This document shows positions 1 to 64,000 of a stretch of DNA of 64,000 nt, piece by piece. The stretch lies in the NCBI RefSeq assembly GCF_900215535.1, contig NZ_OCND01000004.1:186001-250000 (forward strand). The letters are read 5' to 3'. The notes beneath the pieces are model-generated. The model did not search any database and had not been told where the DNA came from. It was given only the letters and a program-made list of their open reading frames with translations. Within the stretch, counting starts at the first letter, position 1, and each line of letters begins with the position of its first letter. Made by a program: the position numbers and the translations under genes. Origin of the DNA: Pseudoxanthomonas wuyuanensis. Lineage in GTDB: Bacteria; Pseudomonadota; Gammaproteobacteria; Xanthomonadales; Xanthomonadaceae.

Positions 1-359
1 AGCTCGCGTACCCGCGCCTGGATGCGGGAGTCCGGCCAGCGATCCTGGCGGCGTCGTACGCGCAAGCCGAAAGCGATGTTTTCGCCGACGCTGAGATGGC
101 GGAACAGCGCGTAGTGCTGGAACACGAAACCCACCCGCCGTGCCTGCACGCTCAGCCGCGCAGCGTCTTCGTCGCCGAACCACAACGCGCCACTGTCGGC
201 ATGCTCCAGCCCGGCGATGACGCGCAGCAGCGTGGTCTTGCCGGAACCCGACGGCCCCAGCAGCGCCAGCAGTTCGCCCTGCCGCACATTCAGGCTGACA
301 TCGTCCAGCGCGGCGAATTCGCCAAAGCGCTTGCTTGCGTGTTCGATCCTGATGCCCAT
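1..359 (-). CDS. cysA: Sulfate/thiosulfate ABC transporter ATP-binding subunit CysA (N-terminal part, cut by window start)
   Basis: ATPase that powers sulfate/thiosulfate import with CysT and CysW. Only the first 119 codons are present; the gene runs off the left edge. The visible part has a Walker A motif GPSGSGKT about 35 residues in and a Q-loop of the form VFQHYALF near residue 80, both typical of the CysA/PotA-type importer ATPases. The ATG lies 12 bases after the cysW stop, so it is the last visible gene of the sbp-cysT-cysW-cysA operon. The signature motif, Walker B and any C-terminal regulatory domain are outside the window. The family assignment rests on these motifs plus the unambiguous neighbours. 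Confidence 0.93.
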
Positions 360-371
360 TGGCGATACCTC

Positions 372-1319
372 TCAGTGGCGATGATTGGCGGCCAGCGCTT
401 CGCCGTGCCGCCATTCCAGGTAGGACTTGAGCGCCAGCGTGACCAGTGCGGTCAACGCCAGCAGCGAAGCGGCCGCGAAGGCGGCGCTGTAGGCGTATTC
501 GTTGTAGAGGATTTCCACATGCAGCGGCAGCGTATTGGTGCGTCCGCGGATATGCCCGGACACTACCGACACCGCGCCGAACTCGCCCAGCGCGCGTGCG
601 CTGCACAGCAGCACCCCGTACAGCAACGCCCAGCGGATATTGGGCAGGGTGACCCGCCAGAACGTCTGCCAGCCGCTGGCGCCCAGACTCAGCGCAGCCA
701 GTTCCTCGTCCACGCCCTGCTGTTCCATCAGCGGCATCAGCTCGCGTGCGATGAACGGAAAGGTGACGAAGATCGTCGCCAGCACGATGCCCGGCAGCGC
801 AAAGATGATTTTCGGCAACTGCACATGCACCTGGCCCAGCAGCGGCAACGTCGCCCGCCAGCCTTCGTCGATCAGCGGCCAGGCCCAGCCCTGCGCGCCG
901 AAGATCAGCACGAAGATCAGTCCGGCCACCACCGGCGACACCGCGAACGGCAGATCGATCAGGGTGACCAGCCAGCGCTTCCCAGGGAAGGAGTGCTTGC
1001 TGACCGCCCAGGCCGCTGCCACCCCGAACATCAGATTGAGCGGCACGACGATCGCAGTGACCAGCAGGGTCAGCCGGATCGCAGCCAACGCATCAGCCTC
1101 GGAAACGGCACCGACGAACGCGGCCCAGCCGCCGCGCAGCGCTTCGGCGAAGACCAGCAGCAGCGGCAACAGCAAGAACGCCAGCAGGAAACCCAGCGCG
1201 CCGACGATCAGCAGCGCCTGCACCCACCCTGGTTCGGCAATCGCGGACCCGGCGCGATGGCGCACGGAAGCGGGCGGCGCGGTGGCCAGTCTTTCCATTG
1301 GCAGGACGGTCTCGTTCAT
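372..1319 (-). CDS. cysW: Sulfate/thiosulfate ABC transporter permease CysW
   Basis: Inner-membrane permease of the sulfate importer, 315 residues. It carries the sequence [20 protein letters not shown] characteristic of CysW, about six hydrophobic segments, and the binding-protein-dependent permease (EAA) loop around [19 protein letters not shown], which contacts the ATPase. The ATG overlaps the cysT stop by the sequence ATGA, implying translational coupling. An in-frame reading extends far upstream through cysT and sbp, but that is a GC-rich artefact; this ATG fits the family length (about 290-320 residues). It forms the heteromeric channel with CysT. Confidence 0.95.
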
Positions 1320-2176
1320 CCTGGAGCGCGCCTGCCGACCCGCTGCAGGCGCGCCTGCAACGTGTTGATGACCAGCAGCAGCGCGAACGACAGCAGCAGC
1401 ATCACCGCGGCGATGGCGGTGGCGCCGGCGTAGTCGAATTCCTCCAGCTTGATGGTGATCAGCAGCGGTGCGATTTCGGAAACTCCCGGCAGGTTGCCGG
1501 CGATGAAGATGACCGACCCGTATTCGCCGACGCCACGCGCAAACGCCAGCGCAAAACCGGCCAGCACTGCAGGCCACAGCGCCGGCAGGATCACGCGGCG
1601 CACCGTCAGCCAGCGGCCTGCGCCGAGCGTGGCGGCCGCTTCCTCCAGTTCCCGTTCCGCCTCGGCAAGCACCGGCTGCACCACCCGCACCACGAACGGC
1701 AGGCCGATGAACACCAGCGCCACGGCGATGCCCAGCGGCGTGTAGGCGACCTTGATGCCTGCCAGGTCCAGCCAGCGCCCGATCCAGCCATTGGGACCAT
1801 ACAACGCGGCCAGGGCGATACCGGCCACCGCGGTCGGCAGCGCGAACGGCAGATCGATCATCGCGTCGAACACCCGCTTGCCCGGAAAGCGGTAACGCAC
1901 GAACACCCACGCCACCAGCGTGCCCATCGCCGCGTTGAACGCAGCCGCCGCCAGCGCGGTGCCGAAACTGATGCGCAGCGCTGCCAGCACGCGCGGCTCG
2001 GTCCAGATATGCCACAAACCGGAGAATCCCAGCCCGCTGGCCTTGACGAAAACGCCCACCAGCGGAATCAGCACAATCAAGCCCAGCCAGGCCAGCGTAT
2101 AGCCCAGGCTCAACCCGAATCCCGGCAGGATCCGCCGGCGCGCCGGCGATGCAGATGCTGGCAGAACTGCGCTCAT
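1316..2176 (-). CDS. cysT: Sulfate/thiosulfate ABC transporter permease CysT (CysU)
   Basis: Partner permease of CysW, 286 residues. It shows the CysT-like stretch [20 protein letters not shown], six predicted membrane spans and an EAA loop near [17 protein letters not shown]. The start codon overlaps the sbp stop and its stop overlaps the cysW start, both as 4-base ATGA overlaps, so sbp, cysT and cysW are read from one mRNA with coupled translation. It differs from CysW mainly in the N-terminal region and periplasmic loops. Expected to import sulfate for cysteine synthesis; CysB control is likely from family knowledge but no regulator or operator was recognised here. Confidence 0.95.
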
Positions 2177-3198
2177 CGGCGTTGCGACTGGATCTGGTCG
2201 AACACGCCACCGTCGGCGAAGTGCGTGGCCTGCGCCTTGGCCCAGGAACCGAACACCTGATCGATGGTGACCAGTTCCACCTTGGGGAAACGCGCGATAT
2301 CGGCCGGATCGGCATACTGCCGATGGCGTGGACGATAGTAGTGCCGGGCGGCCAGTTTCTGACCGGCCGGCGAATACAGGAACCGCAGGTAACCCTGTGC
2401 GGCTTCGCGCGTGCCGTGCTTGTCGACATTGCCGTCCACCAGCGCCACCGGCGGTTCGGCCAGGATGGAAAGCCGGGGCACCACGATATCGAACCGGTCC
2501 GGGCCCAGTTCCTCGAGGGACAGGAACGCCTCGTTTTCCCAGGCCAGCAGCACGTCGCCGATGCCGCGCTGGACGAAGGTGGTGGTCGCACCGCGCGCCC
2601 CGGTGTCCAGCACCGGCACGTTGCGGAACAGCGCGCGCATGAAGTTGCGGGTCTTGGCCTCGTCGCCCTTGAAGATCTTCACCCCGTAGGCCCACGCGGC
2701 CAGGTAGTTCCAGCGCGCGCCGCCGGACGTCTTCGGGTTGGGAGTGATGACTGCGATGCCCGGCCGCAGCAGATCCGGCCAGTCCTTGATGCCCTTGGGG
2801 TTGCCCTTGCGCACCAGGAAAACGATCGTCGAGGTGTACGGCGAGCTGTTGTCGGGCAATCGCGACTGCCAGTTGGGCGGCAGCAATTTTCCGCGCTGGG
2901 CGATCGAATCGATGTCGTAGGCCAGCGCCAGCGTCACCACATCCGCTTCCAGCCCGTCGATGACCGCACGCGCCTGTTTGCCCGAACCGCCGTGCGAGGT
3001 TTCGATGCTGACCTTGTCGCCGGTCTTGCGCTCCCATTCCCGGGCAAAGGCGGCATTGAGCTCGCGGTAGAACTCGCGGGTAGGGTCGTAGGAGACATTG
3101 AGCAGCCGGACATCGCGGGCAATGGCGGACGCCGCCGCCGACAGGCACAGGATGGCCAGCAACGCACGCGCACCAGTTCGCAGGGACAAGGGGGGCAT
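2173..3198 (-). CDS. sbp: Periplasmic sulfate-binding protein
   Basis: Solute receptor that delivers sulfate to the CysTWA transporter, 341 residues. It begins with a cleavable signal peptide (positive start, hydrophobic core, cleavage likely near ASAIARD about residue 28) followed by [15 protein letters not shown], the family hallmark. The segments [21 protein letters not shown] and [13 protein letters not shown] are ligand-binding segments of the sulfate-binding family. First gene of the operon; 310 bases separate it from the divergent kbl. Could equally be called CysP (thiosulfate-binding); the two cannot be told apart by eye. Confidence 0.95.
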
Positions 3199-3508
3199 CG
3201 GTACTTCCTGGTGGGGTTGGATTCAGGCGTTCTGGCCCGATGCGCGTCGGATGAGCCGCGGGCTTGGCCGGACAGCCGCCGTGCTGTCGGACGCCATGCT
3301 GCGCAACGGCAATCGCCGACAGAAATGACTTTCCGGCCGGTGCTTATGCCGTATTCGCATGAACAAGCGGCCATGAGCCGCAGGCGCGGGGCCGGGGCCG
3401 GCCGTCTGCGCGTCGGACCGACCGGACCGACCGGGCCTGCCGGGCCGGCGCGACTTGGCGCAAATCGCCGCCGGTTAGAATGCCCCTCTTTTCCCAAGGC
3501 ACGCCGCC
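3199..3508. promoter_or_regulatory. Divergent intergenic region sbp / kbl
   Basis: 310 bases between the divergently transcribed sulfate operon and kbl. It must hold the promoters for both. On the kbl side a plausible sigma-70 promoter is listed separately. Around 3415-3450 there is a run of repeated ACCGGACCG/CCGGGCC words. No CysB-type operator could be recognised with confidence and no small gene is convincing here. Confidence 0.5.
3455..3481 (+). promoter_or_regulatory. Candidate sigma-70 promoter for kbl
   Basis: TTGGCG (3455-3460) and TAGAAT (3476-3481) resemble the -35 and -10 boxes, with a 15-base spacer, which is short. The -10 ends 27 bases before the kbl ATG. Weak Shine-Dalgarno AAGG lies at about 3497. 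Prediction by eye only. Confidence 0.35.
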
Positions 3509-4708
3509 ATGCCCGCCACTCTGACCGCTCATTACGCCACCGAACTGGACAGCATCCGCGCCCAGGGCCTGTTCAAGTCCGAACGCATCATCACCAGCCC
3601 GCAATCGGCCGAAATCGAACTGGCGGACGGCCGCACGGTGCTGAACTTCTGCGCCAACAACTACCTGGGCCTGGCCGACCACCCGGACATCATCCAGTCG
3701 GCCAAGGACGCGCTGGACAGCCACGGATTCGGCATGGCCTCGGTGCGCTTCATCTGCGGCACCCAGGACCTGCACAAGCAGTTGGAAGCCAGGATCGCGG
3801 AGTTCTTCGGCACCGAGGACACCATCCTCTATGCCGCCTGCTTCGACGCCAACGGCGGCCTGTTCGAACCCTTGCTGGGCGAGAACGACGCGGTCATCTC
3901 CGATGCGCTCAACCATGCTTCGATCATCGACGGCGTGCGCCTGTGCAAGGCCAGGCGCTTCCGCTACGCCAACTGCGACATGGCCGATCTGGAAGCGCAG
4001 CTGCAGGCCGCCGATGCGGCCGGCTGCCGGACCAAGCTCATCACCACCGACGGCGTGTTCTCGATGGACGGTTTTATCGCGCCGCTGGACGAAATCGCTG
4101 CACTGGCCAGCAAGTACGACGCGTTGGTCCACATCGACGAATGCCATGCCACCGGCTTTCTCGGCGCCAGCGGTCGCGGTTCGGCGGAAGTCAAAGGCGT
4201 GCTGGACAAGATAGATATCTTCACCGGCACCCTGGGCAAGGCCATGGGCGGCGCGCTGGGCGGCTTCACCACGGCGCGCAAGGAAGTCATCGAGCTGCTG
4301 CGCCAGCGCTCGCGCCCCTATCTGTTCTCCAACTCGCTGCCGCCGCATGTGGTGGCCGCCGGCATCACCGCCTTCGACATGCTGTCCAGCGCCGGCGAAC
4401 TGCGCCAGCGGCTGCAGGAAAACACCGCCTATTTCCGCGAACGGATGACTGCGGTCGGCTTCGACATCAAGCCCGGCGTGCATCCCATCTGCCCGGTGAT
4501 GCTGTACGACGCGCCGCTGGCGCAGCGCTTTGCCGAACGCCTGCTGGAAGAAGGCATCTATGCCATCGGCTTCTTCTTCCCGGTGGTGCCGCAGGGCAAG
4601 GCCCGCATCCGCACCCAGATAAGCGCCGCGCATACGCGCGAACAACTGGACCGTGCGATTGCCGCGTTCGTCAAGATAGGCCGCGAACTGGGCGTGCTGA
4701 AAAGCTGA
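3509..4708 (+). CDS. kbl: 2-amino-3-ketobutyrate CoA ligase (glycine C-acetyltransferase)
   Basis: PLP enzyme that cleaves 2-amino-3-oxobutyrate with CoA to glycine and acetyl-CoA, the second step of threonine breakdown. 399 residues, the usual length. The PLP lysine is K244 in [22 protein letters not shown] contains the conserved Asp and His that hold the cofactor, and the N-terminal [14 protein letters not shown] is typical of the alpha-oxoamine synthase family. Kbl is favoured over BioF, HemA and SPT by overall resemblance. Threonine dehydrogenase (tdh), often its neighbour, is not next to it: the next gene is a convergent pseudouridine synthase. Confidence 0.95.
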
Positions 4709-4896
4709 GCCGCTTCCCATCCCCTCTTGCAGGAGGGACGTGAGTCGCGGCCGGAAAGCGGATATTCCTTTCGACGCGGACTAGCGCGAAAACGACGGAT
4801 AAGGCATTCCAATATCGGGGTCGGCTTTATCGGTTGTTTTGGCGCTTGTCCGGGTCGGAAAAAGCTGTTCGTTTCTCCGGGTTTCCACCACCGGGA

Positions 4897-5682
4897 TCAG
4901 GATGGGAGGGGCGCAAGCGACGCGGCTTCAGCGGCCGTCAGCCGGCGCCACTGCCCTTTCGCCAGACCGCCAAGTTCGAGATCGCCGATGGCCACCCGCA
5001 CCAGCCGCAGCACCTGGATATCGAACGCCGCCAGCAGGCGACGAATCTGCCGGTTGCGGCCTTCGTCCAGCACGATTTCCAGCCACGCGTTCTTTTCGCC
5101 CTGGCGCAGCACCTTTACCGATTTCGCCGACAGTGTCGTGCCCCCGGATACGACACCCGCCACCAGCCGGGCGAGCAAAGCGGCGTCCGCGAGACGGTCG
5201 ATCTGCACATGGTAGGTCTTGTCCGGCCCGGTGGCCGGGTCGGTGATGCCTGCGGCCCAGACCGGGTCGTTGCTGAAAAGCAGCAAACCTTCGCTGGCCT
5301 TGTCCAGCCGGCCGACCGGCGCCAGCCACGGCAGGCCTGCATCGTCCAGGCAGCGGTAAACGGTATCGCGTCCCCGCTCGTCGCTGGCCGTGGTGAGCAG
5401 TCCGCGCGGCTTGTTGAGCATCAGCCAGATCCGCTCAGCCGCAACGACGGCATCGTCATCGACACCGATGCGCTGGCGTCCCTGGACGATAGGAAACTCC
5501 GGATCCCGCACCACTCGGCCATCGACGCGGACCCGGCCGGCCAGGATCCAGCGCGCCGCTTCGCTGCGCGAACACACTCCCTGCTTGGACAGCACCCGCG
5601 CCAGACCGTGCCGGGGCGCCGCCGCGTCGCTACCGGGTACGACTGGCCTGCGCCTGTCGCTCACGGTCCGCTGCGCCCGCAC
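4897..5682 (-). CDS. rRNA pseudouridine synthase, RsuA/RluB/E/F family
   Basis: Isomerises a uridine in rRNA to pseudouridine. 261 residues as written. An S4 RNA-binding domain comes first (about residues 25-70, RVLSKQGVCSRSEAARWI), then the catalytic domain with LNKPRGLLTT and GRLDKASEGLLLFSND, where D127 is the expected catalytic aspartate, and later EGRNRQIRRLL, a family motif. Which of RluB, RluE or RluF it matches cannot be decided by eye. The start is uncertain: GTG at 5682 gives 261 residues, while a second GTG at 5664 (reading MSDRRRP) is equally plausible. Single gene, convergent with kbl and separated from it by 188 bases. Confidence 0.88.
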   Translation of the reverse strand: MRAQRTVSDRRRPVVPGSDAAAPRHGLARVLSKQGVCSRSEAARWILAGRVRVDGRVVRDPEFPIVQGRQRIGVDDDAVVAAERIWLMLNKPRGLLTTASDERGRDTVYRCLDDAGLPWLAPVGRLDKASEGLLLFSNDPVWAAGITDPATGPDKTYHVQIDRLADAALLARLVAGVVSGGTTLSAKSVKVLRQGEKNAWLEIVLDEGRNRQIRRLLAAFDIQVLRLVRVAIGDLELGGLAKGQWRRLTAAEAASLAPLPS

Positions 5683-5746
5683 CCCTGGCAGCCGTCATCC
5701 TGCCTGCCGCCAACCGGCCCCGGGCCGTCGACGCAACGGGATTCGC

Positions 5747-6247
5747 TCAATCCTTGGCGCCGGCCGATTCCACCGGCGCGGCAACAGGCACGGCAACCGG
5801 CGCCGCGCCCTTGGCCACGCGCACGCCGCGCGACTTCATCCAGGCATCGAATTCTTCGGCCGTCATCCGCTTGCCGTTCTGGTTCATGTCAAAACGCCAG
5901 GGCGTATTGTCGAACTCGGTTTTGGGCTTGTAGGCGGCGGCGGAATCGACCGCGGCACTGCTAGCGGCCGGCGCAGGCAACGCCTTGGCCACGTTCTGGC
6001 AGCCTTCGATGCGCAGCCGCAGCAACACCCGATCCAGCGACTGCGCTTCGTCGAAGGTGTGCGACAATACGCCGCTGGGCGCGCCCAGCTTGGTCGCCGT
6101 AGGGGTGAATTCGGGGGAAACCGGCGCGATTACCGTGGGGCGGGCCGGCAACGGTTGCGGCAACAGATTGCCGGCGCAATTGGGCGCAGCCTGGACGGCA
6201 GGAATCGCGGCGATGCAAAGCAGGCCGGTGGTAATCAGATGGCGCAT
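5747..6247 (-). CDS. Small secreted protein of unknown function
   Basis: 166 residues, not recognised as a named family. A clear signal peptide is visible (MRHLITTGLLCIAAIPAVQA, cleavage before APNC). The mature part has a Pro/Ala-rich region, two cysteines (one just after the cleavage site, one in IEGCQN) that could form a disulfide, and a conserved-looking block NGKRMTAEEFDAWMKSRGVR before an Ala/Val/Pro-rich tail. It is probably a periplasmic protein conserved among xanthomonads. It stands alone, between the pseudouridine synthase and a long non-coding region, so the context gives no functional hint. Confidence 0.6.
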   Translation of the reverse strand: MRHLITTGLLCIAAIPAVQAAPNCAGNLLPQPLPARPTVIAPVSPEFTPTATKLGAPSGVLSHTFDEAQSLDRVLLRLRIEGCQNVAKALPAPAASSAAVDSAAAYKPKTEFDNTPWRFDMNQNGKRMTAEEFDAWMKSRGVRVAKGAAPVAVPVAAPVESAGAKD

Positions 6248-6485
6248 CGTCGTAGCCCCTCAGGTGATCGAGGTGAGTGTATGAAGCGGACGTAGCGATA
6301 TCAAGGAAATCATCACCTACTTCCGCCAAGCGGTTGTCGATACTGGGACTGGCGACCCGATTCTTGGCATCCGCAGGGCCGGAGCGGCAAAAAAAGGTTC
6401 TTCTCCCAAGCGCGGGAACGTCTATGTGGAATCTGGTGGCCAGGCCAATGCGGGACACGCCGCAAATGCCCGCGATGCGGGGCCG

Positions 6486-6831
6486 GCCCGCCATCGCAGA
6501 TGGCGGGCGTTCGGCTGCGCGCGAAGCCGTGCTTCGCAAGCGCTTGCCTCACCCATGCAGGCTCTTCCGCGGCATCCCTGCCGCGTACGGTCCCGCACTG
6601 CCCTGGCCACCGGTTTCTGGACACCTGGTCGGCACTTGAAGAAGGGCCTTTCGAAGTCGCGCTCTGTCAACTGCTCAAAGGCGCCGGCCGGCGGGCTGGG
6701 GGGGGGGCGGAGAGCAGGCCAGGGGTGAGCCAAGGCGGTTGGCGCGGCACTGCCGCGCGCCTTGGCGAACGCCCGGCGCGCTGCGCCGGGCCGGTTCGGG
6801 CCGCGAAGCGGAACGAGCCTGCGGCCCGACC
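6486..6831. repeat. Cluster of REP-like palindromes
   Basis: Successive hairpins can be read directly: 6486-6508 (10-bp perfect stem, 3-base loop), a second around 6560-6580 (CGCGGCA/TGCCGCG), 6730-6765 (outer stem CCAAGGC/GCCTTGG enclosing GCGCGGC/GCCGCGC), 6772-6790 (CCCGGCGC/GCGCCGGG, 3-base loop) and 6793-6831 (11-bp stem with one bulged T). Such density is typical of REP/BIME-type repeats; whether the sequence recurs elsewhere in the genome cannot be seen from this window. Confidence 0.5.
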
Positions 6832-6832
6832 G

Positions 6833-7101
6833 AGAGCGGGTTATGGCCTTTGGGATGAGATGCGTTGCGCGCCAGCGCCGTTGCAGCAAGGCGGCCGGCG
6901 CCGTCCTTGGGTGGTGCCCAAGGCAAGCCGGGCAACGCGGCTGCGGCGGCGCTGGCACGCAACCCTTCGGGAAGGCCGCTGTCGCGGCGCCATGCCGCGT
7001 TGCACGCCTTGGCCAGGCCACCAGCCTGACCGGCGGCGTGCGCCTTGCCTGTCACCGCGACAGCAGCCTTCGCACTCACCCCAAAGGCCATAACACGCTC
7101 T
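6833..7101. repeat. MITE-like element with 27-bp inverted repeats
   Basis: 6833-6859 and 7075-7101 are inverted copies of each other, matching at 25 of 27 positions (core TTATGGCCTTTGGG). They enclose about 215 bases that contain further hairpins, for example CCTTGGG/CCCAAGG around 6904-6922, and no believable gene. No transposase is present and no clear target-site duplication flanks the arms. A minus-strand reading frame across it (starting MAFGVSAKAAVAV) is Ala/Gly/Arg-rich and judged spurious. Confidence 0.6.
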
Positions 7102-7192
7102 TAAGACACGACGTCGTCAGGAGGGCGGAGCCCCCCAGCCCGACGGCTGGCGACTCCCGCCGAAGCGACATCCCCGGAGGCGGGAGAAGAAC

Positions 7193-7222
7193 CAAAAAGA
7201 AGCCCGGCGCTAGGCCGGGCTT
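7193..7222 (-). terminator. Rho-independent terminator of the OmpA-family gene
   Basis: Stem 7200-7208 pairs with 7214-7222 (AAGCCCGGC/GCCGGGCTT, 5-base loop). On the minus strand it is followed by a CTTTTTGG run, and it starts 25 bases after the porin stop codon. Confidence 0.85.
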
Positions 7223-7247
7223 CCAGGTGTTGCGGCGAAACGTCCGA

Positions 7248-8327
7248 TCAGTTCTGGACGTTCAGCTCCGTGCGACGGTTGCGGGCACGGCCTTCAGCGG
7301 TTTCGTTGGTGTCGATCGGGCGGCTTTCGCCGTAGCCGTTCGGGCCAACCAGACGCGAAGCGTCCACGCCGTTGCTGGTCAGGTAGTCGTACACGGCCTT
7401 GGCGCGACGCTCGGACAGGCCCTGGTTGTAGGCGTCGGTACCGACCGAGTCGGTGTGGCCGGCGACTTCAACGCGCAGATCCGGGTAACGCTTCAGGATT
7501 TCGGTGGCTTCGCTCAGGATGGCGACCGCATCAGGACGCAGGGTCGACTTGTCGAAGTCGAAGTTGACGCCCTTCAGGTCGATCGACACCGGCACCGGGC
7601 AGCCGTCCGGACCGATGGTCTGGCCAGCCTGCGAACCGGGGCAACGATCGTCGCAGTTGTTGACGCCGTCGCCGTCGTCATCCAGGTCCGCGCAGCTCGG
7701 GCCAGCCGGAGCCGGAGCCGGCGGCGGAGCAACAGTCGCCTTCGGGCCCAGCGGGATGATCACGCCGACCGAAGCCAGCACGTCGCCGAACCAGCTTTCG
7801 TCCGGGGCGGCTACGCTGGAGTCGTCGAAATCGGCGCGGTAGGCGATTTCGGCACGCACGCCGACGCGCTTGTCCAGGGTGGTCTGCAGACCGACGCCGA
7901 CCTTGGCAGCCAGGTTGCCGTCTTCGCGCTCACCCGGGGAGTCCGGGCTCGGGAAGTTGTCGAATTCTTCTTCCGAACGCTGGTAGCCCAGGCCGGCCAG
8001 GATGTACGGGTTCCAGCCGCGGCCTTCCTGGATGAAGTGGCGACGCAAATCCAGCGAGATGCCGTACTGGCTCCAGTTCAGATCCTTGTTGGCGTCGAAG
8101 TTCGGGTTCTGATAGTTCAGCTCGCCGTCCAGCGACCAGTTAGGGCTGATGAACTTGCCCAGGCCCAGGCCCAGGAACGGGGCGTCGTTGGTGGTGCGAT
8201 CGCTATCCTGCAGGTTGAAACCGGTGGAACCGGTCAGGTACCAGCGGTCATCGAACTCCTGAGCGGAAGCGGCCTGCGCCACACCCAGACCGCACAGCAT
8301 GGCGGCACAGAGAAGTTTCTTGTTCAT
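7248..8327 (-). CDS. OmpA-family outer membrane porin with thrombospondin type 3 repeat
   Basis: Outer membrane protein anchoring the envelope to peptidoglycan, 359 residues. Signal peptide ends at ASAQ (about residue 23). Residues 25-195 form the eight-stranded beta-barrel, ending in a valine/isoleucine-rich strand; a Pro/Ala linker follows; then a calcium-binding thrombospondin type 3-like segment DDDGDGVNNCDDRCPGS with two cysteines; then the OmpA C-terminal peptidoglycan-binding domain (FDFDKSTLRPDA, VEVAGHTDSVGTDAYNQGLS, RRTELNV). Monocistronic with its own terminator. The 190-base upstream region is unusually AT-rich, fitting a strong promoter and a long mRNA leader. Confidence 0.93.
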   Translation of the reverse strand: MNKKLLCAAMLCGLGVAQAASAQEFDDRWYLTGSTGFNLQDSDRTTNDAPFLGLGLGKFISPNWSLDGELNYQNPNFDANKDLNWSQYGISLDLRRHFIQEGRGWNPYILAGLGYQRSEEEFDNFPSPDSPGEREDGNLAAKVGVGLQTTLDKRVGVRAEIAYRADFDDSSVAAPDESWFGDVLASVGVIIPLGPKATVAPPPAPAPAGPSCADLDDDGDGVNNCDDRCPGSQAGQTIGPDGCPVPVSIDLKGVNFDFDKSTLRPDAVAILSEATEILKRYPDLRVEVAGHTDSVGTDAYNQGLSERRAKAVYDYLTSNGVDASRLVGPNGYGESRPIDTNETAEGRARNRRTELNVQN

Positions 8328-8516
8328 TTGCAGCTCCTTTGAAAATCAGGTGGTAAGAAAAACCGAAGTACGTTGTTGTAGTTGTTCCAGCTTTCTTATT
8401 GGTTCGCCCAGACGGCTTTATAACTGCCGGCCATCCTGAACAGATTATGCTTGAGCAGGTGAAGACAGTGTTAACGGTACTATAACAAGTCCGGCGGACC
8501 GACAACTGTCGCAGCA
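8328..8516 (-). promoter_or_regulatory. AT-rich leader/promoter region of the OmpA-family gene
   Basis: 189 bases between the prpD stop and the porin start, distinctly richer in A+T than the surroundings. On the minus strand a TATAAA (around 8418-8423) could serve as a -10 box, giving a leader of about 90 bases. A Shine-Dalgarno AAGGAG lies about 8 bases before the ATG. Exact boxes are uncertain. Confidence 0.4.
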
Positions 8517-9968
8517 TCAACCCGCCCGATACAGATCCATGAACGTCTGCACCGGCACCGCGTCCAGCCTGGCCGGTTCGGCCGCCAGGGCCAGCAGCCG
8601 GTCGACCTGCGCCGGCGGCAGATGGGCCCGCAGCGCGGCCTGGTACTTGGCCATCAGCAGCGGGATGCCTTCGGCCCGGCGCCTGCGGTGACCGATGGGG
8701 TAGTCCACCGAAATCTTGCCGGTCGAGCTGCCATCCTGGAAGAACACCTGCACCGCGTTGCCGATATAACGCTTGTCCGGGTCGCCATAGTCGCGGGTGA
8801 ACTGCGGGTTTTCCCTTACCTCCATCAGGTCGCGCAAGGCATCGATTCGCGGGTCGGCCGCCACCGCGTCAGTGTAATCGTCCGCGGTCAGGCGGCCGAA
8901 GATCAGTGGCACCGCCACCATGTATTGGAGGCAGTGATCGCGGTCGGCATGGTTGGCCAGCGGGCCGGTCTTGTCGATGATGCGGATGCCGGCTTCCTGG
9001 GTTTCGATGACGATCCTTTCGATCTGGTCCAGCCGCTGCCTGACCTGCGGGTGCAGGGCCATCGCGCATTCCACCGCGGTCTGGGCGTGGAATTCGGCCG
9101 GGAAACTGATCTTGAACAGCACGTTCTCCATTACGTAGCTGCTAAAGGGGCGCTCGAACCGGAAGGGCTTGCCGCCGAAGGCCACGTCATAGAAACCCCA
9201 GGTCGGCACGCTCAACGCACTGGGGTAGCCGGCCTCGCCATTGACCGCGTTCAGCGCATGGATGACCGCGCGCCGGCAGGCGTCGCCGGCCGCCCAGCTC
9301 TTGCGCGGCCCGGTGTTCGGCGCGTGGCGGTAGGTACGCAGTACGCCGTTGTCGATCCAGCTGTGCGACACCGCGTTGGCGATCTGCGCCTTGCTGCCGC
9401 CTAGCAGGCGGGTGGTTACTGCGGTCGAGGCAAGCCGGACCAGGATCACATGATCCAGGCCGACCCGGTTGAACGAGTTCTGCAGCGCATAGCCGCCCTG
9501 GATTTCATGCGCCTTGATGGCGGCGGTGAGTACGTCGCGCACGGTCAGCGGGACCCCGCCTTCGCGTTGGGCCTTGCGGCTCAGATAGTCGGCGACCGCC
9601 AGGATCGCCCCCAGATTGTCCGACGGATGGCCCCACTCGGCGGCCAGCCAGGTGTCGTTGAAATCCAGCCAGCGGATCTGGGCGCCAATGGCGAACGCCG
9701 CCTGCACCGGATCCAGCTCATGCGAGGTGCCGGGAACCGGCACGCCTCCGGCCATGCCGGCGCCGGGGACCACTGGTCCCAGATGCCTGACGCAGTCGGG
9801 GAACTTCATCGCCAGCATCGCGCAGGCCAGCGAGTCCAGCAGCATGTAGCGGGCGGTGTCGTAGGCCTCCTGCGAATCGATCCGGTAGTCGCTCACGTAG
9901 TCTGCAATCTCGACCATTGGCGGGTCGAAACGGGGACGGGCGGCGGAACGGAGATCGAAGTGGCTCAT
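8517..9968 (-). CDS. prpD: 2-methylcitrate dehydratase PrpD
   Basis: Dehydrates 2-methylcitrate to 2-methyl-cis-aconitate in the methylcitrate cycle that oxidises propionyl-CoA. 483 residues, the usual PrpD length. Conserved blocks include IRWLDFNDTWLAAEWGHPSD, AIKAHEIQG, SFNRVGLDHV, LRTYRHAPNTGPRKSWAAGD and SFPAEFHAQTAVE, all diagnostic of true PrpD rather than other MmgE/PrpD-family proteins. It stands alone here, about 18 kb from prpB, prpC, acnD and prpF, which encode the alternative route for the same step. Confidence 0.95.
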   Translation of the reverse strand: MSHFDLRSAARPRFDPPMVEIADYVSDYRIDSQEAYDTARYMLLDSLACAMLAMKFPDCVRHLGPVVPGAGMAGGVPVPGTSHELDPVQAAFAIGAQIRWLDFNDTWLAAEWGHPSDNLGAILAVADYLSRKAQREGGVPLTVRDVLTAAIKAHEIQGGYALQNSFNRVGLDHVILVRLASTAVTTRLLGGSKAQIANAVSHSWIDNGVLRTYRHAPNTGPRKSWAAGDACRRAVIHALNAVNGEAGYPSALSVPTWGFYDVAFGGKPFRFERPFSSYVMENVLFKISFPAEFHAQTAVECAMALHPQVRQRLDQIERIVIETQEAGIRIIDKTGPLANHADRDHCLQYMVAVPLIFGRLTADDYTDAVAADPRIDALRDLMEVRENPQFTRDYGDPDKRYIGNAVQVFFQDGSSTGKISVDYPIGHRRRRAEGIPLLMAKYQAALRAHLPPAQVDRLLALAAEPARLDAVPVQTFMDLYRAG

Positions 9969-10132
9969 GTTCGGCTCCCCGGAAGGTTCCCTGGGCGCAT
10001 TCTGCCAGACGGAAACGCGCAGTCATCCGTGTTGCGACGAGCGGCTCCGTCCATGCGATCGTTTCACCCCAGCAACACATCGATATGCCGGCAGGGCTTG
10101 GTATGGCGCATCGGCGGACCGATGCTGTCGCC

Positions 10133-10918
10133 ATGAACGCATCTTCCCTGCCTTCGCTGTTCGTTTCCCATGGTTCGCCGATGCTGGCCATCGAGGATTC
10201 GGCCACCGGCCGTTTCCTGGACCGGCTGGGCGCATCAATGCCGCGTCCGCGCGCGGTCGTCGTGGCTTCGGCGCATTTCAATGCGGCTTCGCCGACCGTC
10301 GCCGCAGCGCTTTCGCCGGCGACCATCCACGACTTCGGCGGATTTCCCAGGGCGCTGTACGACATCCGCTATCCGGCCGCGGGAGCGCCGGAACTGGCAT
10401 CGGACGTGGCGCAGCGACTGGTTTCCGCCGGTTTCGATGCCCGCATCGACCACCACCACGGACTTGACCATGGCGTCTGGGTGCCGCTGCGGCGGATCTA
10501 TCCGCAGGCCGACATCCCGGTGCTGGCGTTGTCGGTCGACCCGGCGCAGACCGCCGCCTGGCACTACCGGTTGGGCCTTGCGCTGGCGCCGCTACGCAGG
10601 GATGGCGTGCTGGTGATGGGCTCCGGCGGTTTTTCCCACAATCTGCACGCTCTGGACTGGCAACATGCCGATGCGCCGGCTTTTGCGTGGATGAGCGCCT
10701 TCACCGACGCCTTGCGCGACAGATTGATCGATGGCGATATCGCCGGTGCGTTGGACTGGCAGGCGCTGCCGCAGGCCCTGCGCAACCATCCGACTCCCGA
10801 GCACCTGTACCCGTTGTACGTCGCCCTCGGCGCAGGCGGCGAAGGCGCACGCGGCCGGCTGTTGCATCGCGATGTCGAACTCGGCGGGCTGGCGCTGGAT
10901 GCGTTCGCTTTCGAGTAG
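10133..10918 (+). CDS. DODA-type extradiol aromatic ring-opening dioxygenase (YgiD-like)
   Basis: 261 residues, LigB superfamily, similar to 4,5-DOPA extradiol dioxygenase YgiD. Non-haem metal ligands are expected in LFVSHGSPMLAIE, ASAHFNAASP and the DHHHGLDHGVWVPL block; GSGGFSHNL near residue 165 is also conserved. The start was placed at the ATG giving MNASSLPSLFVSHG; the frame stays open further upstream but that extension has no family similarity. The physiological substrate is unknown in most bacteria. Convergent with the LysR regulator. Confidence 0.87.
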   Translation: MNASSLPSLFVSHGSPMLAIEDSATGRFLDRLGASMPRPRAVVVASAHFNAASPTVAAALSPATIHDFGGFPRALYDIRYPAAGAPELASDVAQRLVSAGFDARIDHHHGLDHGVWVPLRRIYPQADIPVLALSVDPAQTAAWHYRLGLALAPLRRDGVLVMGSGGFSHNLHALDWQHADAPAFAWMSAFTDALRDRLIDGDIAGALDWQALPQALRNHPTPEHLYPLYVALGAGGEGARGRLLHRDVELGGLALDAFAFE

Positions 10919-11051
10919 ACGGGCCGTTGGCATCGCTCCGTGGAGCGGAGCCTGCTGCGCTGCCTGCCTTCGATTGCATTGCATCCGGCGCCTTCTGGAA
11001 AGCCGTCGATCACGCGGCTCTACGAAGTGCGGTCGGCATTTCGGCGCCGGC

Positions 11052-11972
11052 TCAAAACGGCAGTCCGCGCTCCCACGGCGGATCGTCGCCGAACTCGTCG
11101 GCAAGCAGATCGATGAAGGCGCGCACGCGCGGCGGCACCAGCCGCCTCTGCGGCATCACTGCGCTGATGGCGGTGGTCGCCAGTGAATGGTCCGGCAGTA
11201 CGACTTCCAGCCGTCCGGCGCGCAGGTCGTCGGCGATGTGCCACAACGAGTGGATGACGATGCCTTCCCCGGCCAGCGAAGCGTCGCGCAGCACTTCGCC
11301 GAAATTGCTTTCGAAACGGCCGTGCACGCGTACGGCGATCTCCTGGCCATCGGGCGCGGTCATCCGCCAGACGTCCTGGCGGCCGCTGCTGCCGAACAGC
11401 AGCAGGCAATCGTGTCCGGCAAGATCTTCGGCCGTGCGCGGGCGCCCGCGCCGGCGCAGGTAATCGGGCGAAGCGCACAGCAGCCGCCGGTTGGCCGCGA
11501 TGCGGCTGGCGACCAGTCCGGAGTCTTCCAGCGCGCCGATGCGGATAGCCAAGTCGAAACCTTCGCTGACCAGATCAACCACGTTGTCGCTCAGGTGCAC
11601 GCTCAGCCGCAGCTTGGGGTGGCGCGCCAGGAACCCCGGCAGTAACGGCGAGACGTACTGGCGGCCGAACGAAGCCGACATCGTGACCCGCAACGTGCCG
11701 GCCACTTCGCTGGCCGTTTCGCGCAGGCCGGCCCCCAACGATTCCAGGTCCTCCACCAGTGCCCGGCCCTGCTGGGCCAGGGCCGCCCCCTCCGGCGTGG
11801 GATGCAGCCGGCGTGTGGTCCGGTGCAGCAGGCGTACGCCCAATTCCTTTTCCAACCGCTTCAGCCGCTGGCTGGCCACCGCCACCGACAGGTCCAGGCT
11901 GCGGGCGGCGGCGGTAAGCGAGCCCAGGTCGAGTACGCGCAGGAACAGGGTCAAATCGCCGACGCGATCCAT
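11052..11972 (-). CDS. LysR-family transcriptional regulator
   Basis: 306 residues. N-terminal winged helix-turn-helix (residues 1-60; FLRVLDLGSLTAAARSLDLS and RLEKELGVRLLHRTTR) followed by an effector-binding domain of the DmlR/AaeR-like subgroup. Transcribed divergently from an MFS exporter 102 bases away, with a palindromic site between them just in front of this start codon, so it probably controls the MFS-reductase cassette and itself. The reading frame extends upstream, but this ATG matches the normal LysR N-terminus. Effector unknown. Confidence 0.9.
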   Translation of the reverse strand: MDRVGDLTLFLRVLDLGSLTAAARSLDLSVAVASQRLKRLEKELGVRLLHRTTRRLHPTPEGAALAQQGRALVEDLESLGAGLRETASEVAGTLRVTMSASFGRQYVSPLLPGFLARHPKLRLSVHLSDNVVDLVSEGFDLAIRIGALEDSGLVASRIAANRRLLCASPDYLRRRGRPRTAEDLAGHDCLLLFGSSGRQDVWRMTAPDGQEIAVRVHGRFESNFGEVLRDASLAGEGIVIHSLWHIADDLRAGRLEVVLPDHSLATTAISAVMPQRRLVPPRVRAFIDLLADEFGDDPPWERGLPF

Positions 11973-11973
11973 G

Positions 11974-11996
11974 ACTATCAATATTTGGTTGAAAGT
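11974..11996. promoter_or_regulatory. Candidate LysR operator
   Basis: An interrupted palindrome, ACTaTCAA-N7-TTGAaAGT (7 of 8 arm positions pair), contains the T-N11-A core typical of LysR sites. It begins two bases upstream of the LysR start codon and lies about 80 bases before the MFS gene, the expected place for a divergent LysR switch. Confidence 0.5.
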
Positions 11997-12074
11997 GATT
12001 AGCCATATTCGCTGTTTTTCATCGCCTGCGAAAGTCTCAAGCTGCCCGCCTTCCCTGGAACCCCGGCCCGCCCC

Positions 12075-13289
12075 GTGAACCCCACCTCCCCCATCGCGCC
12101 ACGCCTGCCGCTCGCGTTGTACGCGCTGACCGCCGGCGCCTTCGGCATCGGCACCACCGAATTCGTCATCATGGGCCTGCTGATGCAGGTCGCGGCCGAC
12201 CTGCAAGTCACCATCGCCGCCGCCGGCCTGCTGATCTCCGGCTATGCGCTGGGAGTTTTCGTTGGCGCGCCGCTATTGACCGCAGCCACCAGCCGCATGC
12301 CGCGCAAGGCGGTGCTGGTGGCGCTGATGGTGATCTTCACCATCGGCAACCTGGCCTGCGCGCTGGCGCCCAACTACACCGTGCTGATGATCGCGCGGGT
12401 GATCACCTCGCTGGCGCATGGCACGTTCTTCGGCGTCGGCGCGGTGGTGGCGACCACGCTGGTGCCCGCCGACCGCAAAGCTTCGGCGATCTCGATCATG
12501 TTCACCGGCCTGACCGTGGCCACGCTGCTGGGGGTGCCTGGGGGTGCCTGGTTGGGCTTGCAGTTCGGTTGGCGCGCGACGTTCTGGGCGGTCACCGGCA
12601 TCGGCATCATCGCCACCGTGGTCATCGCCACCCTGGTGCCAACCGATCGCAGCGGCACGGCGCCGATCGCCTTCGGCGAGGAACTCAGGGCCATTGCGCG
12701 TCCGCAGGTGCTGCTGGGACTGCTGATGACGGTGCTGGGCTTCGGCGGCATGTTCACCGTCTATACCTACATCCAGCCGCTGCTCACCCAGATCACCGGT
12801 TTCTCCGACAACGCGGTATCGCCCATCCTGCTGGTGTTCGGCGTAGGCATGATCGCCGGCAACCTGCTGGGCGGGCGCTTGGCCGACCGGCGACTGGCGC
12901 CGGCGCTGCTCGGCACGCTGCTCGCGCTGGCCGCAGTGATGGGCCTGATGACCTTCGTCCTGCATAGCCCATGGGCGATGGTGCTGTTCGTCGGCCTGCT
13001 GGGTGCGGCCGCATTCGCAACCGTCTCGCCGCTGCAATTGTGGGTGCTGCAGAAAGCCGGTGGCGCGCAAAGCCTGGCGTCCAGTCTGAACATCGGCGCC
13101 TTCAACCTGGGCAACGCGGCGGGCGCCTGGCTGGGCGGCGTGGTGATCGCGCACGGCGCCGGACTGACCGCGTTGACCTGGGTCGCAGCACTGGTCCCCG
13201 CATCCGCGTTCCTGGTTGCGCTGTGGAGCATCGCGCTGGAACGCCGGCAAACACGGGACGTGTTGGCCGAACAGGCCGAATGTGCCTGA
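12075..13289 (+). CDS. MFS transporter, DHA1/AraJ-YdhP type drug or metabolite exporter
   Basis: 404 residues with 12 hydrophobic spans. GIGTTEFVIMGLL in helix 1 and LISGYALGVFVGAPLLTA with SRMPRKAVL between helices 2 and 3 match the AraJ/YdhP (YdhC-like) sugar/drug efflux group. Starts with GTG, giving MNPTSP. It heads a plus-strand cassette with an aldo/keto reductase 38 bases on and a quinone-reductase-like gene after that; the divergent LysR gene probably regulates it. Substrate not predictable. Confidence 0.9.
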   Translation: MNPTSPIAPRLPLALYALTAGAFGIGTTEFVIMGLLMQVAADLQVTIAAAGLLISGYALGVFVGAPLLTAATSRMPRKAVLVALMVIFTIGNLACALAPNYTVLMIARVITSLAHGTFFGVGAVVATTLVPADRKASAISIMFTGLTVATLLGVPGGAWLGLQFGWRATFWAVTGIGIIATVVIATLVPTDRSGTAPIAFGEELRAIARPQVLLGLLMTVLGFGGMFTVYTYIQPLLTQITGFSDNAVSPILLVFGVGMIAGNLLGGRLADRRLAPALLGTLLALAAVMGLMTFVLHSPWAMVLFVGLLGAAAFATVSPLQLWVLQKAGGAQSLASSLNIGAFNLGNAAGAWLGGVVIAHGAGLTALTWVAALVPASAFLVALWSIALERRQTRDVLAEQAECA

Positions 13290-13327
13290 CGCATCGCTTC
13301 TCCCCTCCACTGCAAGGACCCCCCCTC

Positions 13328-14359
13328 ATGGAATACCGCTTCCTCGGCAACTCCGGATTCAAAGTCTCCGCTCTCGGCTTCGGCGCCGGCACCTTCGGCG
13401 GCAAAGGGCCATTGTTCAGCGCCTGGGGCAATACCGATGCGGCGCAGGCCCGCCGCATGATCGATCTGAGCCTGGATGCCGGCCTCAACTTCTTCGATAC
13501 CGCCGACGTCTATTCCGATGGCGCTTCGGAGTCGATCCTGGGCACCGCGATACAGGGCCGGCGCGATCGGGTGATCCTGTCCAGCAAGACCGGTTTGCGC
13601 CTGGGCGATGGCCCGAATGATGCAGGCACTTCGCGTTTCCGTCTGCTGAAGGCGGTGGATGCGTCGTTGCAGCGGCTGGGCACCGACTACCTGGACCTGC
13701 TGCAACTACATGCCTTCGACGCGCTGACGCCGATCGAGGAAACACTGTCGACGCTGGATGATCTGGTGCGTGCCGGCAAGGTGCGCTACCTGGGCGCTTC
13801 GAACTTCTCCGGATGGCAGCTGATGAAATCGCTGGGCGTCGCCGACCGCCGCGGCTATGCGCGCTATGTGGCGAACCAGACCTATTACTCGCTGATCGGC
13901 CGCGACTACGAATGGGAGCTGATGCCGCTGGGTATCGATCAGGGCGTCGGCGCAGTGGTATGGAGTCCGCTGGGCTGGGGCCGGCTGACCGGCAAGCTCC
14001 GCCGCGGCCAGCCGCTGCCGGCCACCAGCCGCCTGCACGACACCGCCGATATCGGGCCCCCCGTCGAGCAGGAACGGCTGTTCCGCATCATCGACGCGAT
14101 GGACGGCATCGCCGAGGAAACCGGCAAATCGGTCCCGCAGATCGCCATCAACTGGTTGCTGCAACGGCCCACGGTGTCCACGGTCCTGCTGGGTGCGCGC
14201 AACGAGGAACAGCTGAAGCAGAATCTCGGCGCCATCGGCTGGAACCTGAGCGCCGAGCAGATGCAGCGGCTGGACGCCGCCAGCCTGATCGAGGCGCCCT
14301 ACCCCTACTATCCTTACTGGCGCGGCCAGTTTTCCGAGCGCAGCCCGCTTCCCGTCTGA
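13328..14359 (+). CDS. Aldo/keto reductase
   Basis: NAD(P)H-dependent carbonyl reductase with a TIM barrel, 343 residues. Catalytic tetrad residues are visible: Asp/Tyr in FFDTADVYSDGASE, Lys in VILSSKTGLR and His in LLQLHAFD. It resembles the YajO/Tas-like AKR group. Shine-Dalgarno AAGGA precedes the ATG. Lies between the MFS exporter and the zinc-type dehydrogenase, so all three probably act on, or protect against, the same reactive carbonyl or quinone compounds; this is inference from context. Confidence 0.9.
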   Translation: MEYRFLGNSGFKVSALGFGAGTFGGKGPLFSAWGNTDAAQARRMIDLSLDAGLNFFDTADVYSDGASESILGTAIQGRRDRVILSSKTGLRLGDGPNDAGTSRFRLLKAVDASLQRLGTDYLDLLQLHAFDALTPIEETLSTLDDLVRAGKVRYLGASNFSGWQLMKSLGVADRRGYARYVANQTYYSLIGRDYEWELMPLGIDQGVGAVVWSPLGWGRLTGKLRRGQPLPATSRLHDTADIGPPVEQERLFRIIDAMDGIAEETGKSVPQIAINWLLQRPTVSTVLLGARNEEQLKQNLGAIGWNLSAEQMQRLDAASLIEAPYPYYPYWRGQFSERSPLPV

Positions 14360-14385
14360 ACGTATCGTCCGTCCTGGAGTCCCCC

Positions 14386-15402
14386 ATGAAAGCCATCGGC
14401 CTTACCCGCTACCTCCCCATCGATGACCCGCAATCCCTGCTTGATGTCGAACTGGCCAGGCCCGAACCCACCGGCCACGATGTGCTGGTGCGTGTGGAAG
14501 CGGTGTCGGTCAATCCTGTCGACACCAAGGTCCGTGCGCCCAAGCCGCAGGTGGAAGCGCAGCCGAAAGTGCTGGGCTATGACGCTGCAGGCGTGGTCGA
14601 GGCGGTGGGCGTTCAGGTGACCCTGTTCCAGCCCGGCGACGAGGTCTACTACGCCGGCGACATCACCCGTCCCGGCAGCAACGCGCAGTTCCAGTTGGTC
14701 GATGAACGCATCGTCGGCCGCAAACCGGGAACGCTGGATTTCGCCCAGGCGGCCGCAATGCCCTTGACCACCATCACCGCCTGGGAACTGTTGTTCGACC
14801 GCATGCCGTTCTCCATCGATGCCAGGCATGACGGGCGAAGCCTGCTGATCATCGCCGGCGCCGGCGGCGTGGGCTCGATCGCCATCCAGTTGGCCCGCCA
14901 CGCGGGCTTCACCGTCATCGCCACCGCCTCGCGGCCGCAGACGATCGAATGGTGCAAAACGATGGGCGCCCGGCACGTCATCGATCACCGGCAGCCGCTG
15001 GCGCCGCAACTGGCGGCGCTGGGTTTCGAACAAGTGGATGCGGTGCTCAACCTGGCCGATACCGACCGCTACTGGAATGCCATCGGCGATCTCATCGCGC
15101 CGCTGGGCCATGTCGGCCTGATCGTCGAGCCCAGCGGACTGCTGAAAATCGGCGACCCGTACAAGGCCAAGAGCGTCGGCATCCATTGGGAGATGATGTT
15201 CGCCCGTCCCCGCTTCCGGACGCCGGACATGATCGAACAGCACCGCCTGCTCAATCGCGCTGCCGATTTGATCGACGCCGGCGAACTGCGCTCCACGCAT
15301 ACCGAAACGCTGGGGCCGATCAACGCGGCCAACCTGCGCGAAGCGCATCGGCGGCTGGAATCGGGGACCACCATCGGCAAGCTGGTGTTGGCGGGCTGGT
15401 AG
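14386..15402 (+). CDS. Zinc-type alcohol dehydrogenase-like / quinone oxidoreductase family protein
   Basis: MDR superfamily reductase, 338 residues, of the YogA/ZADH-like group. GroES-like N-terminal domain (SVNPVDTKVRAP, LGYDAAGVVEAVG) followed by a Rossmann fold with GAGGVGSIAIQLAR, the NADPH-binding motif. The cysteine/histidine zinc ligands of true alcohol dehydrogenases are absent, so it is likely a zinc-independent quinone or enone reductase. Shine-Dalgarno GGAG is 9 bases before the ATG. Third gene of the LysR-linked cassette. Confidence 0.9.
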   Translation: MKAIGLTRYLPIDDPQSLLDVELARPEPTGHDVLVRVEAVSVNPVDTKVRAPKPQVEAQPKVLGYDAAGVVEAVGVQVTLFQPGDEVYYAGDITRPGSNAQFQLVDERIVGRKPGTLDFAQAAAMPLTTITAWELLFDRMPFSIDARHDGRSLLIIAGAGGVGSIAIQLARHAGFTVIATASRPQTIEWCKTMGARHVIDHRQPLAPQLAALGFEQVDAVLNLADTDRYWNAIGDLIAPLGHVGLIVEPSGLLKIGDPYKAKSVGIHWEMMFARPRFRTPDMIEQHRLLNRAADLIDAGELRSTHTETLGPINAANLREAHRRLESGTTIGKLVLAGW

Positions 15403-15495
15403 GCGCGCTTGCCCGGACGCGGTACAGCATCGACATCGCGCCTCACGTCGCTCCCACGGGCATTTCGTTCGTCATTCTTTTGTGGAACCGCAAGC

Positions 15496-16134
15496 ATGAT
15501 GGACTTCACTGCGTGGCTGCTGTTCTGCACGCTGTCACTGGCCACCGCTTTCAGCCCCGGACCGGCCGTGCTGCTGGCGGTGTCCAATGCCGCAACGCTG
15601 GGCGCGCGGCGCGCGCTGGTCAGTTCGGCCGGCAATGCGGCGGGCGTATTCCTGGTATCGGCAACGGCGATGCTCGGGCTGGGCGCGTTGCTGAAAACGT
15701 CGGCGCTGTGGTTCGGCGTATTGAAAGCAGCGGGGGCGACGTATTTGATCTATCTGGGCATCCGCCAATGGCGGAGCGGTTCGATATCCTTTGCAAGCCC
15801 GGAGGGCGCCTTGCGTGCGCCACCGCAAGCTTGTATCCGGCTTTTCCTGCAGGGCTTACTGGTCGCGGCGACCAATCCGAAGAGCATCCTGTTCTTCACC
15901 GCACTGCTGCCGCAGTTCATGCGCCAGGACGCGCCGATGCTGCGCCAGTTCCTGGCACTGACGCTGACCTTCGCGGCCTGCACCGCACTGTCCCATCTCT
16001 GCTATGTCGCCATGGCGCGCGGTTTGGAACGATGGTTCGCCGGCCGCCGCGCGCTGTGGTTCAATCGGCTTTCCGGAATGGCGTTCGTACTGCTGGGAAT
16101 CGGGTTGCTGCGCCTGCGGCGCGTAACCGCCTGA
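15496..16134 (+). CDS. LysE/RhtB-family amino acid exporter
   Basis: Inner-membrane exporter, 212 residues with about six hydrophobic segments. FSPGPAVLLAVSNAATLGAR is the family hallmark near the N-terminus, and ATNPKSILFFTALLPQF is the second conserved block. Two adjacent ATG codons (15496, 15499) can start the protein; the longer in-frame extension has no membrane character and was rejected. 93 bases separate it from the upstream dehydrogenase, so it may or may not share the transcript. Substrate probably an amino acid such as threonine or homoserine. Confidence 0.88.
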   Translation: MMDFTAWLLFCTLSLATAFSPGPAVLLAVSNAATLGARRALVSSAGNAAGVFLVSATAMLGLGALLKTSALWFGVLKAAGATYLIYLGIRQWRSGSISFASPEGALRAPPQACIRLFLQGLLVAATNPKSILFFTALLPQFMRQDAPMLRQFLALTLTFAACTALSHLCYVAMARGLERWFAGRRALWFNRLSGMAFVLLGIGLLRLRRVTA

Positions 16135-16166
16135 CCGCAGACCGGCAACCTTTACCGGCGTGCCTG

Positions 16167-17396
16167 CTACGCCCGGACGCGCAGATCCATGCCTTCCTGT
16201 TCCCCCTTGAAGCCATGCTGGAGCAGCGCATCGGCCAGGGCGGCCAGCGCAGGAGGCAGGGGCAATTCCCGCAGCCGCATCAACTCGGCGTGATCGTATG
16301 CGCCCAAGGGCTTGCGTGCCCGCAACGCCAACAGGTCGGTCGCGTTCATCCGCCACGGTTGCCATTCCAGCCCCTGTGTTTCCCAGATCTGCGCGACCGA
16401 TAGCGCGATGCGAATACCGGCCGGATCCGGGTCGCAGGCTACCAGCAATTGTGCCGGCGCTGCACGCAGCAATTGCGTCACTGCCCTTTGCCACCAGCGG
16501 GGCGCAAAGCCCGGCACCCACAACACGCCGTCCTCGGCGCCATGAGCGGCAGCCGCCTGCTCGAAACTGGTGCGATTCTCGACCACACGCCAGCACTGCA
16601 GTCGACCGCTGGCACCAGCGACCGCCTGTAGCGTTGCCGGCGACAACGCCATCAGGTCCGGCACCGCGGCAACATCCAGAACGCCGCCGGGCAAACGCAA
16701 CTGCAATGGCGCACGCAGCCACAGTCCGGGGGTATGGCCGCCGACGCCCAGCGCCTCCAACCCCAATGCCTCGTCTAGCCATTGCCATTCGCCGACGCTG
16801 ACGTCCTTGGTGTCGTCGCGGGCGAACAACGCGAATTCGCGGCGCGTACCGTGGCGCCCTTCGCGTAGCCAGCGATCCAGCGCATGCAGCAACCGCATCC
16901 GCTTGAGTACCAGTGCAGGCGGCCGTCCTTCCAGACTGTCCGCAAGCGCTGGCAGTCGGTTGTCGTCAAAGCCGCACTCCTGCAACTGCACGGTCTGCGC
17001 CCGCAACGCCTGCACGTCGGGCAGGCCCAGCAACGCGGCGAGTCTTTCCTGATCGGTCCATTGCAACAGGAGTGGCTGCCAGTCCATTCGTGGCTTCCGC
17101 TGCTCATCCAGCACCACCCAGCCGCCGATCAGCAAGGCTTCCAGCAAGGCCCGGGCGATCCCCATGCGCGCGTTCCCCGCACGGACGCACAACGTATCCC
17201 AACGCCGGCTCAGGCCTGGACCACGGACCCAATCGATGGCCAGCTCTCGCCAATCGGCAGGCCAGGCCTGCAGCGCGGCTTCATCCGTTCCATCTGCGAG
17301 CCGGCGTCGGCGGCGGACGCCCCGGGAAGGCTTCTGGACAAGCGTACGGACGCCGTGTTTATCGGCAACCGACCAGGCTTCCCCGGCTTGCCTCAC
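16167..17396 (-). CDS. jetD: Wadjet defence protein JetD (MksG-like Toprim nuclease subunit)
   Basis: DNA-cleaving subunit of a Wadjet anti-plasmid condensin, 409 residues. The C-terminal half fits the JetD/DUF2220-type Toprim fold: E273 in WRVVENRTSF, the Asp pair D322/D324 in ACDPDPAGIRI, and a final acidic motif QEGMDL (400-405). These would bind the catalytic metal ions. The start is a GTG that overlaps the jetC stop (GTGA), giving MRQAGEAW; the frame is open far upstream inside jetC, but that part is an artefact. Last gene of the jetABCD chain, convergent with the LysE gene 32 bases away. The family call rests on motifs and context. Confidence 0.8.
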   Translation of the reverse strand: MRQAGEAWSVADKHGVRTLVQKPSRGVRRRRRLADGTDEAALQAWPADWRELAIDWVRGPGLSRRWDTLCVRAGNARMGIARALLEALLIGGWVVLDEQRKPRMDWQPLLLQWTDQERLAALLGLPDVQALRAQTVQLQECGFDDNRLPALADSLEGRPPALVLKRMRLLHALDRWLREGRHGTRREFALFARDDTKDVSVGEWQWLDEALGLEALGVGGHTPGLWLRAPLQLRLPGGVLDVAAVPDLMALSPATLQAVAGASGRLQCWRVVENRTSFEQAAAAHGAEDGVLWVPGFAPRWWQRAVTQLLRAAPAQLLVACDPDPAGIRIALSVAQIWETQGLEWQPWRMNATDLLALRARKPLGAYDHAELMRLRELPLPPALAALADALLQHGFKGEQEGMDLRVRA

Positions 17397-20206
17397 GCCG
17401 CCTCCGCCTCCGCGTCCGCGCTCCGGTCGCGTTTGAGCACCGCAACCGGTTCGGCCCAGGCGTTGCCGCCGCGGCGCTTGCTGGTGGCCAGCACCAGATC
17501 CGAAGGCTCGAACACGTTGAGGTTGTGGGTGATCGGCGTGGTCAGGATGTACTGCGCATCGGTGGAACGCAGGAAACGGCCGACTTTCTCGATGTTGAAC
17601 ACGTCCAGGTGCGCGAACGGTTCGTCGATGAAGACGAAGCCGCCCGGCTGGTCCTCGTCGCGCAGCAGCGCCACCAGCAGCAGCAGCGACTTCATCACCT
17701 GCTGGCCGCCGGAAGCCTCGCCGTCGTCCAGGCCGATCCAGCCCTTGCGGTCGAAGTCGAAGCGCACGGTCAGTCCCGCCTGGGCCAGCGCGATGTCCTC
17801 GTTGGCCAGCTCCGGCATTTCCACATCCACGCCGATGCCGGCCAGCTCGCCCAGTGCGGTGAGGTTCTTCTTGTAGCGGCGCACGGTGGCGCGCAGCACG
17901 TTGATGTAGGCCCCGCGCGCTTCCTCGGTGATGCGCTTGGCGCGGTGCAGGTGCGCCTGCCGCTTGCCGATGGTGGCTTCCAGTTCGGCATGATCGGCGG
18001 CGATCTTGTCGCGCAGCGGCACGCACGACTCGTCCTCGATGAAGCCGCCGCGCGCCAGCCGCTCATCGATGCGTTCCATCTCGCGGCGCACCGCCGCTGC
18101 GCTTTCGTATTCCTCGCGTGCCGCCTGCAGGACTTCGCGCGAACGCCACGCCGCCGGCATCTGCGCACGGCGGCGGCGGAACTGCACGATGTTCTGCACC
18201 AGTTGCTGGCGCTCCTTGTCGATCTGCTGGCTGCGTTCGCGCAGATCGCGTTCGGCATTGGCGATGTCGCTGCGCCGGGTGGCGGCAGCGATGCCTTCGG
18301 CCTTGTCGCGTTCGCGCAGCACATCCACGTCCGCCTTGGCCGCGGCCAGCGCCTGCGCCGCCTGCGCCGCGGCTTCGGCCAGCAACGGCAGTCGCTGTTC
18401 GGCCTCGGCGAATTCGGCCGCGCGCGTCACCAGCTCCTGGCCGGCACCGATGCCGAGCAGGCGCGTCTGGTCGGCGTCCACGCGCGTGCCCAGTTCGGCC
18501 AGTTCCTGCTCGCGCGCATGCGCGCGCTGCTGCAGGGCGGTCTGCTCGGCACGCAGGCTGGCCAGGGTTGCCTGGCGCGCGCCGGCGCCATAGTGCTGGG
18601 TATTGCCGCCGATATGGCGGCCGCCGCGGTGCTCGCGCAGGTAGCCGCGCGCAGTGATCCAGTCCTGGCCCTTGGGCAGGCGGCTGCCTTCCTCGGTATC
18701 GGCCACGCGCTGGATGCGGTCGAGCTGGCGCGGCAGCCAGGCTGGCGGATGCGCGGAAAACTTCACCACTTCCAGCAGCGAGCCCTTGCTCGGCCGGTCC
18801 ACCGGCGCGCGGTCGGCGACGACGAAATGGCGATACTGCAGGCGTTCGCCCAGTTGCCAGGCGCGCGCGGCATCGCGCGGCGATTCCAACAGCAGCAGGT
18901 GCCGGTACGGCGCCAGCACCGCTTCCACCGCCACGCGCCAGGCCGGGTCGGCGATCTCGACCAGTTCGGTCAGCACGCAATGGTCGATTCCTTGTTCCTG
19001 CAGCGCGGCACGGAAGTCGCGCTCGAACGGTTCGACCACGCGGCCGCCGCCGCTCAACGCCGCCAAGCGGTTGGCAATCTCACCGGCGCGGACCTGATCG
19101 CGCTCGCCTTCCAGGCGCAGTTCGGCCATGCGCCGGCGGCCGCTTTCCACCTGCCGGCTCAGCGCTTCGACATCGAGCACGCCGCGCTGGGCATCGAGTT
19201 CGGCCAAGCGGTTGCGCCGCTGCACCAGTTTCTCGGCATCGCGGGCATCGTCGCGCGCGGCGGTGAATGCGCCCTCGGCGTCGCGCAACTGCGCCAGCGC
19301 TGCATCCAGCGCCTGTTGCAGTTGCGTGCGCGCGGCCACTGCGGCGCCATCCTGCTGCAGCAACAATGCATGGGCCTGGCGGCGCTCGTTGAGCGCGCGG
19401 CGCAGCCCGACCAGGCGCGGGCGCGCGCCTTCCCGGCTGGCGCGCAGTTCGGCCAGTTCCACTTTCGGCGCGATTTCGACCTGCAGACGCTGGCGCTGCT
19501 GACGCAGGGCCATGCCTTCCTCGAACGAGCGCACATCGGCCTTGGCCGCTTCCATGCGCAAATGCAGTCCGGCCAGATCCTGACCCAATTGGCCGAGTTC
19601 CTTTTCCACGTCGAACTGTTCTGCACGGGCGCGCTGGTAGTCGTCCAGCACGGCCTTGTCCTCGAACACATCAAAGATCAGCTGCAGCAATTCGCGCGCC
19701 GACAGCTGGCACAGCTTGTCGGTGGCCCCCTGCTCCAGGGTCAGCACACGGCAGATGGCGCGGGTCAGGCCGGCACCGGCCAGGCGTACGCGGTAATCGC
19801 GCACGCCCAGCCATTCGCCGCCCTGTTCCAGCGTTTCCACCGGCACGTCGCCGGCGACGATCTGGTAGTCGCGCGACCAGTCGCCGCCGCGCTTGCGGAT
19901 GCGGCAGGCCAGGGTGACCTGTTCGTCCTTGATCGGGAAGAAAGGCCGCCCGCCGCGTCGATCCGGGCGATTGCTGACCACCGCGCGCAGCCAGGCGTAG
20001 CCCTTGCCGTTGTGGCGCAGATAGGTCTTGTAATCGCGGGCGGTGTCGCGGTCCTCGATGGCCAGCAGCGTGCGCAGCGCATCCAGCAAGGTGGTCTTGC
20101 CCGAACCATTGGGTCCCACCACGGTGATGACCGAAGCATCCAGCGGCAACTGGAAACGCTGCCAATAGTCCCAGTGCACCACTTCCAGACTGCGGAACTC
20201 AAACAT
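17393..20206 (-). CDS. jetC: Wadjet SMC-like ATPase JetC (MksB-like)
   Basis: Condensin-type ATPase that loops DNA to detect small circles, 937 residues. ABC head: Walker A GPNGSGKTT (31-39); long coiled coils (about 195-380 and 545-780, Arg/Glu/Ala/Leu-rich); hinge-like globular part (about 390-545); C-terminal head with the signature LDDGEASGGQQ (826-836), Walker B FVFIDEP (857-863) and a D-loop AHLD. It is shorter than MukB or the roughly 1,100-residue JetC proteins I would expect of type I. The ATG (MFEFRSLEV) lies inside the end of jetB, an 8-base overlap; its stop overlaps jetD by 4. Other labels would be MksB or generic SMC ATPase. Confidence 0.85.
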   Translation of the reverse strand: MFEFRSLEVVHWDYWQRFQLPLDASVITVVGPNGSGKTTLLDALRTLLAIEDRDTARDYKTYLRHNGKGYAWLRAVVSNRPDRRGGRPFFPIKDEQVTLACRIRKRGGDWSRDYQIVAGDVPVETLEQGGEWLGVRDYRVRLAGAGLTRAICRVLTLEQGATDKLCQLSARELLQLIFDVFEDKAVLDDYQRARAEQFDVEKELGQLGQDLAGLHLRMEAAKADVRSFEEGMALRQQRQRLQVEIAPKVELAELRASREGARPRLVGLRRALNERRQAHALLLQQDGAAVAARTQLQQALDAALAQLRDAEGAFTAARDDARDAEKLVQRRNRLAELDAQRGVLDVEALSRQVESGRRRMAELRLEGERDQVRAGEIANRLAALSGGGRVVEPFERDFRAALQEQGIDHCVLTELVEIADPAWRVAVEAVLAPYRHLLLLESPRDAARAWQLGERLQYRHFVVADRAPVDRPSKGSLLEVVKFSAHPPAWLPRQLDRIQRVADTEEGSRLPKGQDWITARGYLREHRGGRHIGGNTQHYGAGARQATLASLRAEQTALQQRAHAREQELAELGTRVDADQTRLLGIGAGQELVTRAAEFAEAEQRLPLLAEAAAQAAQALAAAKADVDVLRERDKAEGIAAATRRSDIANAERDLRERSQQIDKERQQLVQNIVQFRRRRAQMPAAWRSREVLQAAREEYESAAAVRREMERIDERLARGGFIEDESCVPLRDKIAADHAELEATIGKRQAHLHRAKRITEEARGAYINVLRATVRRYKKNLTALGELAGIGVDVEMPELANEDIALAQAGLTVRFDFDRKGWIGLDDGEASGGQQVMKSLLLLVALLRDEDQPGGFVFIDEPFAHLDVFNIEKVGRFLRSTDAQYILTTPITHNLNVFEPSDLVLATSKRRGGNAWAEPVAVLKRDRSADAEAEAA

Positions 20207-20899
20207 CGGCCTGCGCCTCCTGCTGCTCGCTTGCGTGTTCTGCGCCGTCTTCGTCGTTGGCGCCGGCCTGGCTGCGCACCTCGTTGACCACGAACGACAG
20301 CGCGCCATCCATCACCCGGCTGGCGATGCGCTCGTAGTCGAAAGCCAGGTCCAGCAGCGGGCCTTCCTGGATGCGCTCCTTGCGGCGGACGATGAAGCCC
20401 TGCCGCGCCAGCGCACCCAGGTTGAGGTTGATGCGGGTCTTGCCGCCCAGCTTGTCGCCGAAGTCGGCCAGCAACGTGCGTTCGTTGATGGGCTCCACCA
20501 TCTCCGCGCCCATCGGCACCGGCTTGAGTTCGGCGAACATCTGTTCCTGTTCCTGCTGTTTCTCGCTTTCCTGGCGGGCGATCTGGCGCTGCCGCTTGGG
20601 CAGCACCAGCAGCGCCCACAGCACTACCAGCAGAGCGACGGCGTCGCGGTCCAGTTGCAGATTGCTGGCCGCCCAGGCGCGGGCGCTGCCGAACACCTCG
20701 TTTTCCTGCGCGCGCGCCACGCCCACCGCCACATGCGCGGCGTAAGGGTGTTCGAGCAGGCGCAAGCCGGCAGCGGCCAGACGGCGGTCCAGGTCGTCGC
20801 GCAGTTCGGCGTCGACCAGCACCCGGCGGACGCTGGCGTCCTCGCGCGGCAGCCAGCGTTCGGCCAGCAGCCGCACGATCAAGGTAGCGATGGGATCGG

Positions 20900-20903
<4 letters not shown>
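20199..20903 (-). CDS. jetB: Wadjet subunit JetB (DUF4194/MksE-like)
   Basis: 234 residues, the position and size expected for the winged-helix KITE subunit that sits on the kleisin. Visible features are a helical N-terminus (IATLIVRLLAERWLPRED), a DRDAVALLVVLWALLVLP segment, an Asn/Leu-rich winged-helix region (GGKTRINLNLGALARQGFIV) and an acidic Glu/Gln-rich tail. Its ATG overlaps the jetA stop (ATGA) and its end overlaps jetC by 8 bases. Identification depends mainly on neighbours and overall resemblance to DUF4194 proteins. Confidence 0.78.
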
Positions 20904-24608
<3,705 letters not shown>

Positions 24609-24641
24609 GTCGGGGGCCGCTCTACGACAATTTCATTCCAA

Positions 24642-24666
24642 TCAAATACTTAGTTGAGTTGTCAAC
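24642..24666. promoter_or_regulatory. AT-rich palindromes resembling a MarR/TetR-type operator
   Basis: In an AT-rich island after fadH, TCAAaTActTAgTTGA (24642-24657) and GTTGA-GTTG-TCAAC (24653-24666) are overlapping inverted repeats. They resemble operator half-sites of MarR-type regulators, but no such regulator is adjacent. The remaining 24609-24903 interval holds no gene; a Shine-Dalgarno AAGGAG is close to the wall hydrolase start. Confidence 0.3.
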
Positions 24667-24903
24667 CTTCCCTGTTCAGGCAGGGTTCCGACTTTGGCGC
24701 TTACCTTGCGCCAACTTTTTCGGTCCGCCACCCAGTTCAGGCGGGCTACTCCGGCATCCGGTTCAAGCCGAACCGACCCTGCCGCCCCCGGGCAGCCCGT
24801 GTGAAGGCTGCCTCCCCATAACGCCCTGCTGCGTCCCATTGTTGTCGACTCCCGCGTTCACGGGAGAGGCAGGGGCGCGGGAAAGACGGAGCAAGGAGTT
24901 CCC

Positions 24904-25362
24904 ATGAAACTGGCCTGGATTCTCTGGTTGTCGCAGATGTTGCCGCAGCCGGCCGCCGATTCGTTGTGCCTGAGCACCACCGTATACCTGGAAGCCCGCG
25001 ACCAGACCCTGCGCGGCCAGCAGGCCGTGGCCGAGGTGGCCCTGCGCCGCCGCGACAGCGGCCTGTGGGGCGATTCGGTCTGCGAGGTGGTCACCGCCCG
25101 CAAGCAGTTCGCCCCGACCATCGTGGCGCCCACTACCCGGCTGAAGAATCCCGACGCCTGGGCCAGATCGATCAACGTGGCGCTCAGTGCCGAACGCAAC
25201 TGGGCGCTGCCGCCCGGCCAGCGCAAGGAAATCGTGCCCGGCGCCAGCCATTTCATGGCCCACCAGATCGCAAGCCCCAGTTGGCGCAACGCCTACCATG
25301 TGGCCACCATCGGCGATCACACCTTCCTGCGCGTGCAGAAGCTCAAACCGCGCTCGTCCTGA
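24904..25362 (+). CDS. Cell wall hydrolase, SleB family
   Basis: 152-residue peptidoglycan hydrolase (Hydrolase_2 domain, lytic-transglycosylase-like). The family motif TTVYLEARDQTLRGQQAVAEV with its catalytic glutamate is at residues 25-45, and ASHFMAH near residue 115 is the second motif. A short hydrophobic N-terminus (MKLAWILWLSQML) may act as signal or anchor. It is a minimal version with no LysM or other binding domain. Good Shine-Dalgarno AAGGAG 7 bases ahead. Convergent with the stress-protein gene. Confidence 0.85.
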   Translation: MKLAWILWLSQMLPQPAADSLCLSTTVYLEARDQTLRGQQAVAEVALRRRDSGLWGDSVCEVVTARKQFAPTIVAPTTRLKNPDAWARSINVALSAERNWALPPGQRKEIVPGASHFMAHQIASPSWRNAYHVATIGDHTFLRVQKLKPRSS

Positions 25363-25383
25363 CGCGCCCTTGCCGGCATGTTC

Positions 25384-25410
25384 GCCCGCCGCATCCTGTC
25401 TGCGGGCGGC
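25384..25410. terminator. Weak hairpin between convergent genes
   Basis: An 8-bp stem with one bulge and a TCCTGTC loop lies between the SleB-type hydrolase and the universal stress gene. It lacks a T-run, so termination is uncertain. The rest of the 123-base gap shows nothing. Confidence 0.3.
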
Positions 25411-25485
25411 TCGGGAACGTCAGTGGCGCGCTGTTGAACCGGCGCGGAAAGTGAGTTGCGCGGGAACGGTTGCGTGCGCGCCGGG

Positions 25486-26394
25486 TCAATCGGTGCGCTG
25501 GGCGCCGGGTTCCGGGACCAGCAGCACATCGCAATCCAGTCCGGTGAGCGCAAACAACGCCGTGCTGCCGAGCAGGTTCGCCTCCCAGCGCGCGCGCGGA
25601 CGCGTCCCCAGCGCCACCAGATCGATCCCGGCTTCCAGCACGAAGGATGCCAGCACTTGCGCCGCCGGCCCTTCCCGCGGCGCCCGCACGGCAGCGGCGG
25701 CGGCCGGCCCCAGGCTGGCGGCGAAATCGGCCATGGCCTTCGCGGCTTCGGCCATGGCCTGGCTGCGGTAGGCCTCCAGGGCTTCGGCCGAGCGATGGGC
25801 GAACGCCAGGCTGCGATCCAGCATCAACTGGTTGGCGTGCAGCAGATAGTGGCTGGCATCCGGCGCCAGGGCCAGACCCAATTGCGCCGCATGCCGGGAA
25901 GCCGCGGAAAAGTCGGTTGCCAATGCAACGCGTAGATAGCCGCCATCGCCCTTCCCACGCACCAGCAGCACCGGCACCATGCCCGCGCGCAGCACGCGAT
26001 CGGCAGTGGCGCCAAGCACGGCGCGCCGCACGCGGCCTTCGCCATGGGCACCCATCACCAGCAGGCCGGCGTCCAGTTCCTGAGCGATACGGCCCAGGCA
26101 TCGATACAACGGTTCGGTGACCACCTGGGTTTCCACCGCCTGCAAACCATCGGCTTGCAGGCGCTGCCGCAACCGCGCCAACGCCGAATCGGCAGCTTTC
26201 TGCCAGAGTTCCCGGCTGGCGCTGCTGCGGCCGTGATCGATCAATCGCGCCAGCCAATCGCCCTCGTCGGTGGAATGCAACAGGTGCAGGCGCGCGCCAT
26301 GCTGGCGGGCCAGCGCCGCAGCGCGTTCGACGGCCTGCTCGGCCGCCTCGGAAAAATCCGTCGTTGCCAGGATCGTCGCAAGCGACCAGCTCAT
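25486..26394 (-). CDS. Universal stress protein, tandem UspA domains
   Basis: 302 residues made of two UspA domains. The first (residues 1-148) has ILATTDFSEAAEQAVERAA and the ATP-binding-type motif GAHGEGRVRRAVLGATADRV; the second (about 153-295) has VALATDFSAASRHAAQ and GTRPRARWEANLLGSTAL, where the G-2x-G-9x-G(S/T) pattern is only partly kept. The ATG overlaps the antiporter stop by 4 bases, so the two are co-translated; the Usp may sense energy or ion stress for the transporter. An open frame runs on upstream through the antiporter gene and is ignored. Confidence 0.9.
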   Translation of the reverse strand: MSWSLATILATTDFSEAAEQAVERAAALARQHGARLHLLHSTDEGDWLARLIDHGRSSASRELWQKAADSALARLRQRLQADGLQAVETQVVTEPLYRCLGRIAQELDAGLLVMGAHGEGRVRRAVLGATADRVLRAGMVPVLLVRGKGDGGYLRVALATDFSAASRHAAQLGLALAPDASHYLLHANQLMLDRSLAFAHRSAEALEAYRSQAMAEAAKAMADFAASLGPAAAAAVRAPREGPAAQVLASFVLEAGIDLVALGTRPRARWEANLLGSTALFALTGLDCDVLLVPEPGAQRTD

Positions 26395-28043
26395 CGCCGC
26401 TCTCCTTCGCCCAAGGCTGCCGCAATGCGTCGGGCAGCATGATCGGCTGCATCGGTGAACGGCATCAGAATCTGGTCCGCGCCGGCAGCCTGCAATCGTT
26501 CGCCGTCCCGTGCCGAGTGCACGGTTGCCGCTACAGTGCCGGTAAACCCCTGCCGGCGCAACGCGGCCATCAGGCCGAGATCGGTTTCCATGTCGCGCAG
26601 CGTGCTCACCACGACACGCACACCGCCCAGCGGCAAATGGGTGACGAACTCTGCATCCGCCGCGTCGCCGAACAGCACCGGAACCGCGCTGCCGGCAAAA
26701 CGCGCCTGCAGTTCCGGATCGAAGTCCACGCCCAGCACCCGCACCCCCTCCCCGTTCAAGCGCTCCGCCAGGCGGCGGCCGTACCGGCCCATGCCGAAGA
26801 CGATGACATCGGAAGGTTCCGGCGGCGATTCCAACGCGCGTTCGCGAAACGGATCCTTTCGCTCCGCCCATCCCAGCCAAGGTTCGCACCAGGCGAAGAG
26901 CTTCTGCGAATAGAGGATCATGTAGGTGCTGGAGGTGATGGTGACCAGGCCCACCAGCGTCACCAGGCCCAGCGCCGCGGCATCGACCTGGCCCAGCGCC
27001 ACGCCCATCGCCACGAAGATGATCGAGAATTCGCTGATCTGCGCAACCGTCAGTCCCGCCAGGAAGCCGGTGCGCTTGCGATAGCCCATAAAGCCCATGA
27101 TGGCCAGCACGATCAGCGGATTGCCCACCAGCACGAACAGCGACAACACCGTTGCCGACAGCATCTCCGCGCCCAGGCTGCCCAGATCCATCTGGGTGCC
27201 GAGTTGCACGAAGAAGAACAGCAGCAGGAAATCGCGCAGGCTTGCCAGTCTGGCATTGATCGCCTCCCGGAACGGCAACGACGCCAGCGAGAAACCCGCG
27301 AGAAAAGCGCCGACTTCCTTGCTGAAACCCAGCCATTCGCCGCCGGCGGCCAGCGATGCGCCCCACCCCACGGCAAAGACCAGCAGCAGTTCCTGCGAGC
27401 CTGCCATCGCACGCAACAGCCCGGGCAGCACGTAGCGCATCAACAGGAACACGACCACGCCCAGACCCGCCACCTTGGCGAAAACCTGGACCAGCTGAAG
27501 CCAGACCCCGGCTGCTGCAGCGTCCACCCCGACCGCGCCCTGCGAACCGATCACCATCATCGCCAGCACCACCGCAACGTCCTGCACAATCAGGAAACCC
27601 ATTGCGATCCTGCCGTGCAGGGAGTCGATCTCGCGCTTGTCCGACAACAGCTTGACGATGATGATGGTGCTGGAGAACGTCAGCGCAACGGCGATGTAGA
27701 GCGCACGCACCCAGTCCATTCCCAGCGCGGCGCAGATGAGGAAACCGAACACGATGGTGAAAAGCAGCTGGCCCAGACCGGTAGCCAGCGCCACCGGCCC
27801 CAGTTGGCGTACCAGCTTGATATCCAGCTTCAGACCGACCACGAACAGCAGGATGGTCACGCCGATTTCCGCCAGCAACTCCATCGGCTCGTGCGCGCTG
27901 ACCCAGTTCAGCACCGAAGGTCCCGCCAGGATGCCGACCAGGATGTAGGCCACGATGATCGGCTGCCGCAGACGCAGCGCAAACAGGCCGATCAACGCGG
28001 TCGCGAACAACAACAGAGTGATCTGGTTGTAGGAAGAGTCCAC
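26391..28043 (-). CDS. Cation:proton antiporter (CPA2/KefB-like) with TrkA-N domain
   Basis: Monovalent cation/proton antiporter, 550 residues. The first 385 residues hold about 12 membrane spans, with the CPA2 stretches RQPIIVAYILVGILAGP, FSSTIIIVKLL and GFLIVQDVAVV (ion-binding Gln-Asp). Residues about 410-530 form a TrkA-N/RCK domain with VIVFGMGRYGRRLAERL, a nucleotide-binding fold used for gating. GTG start. Overlaps the stress-protein gene downstream. Likely potassium/proton exchange; glutathione gating as in KefC is not established. Confidence 0.92.
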   Translation of the reverse strand: MDSSYNQITLLLFATALIGLFALRLRQPIIVAYILVGILAGPSVLNWVSAHEPMELLAEIGVTILLFVVGLKLDIKLVRQLGPVALATGLGQLLFTIVFGFLICAALGMDWVRALYIAVALTFSSTIIIVKLLSDKREIDSLHGRIAMGFLIVQDVAVVLAMMVIGSQGAVGVDAAAAGVWLQLVQVFAKVAGLGVVVFLLMRYVLPGLLRAMAGSQELLLVFAVGWGASLAAGGEWLGFSKEVGAFLAGFSLASLPFREAINARLASLRDFLLLFFFVQLGTQMDLGSLGAEMLSATVLSLFVLVGNPLIVLAIMGFMGYRKRTGFLAGLTVAQISEFSIIFVAMGVALGQVDAAALGLVTLVGLVTITSSTYMILYSQKLFAWCEPWLGWAERKDPFRERALESPPEPSDVIVFGMGRYGRRLAERLNGEGVRVLGVDFDPELQARFAGSAVPVLFGDAADAEFVTHLPLGGVRVVVSTLRDMETDLGLMAALRRQGFTGTVAATVHSARDGERLQAAGADQILMPFTDAADHAARRIAAALGEGERR

Positions 28044-28151
28044 GCTTTGCCACGCTGCCGGTCAATCCCGGGCCAACGATAGCACCAGCGCGACGGCGAC
28101 CGGAGCGAAGCGCCGCGAGTGACGCAACAGGCCGCGCACGGCCGCGCAACC

Positions 28152-28197
28152 CTGCACGTTGCTTCGTGCAGACCTCCTGACGCCCGTGCGGGCGCGC
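28152..28197 (-). terminator. Hairpins downstream of prpF
   Basis: CTGCACG/CGTGCAG (28152-28158 with 28165-28171) and a GCCCG/CGGGC stem (around 28182-28193) lie just after the prpF stop. No U-run follows, so these could be weak terminators or mRNA-stabilising structures. The rest of the 28044-28206 gap shows no gene. Confidence 0.35.
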
Positions 28198-28206
28198 CGG
28201 CTTACG

Positions 28207-29400
28207 TCAGAACGAATCGCCCGGCACGCGCACCACGCCTTCCATCAGCACACGGGCGCTGCGGCTCATGATGGCCTTGGTCGCCGACCACTGGCCATCC
28301 GCCAACTTCAGTTCCGCGCCGACACGCAAGGTGCCGGACGGGTGACCAAACACCACCACCTCACGCGTGCCGCCCCCGGCCGCGGCATTGACCACCGTGC
28401 CGGGCACGGCGGCGGCGGCGGCGATGGCGACCGAGGCGGTTCCCATCATCGCGTGGTGCAGCTTGCCCATCGACATGGCCCGCGCCAGCAGATCGATGTC
28501 GGCCGCGCGGACCGGCTTGCCGCTTGATGACAGGTAGTCCTTCGGCGGCGCGACGAAGGCGATCTTCGGCGTCAGCGGGCGTGCCGCCGCCTGTGCGGCA
28601 TCCGCCACCAGGCCCATCCGCACTGCACCGTGGGCGCGGATCGCTTCCAGCTTCGCCAGTGCGGCCTTGTCCTCGTTGATGGCACCCTGCAGCTCGGTGC
28701 CGTCGTAACCCAGTGCGGCGGCATCGACAAAAACCACCGGCACCCCGGCATTGATCATCGTGGCCCTGAAGATGCCTACGCCGGGCACGTCGAGATCGTC
28801 GACGAGGTTGCCGGTCGGGAACATGGCCCCCCCTCCTTCGCCTTCACCCTCGTCGGCGGGATCGATGAACTCCAGTTGCACTTCCGCCGCCGGGAATGTC
28901 ACCCCGTCCAGTTCGAAATCGCCGGTTTCCTGGACTGCACCATCGGTCACCGGCACATGCGCAACGATGGTCTTGCCGATGTTGGCCTGCCAGATGCGCA
29001 CCGTGCACAGGCCGTTCTCGGGAACGCGCGCCGGATCGATCATGCCATTGGCAATGGCGAACGGACCGACCGCCGACGACAGATTGCCGCAGTTGCCGCT
29101 CCAGTCGATGAAGGCATCGTTGATCGGCACCTGGCCGTACAGGTAATCCACGTCATGCCCGGGCTGCGCGGATTTGGCGATGATCACCACCTTGCTGGTG
29201 CTGGACGTCGCCCCACCCATGCCATCGGTGTGCTTGCCGTAGGGATCGGGCGAACCGATCACCCGCAGCAGCAGCGCATCGCGCGCCGGCCCAGGCGCCT
29301 GTGCGCGCGCGGGCAGGTCCTCCAGGCGGAAGAACACGCCCTTGCTGGTGCCGCCGCGCATGTAGGTGGCGGGGATGCGGAGTTGGGGGGGATGGCTCAT
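28207..29400 (-). CDS. prpF: 2-methylaconitate cis-trans isomerase PrpF
   Basis: Isomerises the 2-methyl-trans-aconitate made by AcnD to the cis form used by the methylcitrate cycle. 397 residues from the ATG reading MSHPPQLRIPATYMRGGTSK, the conserved PrpF N-terminus (lysine of RGGTSK is catalytic). GNCGNLSSAVGPFAI contains a second conserved cysteine region. PrpF has two diaminopimelate-epimerase-like domains. Last gene of prpB-prpC-acnD-prpF, 96 bases after acnD. Confidence 0.95.
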   Translation of the reverse strand: MSHPPQLRIPATYMRGGTSKGVFFRLEDLPARAQAPGPARDALLLRVIGSPDPYGKHTDGMGGATSSTSKVVIIAKSAQPGHDVDYLYGQVPINDAFIDWSGNCGNLSSAVGPFAIANGMIDPARVPENGLCTVRIWQANIGKTIVAHVPVTDGAVQETGDFELDGVTFPAAEVQLEFIDPADEGEGEGGGAMFPTGNLVDDLDVPGVGIFRATMINAGVPVVFVDAAALGYDGTELQGAINEDKAALAKLEAIRAHGAVRMGLVADAAQAAARPLTPKIAFVAPPKDYLSSSGKPVRAADIDLLARAMSMGKLHHAMMGTASVAIAAAAAVPGTVVNAAAGGGTREVVVFGHPSGTLRVGAELKLADGQWSATKAIMSRSARVLMEGVVRVPGDSF

Positions 29401-29496
29401 GGCGGGGTATCGAACTTGAAGAGAATGGTTGAAGCACACAATGAAGCCGCTGGACAACCGGATCCGGAGCCCGCGTCGTGGCAGGGCCGAAGCCGG

Positions 29497-32115
29497 TCAG
29501 GCGGCCTTGGCGGCATCCAGGAAATCCTGCGCGAAGCGCTGCAGCACGCCGCCAGCCTCGTAGATCGAGACGTCCTCGTCCGAATCCAGCCGGCAGATCA
29601 CCGGCGCCTGCGCAGTCGTGCCGTCCTTGCGGCGGATGACCAGGGTCAGTTCGGCGCGCGGCGTACGTTCGCCAATCACGTCAAAGGTTTCGCTGCCGTC
29701 GATGCCCAGCGTCTTGCGGGTGGTGCCGGGCAGGAATTCCAGCGGCAGTACGCCCATGCCGATCAGGTTGGTGCGATGGATACGCTCGAAGCCCTCGGCG
29801 ACGATCGCTTCCACGCCCGCCAGGCGCACGCCCTTGGCCGCCCAGTCGCGCGAGGACCCCTGGCCGTAGTCGGCGCCGGCGACGATGATCAGCGGCTGCT
29901 TGCGCGCCATATAGGTTTCGATCGCCTCCCACATGCGCATGACCTTGCCTTCCGGCTCCACCCGCGCCAGCGAACCCTGCTTCACGCTGCCGTCCTGGTT
30001 GCGCACCATCTCGTTGAACAGCTTGGGATTGGCGAACGTGGCGCGCTGCGCGGTCAGGTGATCGCCGCGATGGGTGGCGTAGGAATTGAAGTCTTCTTCC
30101 GGCAGGCCCATCCTGGCCAGGTATTGGCCTGCGGCGCTGTCCAGCAGAATCGCATTGGACGGCGACAGGTGATCGGTGGTGATGTTGTCCGGCAGTACCG
30201 CCAGCGGACGCATGCCGCGCAGCGCGCGTTCGCCGGCCAGCGCGCCTTCCCAGTACGGCGGGCGGCGGATGTAGGTGCTCTGCGGCCGCCAGGCGTACAG
30301 CGGTTCCACCTTGCCACCGTGCTCCACGCGCACATTGAACATCGGCTCGTAGACCTTGCGGAACTGCTCGGGCTTGACGCTCTGCCTGACGATGGCATCG
30401 ATCTCTTCGTCGGCGGGCCAGATATCCTTCAGCGTGATGGCGTTGCCCTGCCCGTCGTAACCCAGCGCATCCTTTTCGATGTCGAAGCGCACCGTGCCGG
30501 CGATGGCGTAGGCGATCACCAGCGGAGGCGAGGCCAGGAAGGCCTGCTTGGCGTAGGGATGGATGCGGCCGTCGAAGTTGCGGTTGCCCGACAGCACGGC
30601 AGTGGCATACAGATCGCGCTCGATGATTTCCTGCTGGATCTGCGGGTCCAGCGCGCCGCTCATGCCATTGCAGGTGGTGCAGGCGAAACCGACGATGCCA
30701 AAGCCCAACCGCTCCAGCTCCGGCAGCAGGCCGGCATCCTCCAGGTACAGCTGCACCGCCTTCGAACCGGGCGCCAGCGAGGTCTTCACCCATGGCTTGC
30801 GCACCAGACCCCTGGCGTTGGCATTGCGCGCCAGCAGGGCGGCGGCGATGACGTTGCGCGGGTTGCTGGTGTTGGTGCAACTGGTGATGGCGGCGATGAT
30901 CACCGCGCCATCCGGCATCAGGCCCTGCGCTTCCTCGCCCCTGCCCGCCTCCAGCTTCGCTTCGTCGGCGATGCCGCGTTCGGCCAGCGCGCTGGTCGGC
31001 AGCCGCTTGTGCGGATTCGACGGCCCGGCCATGTTGCGCACGACCGTGGACAGATCGAACTGCAGCGTGCGCTCGTACTGCGCGGTCTTAAGCGCATCGG
31101 CCCACAGGCCGGCGGTCCTGGCATAGGTCTCCACCAGTGCCACCTGCTCGTCGCTGCGGCCGGTCAGGCGCAGGTAGTCCAGCGTGTTGCCGTCGATGAA
31201 GAACATCGCTGCGGTGGCGCCGTACTCGGGCGCCATGTTGGAGATCGTGGCGCGGTCGCCGATGGTCAGCGCCGCGGCGCCTTCGCCGCGGAATTCCAGC
31301 CAGGCGCCGACGACCTTCTGCGCACGCAGGAACTCGGTCAGCGCCAGCACCACGTCGGTGGCGGTGATGCCCGGCTGCGGCCGTCCGGAAAGTTCGACGC
31401 CGATGATGTCCGGCAAGCGCATCCACGACGCGCGGCCCAGCATGACGTTCTCCGCCTCCAGCCCGCCCACGCCAATGGCGATCACGCCCAGCGCATCGAC
31501 ATGCGGCGTGTGGCTGTCGGTGCCGACGCAGGTGTCGGGAAACGCGACGCCTTCCTGCACGTAGATCACCGGCGACATCTTCTCCAGGTTGATCTGGTGC
31601 ATGATGCCGTTGCCGGGCGGGATGACATCCACGTTCTGGAAGGCGCGCCGGGTCCACTCGATGAAGTGGAAGCGGTCCTCGTTGCGGCGGTCCTCGATGG
31701 CACGGTTCCTGGCGAAGGCCTCCGGGTCGTAACCGCCGCATTCCACCGCCAGCGAGTGGTCGACGATCAACTGCACCGGCACCACCGGATTGACCTTGGC
31801 CGGATCCCCGCCCTGCTCCGCAATCGCATCGCGCAGCCCGGCCAGATCCACCAGCGCCGTCTGCCCCAGGATGTCATGGCAGACCACGCGCGCCGGGAAC
31901 CAGGGAAAGTCCAGATCGCGCCTGCGCTCGATCAGCTGCTTCAGCGACTCGGTCAATGCCGCCGGGTCGCAACGGCGCACCAGGTTTTCGGCCAGCACGC
32001 GCGAGCTGTAAGGCAGGGAGGCATAGGCGCCGGGCTGGATGGCATCGACCGCAGCCTCCGCGTCGAAATAGTCCAGCGAGGTGCCCGGCAGGGGTTTGCG
32101 ATATGAGCGGTTCAT
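29497..32115 (-). CDS. acnD: 2-methylcitrate dehydratase (Fe/S-dependent), AcnD
   Basis: Aconitase-family iron-sulfur enzyme that dehydrates 2-methylcitrate, giving the trans isomer that PrpF corrects. 872 residues. [4Fe-4S] ligands: Cys in ITSCTNTSNPRN and the pair in CTTCNGMSG. Swivel domain carries GADYGQGSSRDWAAKG. The N-terminus YRKPLPGTSLDYFDAEAAVD is the AcnD form rather than AcnA. A long antisense reading frame covers the whole gene and is a compositional shadow. Confidence 0.95.
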   Translation of the reverse strand: MNRSYRKPLPGTSLDYFDAEAAVDAIQPGAYASLPYSSRVLAENLVRRCDPAALTESLKQLIERRRDLDFPWFPARVVCHDILGQTALVDLAGLRDAIAEQGGDPAKVNPVVPVQLIVDHSLAVECGGYDPEAFARNRAIEDRRNEDRFHFIEWTRRAFQNVDVIPPGNGIMHQINLEKMSPVIYVQEGVAFPDTCVGTDSHTPHVDALGVIAIGVGGLEAENVMLGRASWMRLPDIIGVELSGRPQPGITATDVVLALTEFLRAQKVVGAWLEFRGEGAAALTIGDRATISNMAPEYGATAAMFFIDGNTLDYLRLTGRSDEQVALVETYARTAGLWADALKTAQYERTLQFDLSTVVRNMAGPSNPHKRLPTSALAERGIADEAKLEAGRGEEAQGLMPDGAVIIAAITSCTNTSNPRNVIAAALLARNANARGLVRKPWVKTSLAPGSKAVQLYLEDAGLLPELERLGFGIVGFACTTCNGMSGALDPQIQQEIIERDLYATAVLSGNRNFDGRIHPYAKQAFLASPPLVIAYAIAGTVRFDIEKDALGYDGQGNAITLKDIWPADEEIDAIVRQSVKPEQFRKVYEPMFNVRVEHGGKVEPLYAWRPQSTYIRRPPYWEGALAGERALRGMRPLAVLPDNITTDHLSPSNAILLDSAAGQYLARMGLPEEDFNSYATHRGDHLTAQRATFANPKLFNEMVRNQDGSVKQGSLARVEPEGKVMRMWEAIETYMARKQPLIIVAGADYGQGSSRDWAAKGVRLAGVEAIVAEGFERIHRTNLIGMGVLPLEFLPGTTRKTLGIDGSETFDVIGERTPRAELTLVIRRKDGTTAQAPVICRLDSDEDVSIYEAGGVLQRFAQDFLDAAKAA

Positions 32116-32226
32116 GGCTTGGCTACGTGGCAGGTGCGAGCGTGGCTTGGCGGGTGGCGGCGGGCCCGCCGCTGTTGCCCGAAGGGATGGATGGGGGCCG
32201 CATGGCCCCGCACCCGGGAGCGGCTT

Positions 32227-33381
32227 TCAGCCGCGCTGTTCGATCGGCACGAAGGCCAGGTCTTCCGGCCCGGTGTAGTTGGCGCTGGGGCGGATGATCT
32301 TGCCGTCGATGCGCTGCTCGATGACGTGCGCGCTCCAGCCGCTGGTGCGGGCGATCACGAACAGCGGCGTGAACATCGCCGTCGGCACGCCCATCATGTG
32401 GTAGCTGACCGCGCTGAACCAGTCCAGGTTGGGGAACATCTTCTTGATGTCCCACATCACCGATTCCAGCCGTTCGGCGATGGCGTACATCCTGGTGTTC
32501 TGCTGCTCCTCGGACAGGTCCCTGGCCACCTGCTTGATCACCTGGTTGCGCGGGTCGCCAACCGTATAGACCGGATGGCCGAAACCGATGACCACCTCCT
32601 TGCGTTCCACCCGCGCCTTGATGTCGGCCTCGGCCTCGTCCGGCGTTTCGTAGCGCTTCTGCACTTCGAACGCGACCTCGTTGGCGCCGCCATGCTTGGG
32701 GCCGCGCAACGCGCCGATGGCGCCGGCGATGCACGAATGCATGTCGCTGCCGGTGCCGGCGATCACGCGCGCGGTGAAGGTCGATGCATTGAACTCATGT
32801 TCGGCATAGAGAATCAGCGAGGTGTGCATGGCGCGCACCCACGAATCGCGCGGCTTCTCGCCGTGCAGCAGATGCAGGAAGTGGCCGCCGATGGAATCGT
32901 CATCGGTTTCCACATCGATGCGCTTGCCGTTGTGGCTGAAGTGGTACCAGTACAGCAGCATCGAGCCCAGCGAGGCCATCAGCTTGTCGGCGATATCGCG
33001 CGCGCCGGGATGGTTGTGGTCGTCCTTCTCCGGCGATACGCAGCCCAGCATCGACACCCCGGTGCGCATTACGTCCATCGGGTGCGCTGACGGCGGCAAC
33101 TGTTCCAGCGCGGCCTTCACCGCGGCCGGCACGCCGCGCAGCGCCTTCAGCTTGGCCTTGTAGCCGGCCAGTTCGGCGCGGCTGGGCAGCTTGCCGTGCA
33201 CCAGCAGGTAGGCGATCTCCTCGAACTCGCTGCTGGTGGCCAGGTCCAGGATGTCGTAGCCGCGGTAGTGCAGGTCGTTGCCGGTGCGGCCCACGGTGCA
33301 CAGCGCGGTATTGCCGGCGGCGGTGCCGGACAGGGCGACGGATTTTTTGGGTTTGAAAGCGGGTGCGGACGGTTCTGTCAT
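32227..33381 (-). CDS. prpC: 2-methylcitrate synthase PrpC
   Basis: Condenses propionyl-CoA with oxaloacetate to 2-methylcitrate. 384 residues from the ATG reading [19 protein letters not shown]. Catalytic residues of the citrate synthase family are present: His in [11 protein letters not shown], His in [13 protein letters not shown] and Asp in [15 protein letters not shown]. The short N-terminus and [17 protein letters not shown] are typical of PrpC versus GltA. It lies 131 bases after prpB, likely in the same transcript. Confidence 0.95.
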
Positions 33382-33512
33382 CTCTGGTCTCCCATCAAAA
33401 GCGTTTTCGACACGGATAAGCACGGACAGGGACACCGGAAAGAACGCTTCGAGCGATTGTCTCGAACGACCGTCCCGGGCGATCGCTCTATCCGCGTCGG
33501 TGCCTGTCTAGA

Positions 33513-34415
33513 TCATTTCTTCGCTGCGAACAGCGCGTCGAGCTTCCGCTCGAAGTCGTGATAGCCGATGCGCTCGTACAGCTCCTCGCGCGTCTGCATG
33601 CTGTCGACCACATTCTGCTGATGGCCGTCGCGGCGGATGGCGGCGTAGACGGCTTCGGCCGCCTTGTTCATGGCGCGGAATGCCGACAGCGGGTAAAGCT
33701 GTATCGCCACACCGACCGAAGCCAGTTCCTCGCGGGTGAACAGCGGCGTCTTGCCGAACTCGGTGATGTTGGCCAGCACTGGCACTTTCACCGCATCGAC
33801 GAACCGCCGGTAGGTGGGCAGGTCGTAGGCGGCCTCGGCAAAGATGCCGTCGGCTCCGGCTTCGACGCAGGCGATGGCGCGCTCGATGGCCGCGTCCACG
33901 CCTTCCACCTGGATGGCATCGGTACGCGCTATCAGGAAGAACGCCGGATCGGTTTTCGCATCGGCAGCCGCTTTCACCCGGTCCACCATCTCATCGGCCG
34001 GCACGATTTCCTTGCCCGGGCGGTGGCCGCAGCGCTTGGCGCCCACCTGGTCCTCGATATGGCAGGCGGCAGCGCCGGCCTTGATCAGCGACTTGACCGT
34101 GCGCTCGATGTTGAACGCACTGGGCCCGAAGCCGGTGTCGATGTCGACCAGCAGCGGCAGATCGCAGACATCGGTGATGCGGCGCACGTCGATCAGAACG
34201 TCTTCCAGCGTATTGATGCCCAGGTCCGGCAGGCCCAGCGATCCGGCGGCCACGCCGCCGCCGGACAGGTAGATCGCGCGGTAACCGGCGCGTTTGGCCA
34301 GCAGCGCGTGATTGGCGTTGATCGCGCCGATCACCTGCAGCGGCGATTCGGCAGCGAGCGCGGCGCGGAACTTCGCTCCCGGGGAAGCGGCGACGCCAGC
34401 GGATGCGTTATTCAT
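33513..34415 (-). CDS. prpB: 2-methylisocitrate lyase PrpB
   Basis: Splits 2-methylisocitrate into pyruvate and succinate. 300 residues. Signature catalytic loop [12 protein letters not shown] (K-R-C-G-H) and metal-binding [13 protein letters not shown] are present. Shine-Dalgarno AGGAG precedes the ATG ([12 protein letters not shown]); the open frame further up was rejected. First gene of the prp operon, starting 112 bases from the palindromic site shared with the divergent HTH-citrate synthase gene. Confidence 0.95.
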
Positions 34416-34527
34416 GCAACAGGACTCCTCTTGAGCGGCGTGTGCGCCCCGGCCTGACCCGCCGGGGCAGTAGAGGTGCGCGAATGGTACGCCCCTCGGC
34501 GGGCGCCAATCTGGCAGCATCCCATCC

Positions 34528-34551
34528 ATTGATCAATCTTGATCCAATCAA
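34528..34551. promoter_or_regulatory. Palindromic operator candidate between prpB and the HTH-citrate synthase gene
   Basis: Two adjacent AT-rich inverted repeats, ATTGATCAAT (34528-34537, perfect) and TTGAT-CCA-ATCAA (34539-34551, perfect arms), are followed by a further TCAAT. This cluster of TTGAT/ATCAA half-sites in GC-rich DNA, 15 bases before the regulator-like gene and over 100 before prpB, looks like a binding site for the divergent HTH protein. Not experimentally known to me. Confidence 0.55.
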
Positions 34552-34565
34552 TCAATATATCCGGC

Positions 34566-35783
34566 ATGGACACCGACCTGCTTTCCGCCCGCGAGACCTG
34601 CCGGCTGCTCGGCATCAGCCAGGCCACGCTGTACGCCTATGTCAGCCGTGGCCTGCTGGAATCGCGGCCCGGCCCCGATCACCGTAGCCGGCTGTACCCG
34701 CGGCAGGACGTGGAACGGCTGGCACAGCGCAAACGCGCCGGCCGCGGCGCGGCACGCGGCGCAGCCCAAAGCCTGGACCGCGGATTGCCGGTGCTGGAGA
34801 CGCAGATCTCGCTGATCCGGCCGGATGGGCCCTATTACCGCGGCCGCTCCGCGGTGGAAGCGGTGCGGACCGGCGCCACGCTGGAAGACATTGCCCGGCT
34901 GCTGTGGGACTGCGGCGAGCACGATCCCTTCGCCGTCGAGGTCGATGGCAACTGGCCGGCCACGGTCGCCACGATAGCCGGCAACGAACGCCTACCGCCG
35001 CTGGCCCGTGCCATGGCCGCCATCCCGCTGCTGGCGCTGGATGTGCAGCACTCGTTCAACTCGGCCCCACGCGTACGCCATGAAATCGCCGCCGCGCTGC
35101 TGCGCCACAACGCCGCCCTGCTGGTCGCGCAGCCGCCGTTCGCCGGCCCGGTGCATCGGCTGCTGGCGCAATGCTGGAAGCCGGACGACGAAGGTTTCGC
35201 CGAACTGGTGCGCGCCGCGCTGGTCGTCTGCGCCGATCACGAATTGAACGTGTCGGCGTTCGCGGCGCGCGTGGTGGCCTCCACCGGCGCGCACCTGCAC
35301 GCCACCGTGTGCAGCGGCCTGGCTGCATTGTCCGGCCCGCGCCATGGCGGCGCGACCGCGCGCGCCTATGCTCTGATTGCCGATGCGCGCGAGGCCGGCT
35401 CGGCACGCGACTTCATCGCCATGCGCTGGCAGCGCGGCGACGACCTGCCCGGTTTCGGCCACGCGATGTATCCGCATGGCGACCCGCGCGCCGCGGAACT
35501 GCTGCCGCGGCTGCGTGAACTGCATGCGGGATCGCCGATGCTGGAATCGCTGGAAACGATCATTGCCGCCACCGAGGACATCAGCGGCCAGCGGCCCAAT
35601 ATCGATTTCATGCTGGCTGCGATCTGCCACGCCAACGGATTGGCCGCCACGCCGGCGCTGGTCATGTTCGCGGCGGGACGACTGGCCGGCTGGCTGGCGC
35701 ATGCGCTGGAACAGCAGGCGCAGGGCCGGCTGATCCGGCCGCGCGCCCGCTATGCCGGCGTGGCGCCAGCGGAGCCCGCATAA
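34566..35783 (+). CDS. Helix-turn-helix / citrate synthase fusion protein, putative methylcitrate-cycle regulator
   Basis: 405 residues. Residues 4-55 form a MerR/excisionase-type HTH (LLSARETCRLLGISQATLYA, then an R-x-Y-P-R-Q-D-VERL wing), followed by an Arg/Ala/Gly linker and a citrate synthase fold (about 75-395). The synthase catalytic residues are all there: H260 (SGPRHGG), H299 (GFGHAMYP) and D347 (PNIDFML); H225 of ADHELN is also kept. So it may still bind oxaloacetate/acyl-CoA or citrate-like ligands. Divergent from prpB, ends 6 bases before the convergent prpE. Start chosen at ATG 34566; an upstream TTG (34539) lies inside the palindrome. No good Shine-Dalgarno is visible. Families of this architecture exist in databases as citrate synthase family proteins; a regulatory role is inference. 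Confidence 0.85.
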   Translation: MDTDLLSARETCRLLGISQATLYAYVSRGLLESRPGPDHRSRLYPRQDVERLAQRKRAGRGAARGAAQSLDRGLPVLETQISLIRPDGPYYRGRSAVEAVRTGATLEDIARLLWDCGEHDPFAVEVDGNWPATVATIAGNERLPPLARAMAAIPLLALDVQHSFNSAPRVRHEIAAALLRHNAALLVAQPPFAGPVHRLLAQCWKPDDEGFAELVRAALVVCADHELNVSAFAARVVASTGAHLHATVCSGLAALSGPRHGGATARAYALIADAREAGSARDFIAMRWQRGDDLPGFGHAMYPHGDPRAAELLPRLRELHAGSPMLESLETIIAATEDISGQRPNIDFMLAAICHANGLAATPALVMFAAGRLAGWLAHALEQQAQGRLIRPRARYAGVAPAEPA

Positions 35784-35789
35784 CGCGCG

Positions 35790-37691
35790 TCAGCTGCCGA
35801 CTTCGGGCCCGCGCAGCAGCGCCTTTTTCACTTCTTCCAGCGAGTTGGGGTCATCCAGCGTCGACAGGTCGCCCGGATCGGTGCCCTGCGCCAGCGCCTG
35901 CAGCGAACGGCGCAACAGCTTGCCCGAGCGCGTCTTCGGCAGCGCATTGACGATGTACACCCGCGCCGGCCGCGCCACCGCGCCCAGGCTCTGCTCCACC
36001 ACCTGGCGCATGCCGTTGGCAGCGGCGACCCGCTCGTGCGGTTCGTCGGTGTTCTGGCGCAAGGTGGCGAACACCACCGGCACCTGGCCCTTCAGTTCGT
36101 CGTACACGCCGATCACGGCGGCTTCGGCCACGCCGCCATAACCGGACACCGACTCCTCGATTTCGCGCGTGCCCAGGCGGTGGCCGGCGACATTGATGAC
36201 ATCGTCGGTACGCCCCAGGATGAAGGTGTAGCCGTCTTCGTCGCGGATCGCCCAGTCCAGCGAACTGTACAGCAGTTCCTTGAAATGGCTGAAGTAGCTG
36301 CTGATGAAGCGTTCGTCGTCGTTCCAGATGGTGGTCATGCAACCCGGCGGCAGCGGCGGCTGGATCACCAATACGCCCTTGGTATTGGCGGGGACTTCTT
36401 CGCCGGTGGCCTCGTCGATGATCTTCATCCGGTAGCCGAGGTTGGGGAATCCCGGCGAACCGAACTTCACCGGCTTCATGTCCAGCCCCGGCAGCAGCGA
36501 GAGCGCCGGCCAGCCGGTTTCGGTCTGCCAGTAGTTGTCGATGATGGGCTTGCCCAGGGCGTCGTGGATCCAGTTGGCGGTCGGCTCGTCCAGCGGTTCG
36601 CCAGCCAGGAACAGGTACTGCAGCTTCGACAGATCGTGATTGCGGATGAAGCCGACATCGTGTTTCTTCAGCACACGGATGGCCGTTGGCGAGGAGAACA
36701 TCGTGCGCACGCCGTACTTCTCGCACAGCGACCACCAGATGCCGGCATCGGGATTGATCGGCAGGCCTTCGTACAGCAGCGACGTGCAGCCGCCGATCAG
36801 CGGTCCGTAGACGTTGTACGAATGGCCTACCGCCCAGCCGACGTCCGAGGTGGAAAACATCGCCTGTCCAGGCGCGCAATCGAAGATCGTGCGCATGGAC
36901 AGCGCCAGCGCCACCGCATAGCCGCCGACATCGCGCTGCACGCCCTTGGGCTTGCCGGTGGTGCCGGAGGTGTACAGCAGGTAGCTGGGCTCGTTGGATT
37001 CCAGCCATTCCACCGCGACTTCCGCATCGCCCACTTCGGCGCGCAACGCGGCATAGTCCTCGTCGCGTCCCGGCACCTTGGGTTGGGCTGCGTCGAGACC
37101 GCGCGAAACGATCAACACCTTCGGCGGCGGCGATACCGATTCCGCGCAGGCCTGATCGACCAGCGGCTTGTACGCGATCACTTTGCCGCCGCGCATGCCG
37201 GCATCGGCGGCGATCAGCAGCTTCGGCTGCGCATCGTCGATGCGCAGCGCCAGGTTGTGCGCGGCGAATCCGCCAAACACCACCGAGTGCACCGCACCGA
37301 TGCGCGCGCAGGCAAGCATCGCGAATACCGCCTCGGCCATGTTGGGCATGTAGATGACCACCCGGTCGCCACGTCCGACGTCGAGCCGCTTCAGGATCGC
37401 AGCGAAAGCATTCACTTCGCGGTACAGCTCGGCATAGCTGATTTCGCGGGTGACACCGGTTTCGGTGGAGATGGCGACCAGCGCCAGCTGATCCGAACGC
37501 GCGGCCAGATGGCGGTCCACCGCGTTGTAGCAGAGGTTGGTTTGCCCGCCGACGAACCAGCGCCGGAACGGCGGGTTGGAATAATCCAGGATCCGCTGCG
37601 GCGGCTTGTGCCAATGGATGGCCTTGGCCTCCTCGCCCCAGAACGCCTCCGGTTGCTCCACCGAACGGCGATAGACGTCTTCGTAAGCCAT
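35790..37691 (-). CDS. prpE: Propionyl-CoA synthetase PrpE
   Basis: Activates propionate to propionyl-CoA with ATP, feeding PrpC. 633 residues. AMP-binding motif LLYTSGTTGKPKGVQRDVGG, adenylate motif DNYWQTETGWP, hinge region LGRTDDVINVAGHRLGTREIE and C-terminal LPKTRSGKLLRR with the lysine that is acetylated in this family. The DVGGYAVAL and FSTSDVGWAVGHSYNVYGPL versions favour PrpE over Acs. Separate from prpB-prpC-acnD-prpF: it has its own upstream region with two hairpins. Confidence 0.93.
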   Translation of the reverse strand: MAYEDVYRRSVEQPEAFWGEEAKAIHWHKPPQRILDYSNPPFRRWFVGGQTNLCYNAVDRHLAARSDQLALVAISTETGVTREISYAELYREVNAFAAILKRLDVGRGDRVVIYMPNMAEAVFAMLACARIGAVHSVVFGGFAAHNLALRIDDAQPKLLIAADAGMRGGKVIAYKPLVDQACAESVSPPPKVLIVSRGLDAAQPKVPGRDEDYAALRAEVGDAEVAVEWLESNEPSYLLYTSGTTGKPKGVQRDVGGYAVALALSMRTIFDCAPGQAMFSTSDVGWAVGHSYNVYGPLIGGCTSLLYEGLPINPDAGIWWSLCEKYGVRTMFSSPTAIRVLKKHDVGFIRNHDLSKLQYLFLAGEPLDEPTANWIHDALGKPIIDNYWQTETGWPALSLLPGLDMKPVKFGSPGFPNLGYRMKIIDEATGEEVPANTKGVLVIQPPLPPGCMTTIWNDDERFISSYFSHFKELLYSSLDWAIRDEDGYTFILGRTDDVINVAGHRLGTREIEESVSGYGGVAEAAVIGVYDELKGQVPVVFATLRQNTDEPHERVAAANGMRQVVEQSLGAVARPARVYIVNALPKTRSGKLLRRSLQALAQGTDPGDLSTLDDPNSLEEVKKALLRGPEVGS

Positions 37692-37710
37692 GGCAACCTC
37701 CCAGGTTCAA

Positions 37711-37779
37711 CCGGTGCCACCAGCATAGCCCTACGCGAGGGCACCGGCCTTCCTACCTTGGTCGCAGGGCGGCTGCGAC
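37711..37779. other. Two hairpins in the prpE / acyltransferase divergent region
   Basis: CCGGTGCC (37711-37718) pairs with GGCACCGG (37740-37747), and GTCGCAG (37761-37767) pairs with CTGCGAC (37773-37779). The first lies in the presumed prpE leader, about 20 bases ahead of its ATG. Role unknown. Confidence 0.35.
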
Positions 37780-37842
37780 CTTACGGATTGCACTCCCTCC
37801 CCAGGTCGGCGCTACACTGCCGCCGCCCCAAGGAGCCTCACT

Positions 37843-38937
37843 GTGACGGATCGCCATTCCATATTCGCCTCGCTGCAAGTGCTACGCGCGGTTGCAGCCC
37901 TGTTGGTCGTGCTGTTTCACCTGCGCATCGTCGAAGCGAAGCTGGGGGCGGAAGCGCTCGTGCTGCCGAGCGCATTGCGGTTCGCCGACGGCGGCGTGGA
38001 TTTGTTCTTCGTCATCTCCGGCTTCGTGATGGCAATCATCACATCGGGGCAGTTCCGTTCGCCGTTCAACGCAGCCCGTTTTCTGGGCCGTCGCCTCTGG
38101 CGCGTCGTGCCGCTGTATTGGTTCTACACCACAGCAGTTCTCGCTCTGATGGCTTTGCTGCCGGCGGCAGTGAATACGTCCTATGCGGATCAGTCGGTCT
38201 GGGCGTCCTACCTGCTGTGGCCCCAACCTCAGTTGCCTCTGCTGACGGTGGGATGGACCCTGATCCACGAGGTCTATTTCTATCTGGTGATCGCCGCTGC
38301 AGTCGCCGTACTTGGCGAGCGGAGCTTTCTATGGTTCCTGCTTGCGTGGGGGCTTCTGGTGGCAGGCGCACAGCCAAGTTGGGAAAGTATCCATGCGCCC
38401 TGGGCGCAGGTCGCATTGAATCCGATGACGCTGGAATTCATTGCGGGCGCGCTGGTGGGGCGCTACTGGCGAAGTATCCCTTGGTTCCTGACCAGACTCT
38501 CCCTGCCCCTGGGTATCATCGGGCTCATCGGCGCGATGATGTTGCTGGATCGGCTGGCCGGTCCAACTGGCTCACTTCCATCGCCCTACCCAATCTTGCG
38601 CACACTCCTGTTCGGTCCTGCCAGCGTGCTGTTGGTGCTTGGTATGGTGGCATGGGAACGCGATCATCCACATGCAATGCCTCGCTTCCTGGTCCTTCTG
38701 GGCGACAGCAGCTATTCGTTGTATCTGTCCCACGTTTTTGCGCTGTCGGCGATAGGCAGGCTGTGGCAGATGCTGGGGCCGACTTACTCGCCTTGGCACC
38801 ACGCGCTGTTCGCCGGTACCGCGGTGGCCGCCAGCATTGCGATAGGCCTAGTGTCCTACTTCATGCTGGAGCGCCCTCTGCTGTATCAGGCCAGGACATG
38901 GTTGCCGCGCTTGGCACCATCCTCGCCGATTGCATGA
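37843..38937 (+). CDS. Acyltransferase 3 family membrane protein
   Basis: 364-residue integral membrane O-acyltransferase of the OafA/WecH/ExoZ group, expected to acetylate a surface polysaccharide or glycolipid. N-terminal LQVLRAVAALLVVLFHLRIV with the catalytic His-containing block, GGVDLFFVISGFVM, and about ten hydrophobic spans. GTG start with Shine-Dalgarno AAGGAG 8 bases before. Codon usage is more relaxed (more A/T in third positions) than its neighbours, and it has its own terminator, so it may be a later insertion between prpE and mdh. Confidence 0.9.
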   Translation: MTDRHSIFASLQVLRAVAALLVVLFHLRIVEAKLGAEALVLPSALRFADGGVDLFFVISGFVMAIITSGQFRSPFNAARFLGRRLWRVVPLYWFYTTAVLALMALLPAAVNTSYADQSVWASYLLWPQPQLPLLTVGWTLIHEVYFYLVIAAAVAVLGERSFLWFLLAWGLLVAGAQPSWESIHAPWAQVALNPMTLEFIAGALVGRYWRSIPWFLTRLSLPLGIIGLIGAMMLLDRLAGPTGSLPSPYPILRTLLFGPASVLLVLGMVAWERDHPHAMPRFLVLLGDSSYSLYLSHVFALSAIGRLWQMLGPTYSPWHHALFAGTAVAASIAIGLVSYFMLERPLLYQARTWLPRLAPSSPIA

Positions 38938-38967
38938 AAAGGGGCGGCCATGGCCGCCCCTTCTTTT
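38937..38967. terminator. Bidirectional terminator between acyltransferase and mdh
   Basis: A perfect 20-base palindrome, GGGGCGGCCATGGCCGCCCC (38941-38960), is flanked by AAAA on the left and TTCTTTT on the right, so it works for both the plus-strand acyltransferase and the minus-strand mdh. Confidence 0.9.
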
Positions 38968-38985
38968 ACAGATTGCGTGATGCGG

Positions 38986-39972
38986 TCAACCCAACAGATG
39001 CGCCACGCCGGCGCGCTCTTCTTCCAGCTCGGCCAGGGTCTTGTCCATCGCGGTGCGGCTGAACTCGTCCACTTCCAGGCCTTCGACGCGGGTGTATTCG
39101 CCGTTGGCAGTGATCACCGGCACACCGTAGATCACGCCTTCGGGAATGCCGTAGCTGCCATCCGACGGCACGCCCATCGTCACCCACTTGCCGTTGCTGC
39201 CCAGCACCCAGTCGCGGATGTGGTCGATGGCGGCGTTGGCGGCCGACGCGGCCGAGGACAGGCCGCGGGCTTCGATGATCGCCGCGCCGCGCTTGCCGAC
39301 CTGCGGGATGAAGGTGTTGGCATTCCAGTCTGCGTCGTCGATCTTGTCCTTCAGCGAGGCGCCGCCGGCGGTGGCGAAACGGTAATCCGGGTACATGGTC
39401 GGGCTGTGGTTGCCCCACACGATCAGCTTTTCGATATCGCCGACGGCCACCCCGGCCTTGTTGGCCAGCTGGCTCAGCGCGCGGTTGTGATCCAGGCGCA
39501 GCATGGCGGTGAAGTTCTTCGCCGGCAGGTCCGGGGCGGATTTCATGGCGATGTAGGCGTTGGTGTTGGCCGGATTGCCGACCACCAGCACCTTGACGTT
39601 GCGCGAAGCGACCTTGTTCAGCGCGGCACCCTGCGCGGTGAAGATCTTGGCGTTCTCCAGCAGCAGGTCCTTGCGCTCCATGCCCGGACCGCGCGGACGC
39701 GCACCGACCAGCAGCGCCACATCGGCATCCTTGAACGCCACTTCCGGGTCGTCAGTGCCAACCATGCCGGCCAGCAGCGGGAACGCGCAGTCTTCCAGCT
39801 CCATCATCACGCCCTTCAGCGCGGCCTGGGCCTTGTCGATCGGCAGCTCCAGCAACTGCAGGATGACGGGCTGGTCCTTGCCGAGCATCTCGCCGGAGGC
39901 GATACGGAACAGCAGGGCGTAACCGATCTGGCCGGCGGCGCCGGTGACTGCGACACGAACGGGGGATTTCAT
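38986..39972 (-). CDS. mdh: Malate dehydrogenase
   Basis: NAD-dependent malate/oxaloacetate interconversion in the TCA cycle. 328 residues. Dinucleotide motif [19 protein letters not shown] at the start, [17 protein letters not shown] as mobile catalytic loop, [10 protein letters not shown], and the catalytic His in [13 protein letters not shown]. It is of the LDH/MDH type similar to cytosolic MDH, common in xanthomonads. Shine-Dalgarno GGAGATAT precedes the ATG. Shares oxaloacetate with the prp locus, although co-regulation is only a guess. Confidence 0.96.
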
Positions 39973-40195
39973 TACGGGATATCTCCGATTGGGGAAGATG
40001 CCGGCGCGGGAGAAGCCCGGCCAAGTAAGGCCCCCGGTTCCGTCTCAAGCCACGGAGCCAGGGCCGCTACAGCAGGAAATTTTAACATGCCGGCCCCGGC
40101 CGGCCGGCTCGCCAATAGTCGCAGGAGTCGTCCGGCTGGCAGGCGGGTGGCGCTGCACGGCCCGGCGCAATCCCGGCCGGACCGGCCCCGCCGCC

Positions 40196-40690
40196 TCAGG
40201 CGCTGAGCTGGCGGTTCCACTCCGCCACACGATCGGCCTGCGCCGCCAGCACGGCCTCGGCATCGCCTTCGATGGTCAGCTTGTTGATCACGTCGCCCTG
40301 GACCACCGCATCGACCACATCCAGGCCTTCCAGCACCTTGCCGAACACGGTGTGCTTGCCGTCCAGCCAGTCGGTCTTGATGTGGGTGATGAAGAACTGG
40401 CTGCCATTGGTATTGGGGCCGGCATTGGCCATCGACAGCACGCCGCGCTCGTGGCGTACGCCGTTGTTGGTCTCGTCCTCGAAACGGTAGCCCGGGCCAC
40501 CGCGGCCGGAGCCTTCCGGGCAGCCGCCCTGGATCATGAAATCGGGGATGACACGGTGGAAATTCAACCCGTCATAGAAGCCGCGCTTGGCCAGGTTGAC
40601 GAAGTTGGCCACCGTCAGCGGGGCCTTGTCGGGGTACAGCTCGACCTTGATCGGGCCGCGGGAGGTATCGAAAGTGGCGGTCAGGGACAT
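40196..40690 (-). CDS. ppiB: Peptidyl-prolyl cis-trans isomerase, cyclophilin type
   Basis: Cytoplasmic prolyl isomerase, 164 residues, without signal peptide. Core motifs [39 protein letters not shown] and [15 protein letters not shown] contain the catalytic Arg, Phe and Gln of cyclophilins. Two hundred bases upstream of mdh in the same direction, and divergent from typA. Could be called PpiB; PpiA is excluded by the missing signal peptide. Confidence 0.93.
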
Positions 40691-40739
40691 TTTTTAACTC
40701 CGTATTCACATCCGGGCCCGGGAGCGGGCGTTAACCCGC

Positions 40740-40745
40740 TATAAT
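40740..40745 (+). promoter_or_regulatory. Candidate -10 box for typA
   Basis: A perfect TATAAT ends 51 bases before the typA ATG in an otherwise GC-rich stretch. No convincing -35 box is seen at the right distance. Confidence 0.45.
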
Positions 40746-40796
40746 ACGCCCCATTCCTCCCCAAGCCTCGCGTGCTTTCCGGCGCGCCTTTTCCGC

Positions 40797-42626
<1,830 letters not shown>

Positions 42627-42641
42627 TCGTTGCTTCCGCGA

Positions 42642-43112
42642 ATGGGCGAGGCAGCCTACAACCCGGATCCGCAGGCGCATCCGGGACTGCACCTGATCGC
42701 CGTGTTCGAAGGCGCCAAGGGCCTGCTTGCCCTGGCCACTGCGGCGGGCCTGGCGCTGCTGGGCCCGCAACCGCTGCGGCGCTGGGTGGAGGACCTGATT
42801 ACCCGCCTGCACCTGGACCCGCAAAACGGCGTCCTGCCGCGCTTGCTGAATGCCATCAACCCCGAAGCGGTCCACTGGGCGGTCATCATCGCGCTGGTCT
42901 ATGCGCTGATGCGGCTGGTGGAGGCCTGGGGGCTGTGGCGGACCCGTGTCTGGGCCTCGTGGCTGGGTTGCATCGGCTCGGCCGCCTACCTGCCGCTGGA
43001 CCTGTACGCGCTCTATCATCACCACGGCTGGCACACCTGGACGCTGCTGTTCGTCAACCTGTTGGTGGTGGCCGTGCTGTGGCGCGACATCGTCAAGCGC
43101 AGAAGTAATTGA
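42642..43112 (+). CDS. DUF2127-type membrane protein
   Basis: 156 residues, four hydrophobic segments: FEGAKGLLALATAAGLALLG, HWAVIIALVYALMRLVEAWG, ASWLGCIGSAAYLPLDLYAL and TLLFVNLLVVAVLW. The pattern LHLIAVFEGAKGLLAL and WGLWRTRVWASWLG matches DUF2127 proteins, which have no assigned role. ATG at 42642 is preferred over a TTG 12 bases upstream. Close to typA, so possibly in its transcript. Confidence 0.8.
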   Translation: MGEAAYNPDPQAHPGLHLIAVFEGAKGLLALATAAGLALLGPQPLRRWVEDLITRLHLDPQNGVLPRLLNAINPEAVHWAVIIALVYALMRLVEAWGLWRTRVWASWLGCIGSAAYLPLDLYALYHHHGWHTWTLLFVNLLVVAVLWRDIVKRRSN

Positions 43113-43164
43113 CGGCGCCCGGCGCGGCTGCGTAGCCTGCCAAGCTACTCACCGGGGATCGAAA

Positions 43165-44796
43165 ATGCGGCCACTCGCGCTATTGCTTGCCCTGACGTTT
43201 GCGCTGACCGCCTGCGACCGCGAGCCCGCGCCAGCCGCAGAACCCGCGCCCCCCGCAGCCGCGACCGCACTGGTGCCGCCCACCGATTTCCTGTTCGCCG
43301 AAATGGATATCGCGGATCTGCAGGCACGCATGCGCGCCGGCGAACTGGACAGCCGCACCCTGACCCAGGCCTACCTGGACCGCATCGCCGCCATCGACAA
43401 GGCCGGTCCGCAGCTCAATGCGATCATCGAAATCAATCCCGACGCGCTGAAGGAAGCGGCGCTGCGCGACATCGAACGCAAGGGCAATGCGGTACGCGGT
43501 CCGCTGCATGGCATCCCGATCCTGCTGAAGGACAATATCGACGCCACGCCTATGGTGACCTCCGCCGGCTCGCTGGCGCTGCAGGATTTCCGGCCCAAGA
43601 CCGACGCCTTCCTGGTGCGCCGCCTGCGCGAGGCCGGTGCGGTGGTCCTGGGCAAGACCAATCTCAGCGAATGGGCCAATTTCCGCTCTACCCGTTCCAC
43701 CTCCGGCTGGAGCGCGCGCGGCGGCCAGACCCGCAACCCCTACGTGCTGGACCGCAATCCCTGCGGGTCCAGTTCCGGCAGCGCGGTCGCGGTGTCGGCC
43801 AATCTTGCCGCCGCCGCCATCGGCACCGAGACCGACGGCAGCATCCTGTGCCCCGCCGCCGTCAACGGACTGGTGGGACTCAAGCCCACCGTCGGCCTGG
43901 TCAGCCGCAACGGTATCGTGCCCATCTCGCACAGCCAGGATACCGCCGGCCCGATGACCCGCAGCGTGGCCGACGCGGCGCTGCTGCTGACCGTGCTGGC
44001 CGGACGCGATGTGGCCGATGCCGCCACCACCGGGTCGGCCTGGAACGTGACCCTGGACTACCACGCCCGGCTCAGGACCGACGCGCTGAAAGGCGCACGC
44101 ATCGGCGTGTTGCGCAGCAAGTTCGCCATCCATCCGGATGCGGCAATGGCGATGGAGGCGGCCATCGAAGTGCTGCGCGAAGCCGGCGCGACCGTGGTCG
44201 ACGCCGAGATACCCACCGACGGCCAATGGGACGACGCCGAACTGGAATTGATGCTGTACGAATTCAAGGTCGGGGTGGAACGCTACCTGGGCAACCACGA
44301 TGCGCCGCTGAAGACGCTGCCGCAGCTGATCGGTTTCAACCAGCAGTACCGGACCTCGGAAATGCCCTACTTCGGACAGGAATTGTTCGAGATGGCCAAC
44401 GGCAAGGGCGGGCTGGGCGACCCGGCCTATATCGCCGCGCGCAGCCTGGCGCGCCGGCTGGCCGGCCCCGAAGGCATCGATGCCGCGTTGAAGGCGCAGA
44501 AGCTGGATGCGCTGATCGCGCCGACCACCGGTCCGGCATGGCCGACCGACTACGCCAACGGCGACCGGTTTCCCGGCGCAGGTTATGGCGCCGCCGCCGT
44601 GGCCGGCTATCCCAGCCTGACCGTACCGATGGGGCATAGCGATGGCCTGCCGCTGGGCATCGTGTTCATGGGTACCGCCTGGAGCGAACCGCGGCTGATC
44701 GAGCTGGGCTTTGCCTACGAACAGCTGACCCGCGCGCGCAAGCCGCCAGAGTACTGGCCCAGCCTGCAGAAGCCGGCCCGCCCGGCGGCAAACTGA
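43165..44796 (+). CDS. Lipoprotein amidase (amidase signature family)
   Basis: 543 residues. N-terminal lipoprotein signal ([18 protein letters not shown], cysteine at residue 17) followed by a Pro/Ala linker, so it is probably anchored in the outer or inner membrane. Amidase signature domain: catalytic Lys in PILLKDNID, cis-Ser and nucleophile Ser in [15 protein letters not shown] and [11 protein letters not shown]. Similar exported amidases of xanthomonads act on peptide amides or other amide bonds; substrate unknown. Shine-Dalgarno-like GGGGATCG precedes the ATG. Confidence 0.9.
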
Positions 44797-44931
44797 GCCT
44801 GCCCCTGGCACGACCGCCGGCCTTGCCGCCGCCTCCGGCGGGCGCCCGCGGCAGCGGTTGGTCGACCAGCGAATTGCGGCGTAGGATGGCGCCGGGGGAC
44901 ACCTGGCAAGCGGCGGGGGTATGCTGAAAGC

Positions 44932-47900
44932 ATGGACGTGAATCCGGACCGCGCTTCGGAATTGCGGGCCCTGAGCGGCACGCGCCGCGGTGCGGCCGGA
45001 CGATTGCGCCGGCTCGATACGCTGGCCTGGTGCGTGCTGGCGCTGGCGGTCCTGCTGTCCTTGTGGCTTGGCTATGTCGGCTGGCAACAGGCGCGCGACA
45101 GCGCCAAGGCGCAGTTCGACGCCCGTGCCGCCGCAGCGGCGACCGCCATCGCCACCCGGATGCATGCCTATGAGGACACGGTGCGCGCCGCAGCGGGCGC
45201 TCTGGAAGCGCGTTCGCAGATCGACAACGCCAATTTCCATGCCTTCGTCGACAAGCTGCAGATCCCAAGCCGCCAGGCCGGCGTGCACGGGCTCGGATTC
45301 GCCCGGCTGGTCGCCGGCCAGGAGCGCGACGACTACCTCGCCGCACAGCGCGCCAGTTACGGCGACAGTTTCGATATCCATCCTGCGGGCGAACGCGAAC
45401 GCTACGTTGTCATCGATTTGCTTTACCCGGATCTGCACGGCATGCGCAGGTTGCTGGGCAGGGATCTGCTGGCCGAACCGGCGCGCCGTGCCGCTGTCGA
45501 GCAGGCGCGCGACACCGGCGAACTGGCGGCCGCGCCGCGCGTGGTGTTGGCCGATGCGGCAGCCGGTTCGCCGGAGGCGTACGGTTTCCTGCTGTTCGCG
45601 CCGGTGTACTCCGTGCCGCTGGCGCCGCAGTCCAGCATCGGCCAGAAGCAGGCCTCGCTGCGCGGCTTTGCCGTCGCAGGCTTTGGCTGGAAACAGGTCA
45701 TCGAGCAAGCGCTGGGTACCGGGTACCCGCAGTATTTCGATCTGCAGCTGGGTTCCGGCCAGCCCGGCGAACCACCGGTATTCGAAAGCCGCGCGCTGCG
45801 CCAGCAGCATGGTGCGGCGATGCGGCCTGCTTTCTCTCATACCGCGCAACTGCAGTTCTTCGGCCGCTCGTGGCCATTGCAACTGGAATCGCCGCCGCTA
45901 GGGGCGGCGGTGACCGGCATCCCCACCCTCCTGTTGCTGGTCGCCGGCGGCATCGCGTTCGGCATCCTGCTGTTCGCCCTGCTGCGCAATCTGGCCCGCG
46001 CCGACCACCGCAGCCGGGCGCTGCTGGATGCGGTTGCCGATCATCTGCCGGCACTGATCGCCTACATCGACCGCAATGGCATGTACGGTTTCGCCAATCG
46101 CGCCACCCGCGACTGGTTCGGCTCGACGGTCGGCTGGAGCGGCCGCACGCTGGAAGACGTGCACGCCGACACTCCTGCCTTCCGGGAAGCGCTGCAGCGA
46201 GCCATGGCCGAATGCACGCCCGAGCATCTGGCCGCCTGGCAGGCGGAAATCGGCCATCCGCCACGGCCGGTGCAGGTCTATCTGGTGCCGGACCTGGAGA
46301 AGGACCAACAGATCTCCGGCTGGTACCTGATGGCCAGCGACAACAGCGAACAGCAGCGCGCCAACCGCGAACTGGCATTGGCCCGCGATCATCTGCAGCG
46401 CATCACCGACAAGCTGCCGGCGCTGATTGCGCAGTACGACCGCGACGAGCGGGCCGTCTTCTTCAACCGCGCCTGCGCGGACACGGTTACCTGGCAGCAA
46501 CCCTACCGGCCGGGGATCGCCATCATCGAGCTGTTCGGGGAAGAGGCCTACGCCAGGCGCAAACCGTACATCGATGCGGTCCTGTCCGGGCGCGATGTCG
46601 ACTTCGAAACCTCGTTCATGGGGCCGGAAGGATTGCGCAGGATGCACACCTACTACACTCCGGACATCGACGATGCCGGCCGGGTCAACGGCTTTTTCGT
46701 GATGTCGATCGACGTTACCGAAAAGGTCCGCCTGGAAACCGCGCTGTACAACGCCAACGAGCGCGCCGAAGTCACCCTGACCTCCATCAGCGAGGCCGTC
46801 ATCACCGTCGATGTCGGCCAGCGCGTGACCTATATGAATCCGGCCGCCGAGGCGCTCAGCGGCTGGCCCTTGGAACGTGCGCTGCACCAGCCGCTGGACC
46901 AGGTGGTACCGCTCAGCCAGGTTACCGACCTGAGCCAGCACGACGGCCCGCACCCCAGCGCAATGATGGGCGACACCGAACTGCGGCGCCTGGACGGCCG
47001 GCGCATCCTGGTTGAACGCTCGCTTTCGCCGCTGCACGACCGCGACGAGGCGATGATCGGCTCGGTACTGGTGCTGCGCGACATCACCGAGGCGCGCGCG
47101 CTGAGCTCGCGCATGGCCTATCTGGCGCATCACGATTCGCTGACCGGGTTGCCCAACCGGATGCAGCTCAACGAAACGCTGGCGCAACTGATCAGCTGCG
47201 CCACCAACCGCGGCAACGGCGTGGCGGTGCTGTTCATCGACCTCGATCTGTTCAAGCACGTCAACGACGCTCTGGGTCACCATATCGGCGACCAGTTGCT
47301 GCAGCAGGTGGCGCGCCGGATCCAGCGCAATATCGGCAATCTGGGCAGCGTCTACCGGACCGGAGGCGACGAATTCGTCGTGCTGCTGGACAACGTGCTG
47401 ACCCGCGACAGCGTGCTGCAGATGGCCGACCGCCTGCTGGCGATCGGCGGCACCCCCTACACCGTCGCATCGCACGAGCTGCACCAGGCTTTCAGCATCG
47501 GCATCAGCCTGTTCCCCGACGACGGCTACGACGCGGCCACCCTGATGATGCGCGCCGACGCCGCGATGTACCTGGCCAAGCGCAGCGGACGCAATGCCGC
47601 GCGCTTCTATACCCGCGAACTCGCTGCCAGCGTCGATGCCCGCATCGAGCTGGAAAACAGCCTGCGCCGCGGTCTGCGCAACGGCGATCTCTGCCTGCAC
47701 TACCAGCCGCAAGTGGACCGGCACAGCGGCAGGATCGTCGGCATCGAAGGGCTGGCACGCTGGCAGCGCGGCGACCAGCTGGTGCTGCCGGGCGAGTTCC
47801 TGCCGATCGCCGAGGAAACCAACCTGATCGTCGACATCGACCACTGGGCGATCCGCGCGGCCTGCCGGCAGAATCGCATCTGGCAGCAATCCGGCCTTCC

Positions 47901-48450
47901 GCCGGTGCGGGTTTCGGTCAACATCGCCGCCGCCAATTTCGATACCGACCTGCTGCTGGATACCGTGATCGCCGCACTGGAAGACAGCGGCCTGGCGCCG
48001 GAATTCCTGGAACTGGAAGTCACCGAGACCACCATCATGCGCGATGTGCAACGCACCGACCGCATCCTGCGCGCGCTCAAATCGCTGGGCGTGCGCATCG
48101 CCATCGACGATTTCGGCACCGGCTTCTCAAGCCTCAGCTATCTCGGCAACTACGGATTCAATGTGCTGAAGATCGACCAGTCGTTCGTGCGCGACGTCAC
48201 CGAGCCCAACCAGGGCGCGATTACCCGCGCAATCATCGGCCTGGCCAGCCAGTTGCAATGCCGCACCATCGCCGAAGGGGTCGAAACCGAGGCGCAGGCA
48301 GCCTGGCTGGCGAGCAACGGCTGCGACGAGATGCAGGGCAACCTGTTCAGTCCGCCGCTGCCTGCATCCGAATGCGCCAGATTGCTGGCGCGCAACACCA
48401 TCTGGACGATTCCCCGCCAGCAACGGACGCTCACGGCGCACTGGTCATGA
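44932..48450 (+). CDS. CHASE-PAS-GGDEF-EAL cyclic di-GMP signalling protein
   Basis: 1172-residue inner-membrane sensor. TM1 about 31-50, periplasmic CHASE-type domain about 75-310 (HAFVDKLQIPSRQAGVHGLGFAR), TM2 about 325-350, two or three PAS domains about 360-730, GGDEF domain with intact G811-G-D-E-F815 and a C-terminal EAL domain. The RxxD product-inhibition site is missing nine residues before GGDEF (GNLG instead). The EAL motif reads E939-G-L, but other phosphodiesterase residues appear intact (N in SVNIAAANF, E in LEVTE, D1059-D1060 in DDFGTG, K in VLKIDQ, E in EGVET). Probably a bifunctional or phosphodiesterase-biased enzyme. Not in an operon. Confidence 0.93.
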   Translation: MDVNPDRASELRALSGTRRGAAGRLRRLDTLAWCVLALAVLLSLWLGYVGWQQARDSAKAQFDARAAAAATAIATRMHAYEDTVRAAAGALEARSQIDNANFHAFVDKLQIPSRQAGVHGLGFARLVAGQERDDYLAAQRASYGDSFDIHPAGERERYVVIDLLYPDLHGMRRLLGRDLLAEPARRAAVEQARDTGELAAAPRVVLADAAAGSPEAYGFLLFAPVYSVPLAPQSSIGQKQASLRGFAVAGFGWKQVIEQALGTGYPQYFDLQLGSGQPGEPPVFESRALRQQHGAAMRPAFSHTAQLQFFGRSWPLQLESPPLGAAVTGIPTLLLLVAGGIAFGILLFALLRNLARADHRSRALLDAVADHLPALIAYIDRNGMYGFANRATRDWFGSTVGWSGRTLEDVHADTPAFREALQRAMAECTPEHLAAWQAEIGHPPRPVQVYLVPDLEKDQQISGWYLMASDNSEQQRANRELALARDHLQRITDKLPALIAQYDRDERAVFFNRACADTVTWQQPYRPGIAIIELFGEEAYARRKPYIDAVLSGRDVDFETSFMGPEGLRRMHTYYTPDIDDAGRVNGFFVMSIDVTEKVRLETALYNANERAEVTLTSISEAVITVDVGQRVTYMNPAAEALSGWPLERALHQPLDQVVPLSQVTDLSQHDGPHPSAMMGDTELRRLDGRRILVERSLSPLHDRDEAMIGSVLVLRDITEARALSSRMAYLAHHDSLTGLPNRMQLNETLAQLISCATNRGNGVAVLFIDLDLFKHVNDALGHHIGDQLLQQVARRIQRNIGNLGSVYRTGGDEFVVLLDNVLTRDSVLQMADRLLAIGGTPYTVASHELHQAFSIGISLFPDDGYDAATLMMRADAAMYLAKRSGRNAARFYTRELAASVDARIELENSLRRGLRNGDLCLHYQPQVDRHSGRIVGIEGLARWQRGDQLVLPGEFLPIAEETNLIVDIDHWAIRAACRQNRIWQQSGLPPVRVSVNIAAANFDTDLLLDTVIAALEDSGLAPEFLELEVTETTIMRDVQRTDRILRALKSLGVRIAIDDFGTGFSSLSYLGNYGFNVLKIDQSFVRDVTEPNQGAITRAIIGLASQLQCRTIAEGVETEAQAAWLASNGCDEMQGNLFSPPLPASECARLLARNTIWTIPRQQRTLTAHWS

Positions 48451-48467
48451 GCGCGACTGCGCGGTTT

Positions 48468-49616
48468 TCAGTCGGCTTGCGGCTGTACCGCCGGCGGACC
48501 ATCCTCGGCGCCGGGCGAACGCGTCTGGGCTTCTGAAGGCGGAGCGGCGTGGCGGCCCTCGACGGTCTGCCGATCGAGTTCGGCGCGCAGCCGCGGCAAC
48601 GATTCCGGATACTCCCGCAGCAGGAAATCGATCATGCGCTCGCGCACTGCGCAGCGCAGGTCGAAAGCATCGCCGGAATTGCGCGCGCTCACCAGCAGCC
48701 GCACCTGCACGCCGCGTTCGCTGGTGTCGGTAATCTGGCTGACGCACACGCGTCCGTCCCAGCGCTCGTCGCTTTCGCAAATCGCCTGCAACTGCGCGCG
48801 CACCGCCGCCATCGGCACGCGGTAGTCCAGCCACAGGAAGGCGGTACCCAGCATCTGCGCACTGCGCCGGGTCCAGTTCTGGAACGGATTCTCGATGAAC
48901 CAGGTCAGCGGCACCACCAGCCGCCGCTCGTCCCAGATATGCACGACCACGAACGAGCTGGTGATTTCCTCGATACGGCCCCACTCCCCTTCGACAATCA
49001 CCACATCGTCCAGCCGGATCGGCTGGGTCAGGGCGATCTGCAGCCCGGCGATCAGGTTGCCGAAGACCGGCTTGGCGGCGATGCCGGCAACCAGCCCGAT
49101 GATGCCGGCCGACGCCAGCAGGGTTGCGCCGATCTGGCGCACCGCCGGAAAACTGAGCAGCGCCACCGACACCCCCAGCAGGATGATCGCGCCCATGACG
49201 ACCCGGCTGAGCACACGGGTCTGGGTGTGGATACGGCGCGCGGCCAGGTTGTCGGCGACTTCCATCGAGTGTTTGCGCAGAATGGCCGCTTCCACCGCGG
49301 CCACCGCCCGCACCAGCAGCCAGCTGACGCATCCGACCAGGCCGATGCGGATCGCATGCAGCGAGGCTTCCAGCGGACGTTCGCGCAACGGCGTGGCTTC
49401 CAGTCCGAACGCCAGCAGCACCAGCGGCAACGCAAACGCCAGCGGCACCGCAATCACCCGCACGATGCGCGCGCGGCGATAATCGCGCCCGTCCATGCGC
49501 CGGGCCAGCGCCAGCAGTCCCCACCAGACCAGCAATCCCAGCAGCACTGCAGATCCCAGCGGCAGCGCGAATCCGCGCCACGTCGCCCCCTCCTGCAGCA
49601 GCGCCGCCAACGCCAT
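48468..49616 (-). CDS. Small-conductance mechanosensitive channel, MscS family
   Basis: 382 residues with about five membrane spans; the last, pore-lining helix has the Gly/Ala pattern LLASAGIIGLVAGIAAKPVF, followed by NLIAGLQIALTQPIRLDDVV and the beta domain WGRIEEITSSFVVVHIWDERRLVVP. Typical of MscS-like proteins with an extended N-terminal membrane part (YbdG/YnaI type). Releases solutes on hypo-osmotic shock. The start is ambiguous between GTG 49619 and ATG 49616. The tail (last 35 residues) is Pro/Glu-rich and disordered. Confidence 0.92.
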   Translation of the reverse strand: MALAALLQEGATWRGFALPLGSAVLLGLLVWWGLLALARRMDGRDYRRARIVRVIAVPLAFALPLVLLAFGLEATPLRERPLEASLHAIRIGLVGCVSWLLVRAVAAVEAAILRKHSMEVADNLAARRIHTQTRVLSRVVMGAIILLGVSVALLSFPAVRQIGATLLASAGIIGLVAGIAAKPVFGNLIAGLQIALTQPIRLDDVVIVEGEWGRIEEITSSFVVVHIWDERRLVVPLTWFIENPFQNWTRRSAQMLGTAFLWLDYRVPMAAVRAQLQAICESDERWDGRVCVSQITDTSERGVQVRLLVSARNSGDAFDLRCAVRERMIDFLLREYPESLPRLRAELDRQTVEGRHAAPPSEAQTRSPGAEDGPPAVQPQAD

Positions 49617-49676
49617 CACCCGCTACCCGCCGCTCCTGCCCTGCGCTGACGCAGGCGCCGCCGCTGGCCGGCACGT

Positions 49677-51074
49677 TCAGGCATGCGGGCTGGCCTTGGT
49701 TTGCTGATTCTGCTTGCGCACGATCGACATCGCGATCTCCAGCGACTGCTCGTAGTTCAGGCGCGGATCCACCGTCGAACGGTAGGCCCGCTCCAGGTCC
49801 GCATCGGTGAGCTCGCGCGCGCCGCCGGTGCATTCGGTGACGTCCTCGCCGGTGAGCTCCAGATGCACGCCGCCCAGGCGCGTGCCGGCCGCCGCATGCA
49901 GATCGAAGGACTGCTCCACTTCGCCGCGTACATTGTCGAAGCGGCGGGTCTTGTAGCCGTTGCTGGTGCTCTCGGTATTGCCGTGCATCGGATCGCAGAC
50001 CCACAGCACCCGGCGGCCGTCGCGCCGCACCGCTTCCAGCAAAGGCGGCAACTTGTCGGCCACCTGCGCGGCGCCCATGCGGTGGATGAAGGTCAACCGG
50101 CCAGGTTCGTCCTCCGGGTTCAGCACATCGATCAGGCGCAGCAACTGATCGGGATTGACCGACGGGCCGACCTTGATCGCAATCGGATTGCGCACGCCGC
50201 GCAGGTACTCCACATGCGCGCCATCGACCGCGGCAGTGCGCATGCCGATCCACGGATAATGCGTGCTGAGGTTGAACCAGCCCCACTGCCGCGGCACTTC
50301 GCGGGTCAGGCCTTCCTCGTAGGGCAGCAGTAAAGCCTCATGCGAGGTGTAGAAATCGATCCGGTTGAGGTTGTGCACTTCCGAGCCGGACAGCGTTTCC
50401 ATGAAACGCACCGCGTCGCCGATGGAGGTGACCATCTGCTGGTACTCGTTGGCCAGCGGCGAATAGCCGACCCAGTTGAGGTTCCAGTATTCGGGATGGT
50501 GCAGATCGGCGAAGCCGCCATCGATCAGCGCGCGCACGAAGTTCATCGTCATCGCCGAGCGCGCATGCGCCTTGATCATCCGCCGCGGATCCGGAATCCG
50601 CGCTTCGGCGGTGAACTCGGGCCGGTTGACCAGATCGCCGCGGTAGCTGGGCAGGGTCACGCCATCACGGGTCTCGCTGTCGGCGGAACGCGGCTTGGCG
50701 TACTGGCCGGCAAAGCGGCCCACCCGCACCACCGGCAGGCGCAGTCCATGCACCAGCACAAGACTCATCTGCAGCAGCACCTTGAGCCGGTTGGAAATCA
50801 GCCCGGATTCGCAGTCGCTGAAGCTTTCGGCGCAGTCGCCGCCCTGCAGCAGGAAACGCTTGCCTTCCTGCGCTTCGGCCAATTGCTGCTTGAGCGCGAA
50901 GATTTCCCACGAGGTCACCAACGGCGGCAACTGGCGCAACTCGGCCAGCGCCGATTCCAGCGCGGCGGCATCCGGGTAGGTCGGCATCTGCAGGGCCGGC
51001 CGCGCGCGCCAGCTGTCCGGCGCCCAGTGGGCGGGAAGATTAACGGCGCGCAGGTTGCGTTCTGACGGGTTCAT
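49677..51074 (-). CDS. Class II 3-deoxy-7-phosphoheptulonate synthase (DAHP synthase)
   Basis: First step of the shikimate pathway, joining phosphoenolpyruvate and erythrose 4-phosphate. 465 residues, plant/class II type. Diagnostic: LLQGGDCAESFSDC (metal cysteine), VRVGRFAGQYAKPRS, NWVGYSPLANEY, DFYTSHEALLLPYEE, CDPMHGNTESTSNGYKTR, GVHLELTGEDVTECTGG. Class II enzymes occur in xanthomonads along with class I ones. Starts at the ATG reading MNPSERNLRAVNLP. 60 bases before the mechanosensitive channel start. Confidence 0.95.
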   Translation of the reverse strand: MNPSERNLRAVNLPAHWAPDSWRARPALQMPTYPDAAALESALAELRQLPPLVTSWEIFALKQQLAEAQEGKRFLLQGGDCAESFSDCESGLISNRLKVLLQMSLVLVHGLRLPVVRVGRFAGQYAKPRSADSETRDGVTLPSYRGDLVNRPEFTAEARIPDPRRMIKAHARSAMTMNFVRALIDGGFADLHHPEYWNLNWVGYSPLANEYQQMVTSIGDAVRFMETLSGSEVHNLNRIDFYTSHEALLLPYEEGLTREVPRQWGWFNLSTHYPWIGMRTAAVDGAHVEYLRGVRNPIAIKVGPSVNPDQLLRLIDVLNPEDEPGRLTFIHRMGAAQVADKLPPLLEAVRRDGRRVLWVCDPMHGNTESTSNGYKTRRFDNVRGEVEQSFDLHAAAGTRLGGVHLELTGEDVTECTGGARELTDADLERAYRSTVDPRLNYEQSLEIAMSIVRKQNQQTKASPHA

Positions 51075-51135
51075 GCGATGGATCCTCGACGGCCGACCAT
51101 GGTGCCAGATTGGTGCGCCGCGTCAAATATCAGCT

Positions 51136-51651
51136 TCAGCTGAATATGGACTTCCGGCTGCGAAACGCCGCGTAAAGCGCCCACAGCGCCAGCGCGACAA
51201 ACCAGATCAGGCTCCAAGCCGGCATCGCCAGGCCCAGGAAGGTCCAATCGACTTGCGCGCATTCGCCGGAACCGGTGAACACCTTGCGCAGCACGTCGGT
51301 CAGCGGAAACGCCTCCATCATGTAGGACAGGTCCGGCCCGCAAGCCGGCACCTGATCCGGCGGCAGGCTCTGCAGCCATACATGGCGCCCGGCGATGGCC
51401 ATGCCCACCGCTGCGACTGCGGCGCAGAGCAATCCGTAGACGCCGCGGGCGCCTTTGCGCTTGGGCGAATGCAGTGCCCCCAACAGAAATACCAGGCCCA
51501 ACACGACAAAAACCCCGCGCTGGAACGTGCATAGCGGACAGGGCAGCAAACCGCCGTAGTACTGGCTATAGAGCGCGTAGGAGAGCAACGCGGCGCAGAG
51601 CACGAAACCGGCGAGGAACTGCGCTCGAAAGGTCCAGCGGAATGGATTCAT
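51136..51651 (-). CDS. dsbB: Disulfide bond formation protein B
   Basis: Inner-membrane quinone-linked oxidase of DsbA, 171 residues. Four hydrophobic segments, a periplasmic CPLC pair near residue 40 (LPCPLCTFQRG) and the second cysteine pair in PACGPDLSYM and GSGECAQVDW, all four active cysteines present. The ATG reading MNPFRWTFRAQ was chosen; the frame also opens further upstream into the rplQ terminator region, which was rejected. Ends 61 bases before the DAHP synthase start; they may share a transcript. Confidence 0.95.
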   Translation of the reverse strand: MNPFRWTFRAQFLAGFVLCAALLSYALYSQYYGGLLPCPLCTFQRGVFVVLGLVFLLGALHSPKRKGARGVYGLLCAAVAAVGMAIAGRHVWLQSLPPDQVPACGPDLSYMMEAFPLTDVLRKVFTGSGECAQVDWTFLGLAMPAWSLIWFVALALWALYAAFRSRKSIFS

Positions 51652-51678
51652 GGCGGGGGGCGGTGGAGATCCAACCCG

Positions 51679-51707
51679 CATTATCGCCATCTGCCGCGCA
51701 AAAACAA
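51679..51707 (-). promoter_or_regulatory. Candidate dsbB promoter overlapping the rplQ terminator
   Basis: On the minus strand a TTGTTT (51707-51702) and GATAAT (51684-51679 region) are separated by about 16-17 bases, upstream of dsbB. The -35 box would be formed by the T-run that follows the rplQ terminator stem. Confidence 0.3.
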
Positions 51708-51735
51708 AAACCCCGGCGCCAGGCCGGGGTTTTCG
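51700..51735 (-). terminator. Rho-independent terminator after rplQ
   Basis: Stem 51707-51717 with 51723-51733 (AAAACCCCGGC/GCCGGGGTTTT, 5-base loop). On the minus strand a TTTTTGTTTTTG run follows. It closes the ribosomal/RNA polymerase alpha operon, 28 bases after the rplQ stop. Confidence 0.92.
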
Positions 51736-51763
51736 CTGTTGTCCTGCGGCTGTCAGCAGCCGA

Positions 51764-52147
51764 TCATTCGGCGCCGGCAGCAGCCGCTTCGGGGCGGTCG
51801 ACCAGTTCCACATAGGCCATCGGCGCATTGTCGCCAGCGCGGAAACCGCACTTGAGGATGCGCAGGTAGCCGCCAGGGCGGGTCTGGTAGCGCGGGCCAA
51901 GCGTGGTGAACAGCGTGCCCACCGCTTCCTTGTCGCGCAGGCGCGAGAAGGCCAGACGGCGATTGGCAACGCCATCGACCTTGGCGAGGGTGATCAGCGG
52001 TTCGGCGACGCGGCGGAGTTCCTTCGCCTTCGGCAGCGTGGTGCGGATCAGGCCGTGCTTGATCAGCGAGGCAGCCATGTTGCTGAACATCGCATCGCGA
52101 TGGGCGCTGGTGCGGCTGAACTTGCGGCCGGATTTCTGGTGGCGCAT
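51764..52147 (-). CDS. rplQ: 50S ribosomal protein L17
   Basis: 127 residues; [20 protein letters not shown] is the invariant L17 start, [26 protein letters not shown] the C-terminal signature. Ends in an Ala-rich tail. Last gene of the alpha operon, separated from rpoA by a long 296-base interval with strong hairpins. The longer upstream frame was rejected because L17 starts at MRH. Confidence 0.97.
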
Positions 52148-52356
52148 GGGTTTGATTCCTGATGAATGTTGGGACGTTGGACTTCGTTGTCGCCATCCAG
52201 GCGGTGGAACTGTGGACTGCGGTTGGTCCGTACCGGCCGTCCTTGACCGGAATGCCGCGGACCTCGGGGTCCGTCGGCTGTGGTGGTGCGTTACTTCAGT
52301 TGCAGACGACACCCACTCCGGAGAGGACTGGATGCCGTCCCTGGCGGCGCACTGCC

Positions 52357-52403
52357 GGCTTCCGAACGACCGGCCCGGTCACCCTCACCGGTCGTTCGAA
52401 GCC
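52357..52403 (-). other. Strong hairpin between rpoA and rplQ
   Basis: GGCTTC(C)GAACGACCGG at 52357-52373 pairs with 52388-52403: 16 base pairs with one bulged C and a 14-base loop. Smaller stems flank it (GACGCC/GGGCGTC around 52410-52426, CGGACC/GGTCCG around 52259-52274). No U-run follows, so partial termination, RNA processing or stabilisation are more likely than full termination. Confidence 0.6.
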
Positions 52404-52443
52404 GCTGCAGACGCCTTGAGGGCGTCCGCCAGCGCGCGGCTTC

Positions 52444-53442
52444 TCACCCAAGCATGCCGTGCTGGGCGACGCCGGCCGGCGGCCAGTTCTCCAGCTTCAT
52501 GCCCAGGGACAGGCCGCGCTGGGCCAGGACTTCCTTGATTTCGGTCAGCGACTTCTTGCCCAGGTTCGGGGTCTTCAGCAGCTCGACTTCGGTCTTCTGG
52601 ATCAGATCGCCGATGTAGTAGATGCTCTCGGCCTTCAGGCAGTTGGCCGAACGCACGGTCAGTTCCAGGTCGTCGATCGGGCGCAGCAGCACCGGATCCA
52701 CGCCGCTGGCGGCCTGCTTGGGCGCGCCGCGATCGCGGTGGGTGAAGTCGCCGAACACTGACAGCTGGTCGCTGAGGATGTCGGCGGCGGTGCGCACGGC
52801 TTCCTCGGCATCGATGGTGCCGTTGGTTTCGATATCCAGCACCAGCTTGTCCAGGTCGGTGCGCTGCTCGACGCGCGCCGCTTCCACGGCATAGGCAACG
52901 CGGCGGACCGGCGAGAACGAAGCGTCCAGCATCAGCCGGCCGATGGTGCGGGTTTCCTCATCCGGACGGCGGCGGGCAGCCGCCGGCTGGTAGCCGAAAC
53001 CGCGCTCGATCTTCAGGCGCATGTTGATGGCCGTGTCCTTGGTCAGGTTGCAGATGACCAGGTCGGGGTTGAGGATTTCGACGTTGTGATCGGTCTTGAT
53101 GTCGGCGGCGGTCACCACACCCGGGCCCTGCTTGGCCAGGGTCAGGGTGGAGCTGTCGCCGGTGTGGATGCGGATGGCCACATCCTTGAGGTTCAGCAGG
53201 ACTTCCAGTACGTCCTCCTGCAGACCTTCGATGGTGCTGTATTCATGCAGCACGCCGTCGATCTCGACTTCGGTGATGGCGAAGCCGGGGATGGACGACA
53301 GCAGCACGCGGCGCAACGCATTGCCGAGCGTATGGCCGTAGCCGCGCTCCAGCGGTTCGATGACCACTTTGGCGCGGTTGTCGGTCAGGCGCTCGATCTG
53401 CGGGCCGCGGGGGCGCAGCACTTGCTGAGTAATACCCGTCAT
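52444..53442 (-). CDS. rpoA: DNA-directed RNA polymerase subunit alpha
   Basis: 332 residues. N-terminal domain with [21 protein letters not shown] (assembly region) and C-terminal domain with [17 protein letters not shown] and [20 protein letters not shown], which binds UP elements and activators. Nearly the canonical xanthomonad sequence, starting [19 protein letters not shown], which sets the ATG at 53442. Preceded by a hairpin (53462-53485) after rpsD. Confidence 0.98.
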
Positions 53443-53461
53443 GTTGCTTTGTCTCCTGCAA

Positions 53462-53485
53462 ACCCCCGATGCGGGCATCGGGGGT
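53462..53485 (-). other. Hairpin between rpsD and rpoA
   Basis: ACCCCCGATG/CATCGGGGGT, a perfect 10-bp stem with a 4-base CGGG loop, fills much of the short rpsD-rpoA gap, about 20 bases before the rpoA start. It could modulate the rpoA to rpsD ratio. Confidence 0.65.
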
Positions 53486-53496
53486 GCGTGAATGAA

Positions 53497-54123
53497 TTAC
53501 TTCGAGTACAACTCGACGATCAGCGCTTCGTTGATGTCGGCAGGCAGCTCGGAACGCTCCGGCACGGCCTTGAACACGCCGCTGAACTTCTTCGAATCGA
53601 CTTCGACCCAGGACGGGCTGAGATCGAGCTGCTCGGCGACCGTCAGCGACTCCTGCACGCGCAGCTGCTTCTGGGCGCGTTCGGACAACTCGATCGCGTC
53701 ACCGGCCTTGATCTGGTACGACGGCAGGTTGACCGACTTGCCGTTGACCAGCACGCCGCGGTGCGAAACCAGCTGGCGGGCGGCCGGGCGCGTCACCGCA
53801 AAACCCATGCGGTAGATGACGTTGTCCAGACGGGTTTCCAGCAGCTGCAGCAGGTTCTCGCCGGTGTTGCCCTTCTTGGTCGAGGCCTTCTTGTAGTAGT
53901 TGCGGAACTGGCGCTCCAGCAGGCCGTAGATGCGCTTGACCTTCTGCTTTTCGCGCAGCTGGGTGGCGTAGTCGGACAGCTTGCCCTTGCGGGCGGCACC
54001 GTGCTGGCCGGGCTTCTGCTCCAGCTTGCACTTGGAATCCAGCGCGCGCGCCGGGCTCTTGAGGGAAAGATCGGCGCCTTCGCGGCGCGCGAGCTTACAG
54101 GTAGGACCAATATAACGAGCCAT
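53497..54123 (-). CDS. rpsD: 30S ribosomal protein S4
   Basis: 208 residues, normal length. N-terminal [19 protein letters not shown]4 domain with [26 protein letters not shown]. Binds 16S rRNA to start 30S assembly and, in enterobacteria, represses the alpha operon. Lies between rpsK and rpoA. Confidence 0.98.
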
Positions 54124-54137
54124 TTCTCTTCAGCTCC

Positions 54138-54530
54138 TCAGACGCGACGCTTTTTGGGCGGACGGCAGCCGTTGTGCGGGATCGGCGTGACGTCGATGAT
54201 GTTGGTGATCTTGTAACCAACATTGTTGAGAGAACGCACGGCCGACTCGCGGCCGGGGCCGGGGCCCTTGATGCGGACTTCAAGTGACTTCACACCGTAA
54301 TCCAGCGCGGCGCGGCCGGCCTTCTCGGCGGCGACCTGTGCGGCGAACGGGGTGGACTTGCGCGAACCACGGAAACCCGCGCCGCCCGACGTGGCCCACG
54401 ACAATGCGTTGCCCTGGCGGTCGGTGATGGTGACGATGGTGTTGTTGAAAGAAGCATGGACGTGGGCGACGCCGTCGGTGATGACGCGCTTGATCTTCTT
54501 CTTGACTTTGGCAGCAGCTGGCTTGGCCAT
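54138..54530 (-). CDS. rpsK: 30S ribosomal protein S11
   Basis: 130 residues. [21 protein letters not shown] and the C-terminal [18 protein letters not shown] are invariant S11 features; N-terminal Lys/Ala-rich start. 12 bases after rpsM in the same operon. Confidence 0.98.
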
Positions 54531-54542
54531 GAGTGACGCCCC

Positions 54543-54899
54543 TTACTTCTTGATGGCTTTGCGCGGACCCTTGCGGGTACGGGCATTGGTGCGGGTGCGC
54601 TGGCCACGCAGCGGCAGGCCGCGGCGATGACGCAGGCCGCGGTAGCAGCCCAGGTCCATCAGGCGCTTGATGGCGATGCCCACTTCGCGACGCAAGTCGC
54701 CTTCGACGATGTACTTGCCGATTTCGGCGCGCAGGCGCTCGACTTCCGGCTCGGACAGGTCGCGGATCTTGGTGGTCGAAGTGACGCCTGCGGCTTCGCA
54801 GACCTTCTTCGACCGGGTACGGCCAATGCCGTAGATGCTCTGCAGCCCCACCCAGACATGTTTCTGGGCAGGCAGGTTGACACCTGCAATACGCGCCAT
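54543..54899 (-). CDS. rpsM: 30S ribosomal protein S13
   Basis: 118 residues from the ATG reading [20 protein letters not shown], the invariant S13 start; C-terminal [17 protein letters not shown]. Leads the alpha operon (rpsM-rpsK-rpsD-rpoA-rplQ). The reading frame is open upstream but that portion is non-coding. Confidence 0.98.
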
Positions 54900-55246
54900 G
54901 ACGCGGTCTCCAACTGTATTTGATGGCCCGAATGCGGTCCTGCCCTGGCGGGAGGCCGCAAGCTGGCGGAGTGAACTGGAAAGTTTAACCGGATCTCGGG
55001 TTGTTTGGAAGCCCGCGCCGGCCAAAGGCCAGCGTGGACCCGGCATGGGGAGTGTGCCCATGCTCCGGCGCCGGAACCTGCCTGGAACAGGGGACCGGCT
55101 TGCGCCGGACTCCCGCCCCGCCCGCGCTACTCTGGCGCAGGACTGGCTTGTTCTCACCTGCGCGCGAGATCGCCGCGCAGACCGCCCATTTCAGTAGTCC
55201 GGCCATCGGCCGGCTTTGCCCGGGAGGGACCCGGGCCAGGTTTGGA
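54900..55246 (-). promoter_or_regulatory. secY-rpsM interval: no rpmJ, two hairpins, candidate alpha-operon promoter
   Basis: 347 bases. Just after secY come two perfect hairpins (55218-55236, GCCCGGG/CCCGGGC; 55199-55213, CCGGCC/GGCCGG) without a U-run. About 65-100 bases before rpsM, TTCCAA and TAAACT on the minus strand (17-base spacer) could be a sigma-70 promoter for the alpha operon. rpmJ (L36), found here in many gammaproteobacteria, is absent. Confidence 0.5.
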
Positions 55247-56602
55247 TCAGCCGCGCGCCAGACCGCCGCGCGAGCCGCCTTTCAGGTTCGCCTTCTTCAG
55301 CAGGCTCTCGTACTGGTGCGACATCAGATGCGCCTGGATCTGCGCAATGAAGTCCATCACCACCACCACCACAATCAACAGCGAGGTGCCGCCGAAGTAG
55401 AACGACGTGCCCAACTGGGTACGCATCACCTCCGGTAGCAGGCAGACGATGACCAGATAGGCCGCGCCAACCGCGGTCAACCGGGTCAGTACGCCGTCGA
55501 CGTAGTCCGCGGTTGCCTTGCCCGGACGGATGCCCGGGATCAGCGCGCCGGACTTCTTCAGGTTCTCGGCCGTTTCCTGCGAGTTGAACACCAGCGCCGT
55601 GTAGAAGAACGCAAAGCCGGTAATCATTGCCGCGAACACGATCATGTGCAGCGGCTCGCCCGGAGCCAGCGCGTTGGAAATGCGCTGCAGCCAGGTCGCT
55701 TCGGTCGACTGGCCGGACCACATCGCCAGCGTGGCCGGGAAGGCCAGGATGCTGGACGCGAAGATCGGCGGAATCACGCCCGCCATGTTGAGCTTCAGCG
55801 GCAGGAACGAGGTCTGGTTCATGTAGGCGTTACGGCCGCCCTGGCGGCGGGCGTAATTGACCGTGATCCGGCGCTGGCCACGCTCGACGAACACCACGAA
55901 GAACGTGAAACCAAGCACCACCAGCGCAATCAGCAGCAGCGAGATGAAGCTCATCGTGCCGTCGCGGAAGGCGCCGACGGTCTGGATGACCGCGCCCGGC
56001 AGGCCGGCGACGATACCGGCGAAGATGATCAGCGACACGCCATTGCCGACACCGCGCTCGGTGACCTGTTCGCCCACCCACATCAGGAAGATGGTGCCGG
56101 CAGTCAACGCGACCACCGCGGTCAGCACAAAGCCCATGCCCGGGGCGTACACCACCGGCATGCCGCCAGGAGCGACCTGGTTCTGCAGCGCGGTGGCGAT
56201 GCTGCCGCCCTGCACCACCGCCAGCAGCACCGCGCCGATGCGGGAGTACTGGGTGATCTTGCGGCGGCCGGATTCGCCTTCCTTCTGCAGCGCCTTCAGG
56301 CTGGGGAAGATGTGCACGCACAGCTGCATCACGATGGACGCGGAGATGTACGGCATGACGTTCAGCGCAAAGATGCTGAAACGGTGCAAAGCGCCGCCCG
56401 AGAACATGTTGAACATGTCCACGATGCCGCCGCCCTGCGCCTGCATCATTGCCAGCATGGCATCGGGATTGACGCCCGGCACCGGTACGAAGCAGCCGAT
56501 GCGGTAGACGATCAGCGCACCGACGACGAACAGCAGGCGCTGGCGAAGTTCGGTGAACTTGCCCGCGCCTGCCAGTGCACTGGCGGCATTACCCTGCGCC
56601 AT
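55247..56602 (-). CDS. secY: Protein translocase subunit SecY
   Basis: Central channel of the Sec translocon, 451 residues with ten membrane helices. Conserved [17 protein letters not shown] at the start, [21 protein letters not shown] loop, and [24 protein letters not shown]. Last gene of the spc operon, 7 bases after rplO; followed by two hairpins. Confidence 0.98.
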
Positions 56603-56609
56603 GCGTCCG

Positions 56610-57047
56610 TTACTCCTGTACGCTGCCGCCGGCAGCCTCGATGGCCGCCTTGGCGCCTGCCGTGGCGGCCACGCCCTTCAGCACGAAAGCCTTGGACAGC
56701 TCGCCCTTCTTGACGATCTTGGCGCGCTTGGCGGTGCTGGGCACCAGCTTGGCCGCGCGCAGCGCCGCGAAGTCGACTTCACCGGCTTCCAGCTTGTCCA
56801 GCTGGTAGGACAGCACTTCGGCGCAGTCCAGCTTCAGCTTGGAACGGAAACCGACCTTCGGCAGGCGCTTGATCAGCGGCATCTGGCCGCCTTCGAACTT
56901 GGCCTTGATCTTGCCCTTGCCCGAACGCGCGAACGAGCCCTTGTGGCCCCGGCCGGCGGTCTTGCCCAGGCCCGAACCGATGCCGCGACCGACGCGCTTG
57001 CGTTCGGTGCGGGCGCCTTCGGCGTGCGTAAGTGTGTTGAGACGCAT
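56610..57047 (-). CDS. rplO: 50S ribosomal protein L15
   Basis: 145 residues; [24 protein letters not shown] at the N-terminus and [16 protein letters not shown] are standard L15 sequences. In the spc operon between rpmD and secY. Confidence 0.98.
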
Positions 57048-57052
57048 ATCGA

Positions 57053-57244
57053 TTACTCCTCGACCCGGACGAGGTAGTGAACCTTGTTGATCAGGCCGCG
57101 TACCTGCGGGCTGTCCTTCAGTTCACGCACATCGTTGAGCTTGTTCAGGCCCAGCGCCTTCACCGACAGGCGATGGCGCGACTGGGAACCACGCAGGCCG
57201 CGCACCAGGCGCACCTTGACGGTCTTGTTGGACTCATTAGCCAT
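57053..57244 (-). CDS. rpmD: 50S ribosomal protein L30
   Basis: 63 residues, short like all L30 proteins. [20 protein letters not shown] and the [14 protein letters not shown] block are diagnostic. Its start overlaps the end of rpsE by 8 bases, suggesting coupled translation. Confidence 0.97.
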
Positions 57245-57779
57245 GGTTGAGTTCCTCCACCTTCTTGCCGCGCTTGGCCGCGATGCGAGCCGGCGACTGC
57301 ATGTCGCCCAGGCCCTTCAGCGTGGCGCGCACCAGATTGATCGGATTGCGCGAACCCACCGCCTTGGCCAGCACGTTCTTCACGCCCACCGCTTCCAGCA
57401 CGGCACGCATGGCGCCACCGGCGATGACGCCGGTACCTTCGGAGGCCGGCTGCATGAACACGCGGGCCGCGCCGTGGCCGGCCTTGACCGGGTGCCACAG
57501 GGTACCGTTGTTCAGGTCGACGGTCAGCATGCCCTTGCGGGCGTATTCCATCGACTTCTGGATGGCGACCGGCACTTCGCGCGCCTTGCCATAGCCGAAC
57601 CCGATCTTGCCGTTGCCGTCGCCCACCACCGTCAGTGCGGTGAAGGTGAACTGGCGGCCGCCCTTGACGGTCTTGCTGACGCGGTTGACCGCGACCAGCT
57701 TCTCGATCATGCCGTCGTCGACTTTCTCTTCGCGGTTGCGGTCGCGATCGCGGCCCCGCGGTTGACGTTCTTCTGCCAT
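57237..57779 (-). CDS. rpsE: 30S ribosomal protein S5
   Basis: 180 residues. KVVKGG-type [22 protein letters not shown] and [18 protein letters not shown], followed by the C-terminal [17 protein letters not shown] charged Arg/Asp/Glu-rich N-terminal extension precedes the domain. It starts 154 bases after rplR, an unusual gap within the spc operon. Confidence 0.98.
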
Positions 57780-57900
57780 CGTATTTCCTTGGTTGATTAA
57801 GTATGTACGGCTGGGCCGCTTATAGTTGTGTCATCGAACGGTGGACCGCACGCGCCTGCAGAAGAGGTGCGGCGTCCGGCGCAGCCCGCGCCGGCAGGTC

Positions 57901-57926
57901 AAGGCATGGGGGCCAACCCATGCCTT
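57901..57926 (-). other. Perfect hairpin between rplR and rpsE
   Basis: AAGGCATGGG/CCCATGCCTT, 10 base pairs with a 6-base loop, sits 8 bases after the rplR stop. No U-run follows, so it is not a classical terminator. The rest of the 154-base gap is AT-richer near rpsE with a TATAAG that could be a weak -10 box. Confidence 0.65.
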
Positions 57927-57933
57927 TCAATGC

Positions 57934-58290
57934 TTAGAACTGCAGGCCGCCTTCGCGCGCAGCGTCGGCCAGCGCCTTGATGCGGCCATGGTAGCGGTAG
58001 CCCGAACGGTCGAAAGCGACCTTTTCGATGCCCGCGGCCTTGGCGCGCTCAGCGATGATCTTGCCCACCTTGGCGGCCGCATCGCTGTTCTTGCCGTTCT
58101 TCAGGCCTTCCTTGACGTCGGCCTGCAGCGTATTGGCCGCAGCGATGACCTTGGAGCCGTCGGCGGTGAACAGTTGGGCGTACACGTGCTGGCCGGTGCG
58201 CAGCACCGACAGGCGCGGCACGTTCAGCACGCGGATGTGCGCACGGGTGGACTTGGCGCGGCGCAGGCGGGCGGTGTTCTTGATGCTCAT
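57934..58290 (-). CDS. rplR: 50S ribosomal protein L18
   Basis: 118 residues, with [16 protein letters not shown] and the C-terminal [24 protein letters not shown], typical of L18, which binds 5S rRNA. Ends in QF. Normal length. Confidence 0.98.
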
Positions 58291-58319
58291 GATCTGGTTC
58301 CTCGAAGCCGAAGGCGCGC

Positions 58320-58847
58320 TTACGCCTTCTTCGCTTCCTTACGGATGATGGTCTCGTCGGAGTACTTCACGCCCTTGCCCTTGTAGGGTTCCGGCGGACG
58401 GAAACCGCGGATCTTGGCGGCGACTTCGCCAACGCGCTGCTTGTCGGCACCCTGCACCAGGATTTCGGTCTGGGTCGGGGTGGCGATGGTGATGCCTTCA
58501 GGGGTCTTGAACAGCACCGGGTGCGAAAAACCCAGCGACAGGTTCAGGTCCTTGCCCTGCATGGCGGCGCGGTAACCGACGCCGACCAGCTCCAGCTTGC
58601 GCTCGAAGCCTTCCGAAACGCCCTTGACCATGTTGGCCAGGATGGCGCGGATGGTGCCGGTGATGGCGTCATGCGCCGGGGTGCTGGGCGACAGGCTGGC
58701 GGTACCGTCTTCCAGCTTGATGTCGACACCGGCCGGGCGCGCCATCGACAAGGTGCCCTTCGGGCCCTTGGCGCTGATGGTGTCCGGCTGGATGTTCAGT
58801 TCCACGCCCTTGGGGACGCTGATAGGCAGCTTGGCTACACGGGACAT
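58320..58847 (-). CDS. rplF: 50S ribosomal protein L6
   Basis: 175 residues; [13 protein letters not shown] start, [24 protein letters not shown] and the C-terminal [17 protein letters not shown] block are L6 features. Spc operon, between rpsH and rplR. Confidence 0.98.
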
Positions 58848-58859
58848 TGGTTTACTCCG

Positions 58860-59258
58860 TTAGGCCACAAAGCACAGGACTTCGCCGCCGACGCCCTGCT
58901 GGCGCGCCTGCGCATCGGTCATGATGCCCTTGGAGGTGGAAATGATGGCGATACCGAGACCGGCGAGCACCTTCGGCAGCTCGTCCTTGCCGCGGTACTG
59001 GCGCAGGCCCGAGCGCGACACGCGGCCCAGCTTTTCGATGACCGGCTTGCCTTCGAAGTACTTCAGGACGATTTCCAGTTCGGCCTTGTTGTTCTCGATC
59101 TTGTTGACGCGAGAATCGGCGATGTAGCCTTCAGCCTTCAGCACGTCGGCGATCGCGACCTTGATCTTGGAGGACGGCATCTTCACCGTCTGCTTGCCGA
59201 CCGCGGCCGCATTCTTGATGCGCACCAGCATGTCGGCGATGGGATCAGTCATGCTCAT
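58860..59258 (-). CDS. rpsH: 30S ribosomal protein S8
   Basis: 132 residues, beginning [17 protein letters not shown], with C-terminal [25 protein letters not shown]. Binds 16S helix 21 and represses spc in enterobacteria. It starts 205 bases after rpsN, with hairpins and a possible internal promoter in between. Confidence 0.98.
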
Positions 59259-59337
59259 TAGTCTTTACCTTTGAGTAGCACCGATATCCGCTTTCGCGAA
59301 AATCTTGGGATGTCCCTGGAAAACCCCAGGCGGTATG

Positions 59338-59452
59338 CGGCCCCAACCGGGGCCGGCCCCTGCGAACGGGCCGCGGGAGCCGAACATTATACGACAACAA
59401 GTCCGGACAATGCCGGACTTGCCCGTTTCGGCCCCGGAAACCTCTCCGGGGC
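59338..59452 (-). other. Three hairpins and a TATAAT box between rpsN and rpsH
   Basis: On the minus strand, in order: GCCCCGGA/TCCGGGGC stem (59431-59452), AAGTCCGG/CCGGACTT stem (59399-59420, 6-base loop) followed by a TTGTTGTCGT run, a perfect TATAAT (59391-59386), and GGCCCC/GGGGCC (59339-59354). The layout resembles a terminator or attenuator followed by an internal promoter for rpsH onward; a matching -35 box is not clear. Confidence 0.55.
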
Positions 59453-59463
59453 GGGTCAAACGC

Positions 59464-59769
59464 TTACCAGCTGGCCTTGCGCAGGCCGGGCACATCGCCG
59501 CGCATGGTGGCTTCGCGCAGCTTGTTGCGGCCCAGGCCGAACTTGCTGTAGACGCCACGCGAACGGCCGGACAGCTCGCAACGGTTGCGCTCGCGGCTGG
59601 GCGAAGAATCGCGCGGCAGCTTCTGCAGCTTGGTCACCGCGTCCATCTTTTCTTCGTACGAAGCGGTGGTGCTGGAGATCGTCTTCTTCAGCGCGTCGCG
59701 CTTGGCGGCGTACTTCTTCGCCAGCTTGGCCCGCTTGATATCGCGGTTCACCATTGAGGTCTTTGCCAT
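59464..59769 (-). CDS. rpsN: 30S ribosomal protein S14
   Basis: 101 residues, the long zinc-free S14 form: no CxxC pairs, and the C-terminal [21 protein letters not shown] and [18 protein letters not shown] are the standard ends. Followed by hairpins before rpsH. Confidence 0.98.
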
Positions 59770-59787
59770 GTGTGGTTTTCCTGCGTA

Positions 59788-60330
59788 TCAGTTACGGAAC
59801 GGGAACTTGAACGCTTCGAGCAGCGCCTTGGCTTCGGCGTCGGTCTTGGCGGTGGTGGTGATGGCGATATCCATGCCGCGGACGGCGTCGACCTGGTCGA
59901 AGTCGATTTCCGGGAAGATGATCTGTTCCTTCACGCCCATGTTGTAGTTGCCGCGGCCGTCGAACGAACGGGCCGAAACGCCGCGGAAGTCGCGCACGCG
60001 CGGCAGCGAAACGCTGATCAGGCGGTCCAGGAATTCGAACATCCGGGCGCGCCGCAGCGTGACCTTGCAGCCGATCGGCCAGCCGTCGCGGATCTTGAAC
60101 GAAGCCACCGAAACGCGGGACTTGGTCGTGATCGGCTTCTGGCCGCTGATCTTGGCCAGGTCGGCCACAGCGTTTTCCAGGATCTTCTTGTTGGTGGCCG
60201 CTTCACCGACACCCATGTTGATGGTGATCTTGGTGATCTTCGGGACTTCCATCGGATTGGTGTAGCCGAACTTCTTCATCAGAGCCGGCGCCACTTCTTC
60301 CTTGTAGATTTTTTCGAGACGGGTGGTCAT
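59788..60330 (-). CDS. rplE: 50S ribosomal protein L5
   Basis: 180 residues; [41 protein letters not shown] and the C-terminal [20 protein letters not shown] are L5 signatures. Contacts 5S rRNA. Between rplX and rpsN. Confidence 0.98.
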
Positions 60331-60341
60331 GACCTCATTCC

Positions 60342-60659
60342 TCAGGCGTCGAGCGCCTCACCGCTGGAGCGGAACACACGCAGTTTGCGTCCATCCTCCA
60401 GCACCTTGAAACCAATACGCTCGCCCTTGCCCGTCGCCGGGTTGAAGACAGCCACATTGGAGATATGGATCGAAGCTTCGCGTTCGACCACGCCACCAGC
60501 CACGCCGGCCTGGGGGTTCGGCTTGGTATGGCGCTTGACGATGTTGACGTTGGAGACGACCACACGGTCGCCGTCCACACGCACCACATCGCCCTTCTTG
60601 CCCTTGTCCTTGCCGGCGGTGACGATCACCTGATCGCCTTTCTTGATTCGGTTAGCCAT
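60342..60659 (-). CDS. rplX: 50S ribosomal protein L24
   Basis: 105 residues with an N-terminal KOW motif ([20 protein letters not shown]). [20 protein letters not shown] is typical. Starts large-subunit assembly. Second gene of the spc operon. Confidence 0.98.
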
Positions 60660-60674
60660 TTCTTTGTCCTCCGC

Positions 60675-61043
60675 TCACAGCACTTCGGGTGCGAGCGAAA
60701 CGATCTTCATGAACTTCTCGGAACGCAGCTCACGGGTCACAGGCCCGAAGATACGGGTACCGATCGGCTCCTGCTTGTTGTTGAGCAGCACGGCGGCGTT
60801 GCCGTCGAAGCGGATCAGCGAACCGTCCGGGCGGCGAACGCCCTTGCGGGTGCGCACGACCACGGCGTCATAGACTTCGCCCTTCTTGACCTTGCCGCGC
60901 GGAATGGCGTCCTTGACGGTCACCTTGATGACGTCGCCGATGTGGGCGTAGCGGCGCTTGGAACCGCCCAGCACCTTGATACACATCAGTTCCTTGGCGC
61001 CGGAGTTGTCGGCCGCGTCAAGGTAGCTCTGCATCTGGATCAT
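60675..61043 (-). CDS. rplN: 50S ribosomal protein L14
   Basis: 122 residues, [27 protein letters not shown] and C-terminal [25 protein letters not shown]. Conventional first gene of spc; only 13 bases after rpsQ, so S10 and spc run together here. Confidence 0.98.
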
Positions 61044-61056
61044 GATTCAGCTCCTC

Positions 61057-61323
61057 TTATTCAGCCGCGCGGGTGACGACTTCCACCACACGCCAGTTCT
61101 TGGTTTTGGACATCGGGGCGATTTCGACCACGCGCACCACATCGCCTTCCTTGCAGCTGTTGTCGGCGTCGTGGGCGTGCAGCTTGGTCGAACGGCGGAT
61201 GTACTTGCCGTACAGCGCATGCTTGACCTGGCGTTCCACCAGCACGGTGACGGTCTTGTCCATCTTGTTGCTGACGACGCGGCCTTCGATGGTGCGTTTC
61301 GCTTTGTCTTTGTTATCGCTCAT
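61057..61323 (-). CDS. rpsQ: 30S ribosomal protein S17
   Basis: 88 residues; [29 protein letters not shown] and the [24 protein letters not shown] end identify S17. Last gene of the S10 operon. Confidence 0.98.
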
Positions 61324-61335
61324 CTTGGGCGCTCC

Positions 61336-61521
61336 TTACTTCTGGCTGCCGAGCAGCGTCTTGACGCGAGCGATCTCGCGGCGGACACGGCGGGTTTCAT
61401 GGGTCTTCGGCAGTTGGCCGGTGACCTGCTGCATGCGCAGCGAAAACTGCTCCTTGCGCAGATCGGTCAGGTGGGCCTTCAGTTCGTCAGCCGACTTCTC
61501 GCGGAGTTGCTTGAGTTCCAT
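61336..61521 (-). CDS. rpmC: 50S ribosomal protein L29
   Basis: 61 residues, L29 start [14 protein letters not shown] and C-terminal [18 protein letters not shown]. Overlaps the rplP stop by one base. Confidence 0.97.
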
Positions 61522-61934
61522 TAGCGCACCGTCCGGGTCACGAAAGTGGTGGTGACGGACAGCTTGGCCGCGGCCAGGCGGAACGCCTCGCGCGCGATTT
61601 CCTCGCTGACGCCTTCGATTTCATAGATCATGCGGCCAGGCTGGATCTGCGCCACCCAGTATTCCACGTTGCCCTTGCCGGAGCCCATGCGGACTTCGAT
61701 CGGCTTCTTGGTGATGGGCTTGTCCGGGAACACGCGGATCCACATCTTGCCGCCGCGCTTGACGTAGCGGCTGATGGAACGGCGCGCGGCCTCGATCTGG
61801 CGCGCGGTCAACTGACCGTGCGCCGTGGCCTTCAGGCCGTACTCGCCGAAACTGACGAGGTTGCCGCTCCAGCTCAGGCCTTCGTTCCGGCCCTTGTGCA
61901 TCTTGCGGTATTTGGTTCGCTTGGGTTGCAACAT
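61521..61934 (-). CDS. rplP: 50S ribosomal protein L16
   Basis: 137 residues. [19 protein letters not shown] at the start, [22 protein letters not shown] and [20 protein letters not shown]. Normal length; part of the tRNA-binding region of the ribosome. Confidence 0.98.
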
Positions 61935-61940
61935 GACTGA

Positions 61941-62660
61941 TTACCTCGCGTCGCGGTCACGGGCCGGGCGCGCCGGACGTTCGCTGCGCTCGGGGCGCGC
62001 GTCGTCCTGCTTCTCCTGACCCACCTGGCTGAAATCGAAGATTTCGCCCTTGTAGACCCACACCTTGATGCCGATGATGCCGTAGGTGGTCTTGGCCTCG
62101 GCAAAACCGTAATCGATGTCGGCGCGCAGGGTGTGCAACGGCACACGGCCTTCGCGGTACCACTCCGAACGGGCGATTTCCGCACCATTCAGACGGCCGG
62201 CGACATTGACCTTGATGCCCAGGGCACCGAGGCGGATCGCGTTGCCGACGGCACGCTTCATCGCGCGGCGGAACATGATGCGGCGCTCAAGCTGCTGGGC
62301 GATCGACTCGGCCACCAACTGGGCGTCGAGTTCCGGCTTGCGCACTTCGGTGACGTTGATGTGCGCCGGGACGCCCATCATCTGGCTCACTTCCTTACGC
62401 AGCTTCTCGATGTCCTCGCCGCGCTTTCCGATCACCACGCCCGGGCGGGCGGTGTGAATGGTGACGCGGGCGGTCTTGGCCGGACGCTCGATCAGGATCT
62501 TGGAGATCCCGGCCTGCGCCAGCTTCTTGCGCAGCATGTCGCGCACCTTGAGGTCGGCCGCCAGGTAGCTTGCGTAATCGCGCTTGTTGGCGAACCACTT
62601 GGAGTTCCAGTCCTTGGCGATGCCCAGGCGGATTCCGGTCGGATGAACTTTATGACCCAT
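61941..62660 (-). CDS. rpsC: 30S ribosomal protein S3
   Basis: 239 residues from the ATG reading [14 protein letters not shown], the invariant S3 start. KH domain around [17 protein letters not shown] and the C-terminal domain [31 protein letters not shown]-type block. Ends in a charged Arg/Asp/Pro-rich tail. The open frame upstream of this ATG lies in the rplV-rpsC junction and was rejected. Confidence 0.98.
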
Positions 62661-62664
62661 AGTC

Positions 62665-63018
62665 TTATTTGCCTTTACCGGTGCCTTCGCCAACAACCAC
62701 GGTGATGTGGCTGGTGCGCTTGAGGATACGGGTGCCGCGGCCCTTGGCGCGGGCCATGAAACGCTTCAGCGTCGGGCCTTCGTCGACCATGATGGTCGTG
62801 ACCTTCAGCTCGTCGACGTCGGCGCCCTGGTTGTTCTCGGCATTGGCAATCGCCGACTCGACCACTTTCTTGATCAGGTGGGCGGCCTTCTTGTCCGAGA
62901 ACTTCAGCAGGTTGACGGCGCGTTCGGCCGACAGGCCGCGCACCTGGTCGGCGACCAGGCGGGCTTTCTGCGGGGAGATGCGCGCGGTGCGCAGGATGGC
63001 TTTCGCTTCCGTGGTCAT
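62665..63018 (-). CDS. rplV: 50S ribosomal protein L22
   Basis: 117 residues, slightly longer than the usual 110 because of a short Gly/Lys end. [18 protein letters not shown] and [20 protein letters not shown] are L22 signatures; the beta-hairpin lines the exit tunnel. Between rpsS and rpsC. Confidence 0.98.
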
Positions 63019-63024
63019 CTCTGC

Positions 63025-63300
63025 TTACCTCTTGCCGCCGGCTTTCTTGTCGCCACCGTGGCCCTTGAAGGTCCGGGTGACGGCAAATTCGCCTAGTTTG
63101 TGGCCGACCATGTTCTCGTTGACCAGCACCGGAACGTGGTTCTTGCCGTTGTGCACGGCGATGGTGAAACCCACCATCTCCGGCAGAATCATTGAACGAC
63201 GCGACCAGGTCTTGATCGGTCGCTTGCTGCCGCCGGCGGCCTCCACCTTCTTGATGAGGTGGTGATCGACGAACGGGCCCTTCTTGAGTGAACGTGCCAT
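63025..63300 (-). CDS. rpsS: 30S ribosomal protein S19
   Basis: 91 residues; [20 protein letters not shown] and [27 protein letters not shown], then [21 protein letters not shown], are standard for S19. Confidence 0.98.
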
Positions 63301-63306
63301 GGTCGA

Positions 63307-64000
63307 TTAGCCCCTACGATCGCGGACGATGAATTGCTGGGTGCGCTTGTTCTTGCGCGTCTTGTAACCCTTGGTCGGCACACCCCACGGGGTGACCGGA
63401 TGCGGGTTGCCCTGGCCGGCCTTGGCCTCACCACCGCCGTGCGGGTGATCGACCGGGTTCATGGCCGCACCGCGGACGGTCGGCTTGATGCCGCGCCAGC
63501 GCTTGGCGCCGGCCTTGCCGAGCTTGGCCAGGCTGTGCTCGTCGTTGCCGACTTCGCCGATGGTGGCGCGGCACTCGACCTGCACCTTGCGCATTTCGCC
63601 GGAGCGAAGACGCAGCGTGGCGAAACCCTGCTCGCGTGCCACCAGCTGCACGGCGGCGCCGGCGGCGCGGGCGATCTGCGCGCCCTTGCCCGGCTTCAGC
63701 TCGATGCCGTGAACCGTGGTGCCGACCGGGATGTTGCGCAGCGGCAGCGTGTTGCCGGCGCGGATCGGTGCGTCGCGCCCGGCGATCACCTGATCGCCGG
63801 CCTTCAGGCCCTTCGGCGCGATGATGTAGCGGCGCTCGCCATCGACATAGCACAGCAGCGCGATATGCGCGGTGCGGTTGGGATCGTATTCGATCCGTTC
63901 CACGCGCGCCGGGATGCCTTCCTTGTCGCGCTTGAAGTCGATGATGCGGTAATGCTGCTTGTGGCCGCCACCGATATGGCGGGTGGTGATGCGGCCATGG
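63307..64000 (-). CDS. rplB: 50S ribosomal protein L2 (N-terminus beyond window end)
   Basis: The last 230 residues of L2; roughly 45 N-terminal residues lie past the right edge, so the true start is not visible. [20 protein letters not shown] at the cut edge, [23 protein letters not shown], and the C-terminal [17 protein letters not shown]-type region (here [20 protein letters not shown]) are invariant; it contains the peptidyl-transferase histidine. Open to the window end without interruption. Confidence 0.97.

Follow-up and report, generated by a model that had tools for sequence, protein, structure and literature searches.

A Probable One-Component Regulator with a Citrate Synthase-Fold Sensor at the Methylcitrate Locus of Pseudoxanthomonas wuyuanensis

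Gene Content of the prp Locus

The analyzed part of the Pseudoxanthomonas wuyuanensis genome, a stretch of 64,000 nucleotides referred to below as the window, contains genes of the methylcitrate cycle. Four of them are located side by side on the minus strand: prpB, encoding methylisocitrate lyase (33513..34415; TIGR02317, 417.4 bits at a cut-off of 354.4), prpC, encoding 2-methylcitrate synthase (32227..33381; NF009006, 730.8 bits at a cut-off of 550), acnD, encoding 2-methylisocitrate dehydratase (29497..32115; above the TIGR02333 cut-off), and prpF, encoding 2-methylaconitate isomerase (28207..29457; above the TIGR02334 cut-off). The propionate-CoA ligase gene prpE (35790..37691; above the TIGR02316 cut-off) is found on the same strand, and each of the five genes passes its NCBIfam equivalog cut-off. 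Between prpB and prpE, an ATG-start ORF on the plus strand (34566..35783) encodes a protein of 405 amino acids, in which a helix-turn-helix (HTH) domain is joined to a citrate synthase (CS) domain, and which is proposed here as a regulator of the prp operon. As the initial annotation had it, this fusion gene is divergent to prpB-prpC-acnD-prpF and convergent with prpE; 6 bp separate its end (35783) from that of prpE (35790). Three genes with a CS domain (PF00285) were found in the genome: the fusion, prpC, and a gene on another contig (C19), which is taken as gltA.

Domain Architecture of the Fusion Protein

The N-terminal part of the fusion is a MerR-like DNA-binding domain (residues 5–56, 34578..34733), matching the Pfam profiles HTH_17 (residues 5–56, 37.7 bits at a cut-off of 27) and MerR_1 (residues 7–54, 25.6 bits at a cut-off of 21.6); the score for PF00376 was 19.9 bits, under the cut-off of 28.2. 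The CS domain occupies residues 72–393 (34779..35744; Citrate_synt, PF00285, 218.4 bits at a cut-off of 27). Profile matches and residue numbering agree with the earlier claim that H260, H299, and D347 are kept in it, and H225, R308, R372, and R391 are present as well.

Relatives of the fusion were compared in two sets. The close set comprises 70 loci with 54.6–87.5% identity to the window fusion, no two proteins being identical; L034, L036, L040, L043, and L050 were removed as repeats of genomes under other identifiers, and L147, in which the fusion frame is N-terminally incomplete and the HTH is not in frame, was retained. The distant set comprises 43 loci (31–48% identity), namely L051 and those selected for their resemblance to the fusion at E up to 1e-40. 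HTH_17 and Citrate_synt were both matched in all 20 members of alignment A1 (E up to 0.001), the rows of which share the invariant HTH run TLYAYVSRG. A TLYAYVSR-like stretch occurs within the first 60 residues of 43/43 distant and 69/70 close proteins, the exception being L147. HTH_17 was found at E<0.001 in each of the ten distant members scanned, five of which (L154, L156, L169, L190, and L194) pass the curated cut-off.

The AlphaFold model of the fusion (pLDDT 80.6, pTM 0.78) consists of the HTH, a poorly predicted segment at residues 59–77 (pLDDT under 50), and the CS fold; the HTH is followed by helices 46–58 and 63–70 and then by the CS domain. In MerR regulators, the HTH is followed by a long coiled-coil helix for dimerisation. 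The fusion HTH resembles this family in scoring above the MerR_1 cut-off, but no such coiled coil is seen in the predicted structure, with the 59–77 region poorly predicted, and dimerisation would proceed via the CS domain. The 50 PDB matches listed in a fold search with the model are methylcitrate and citrate synthases, the best one being a methylcitrate synthase; as the query TM-scores are 0.59–0.69 with rmsd of 6–13, the relative placement of the model's parts is not to be trusted. The best PDB matches by sequence, those to Mycobacterium tuberculosis CitA (putative citrate synthase 2), cover the CS part only. CitA and the PrpC-type methylcitrate synthases are both filed as enzymes.

Distribution and Genomic Context

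Fusion orthologues were identified in 44 of the 198 sampled genomes of the window's family (protein search, E<1e-150), in 43 of them in one piece and in G104 split over two contig pieces; the latter is counted among the carriers and stands outside the 70 close loci. Best matches in the other 154 genomes (~1e-21 to 1e-35) were like those of ordinary CS genes, or there was none (G120). Order-wide, the fusion was found in 33/250 genomes (E up to 1e-50), phylum-wide in 47/398 (E up to 1e-40), and in a plasmid collection 78 records match it. Where annotations are given among the 40 of these 78 matches that were listed, the plasmid relatives are called 'citrate synthase family protein', 'citrate synthase', or 'citrate/2-methylcitrate synthase'. 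On plasmid At of Agrobacterium fabrum C58 (L229, 2758–5134), the fusion ATU_RS25370 adjoins the divergent citrate synthase gene ATU_RS25365, both being annotated as enzymes.

Among the genes tested, divergent prpB is the nearest upstream match in 69 of the 70 close loci, and prpC was detected in 68; in the remaining locus, L143, acnD is nearest and prpF lies behind it. The close loci are mutually related and represent fewer than 70 independent events. A constant position beside prp genes, for which the initial annotation proposed a test, describes the close set (70/70) and not the 43 distant loci, which mostly face other organic-acid or CoA genes. A divergent CS homologue faces the fusion in 31/43 of them, as judged by PrpC match, and in L181, as judged by match to the fusion; the four partners scanned (L051, L156, L169, and L170) all exceed the cut-off of the citrate synthase subfamily model NF009005. 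A family III CoA-transferase occupies this place in L154, L159, L166, and L183 (the four scanned) and, by annotation, a CoA-transferase in Azospirillum. In L176 the opposite gene encodes a 2-hydroxyacid dehydrogenase, and in Comamonas the facing operon is annotated as encoding a 2-hydroxyacid dehydrogenase, a fumarylacetoacetate-hydrolase-family protein, an SDR, and a tricarboxylate-transport binding protein. Six loci (L164, L189, L190, L193, L194, and L195) were not assigned to any of these three classes; the gene opposite L190 is a methyltransferase-like ORF, and that opposite L194 belongs to the MipA family. The divergent position is thus constant and the partner genes change, which is regulator-like behavior.

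Identity of PrpC to that of the window is bimodal, ~69–75% or 85–94%, the split involving loci L041, L042, L047, L049, L103–L112, L145–L148, and L151–L153. PrpB identity is bimodal as well (~64–68% or 84–95%), in different loci. Gene replacements inside the operon are a possible explanation of both splits.

Operator-Like Element and Promoter Geometry

A conserved operator-like element is located upstream of the fusion (34529..34555, invariant core 34531–34543). It reads TTGATCAATCTTGATCCAATCAATCAA and has the form TTGATCAATCTTGAT-N7-ATCAA; an alternative TTG start of the fusion gene, at 34539, falls within it. The AT-rich palindrome cluster placed before the gene in the initial annotation (34528–34551) is real, its bounds being slightly off. 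Upstream of the fusion, 70/70 close loci have the invariant 13-mer GATCAATCTTGAT and, directly after it, N7-ATCAA or a version differing at one base; when the 17 specified bases are scored, 67 of these loci match 17/17 and three match 16/17. In the distant set, 39/43 loci (38–48% identity) match at least 14/17. Markov-shuffled upstream regions reached a maximum of 14 for the close set (1/1400) and of 13 for the distant set (of 860). Elsewhere within ±8 kb, the best score was 13 in the close loci, while scores of 14 and 16 were each seen in one distant locus (the latter in L193). A chance origin of the site is ruled out by the shuffles and by the genome-wide searches described below.

When one mismatch was allowed, the site was found in 44/198 family genomes, the same 44 that carry the fusion, and in 0/154 others; the reversed pattern, used as a control, gave no matches in the 198 genomes. 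The TTGAT/ATCAA palindromes are hence conserved, and site and gene co-occur without exception in the family. Each carrier genome has one site, apart from G087 with two, where the copies lie 218 bp apart upstream of a single fusion (L120; C1:2516824 and 2517042). In the window's genome the site is unique, the next best matches having three mismatches. When the pattern was searched for phylum-wide without regard to the fusion, 37/354 genomes matched, 35 of which are known carriers; 40 of the 47 known phylum carriers fell in this draw (counted by hand), and those without a match are G455, G546, G569, G652, and G656. In the two other matching genomes, no fusion was seen within the 12.0 kb (G438) and 3.4 kb (G639) surrounding the site, and these matches are taken as chance.

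The fusion upstream regions of four distant loci (L164, L193, L194, and L195) have no site at the level of at least 14/17. In L193, two copies (15 and 16 of 17) occur 2.7–2.9 kb upstream, before same-strand ORFs that possibly run on into the fusion, as judged from a crude ORF call. These copies (G719, second copy) are oppositely oriented and 171 bp apart, between genes that appear divergent in the same crude call. L164 (G546), where H299 is replaced by Gln, is followed downstream by a PrpE-like gene in the same orientation.

As the site adjoins the gene, co-occurrence alone could reflect co-inheritance; conservation of the site at 38–48% protein identity argues that co-inheritance is probably not the whole story, and the site is also retained in distant loci where the facing gene differs. 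Since the distant loci mostly face non-prp genes and 39/43 of them have the site, the regulator family would be broader than prp.

Position-by-position conservation in the 70 close loci predicts a promoter-like element for prpB on the minus strand (34508..34536), with the -35 hexamer TTGATC (34531–34536), a 17-bp spacer, and the extended -10 element TGC-CAGATT (34508–34513, TG at 34515–34516). The -35-like hexamer lies inside the operator-like element, at its edge, and is invariant by construction, being part of the anchoring motif. On the prp strand, positions 2 and 6 of the -10 element are A and T in 70/70 close loci, and the extended TG has T in 67/70 and G in 68/70. In 39 distant loci, the same -10 positions on the side of the facing gene are less regular (A in 32/39, T in 20/39), and the prp-side -10-like element is not clearly kept there. 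The rest of the site extends from the -35 upstream towards the fusion start codon, and in 12/43 distant loci the motif ends 1 nt from the fusion ATG. In MerR systems, the operator is inside a promoter spacer of 19–20 bp; the predicted prp-side spacer would be 17 bp, with the operator-like element at and beyond the putative -35. Such geometry suits an activator of prp that overlaps the -35 and would repress its own gene, the sign of regulation being read from sequence. Conservation of TGGCAC to the left of the operator also prompted consideration of a sigma-54 promoter, which was dropped, the GG-N10-GC spacing not being kept as judged by eye.

Known prp Regulators

The initial annotation stated that known prp regulators are absent from the locus, and this was found to be correct. 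No protein in the window's genome exceeds the cut-off of 499.2 for the sigma-54-dependent PrpR (Fis/NtrC type, TIGR02329), the best score being 299.6 bits, and the sole gene with the FCD domain of GntR-type regulators is on another contig (C20, the window being on C17), away from the prp locus. Among the 198 family genomes, PrpR is above the cut-off in 22, and the overlap with the 44 fusion carriers is zero; if the two were independent, 44 × 22 / 198 = 4.9 would be expected, ignoring relatedness. In one genus (g29), some species have the fusion and others PrpR. The two proteins are unrelated, yet PrpR is immediately divergent from prpB, that is, in the slot of the fusion, in five of the seven PrpR genomes with prpB coordinates to compare; in the other two (G022 and G067) it is ~3.5 kb from prpB.

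The prpB gene is above its cut-off in 192/198 family genomes, whereas both the fusion and PrpR are missing from 132/198, and the operon can therefore exist in the absence of the fusion. In ten genomes with neither regulator, the ORF upstream of prpB encodes a malate dehydrogenase-like protein (five), an acyl-CoA ligase (two), a DUF4189 protein, a TamA-like protein, or an unmatched product (one each); no known regulator was seen there by crude ORF calls, which short genes could escape.

Citrate Synthase Domain

H225, H260, H299, R308, D347, R372, R391, and R393 are kept in 71/71 close fusions (window included); except for R393, the PrpC rows share these residues, bar one row gapped at three of the positions. 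The shared residues presumably form the oxaloacetate/citrate site, as known from CS biochemistry. A pure sensor does not need the catalytic residues unless its pocket binds the same ligands. Differences from PrpC were also observed: the Gly before H299, present in 69/69 PrpC, is found in 47/71 fusions and replaced in 24/71. Four residues after H299, the fusions have Pro (69/71) and PrpC has Thr (69/69). The Lys or Arg at this position, which we take to contact the CoA phosphate, proved uninformative as a sign of inactivity when lost, as PrpC enzymes also do without it. The window fusion is far below the cut-off of every CS model compared, the best being NF009005 (163.7 bits at a cut-off of 332); NF009006 gave 123.3 bits at a cut-off of 550. 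Compared with the window proteins, the fusion has a median identity of 71.9%, vs. 90.7% for PrpB and 87.9% for PrpC, indicating that the fusion evolves faster than the prp enzymes.

In the CS-domain tree, a 100/100 branch separates the 62 fusions from PrpC, gltA, and the alphaproteobacterial partner CS. The tree comprises 92 rows, a subset, and came with long-branch warnings; moreover, the grouping is partly due to selection, as the distant set was picked by similarity to the fusion.

In two distant proteins, L194 and L195 (G455 and G782; fusion at ~7980–9180 after orientation), the catalytic triad is missing and the HTH is still detectable, as it is in L164 and L169, where H299 is changed to Gln and Asn, respectively. 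L194 and L195, which also lack the common site, could possibly represent a pure-sensor branch. Genes around L194 encode a MipA-family outer-membrane protein, a CitMHS transporter, a 2-hydroxyacid dehydrogenase, and DUF1302 and DUF1329 proteins. For the family as a whole, a binding-only sensor and a bifunctional enzyme both fit the observations.

Discussion

The regulatory role suggested for the fusion in the initial annotation gained support from the prp linkage in 70/70 close loci and from the conserved palindrome. We consider it probable (about 0.85) that the fusion is a transcription regulator acting at the operator-like element 34529–34555. The best reading is that of a one-component regulator family with a CS-fold sensor, which in P. 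wuyuanensis would control the methylcitrate operon and itself. We infer that the protein would form a dimer held together by the CS-fold domain, the N-terminal HTH domains of which would bind ATCAA-TC-TTGAT-N7-ATCAA in the intergenic region separating prpB from the divergent regulator gene. The CS pocket, with its oxaloacetate/citrate-binding residues intact, would serve as the sensor, the likeliest ligands being either 2-methylcitrate or the pair oxaloacetate and propionyl-CoA; 2-methylcitrate itself is a plausible ligand at slightly less than even odds. As the -35-like hexamer is at the edge of the element and the element covers the region where the regulator gene starts, ligand-dependent activation of prp with repression of the regulator's own gene is favored, by a narrow balance of probability. 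The alternative is simple repression of prp relieved by the ligand.

Other explanations differ in what the CS domain does and in what the element serves. The fusion may be a trigger enzyme, i.e., a DNA-binding protein with a functioning citrate or 2-methylcitrate synthase activity, its turnover or bound product setting the DNA-binding state, in analogy to PutA and BirA. This reading overlaps with that of a sensor-regulator and agrees with the seven active-site residues (H225, H260, H299, R308, D347, R372, and R391) kept in 71/71 close fusions and with the predicted fold, which matches methylcitrate and citrate synthases. However, the sequence scores far under the CS model cut-offs (e.g., NF009006, 123.3 bits at a cut-off of 550), the residue preceding H299 is no longer Gly in 24/71 fusions, the genome already has prpC and the presumed gltA, and the HTH remains detectable where the triad (L194 and L195) or H299 (L164 and L169) is altered; we regard it as rather unlikely. 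Public annotation, which labels plasmid-borne relatives as citrate synthase enzymes, would make the fusion an ordinary third citrate or methylcitrate synthase with a non-functional HTH, the element being a promoter or serving another regulator. Against this stand the confinement of the element within the family to fusion carriers (44/44 vs. 0/154), its persistence where the facing genes differ, and the invariant TLYAYVSRG run in the 20 rows of A1, and the explanation appears highly improbable.

It is also conceivable that the fusion is a regulator of its own gene only, or acts elsewhere, with prp under other control. The element does reach the start of the regulator gene, its motif ending 1 nt from the ATG in 12/43 distant loci, and a GntR-type FCD gene exists elsewhere in the genome. 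But the prp-side -10-like element is in register with the operator in the 70 close loci, the window's genome has a single good site, and fusion and PrpR do not overlap, which leaves this explanation quite improbable. Finally, a phylum-wide version of the proposed regulator can be imagined, in which a catalytically complete CS acts as a 'catalytic sensor', condensing or binding oxaloacetate and acyl-CoA. Domain closure on substrate or product would set the spacing of the HTH domains on a nearly invariant operator, and the operator would be kept during re-deployment between methylcitrate and other organic-acid or CoA genes. This extension is speculative, and we consider it unlikely to hold in full.

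One-component regulators with enzyme-like sensors are of a known kind; in the MocR/GabR regulators, an HTH is joined to an aminotransferase-like sensor. The fusion is similar to these in the reuse of an enzyme fold next to an HTH, but both the HTH and the fold differ, and no homology is claimed. At prp loci, the GntR-family PrpR of Pseudomonas likewise combines an HTH with a metabolite-binding domain; one report describes that of P. aeruginosa as a repressor and suggests 2-methylcitrate as its ligand (PMC9765439). Its ligand domain is of the FCD type, with the predicted site ATTGTCGACAAT (PMC9765439), whereas the fusion has a CS domain and gave no Pfam match to a GntR HTH or FCD profile up to E 0.1. 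In Xanthomonas citri, the sigma-54 PrpR acts as a repressor through a palindrome that it binds in the prpB promoter, and it did not respond to 2-methylcitrate in binding tests (PMC12153269). 'All analyzed Xanthomonadales' are said, with reference to earlier work, to use a Fis-type PrpR (PMC9765439); in contrast, PrpR is above the cut-off in 22 of the 198 sampled genomes of the window's family.

No description of an HTH-citrate synthase regulator was found in the open-licence literature searched. We take a regulator with a CS fold and a nearly invariant operator to be new and, as far as this literature shows, previously undescribed, and we know of no earlier case of this fold as a transcriptional sensor. 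If the proposed role is true, it would be the first such case as far as known, and the predicted operator makes the idea testable. Many Pseudomonadota genes annotated as citrate synthase would then be gene switches, and their annotation and the metabolic models built with them would have to be corrected. For the Xanthomonadales without PrpR, the fusion would provide a regulator of the methylcitrate cycle.
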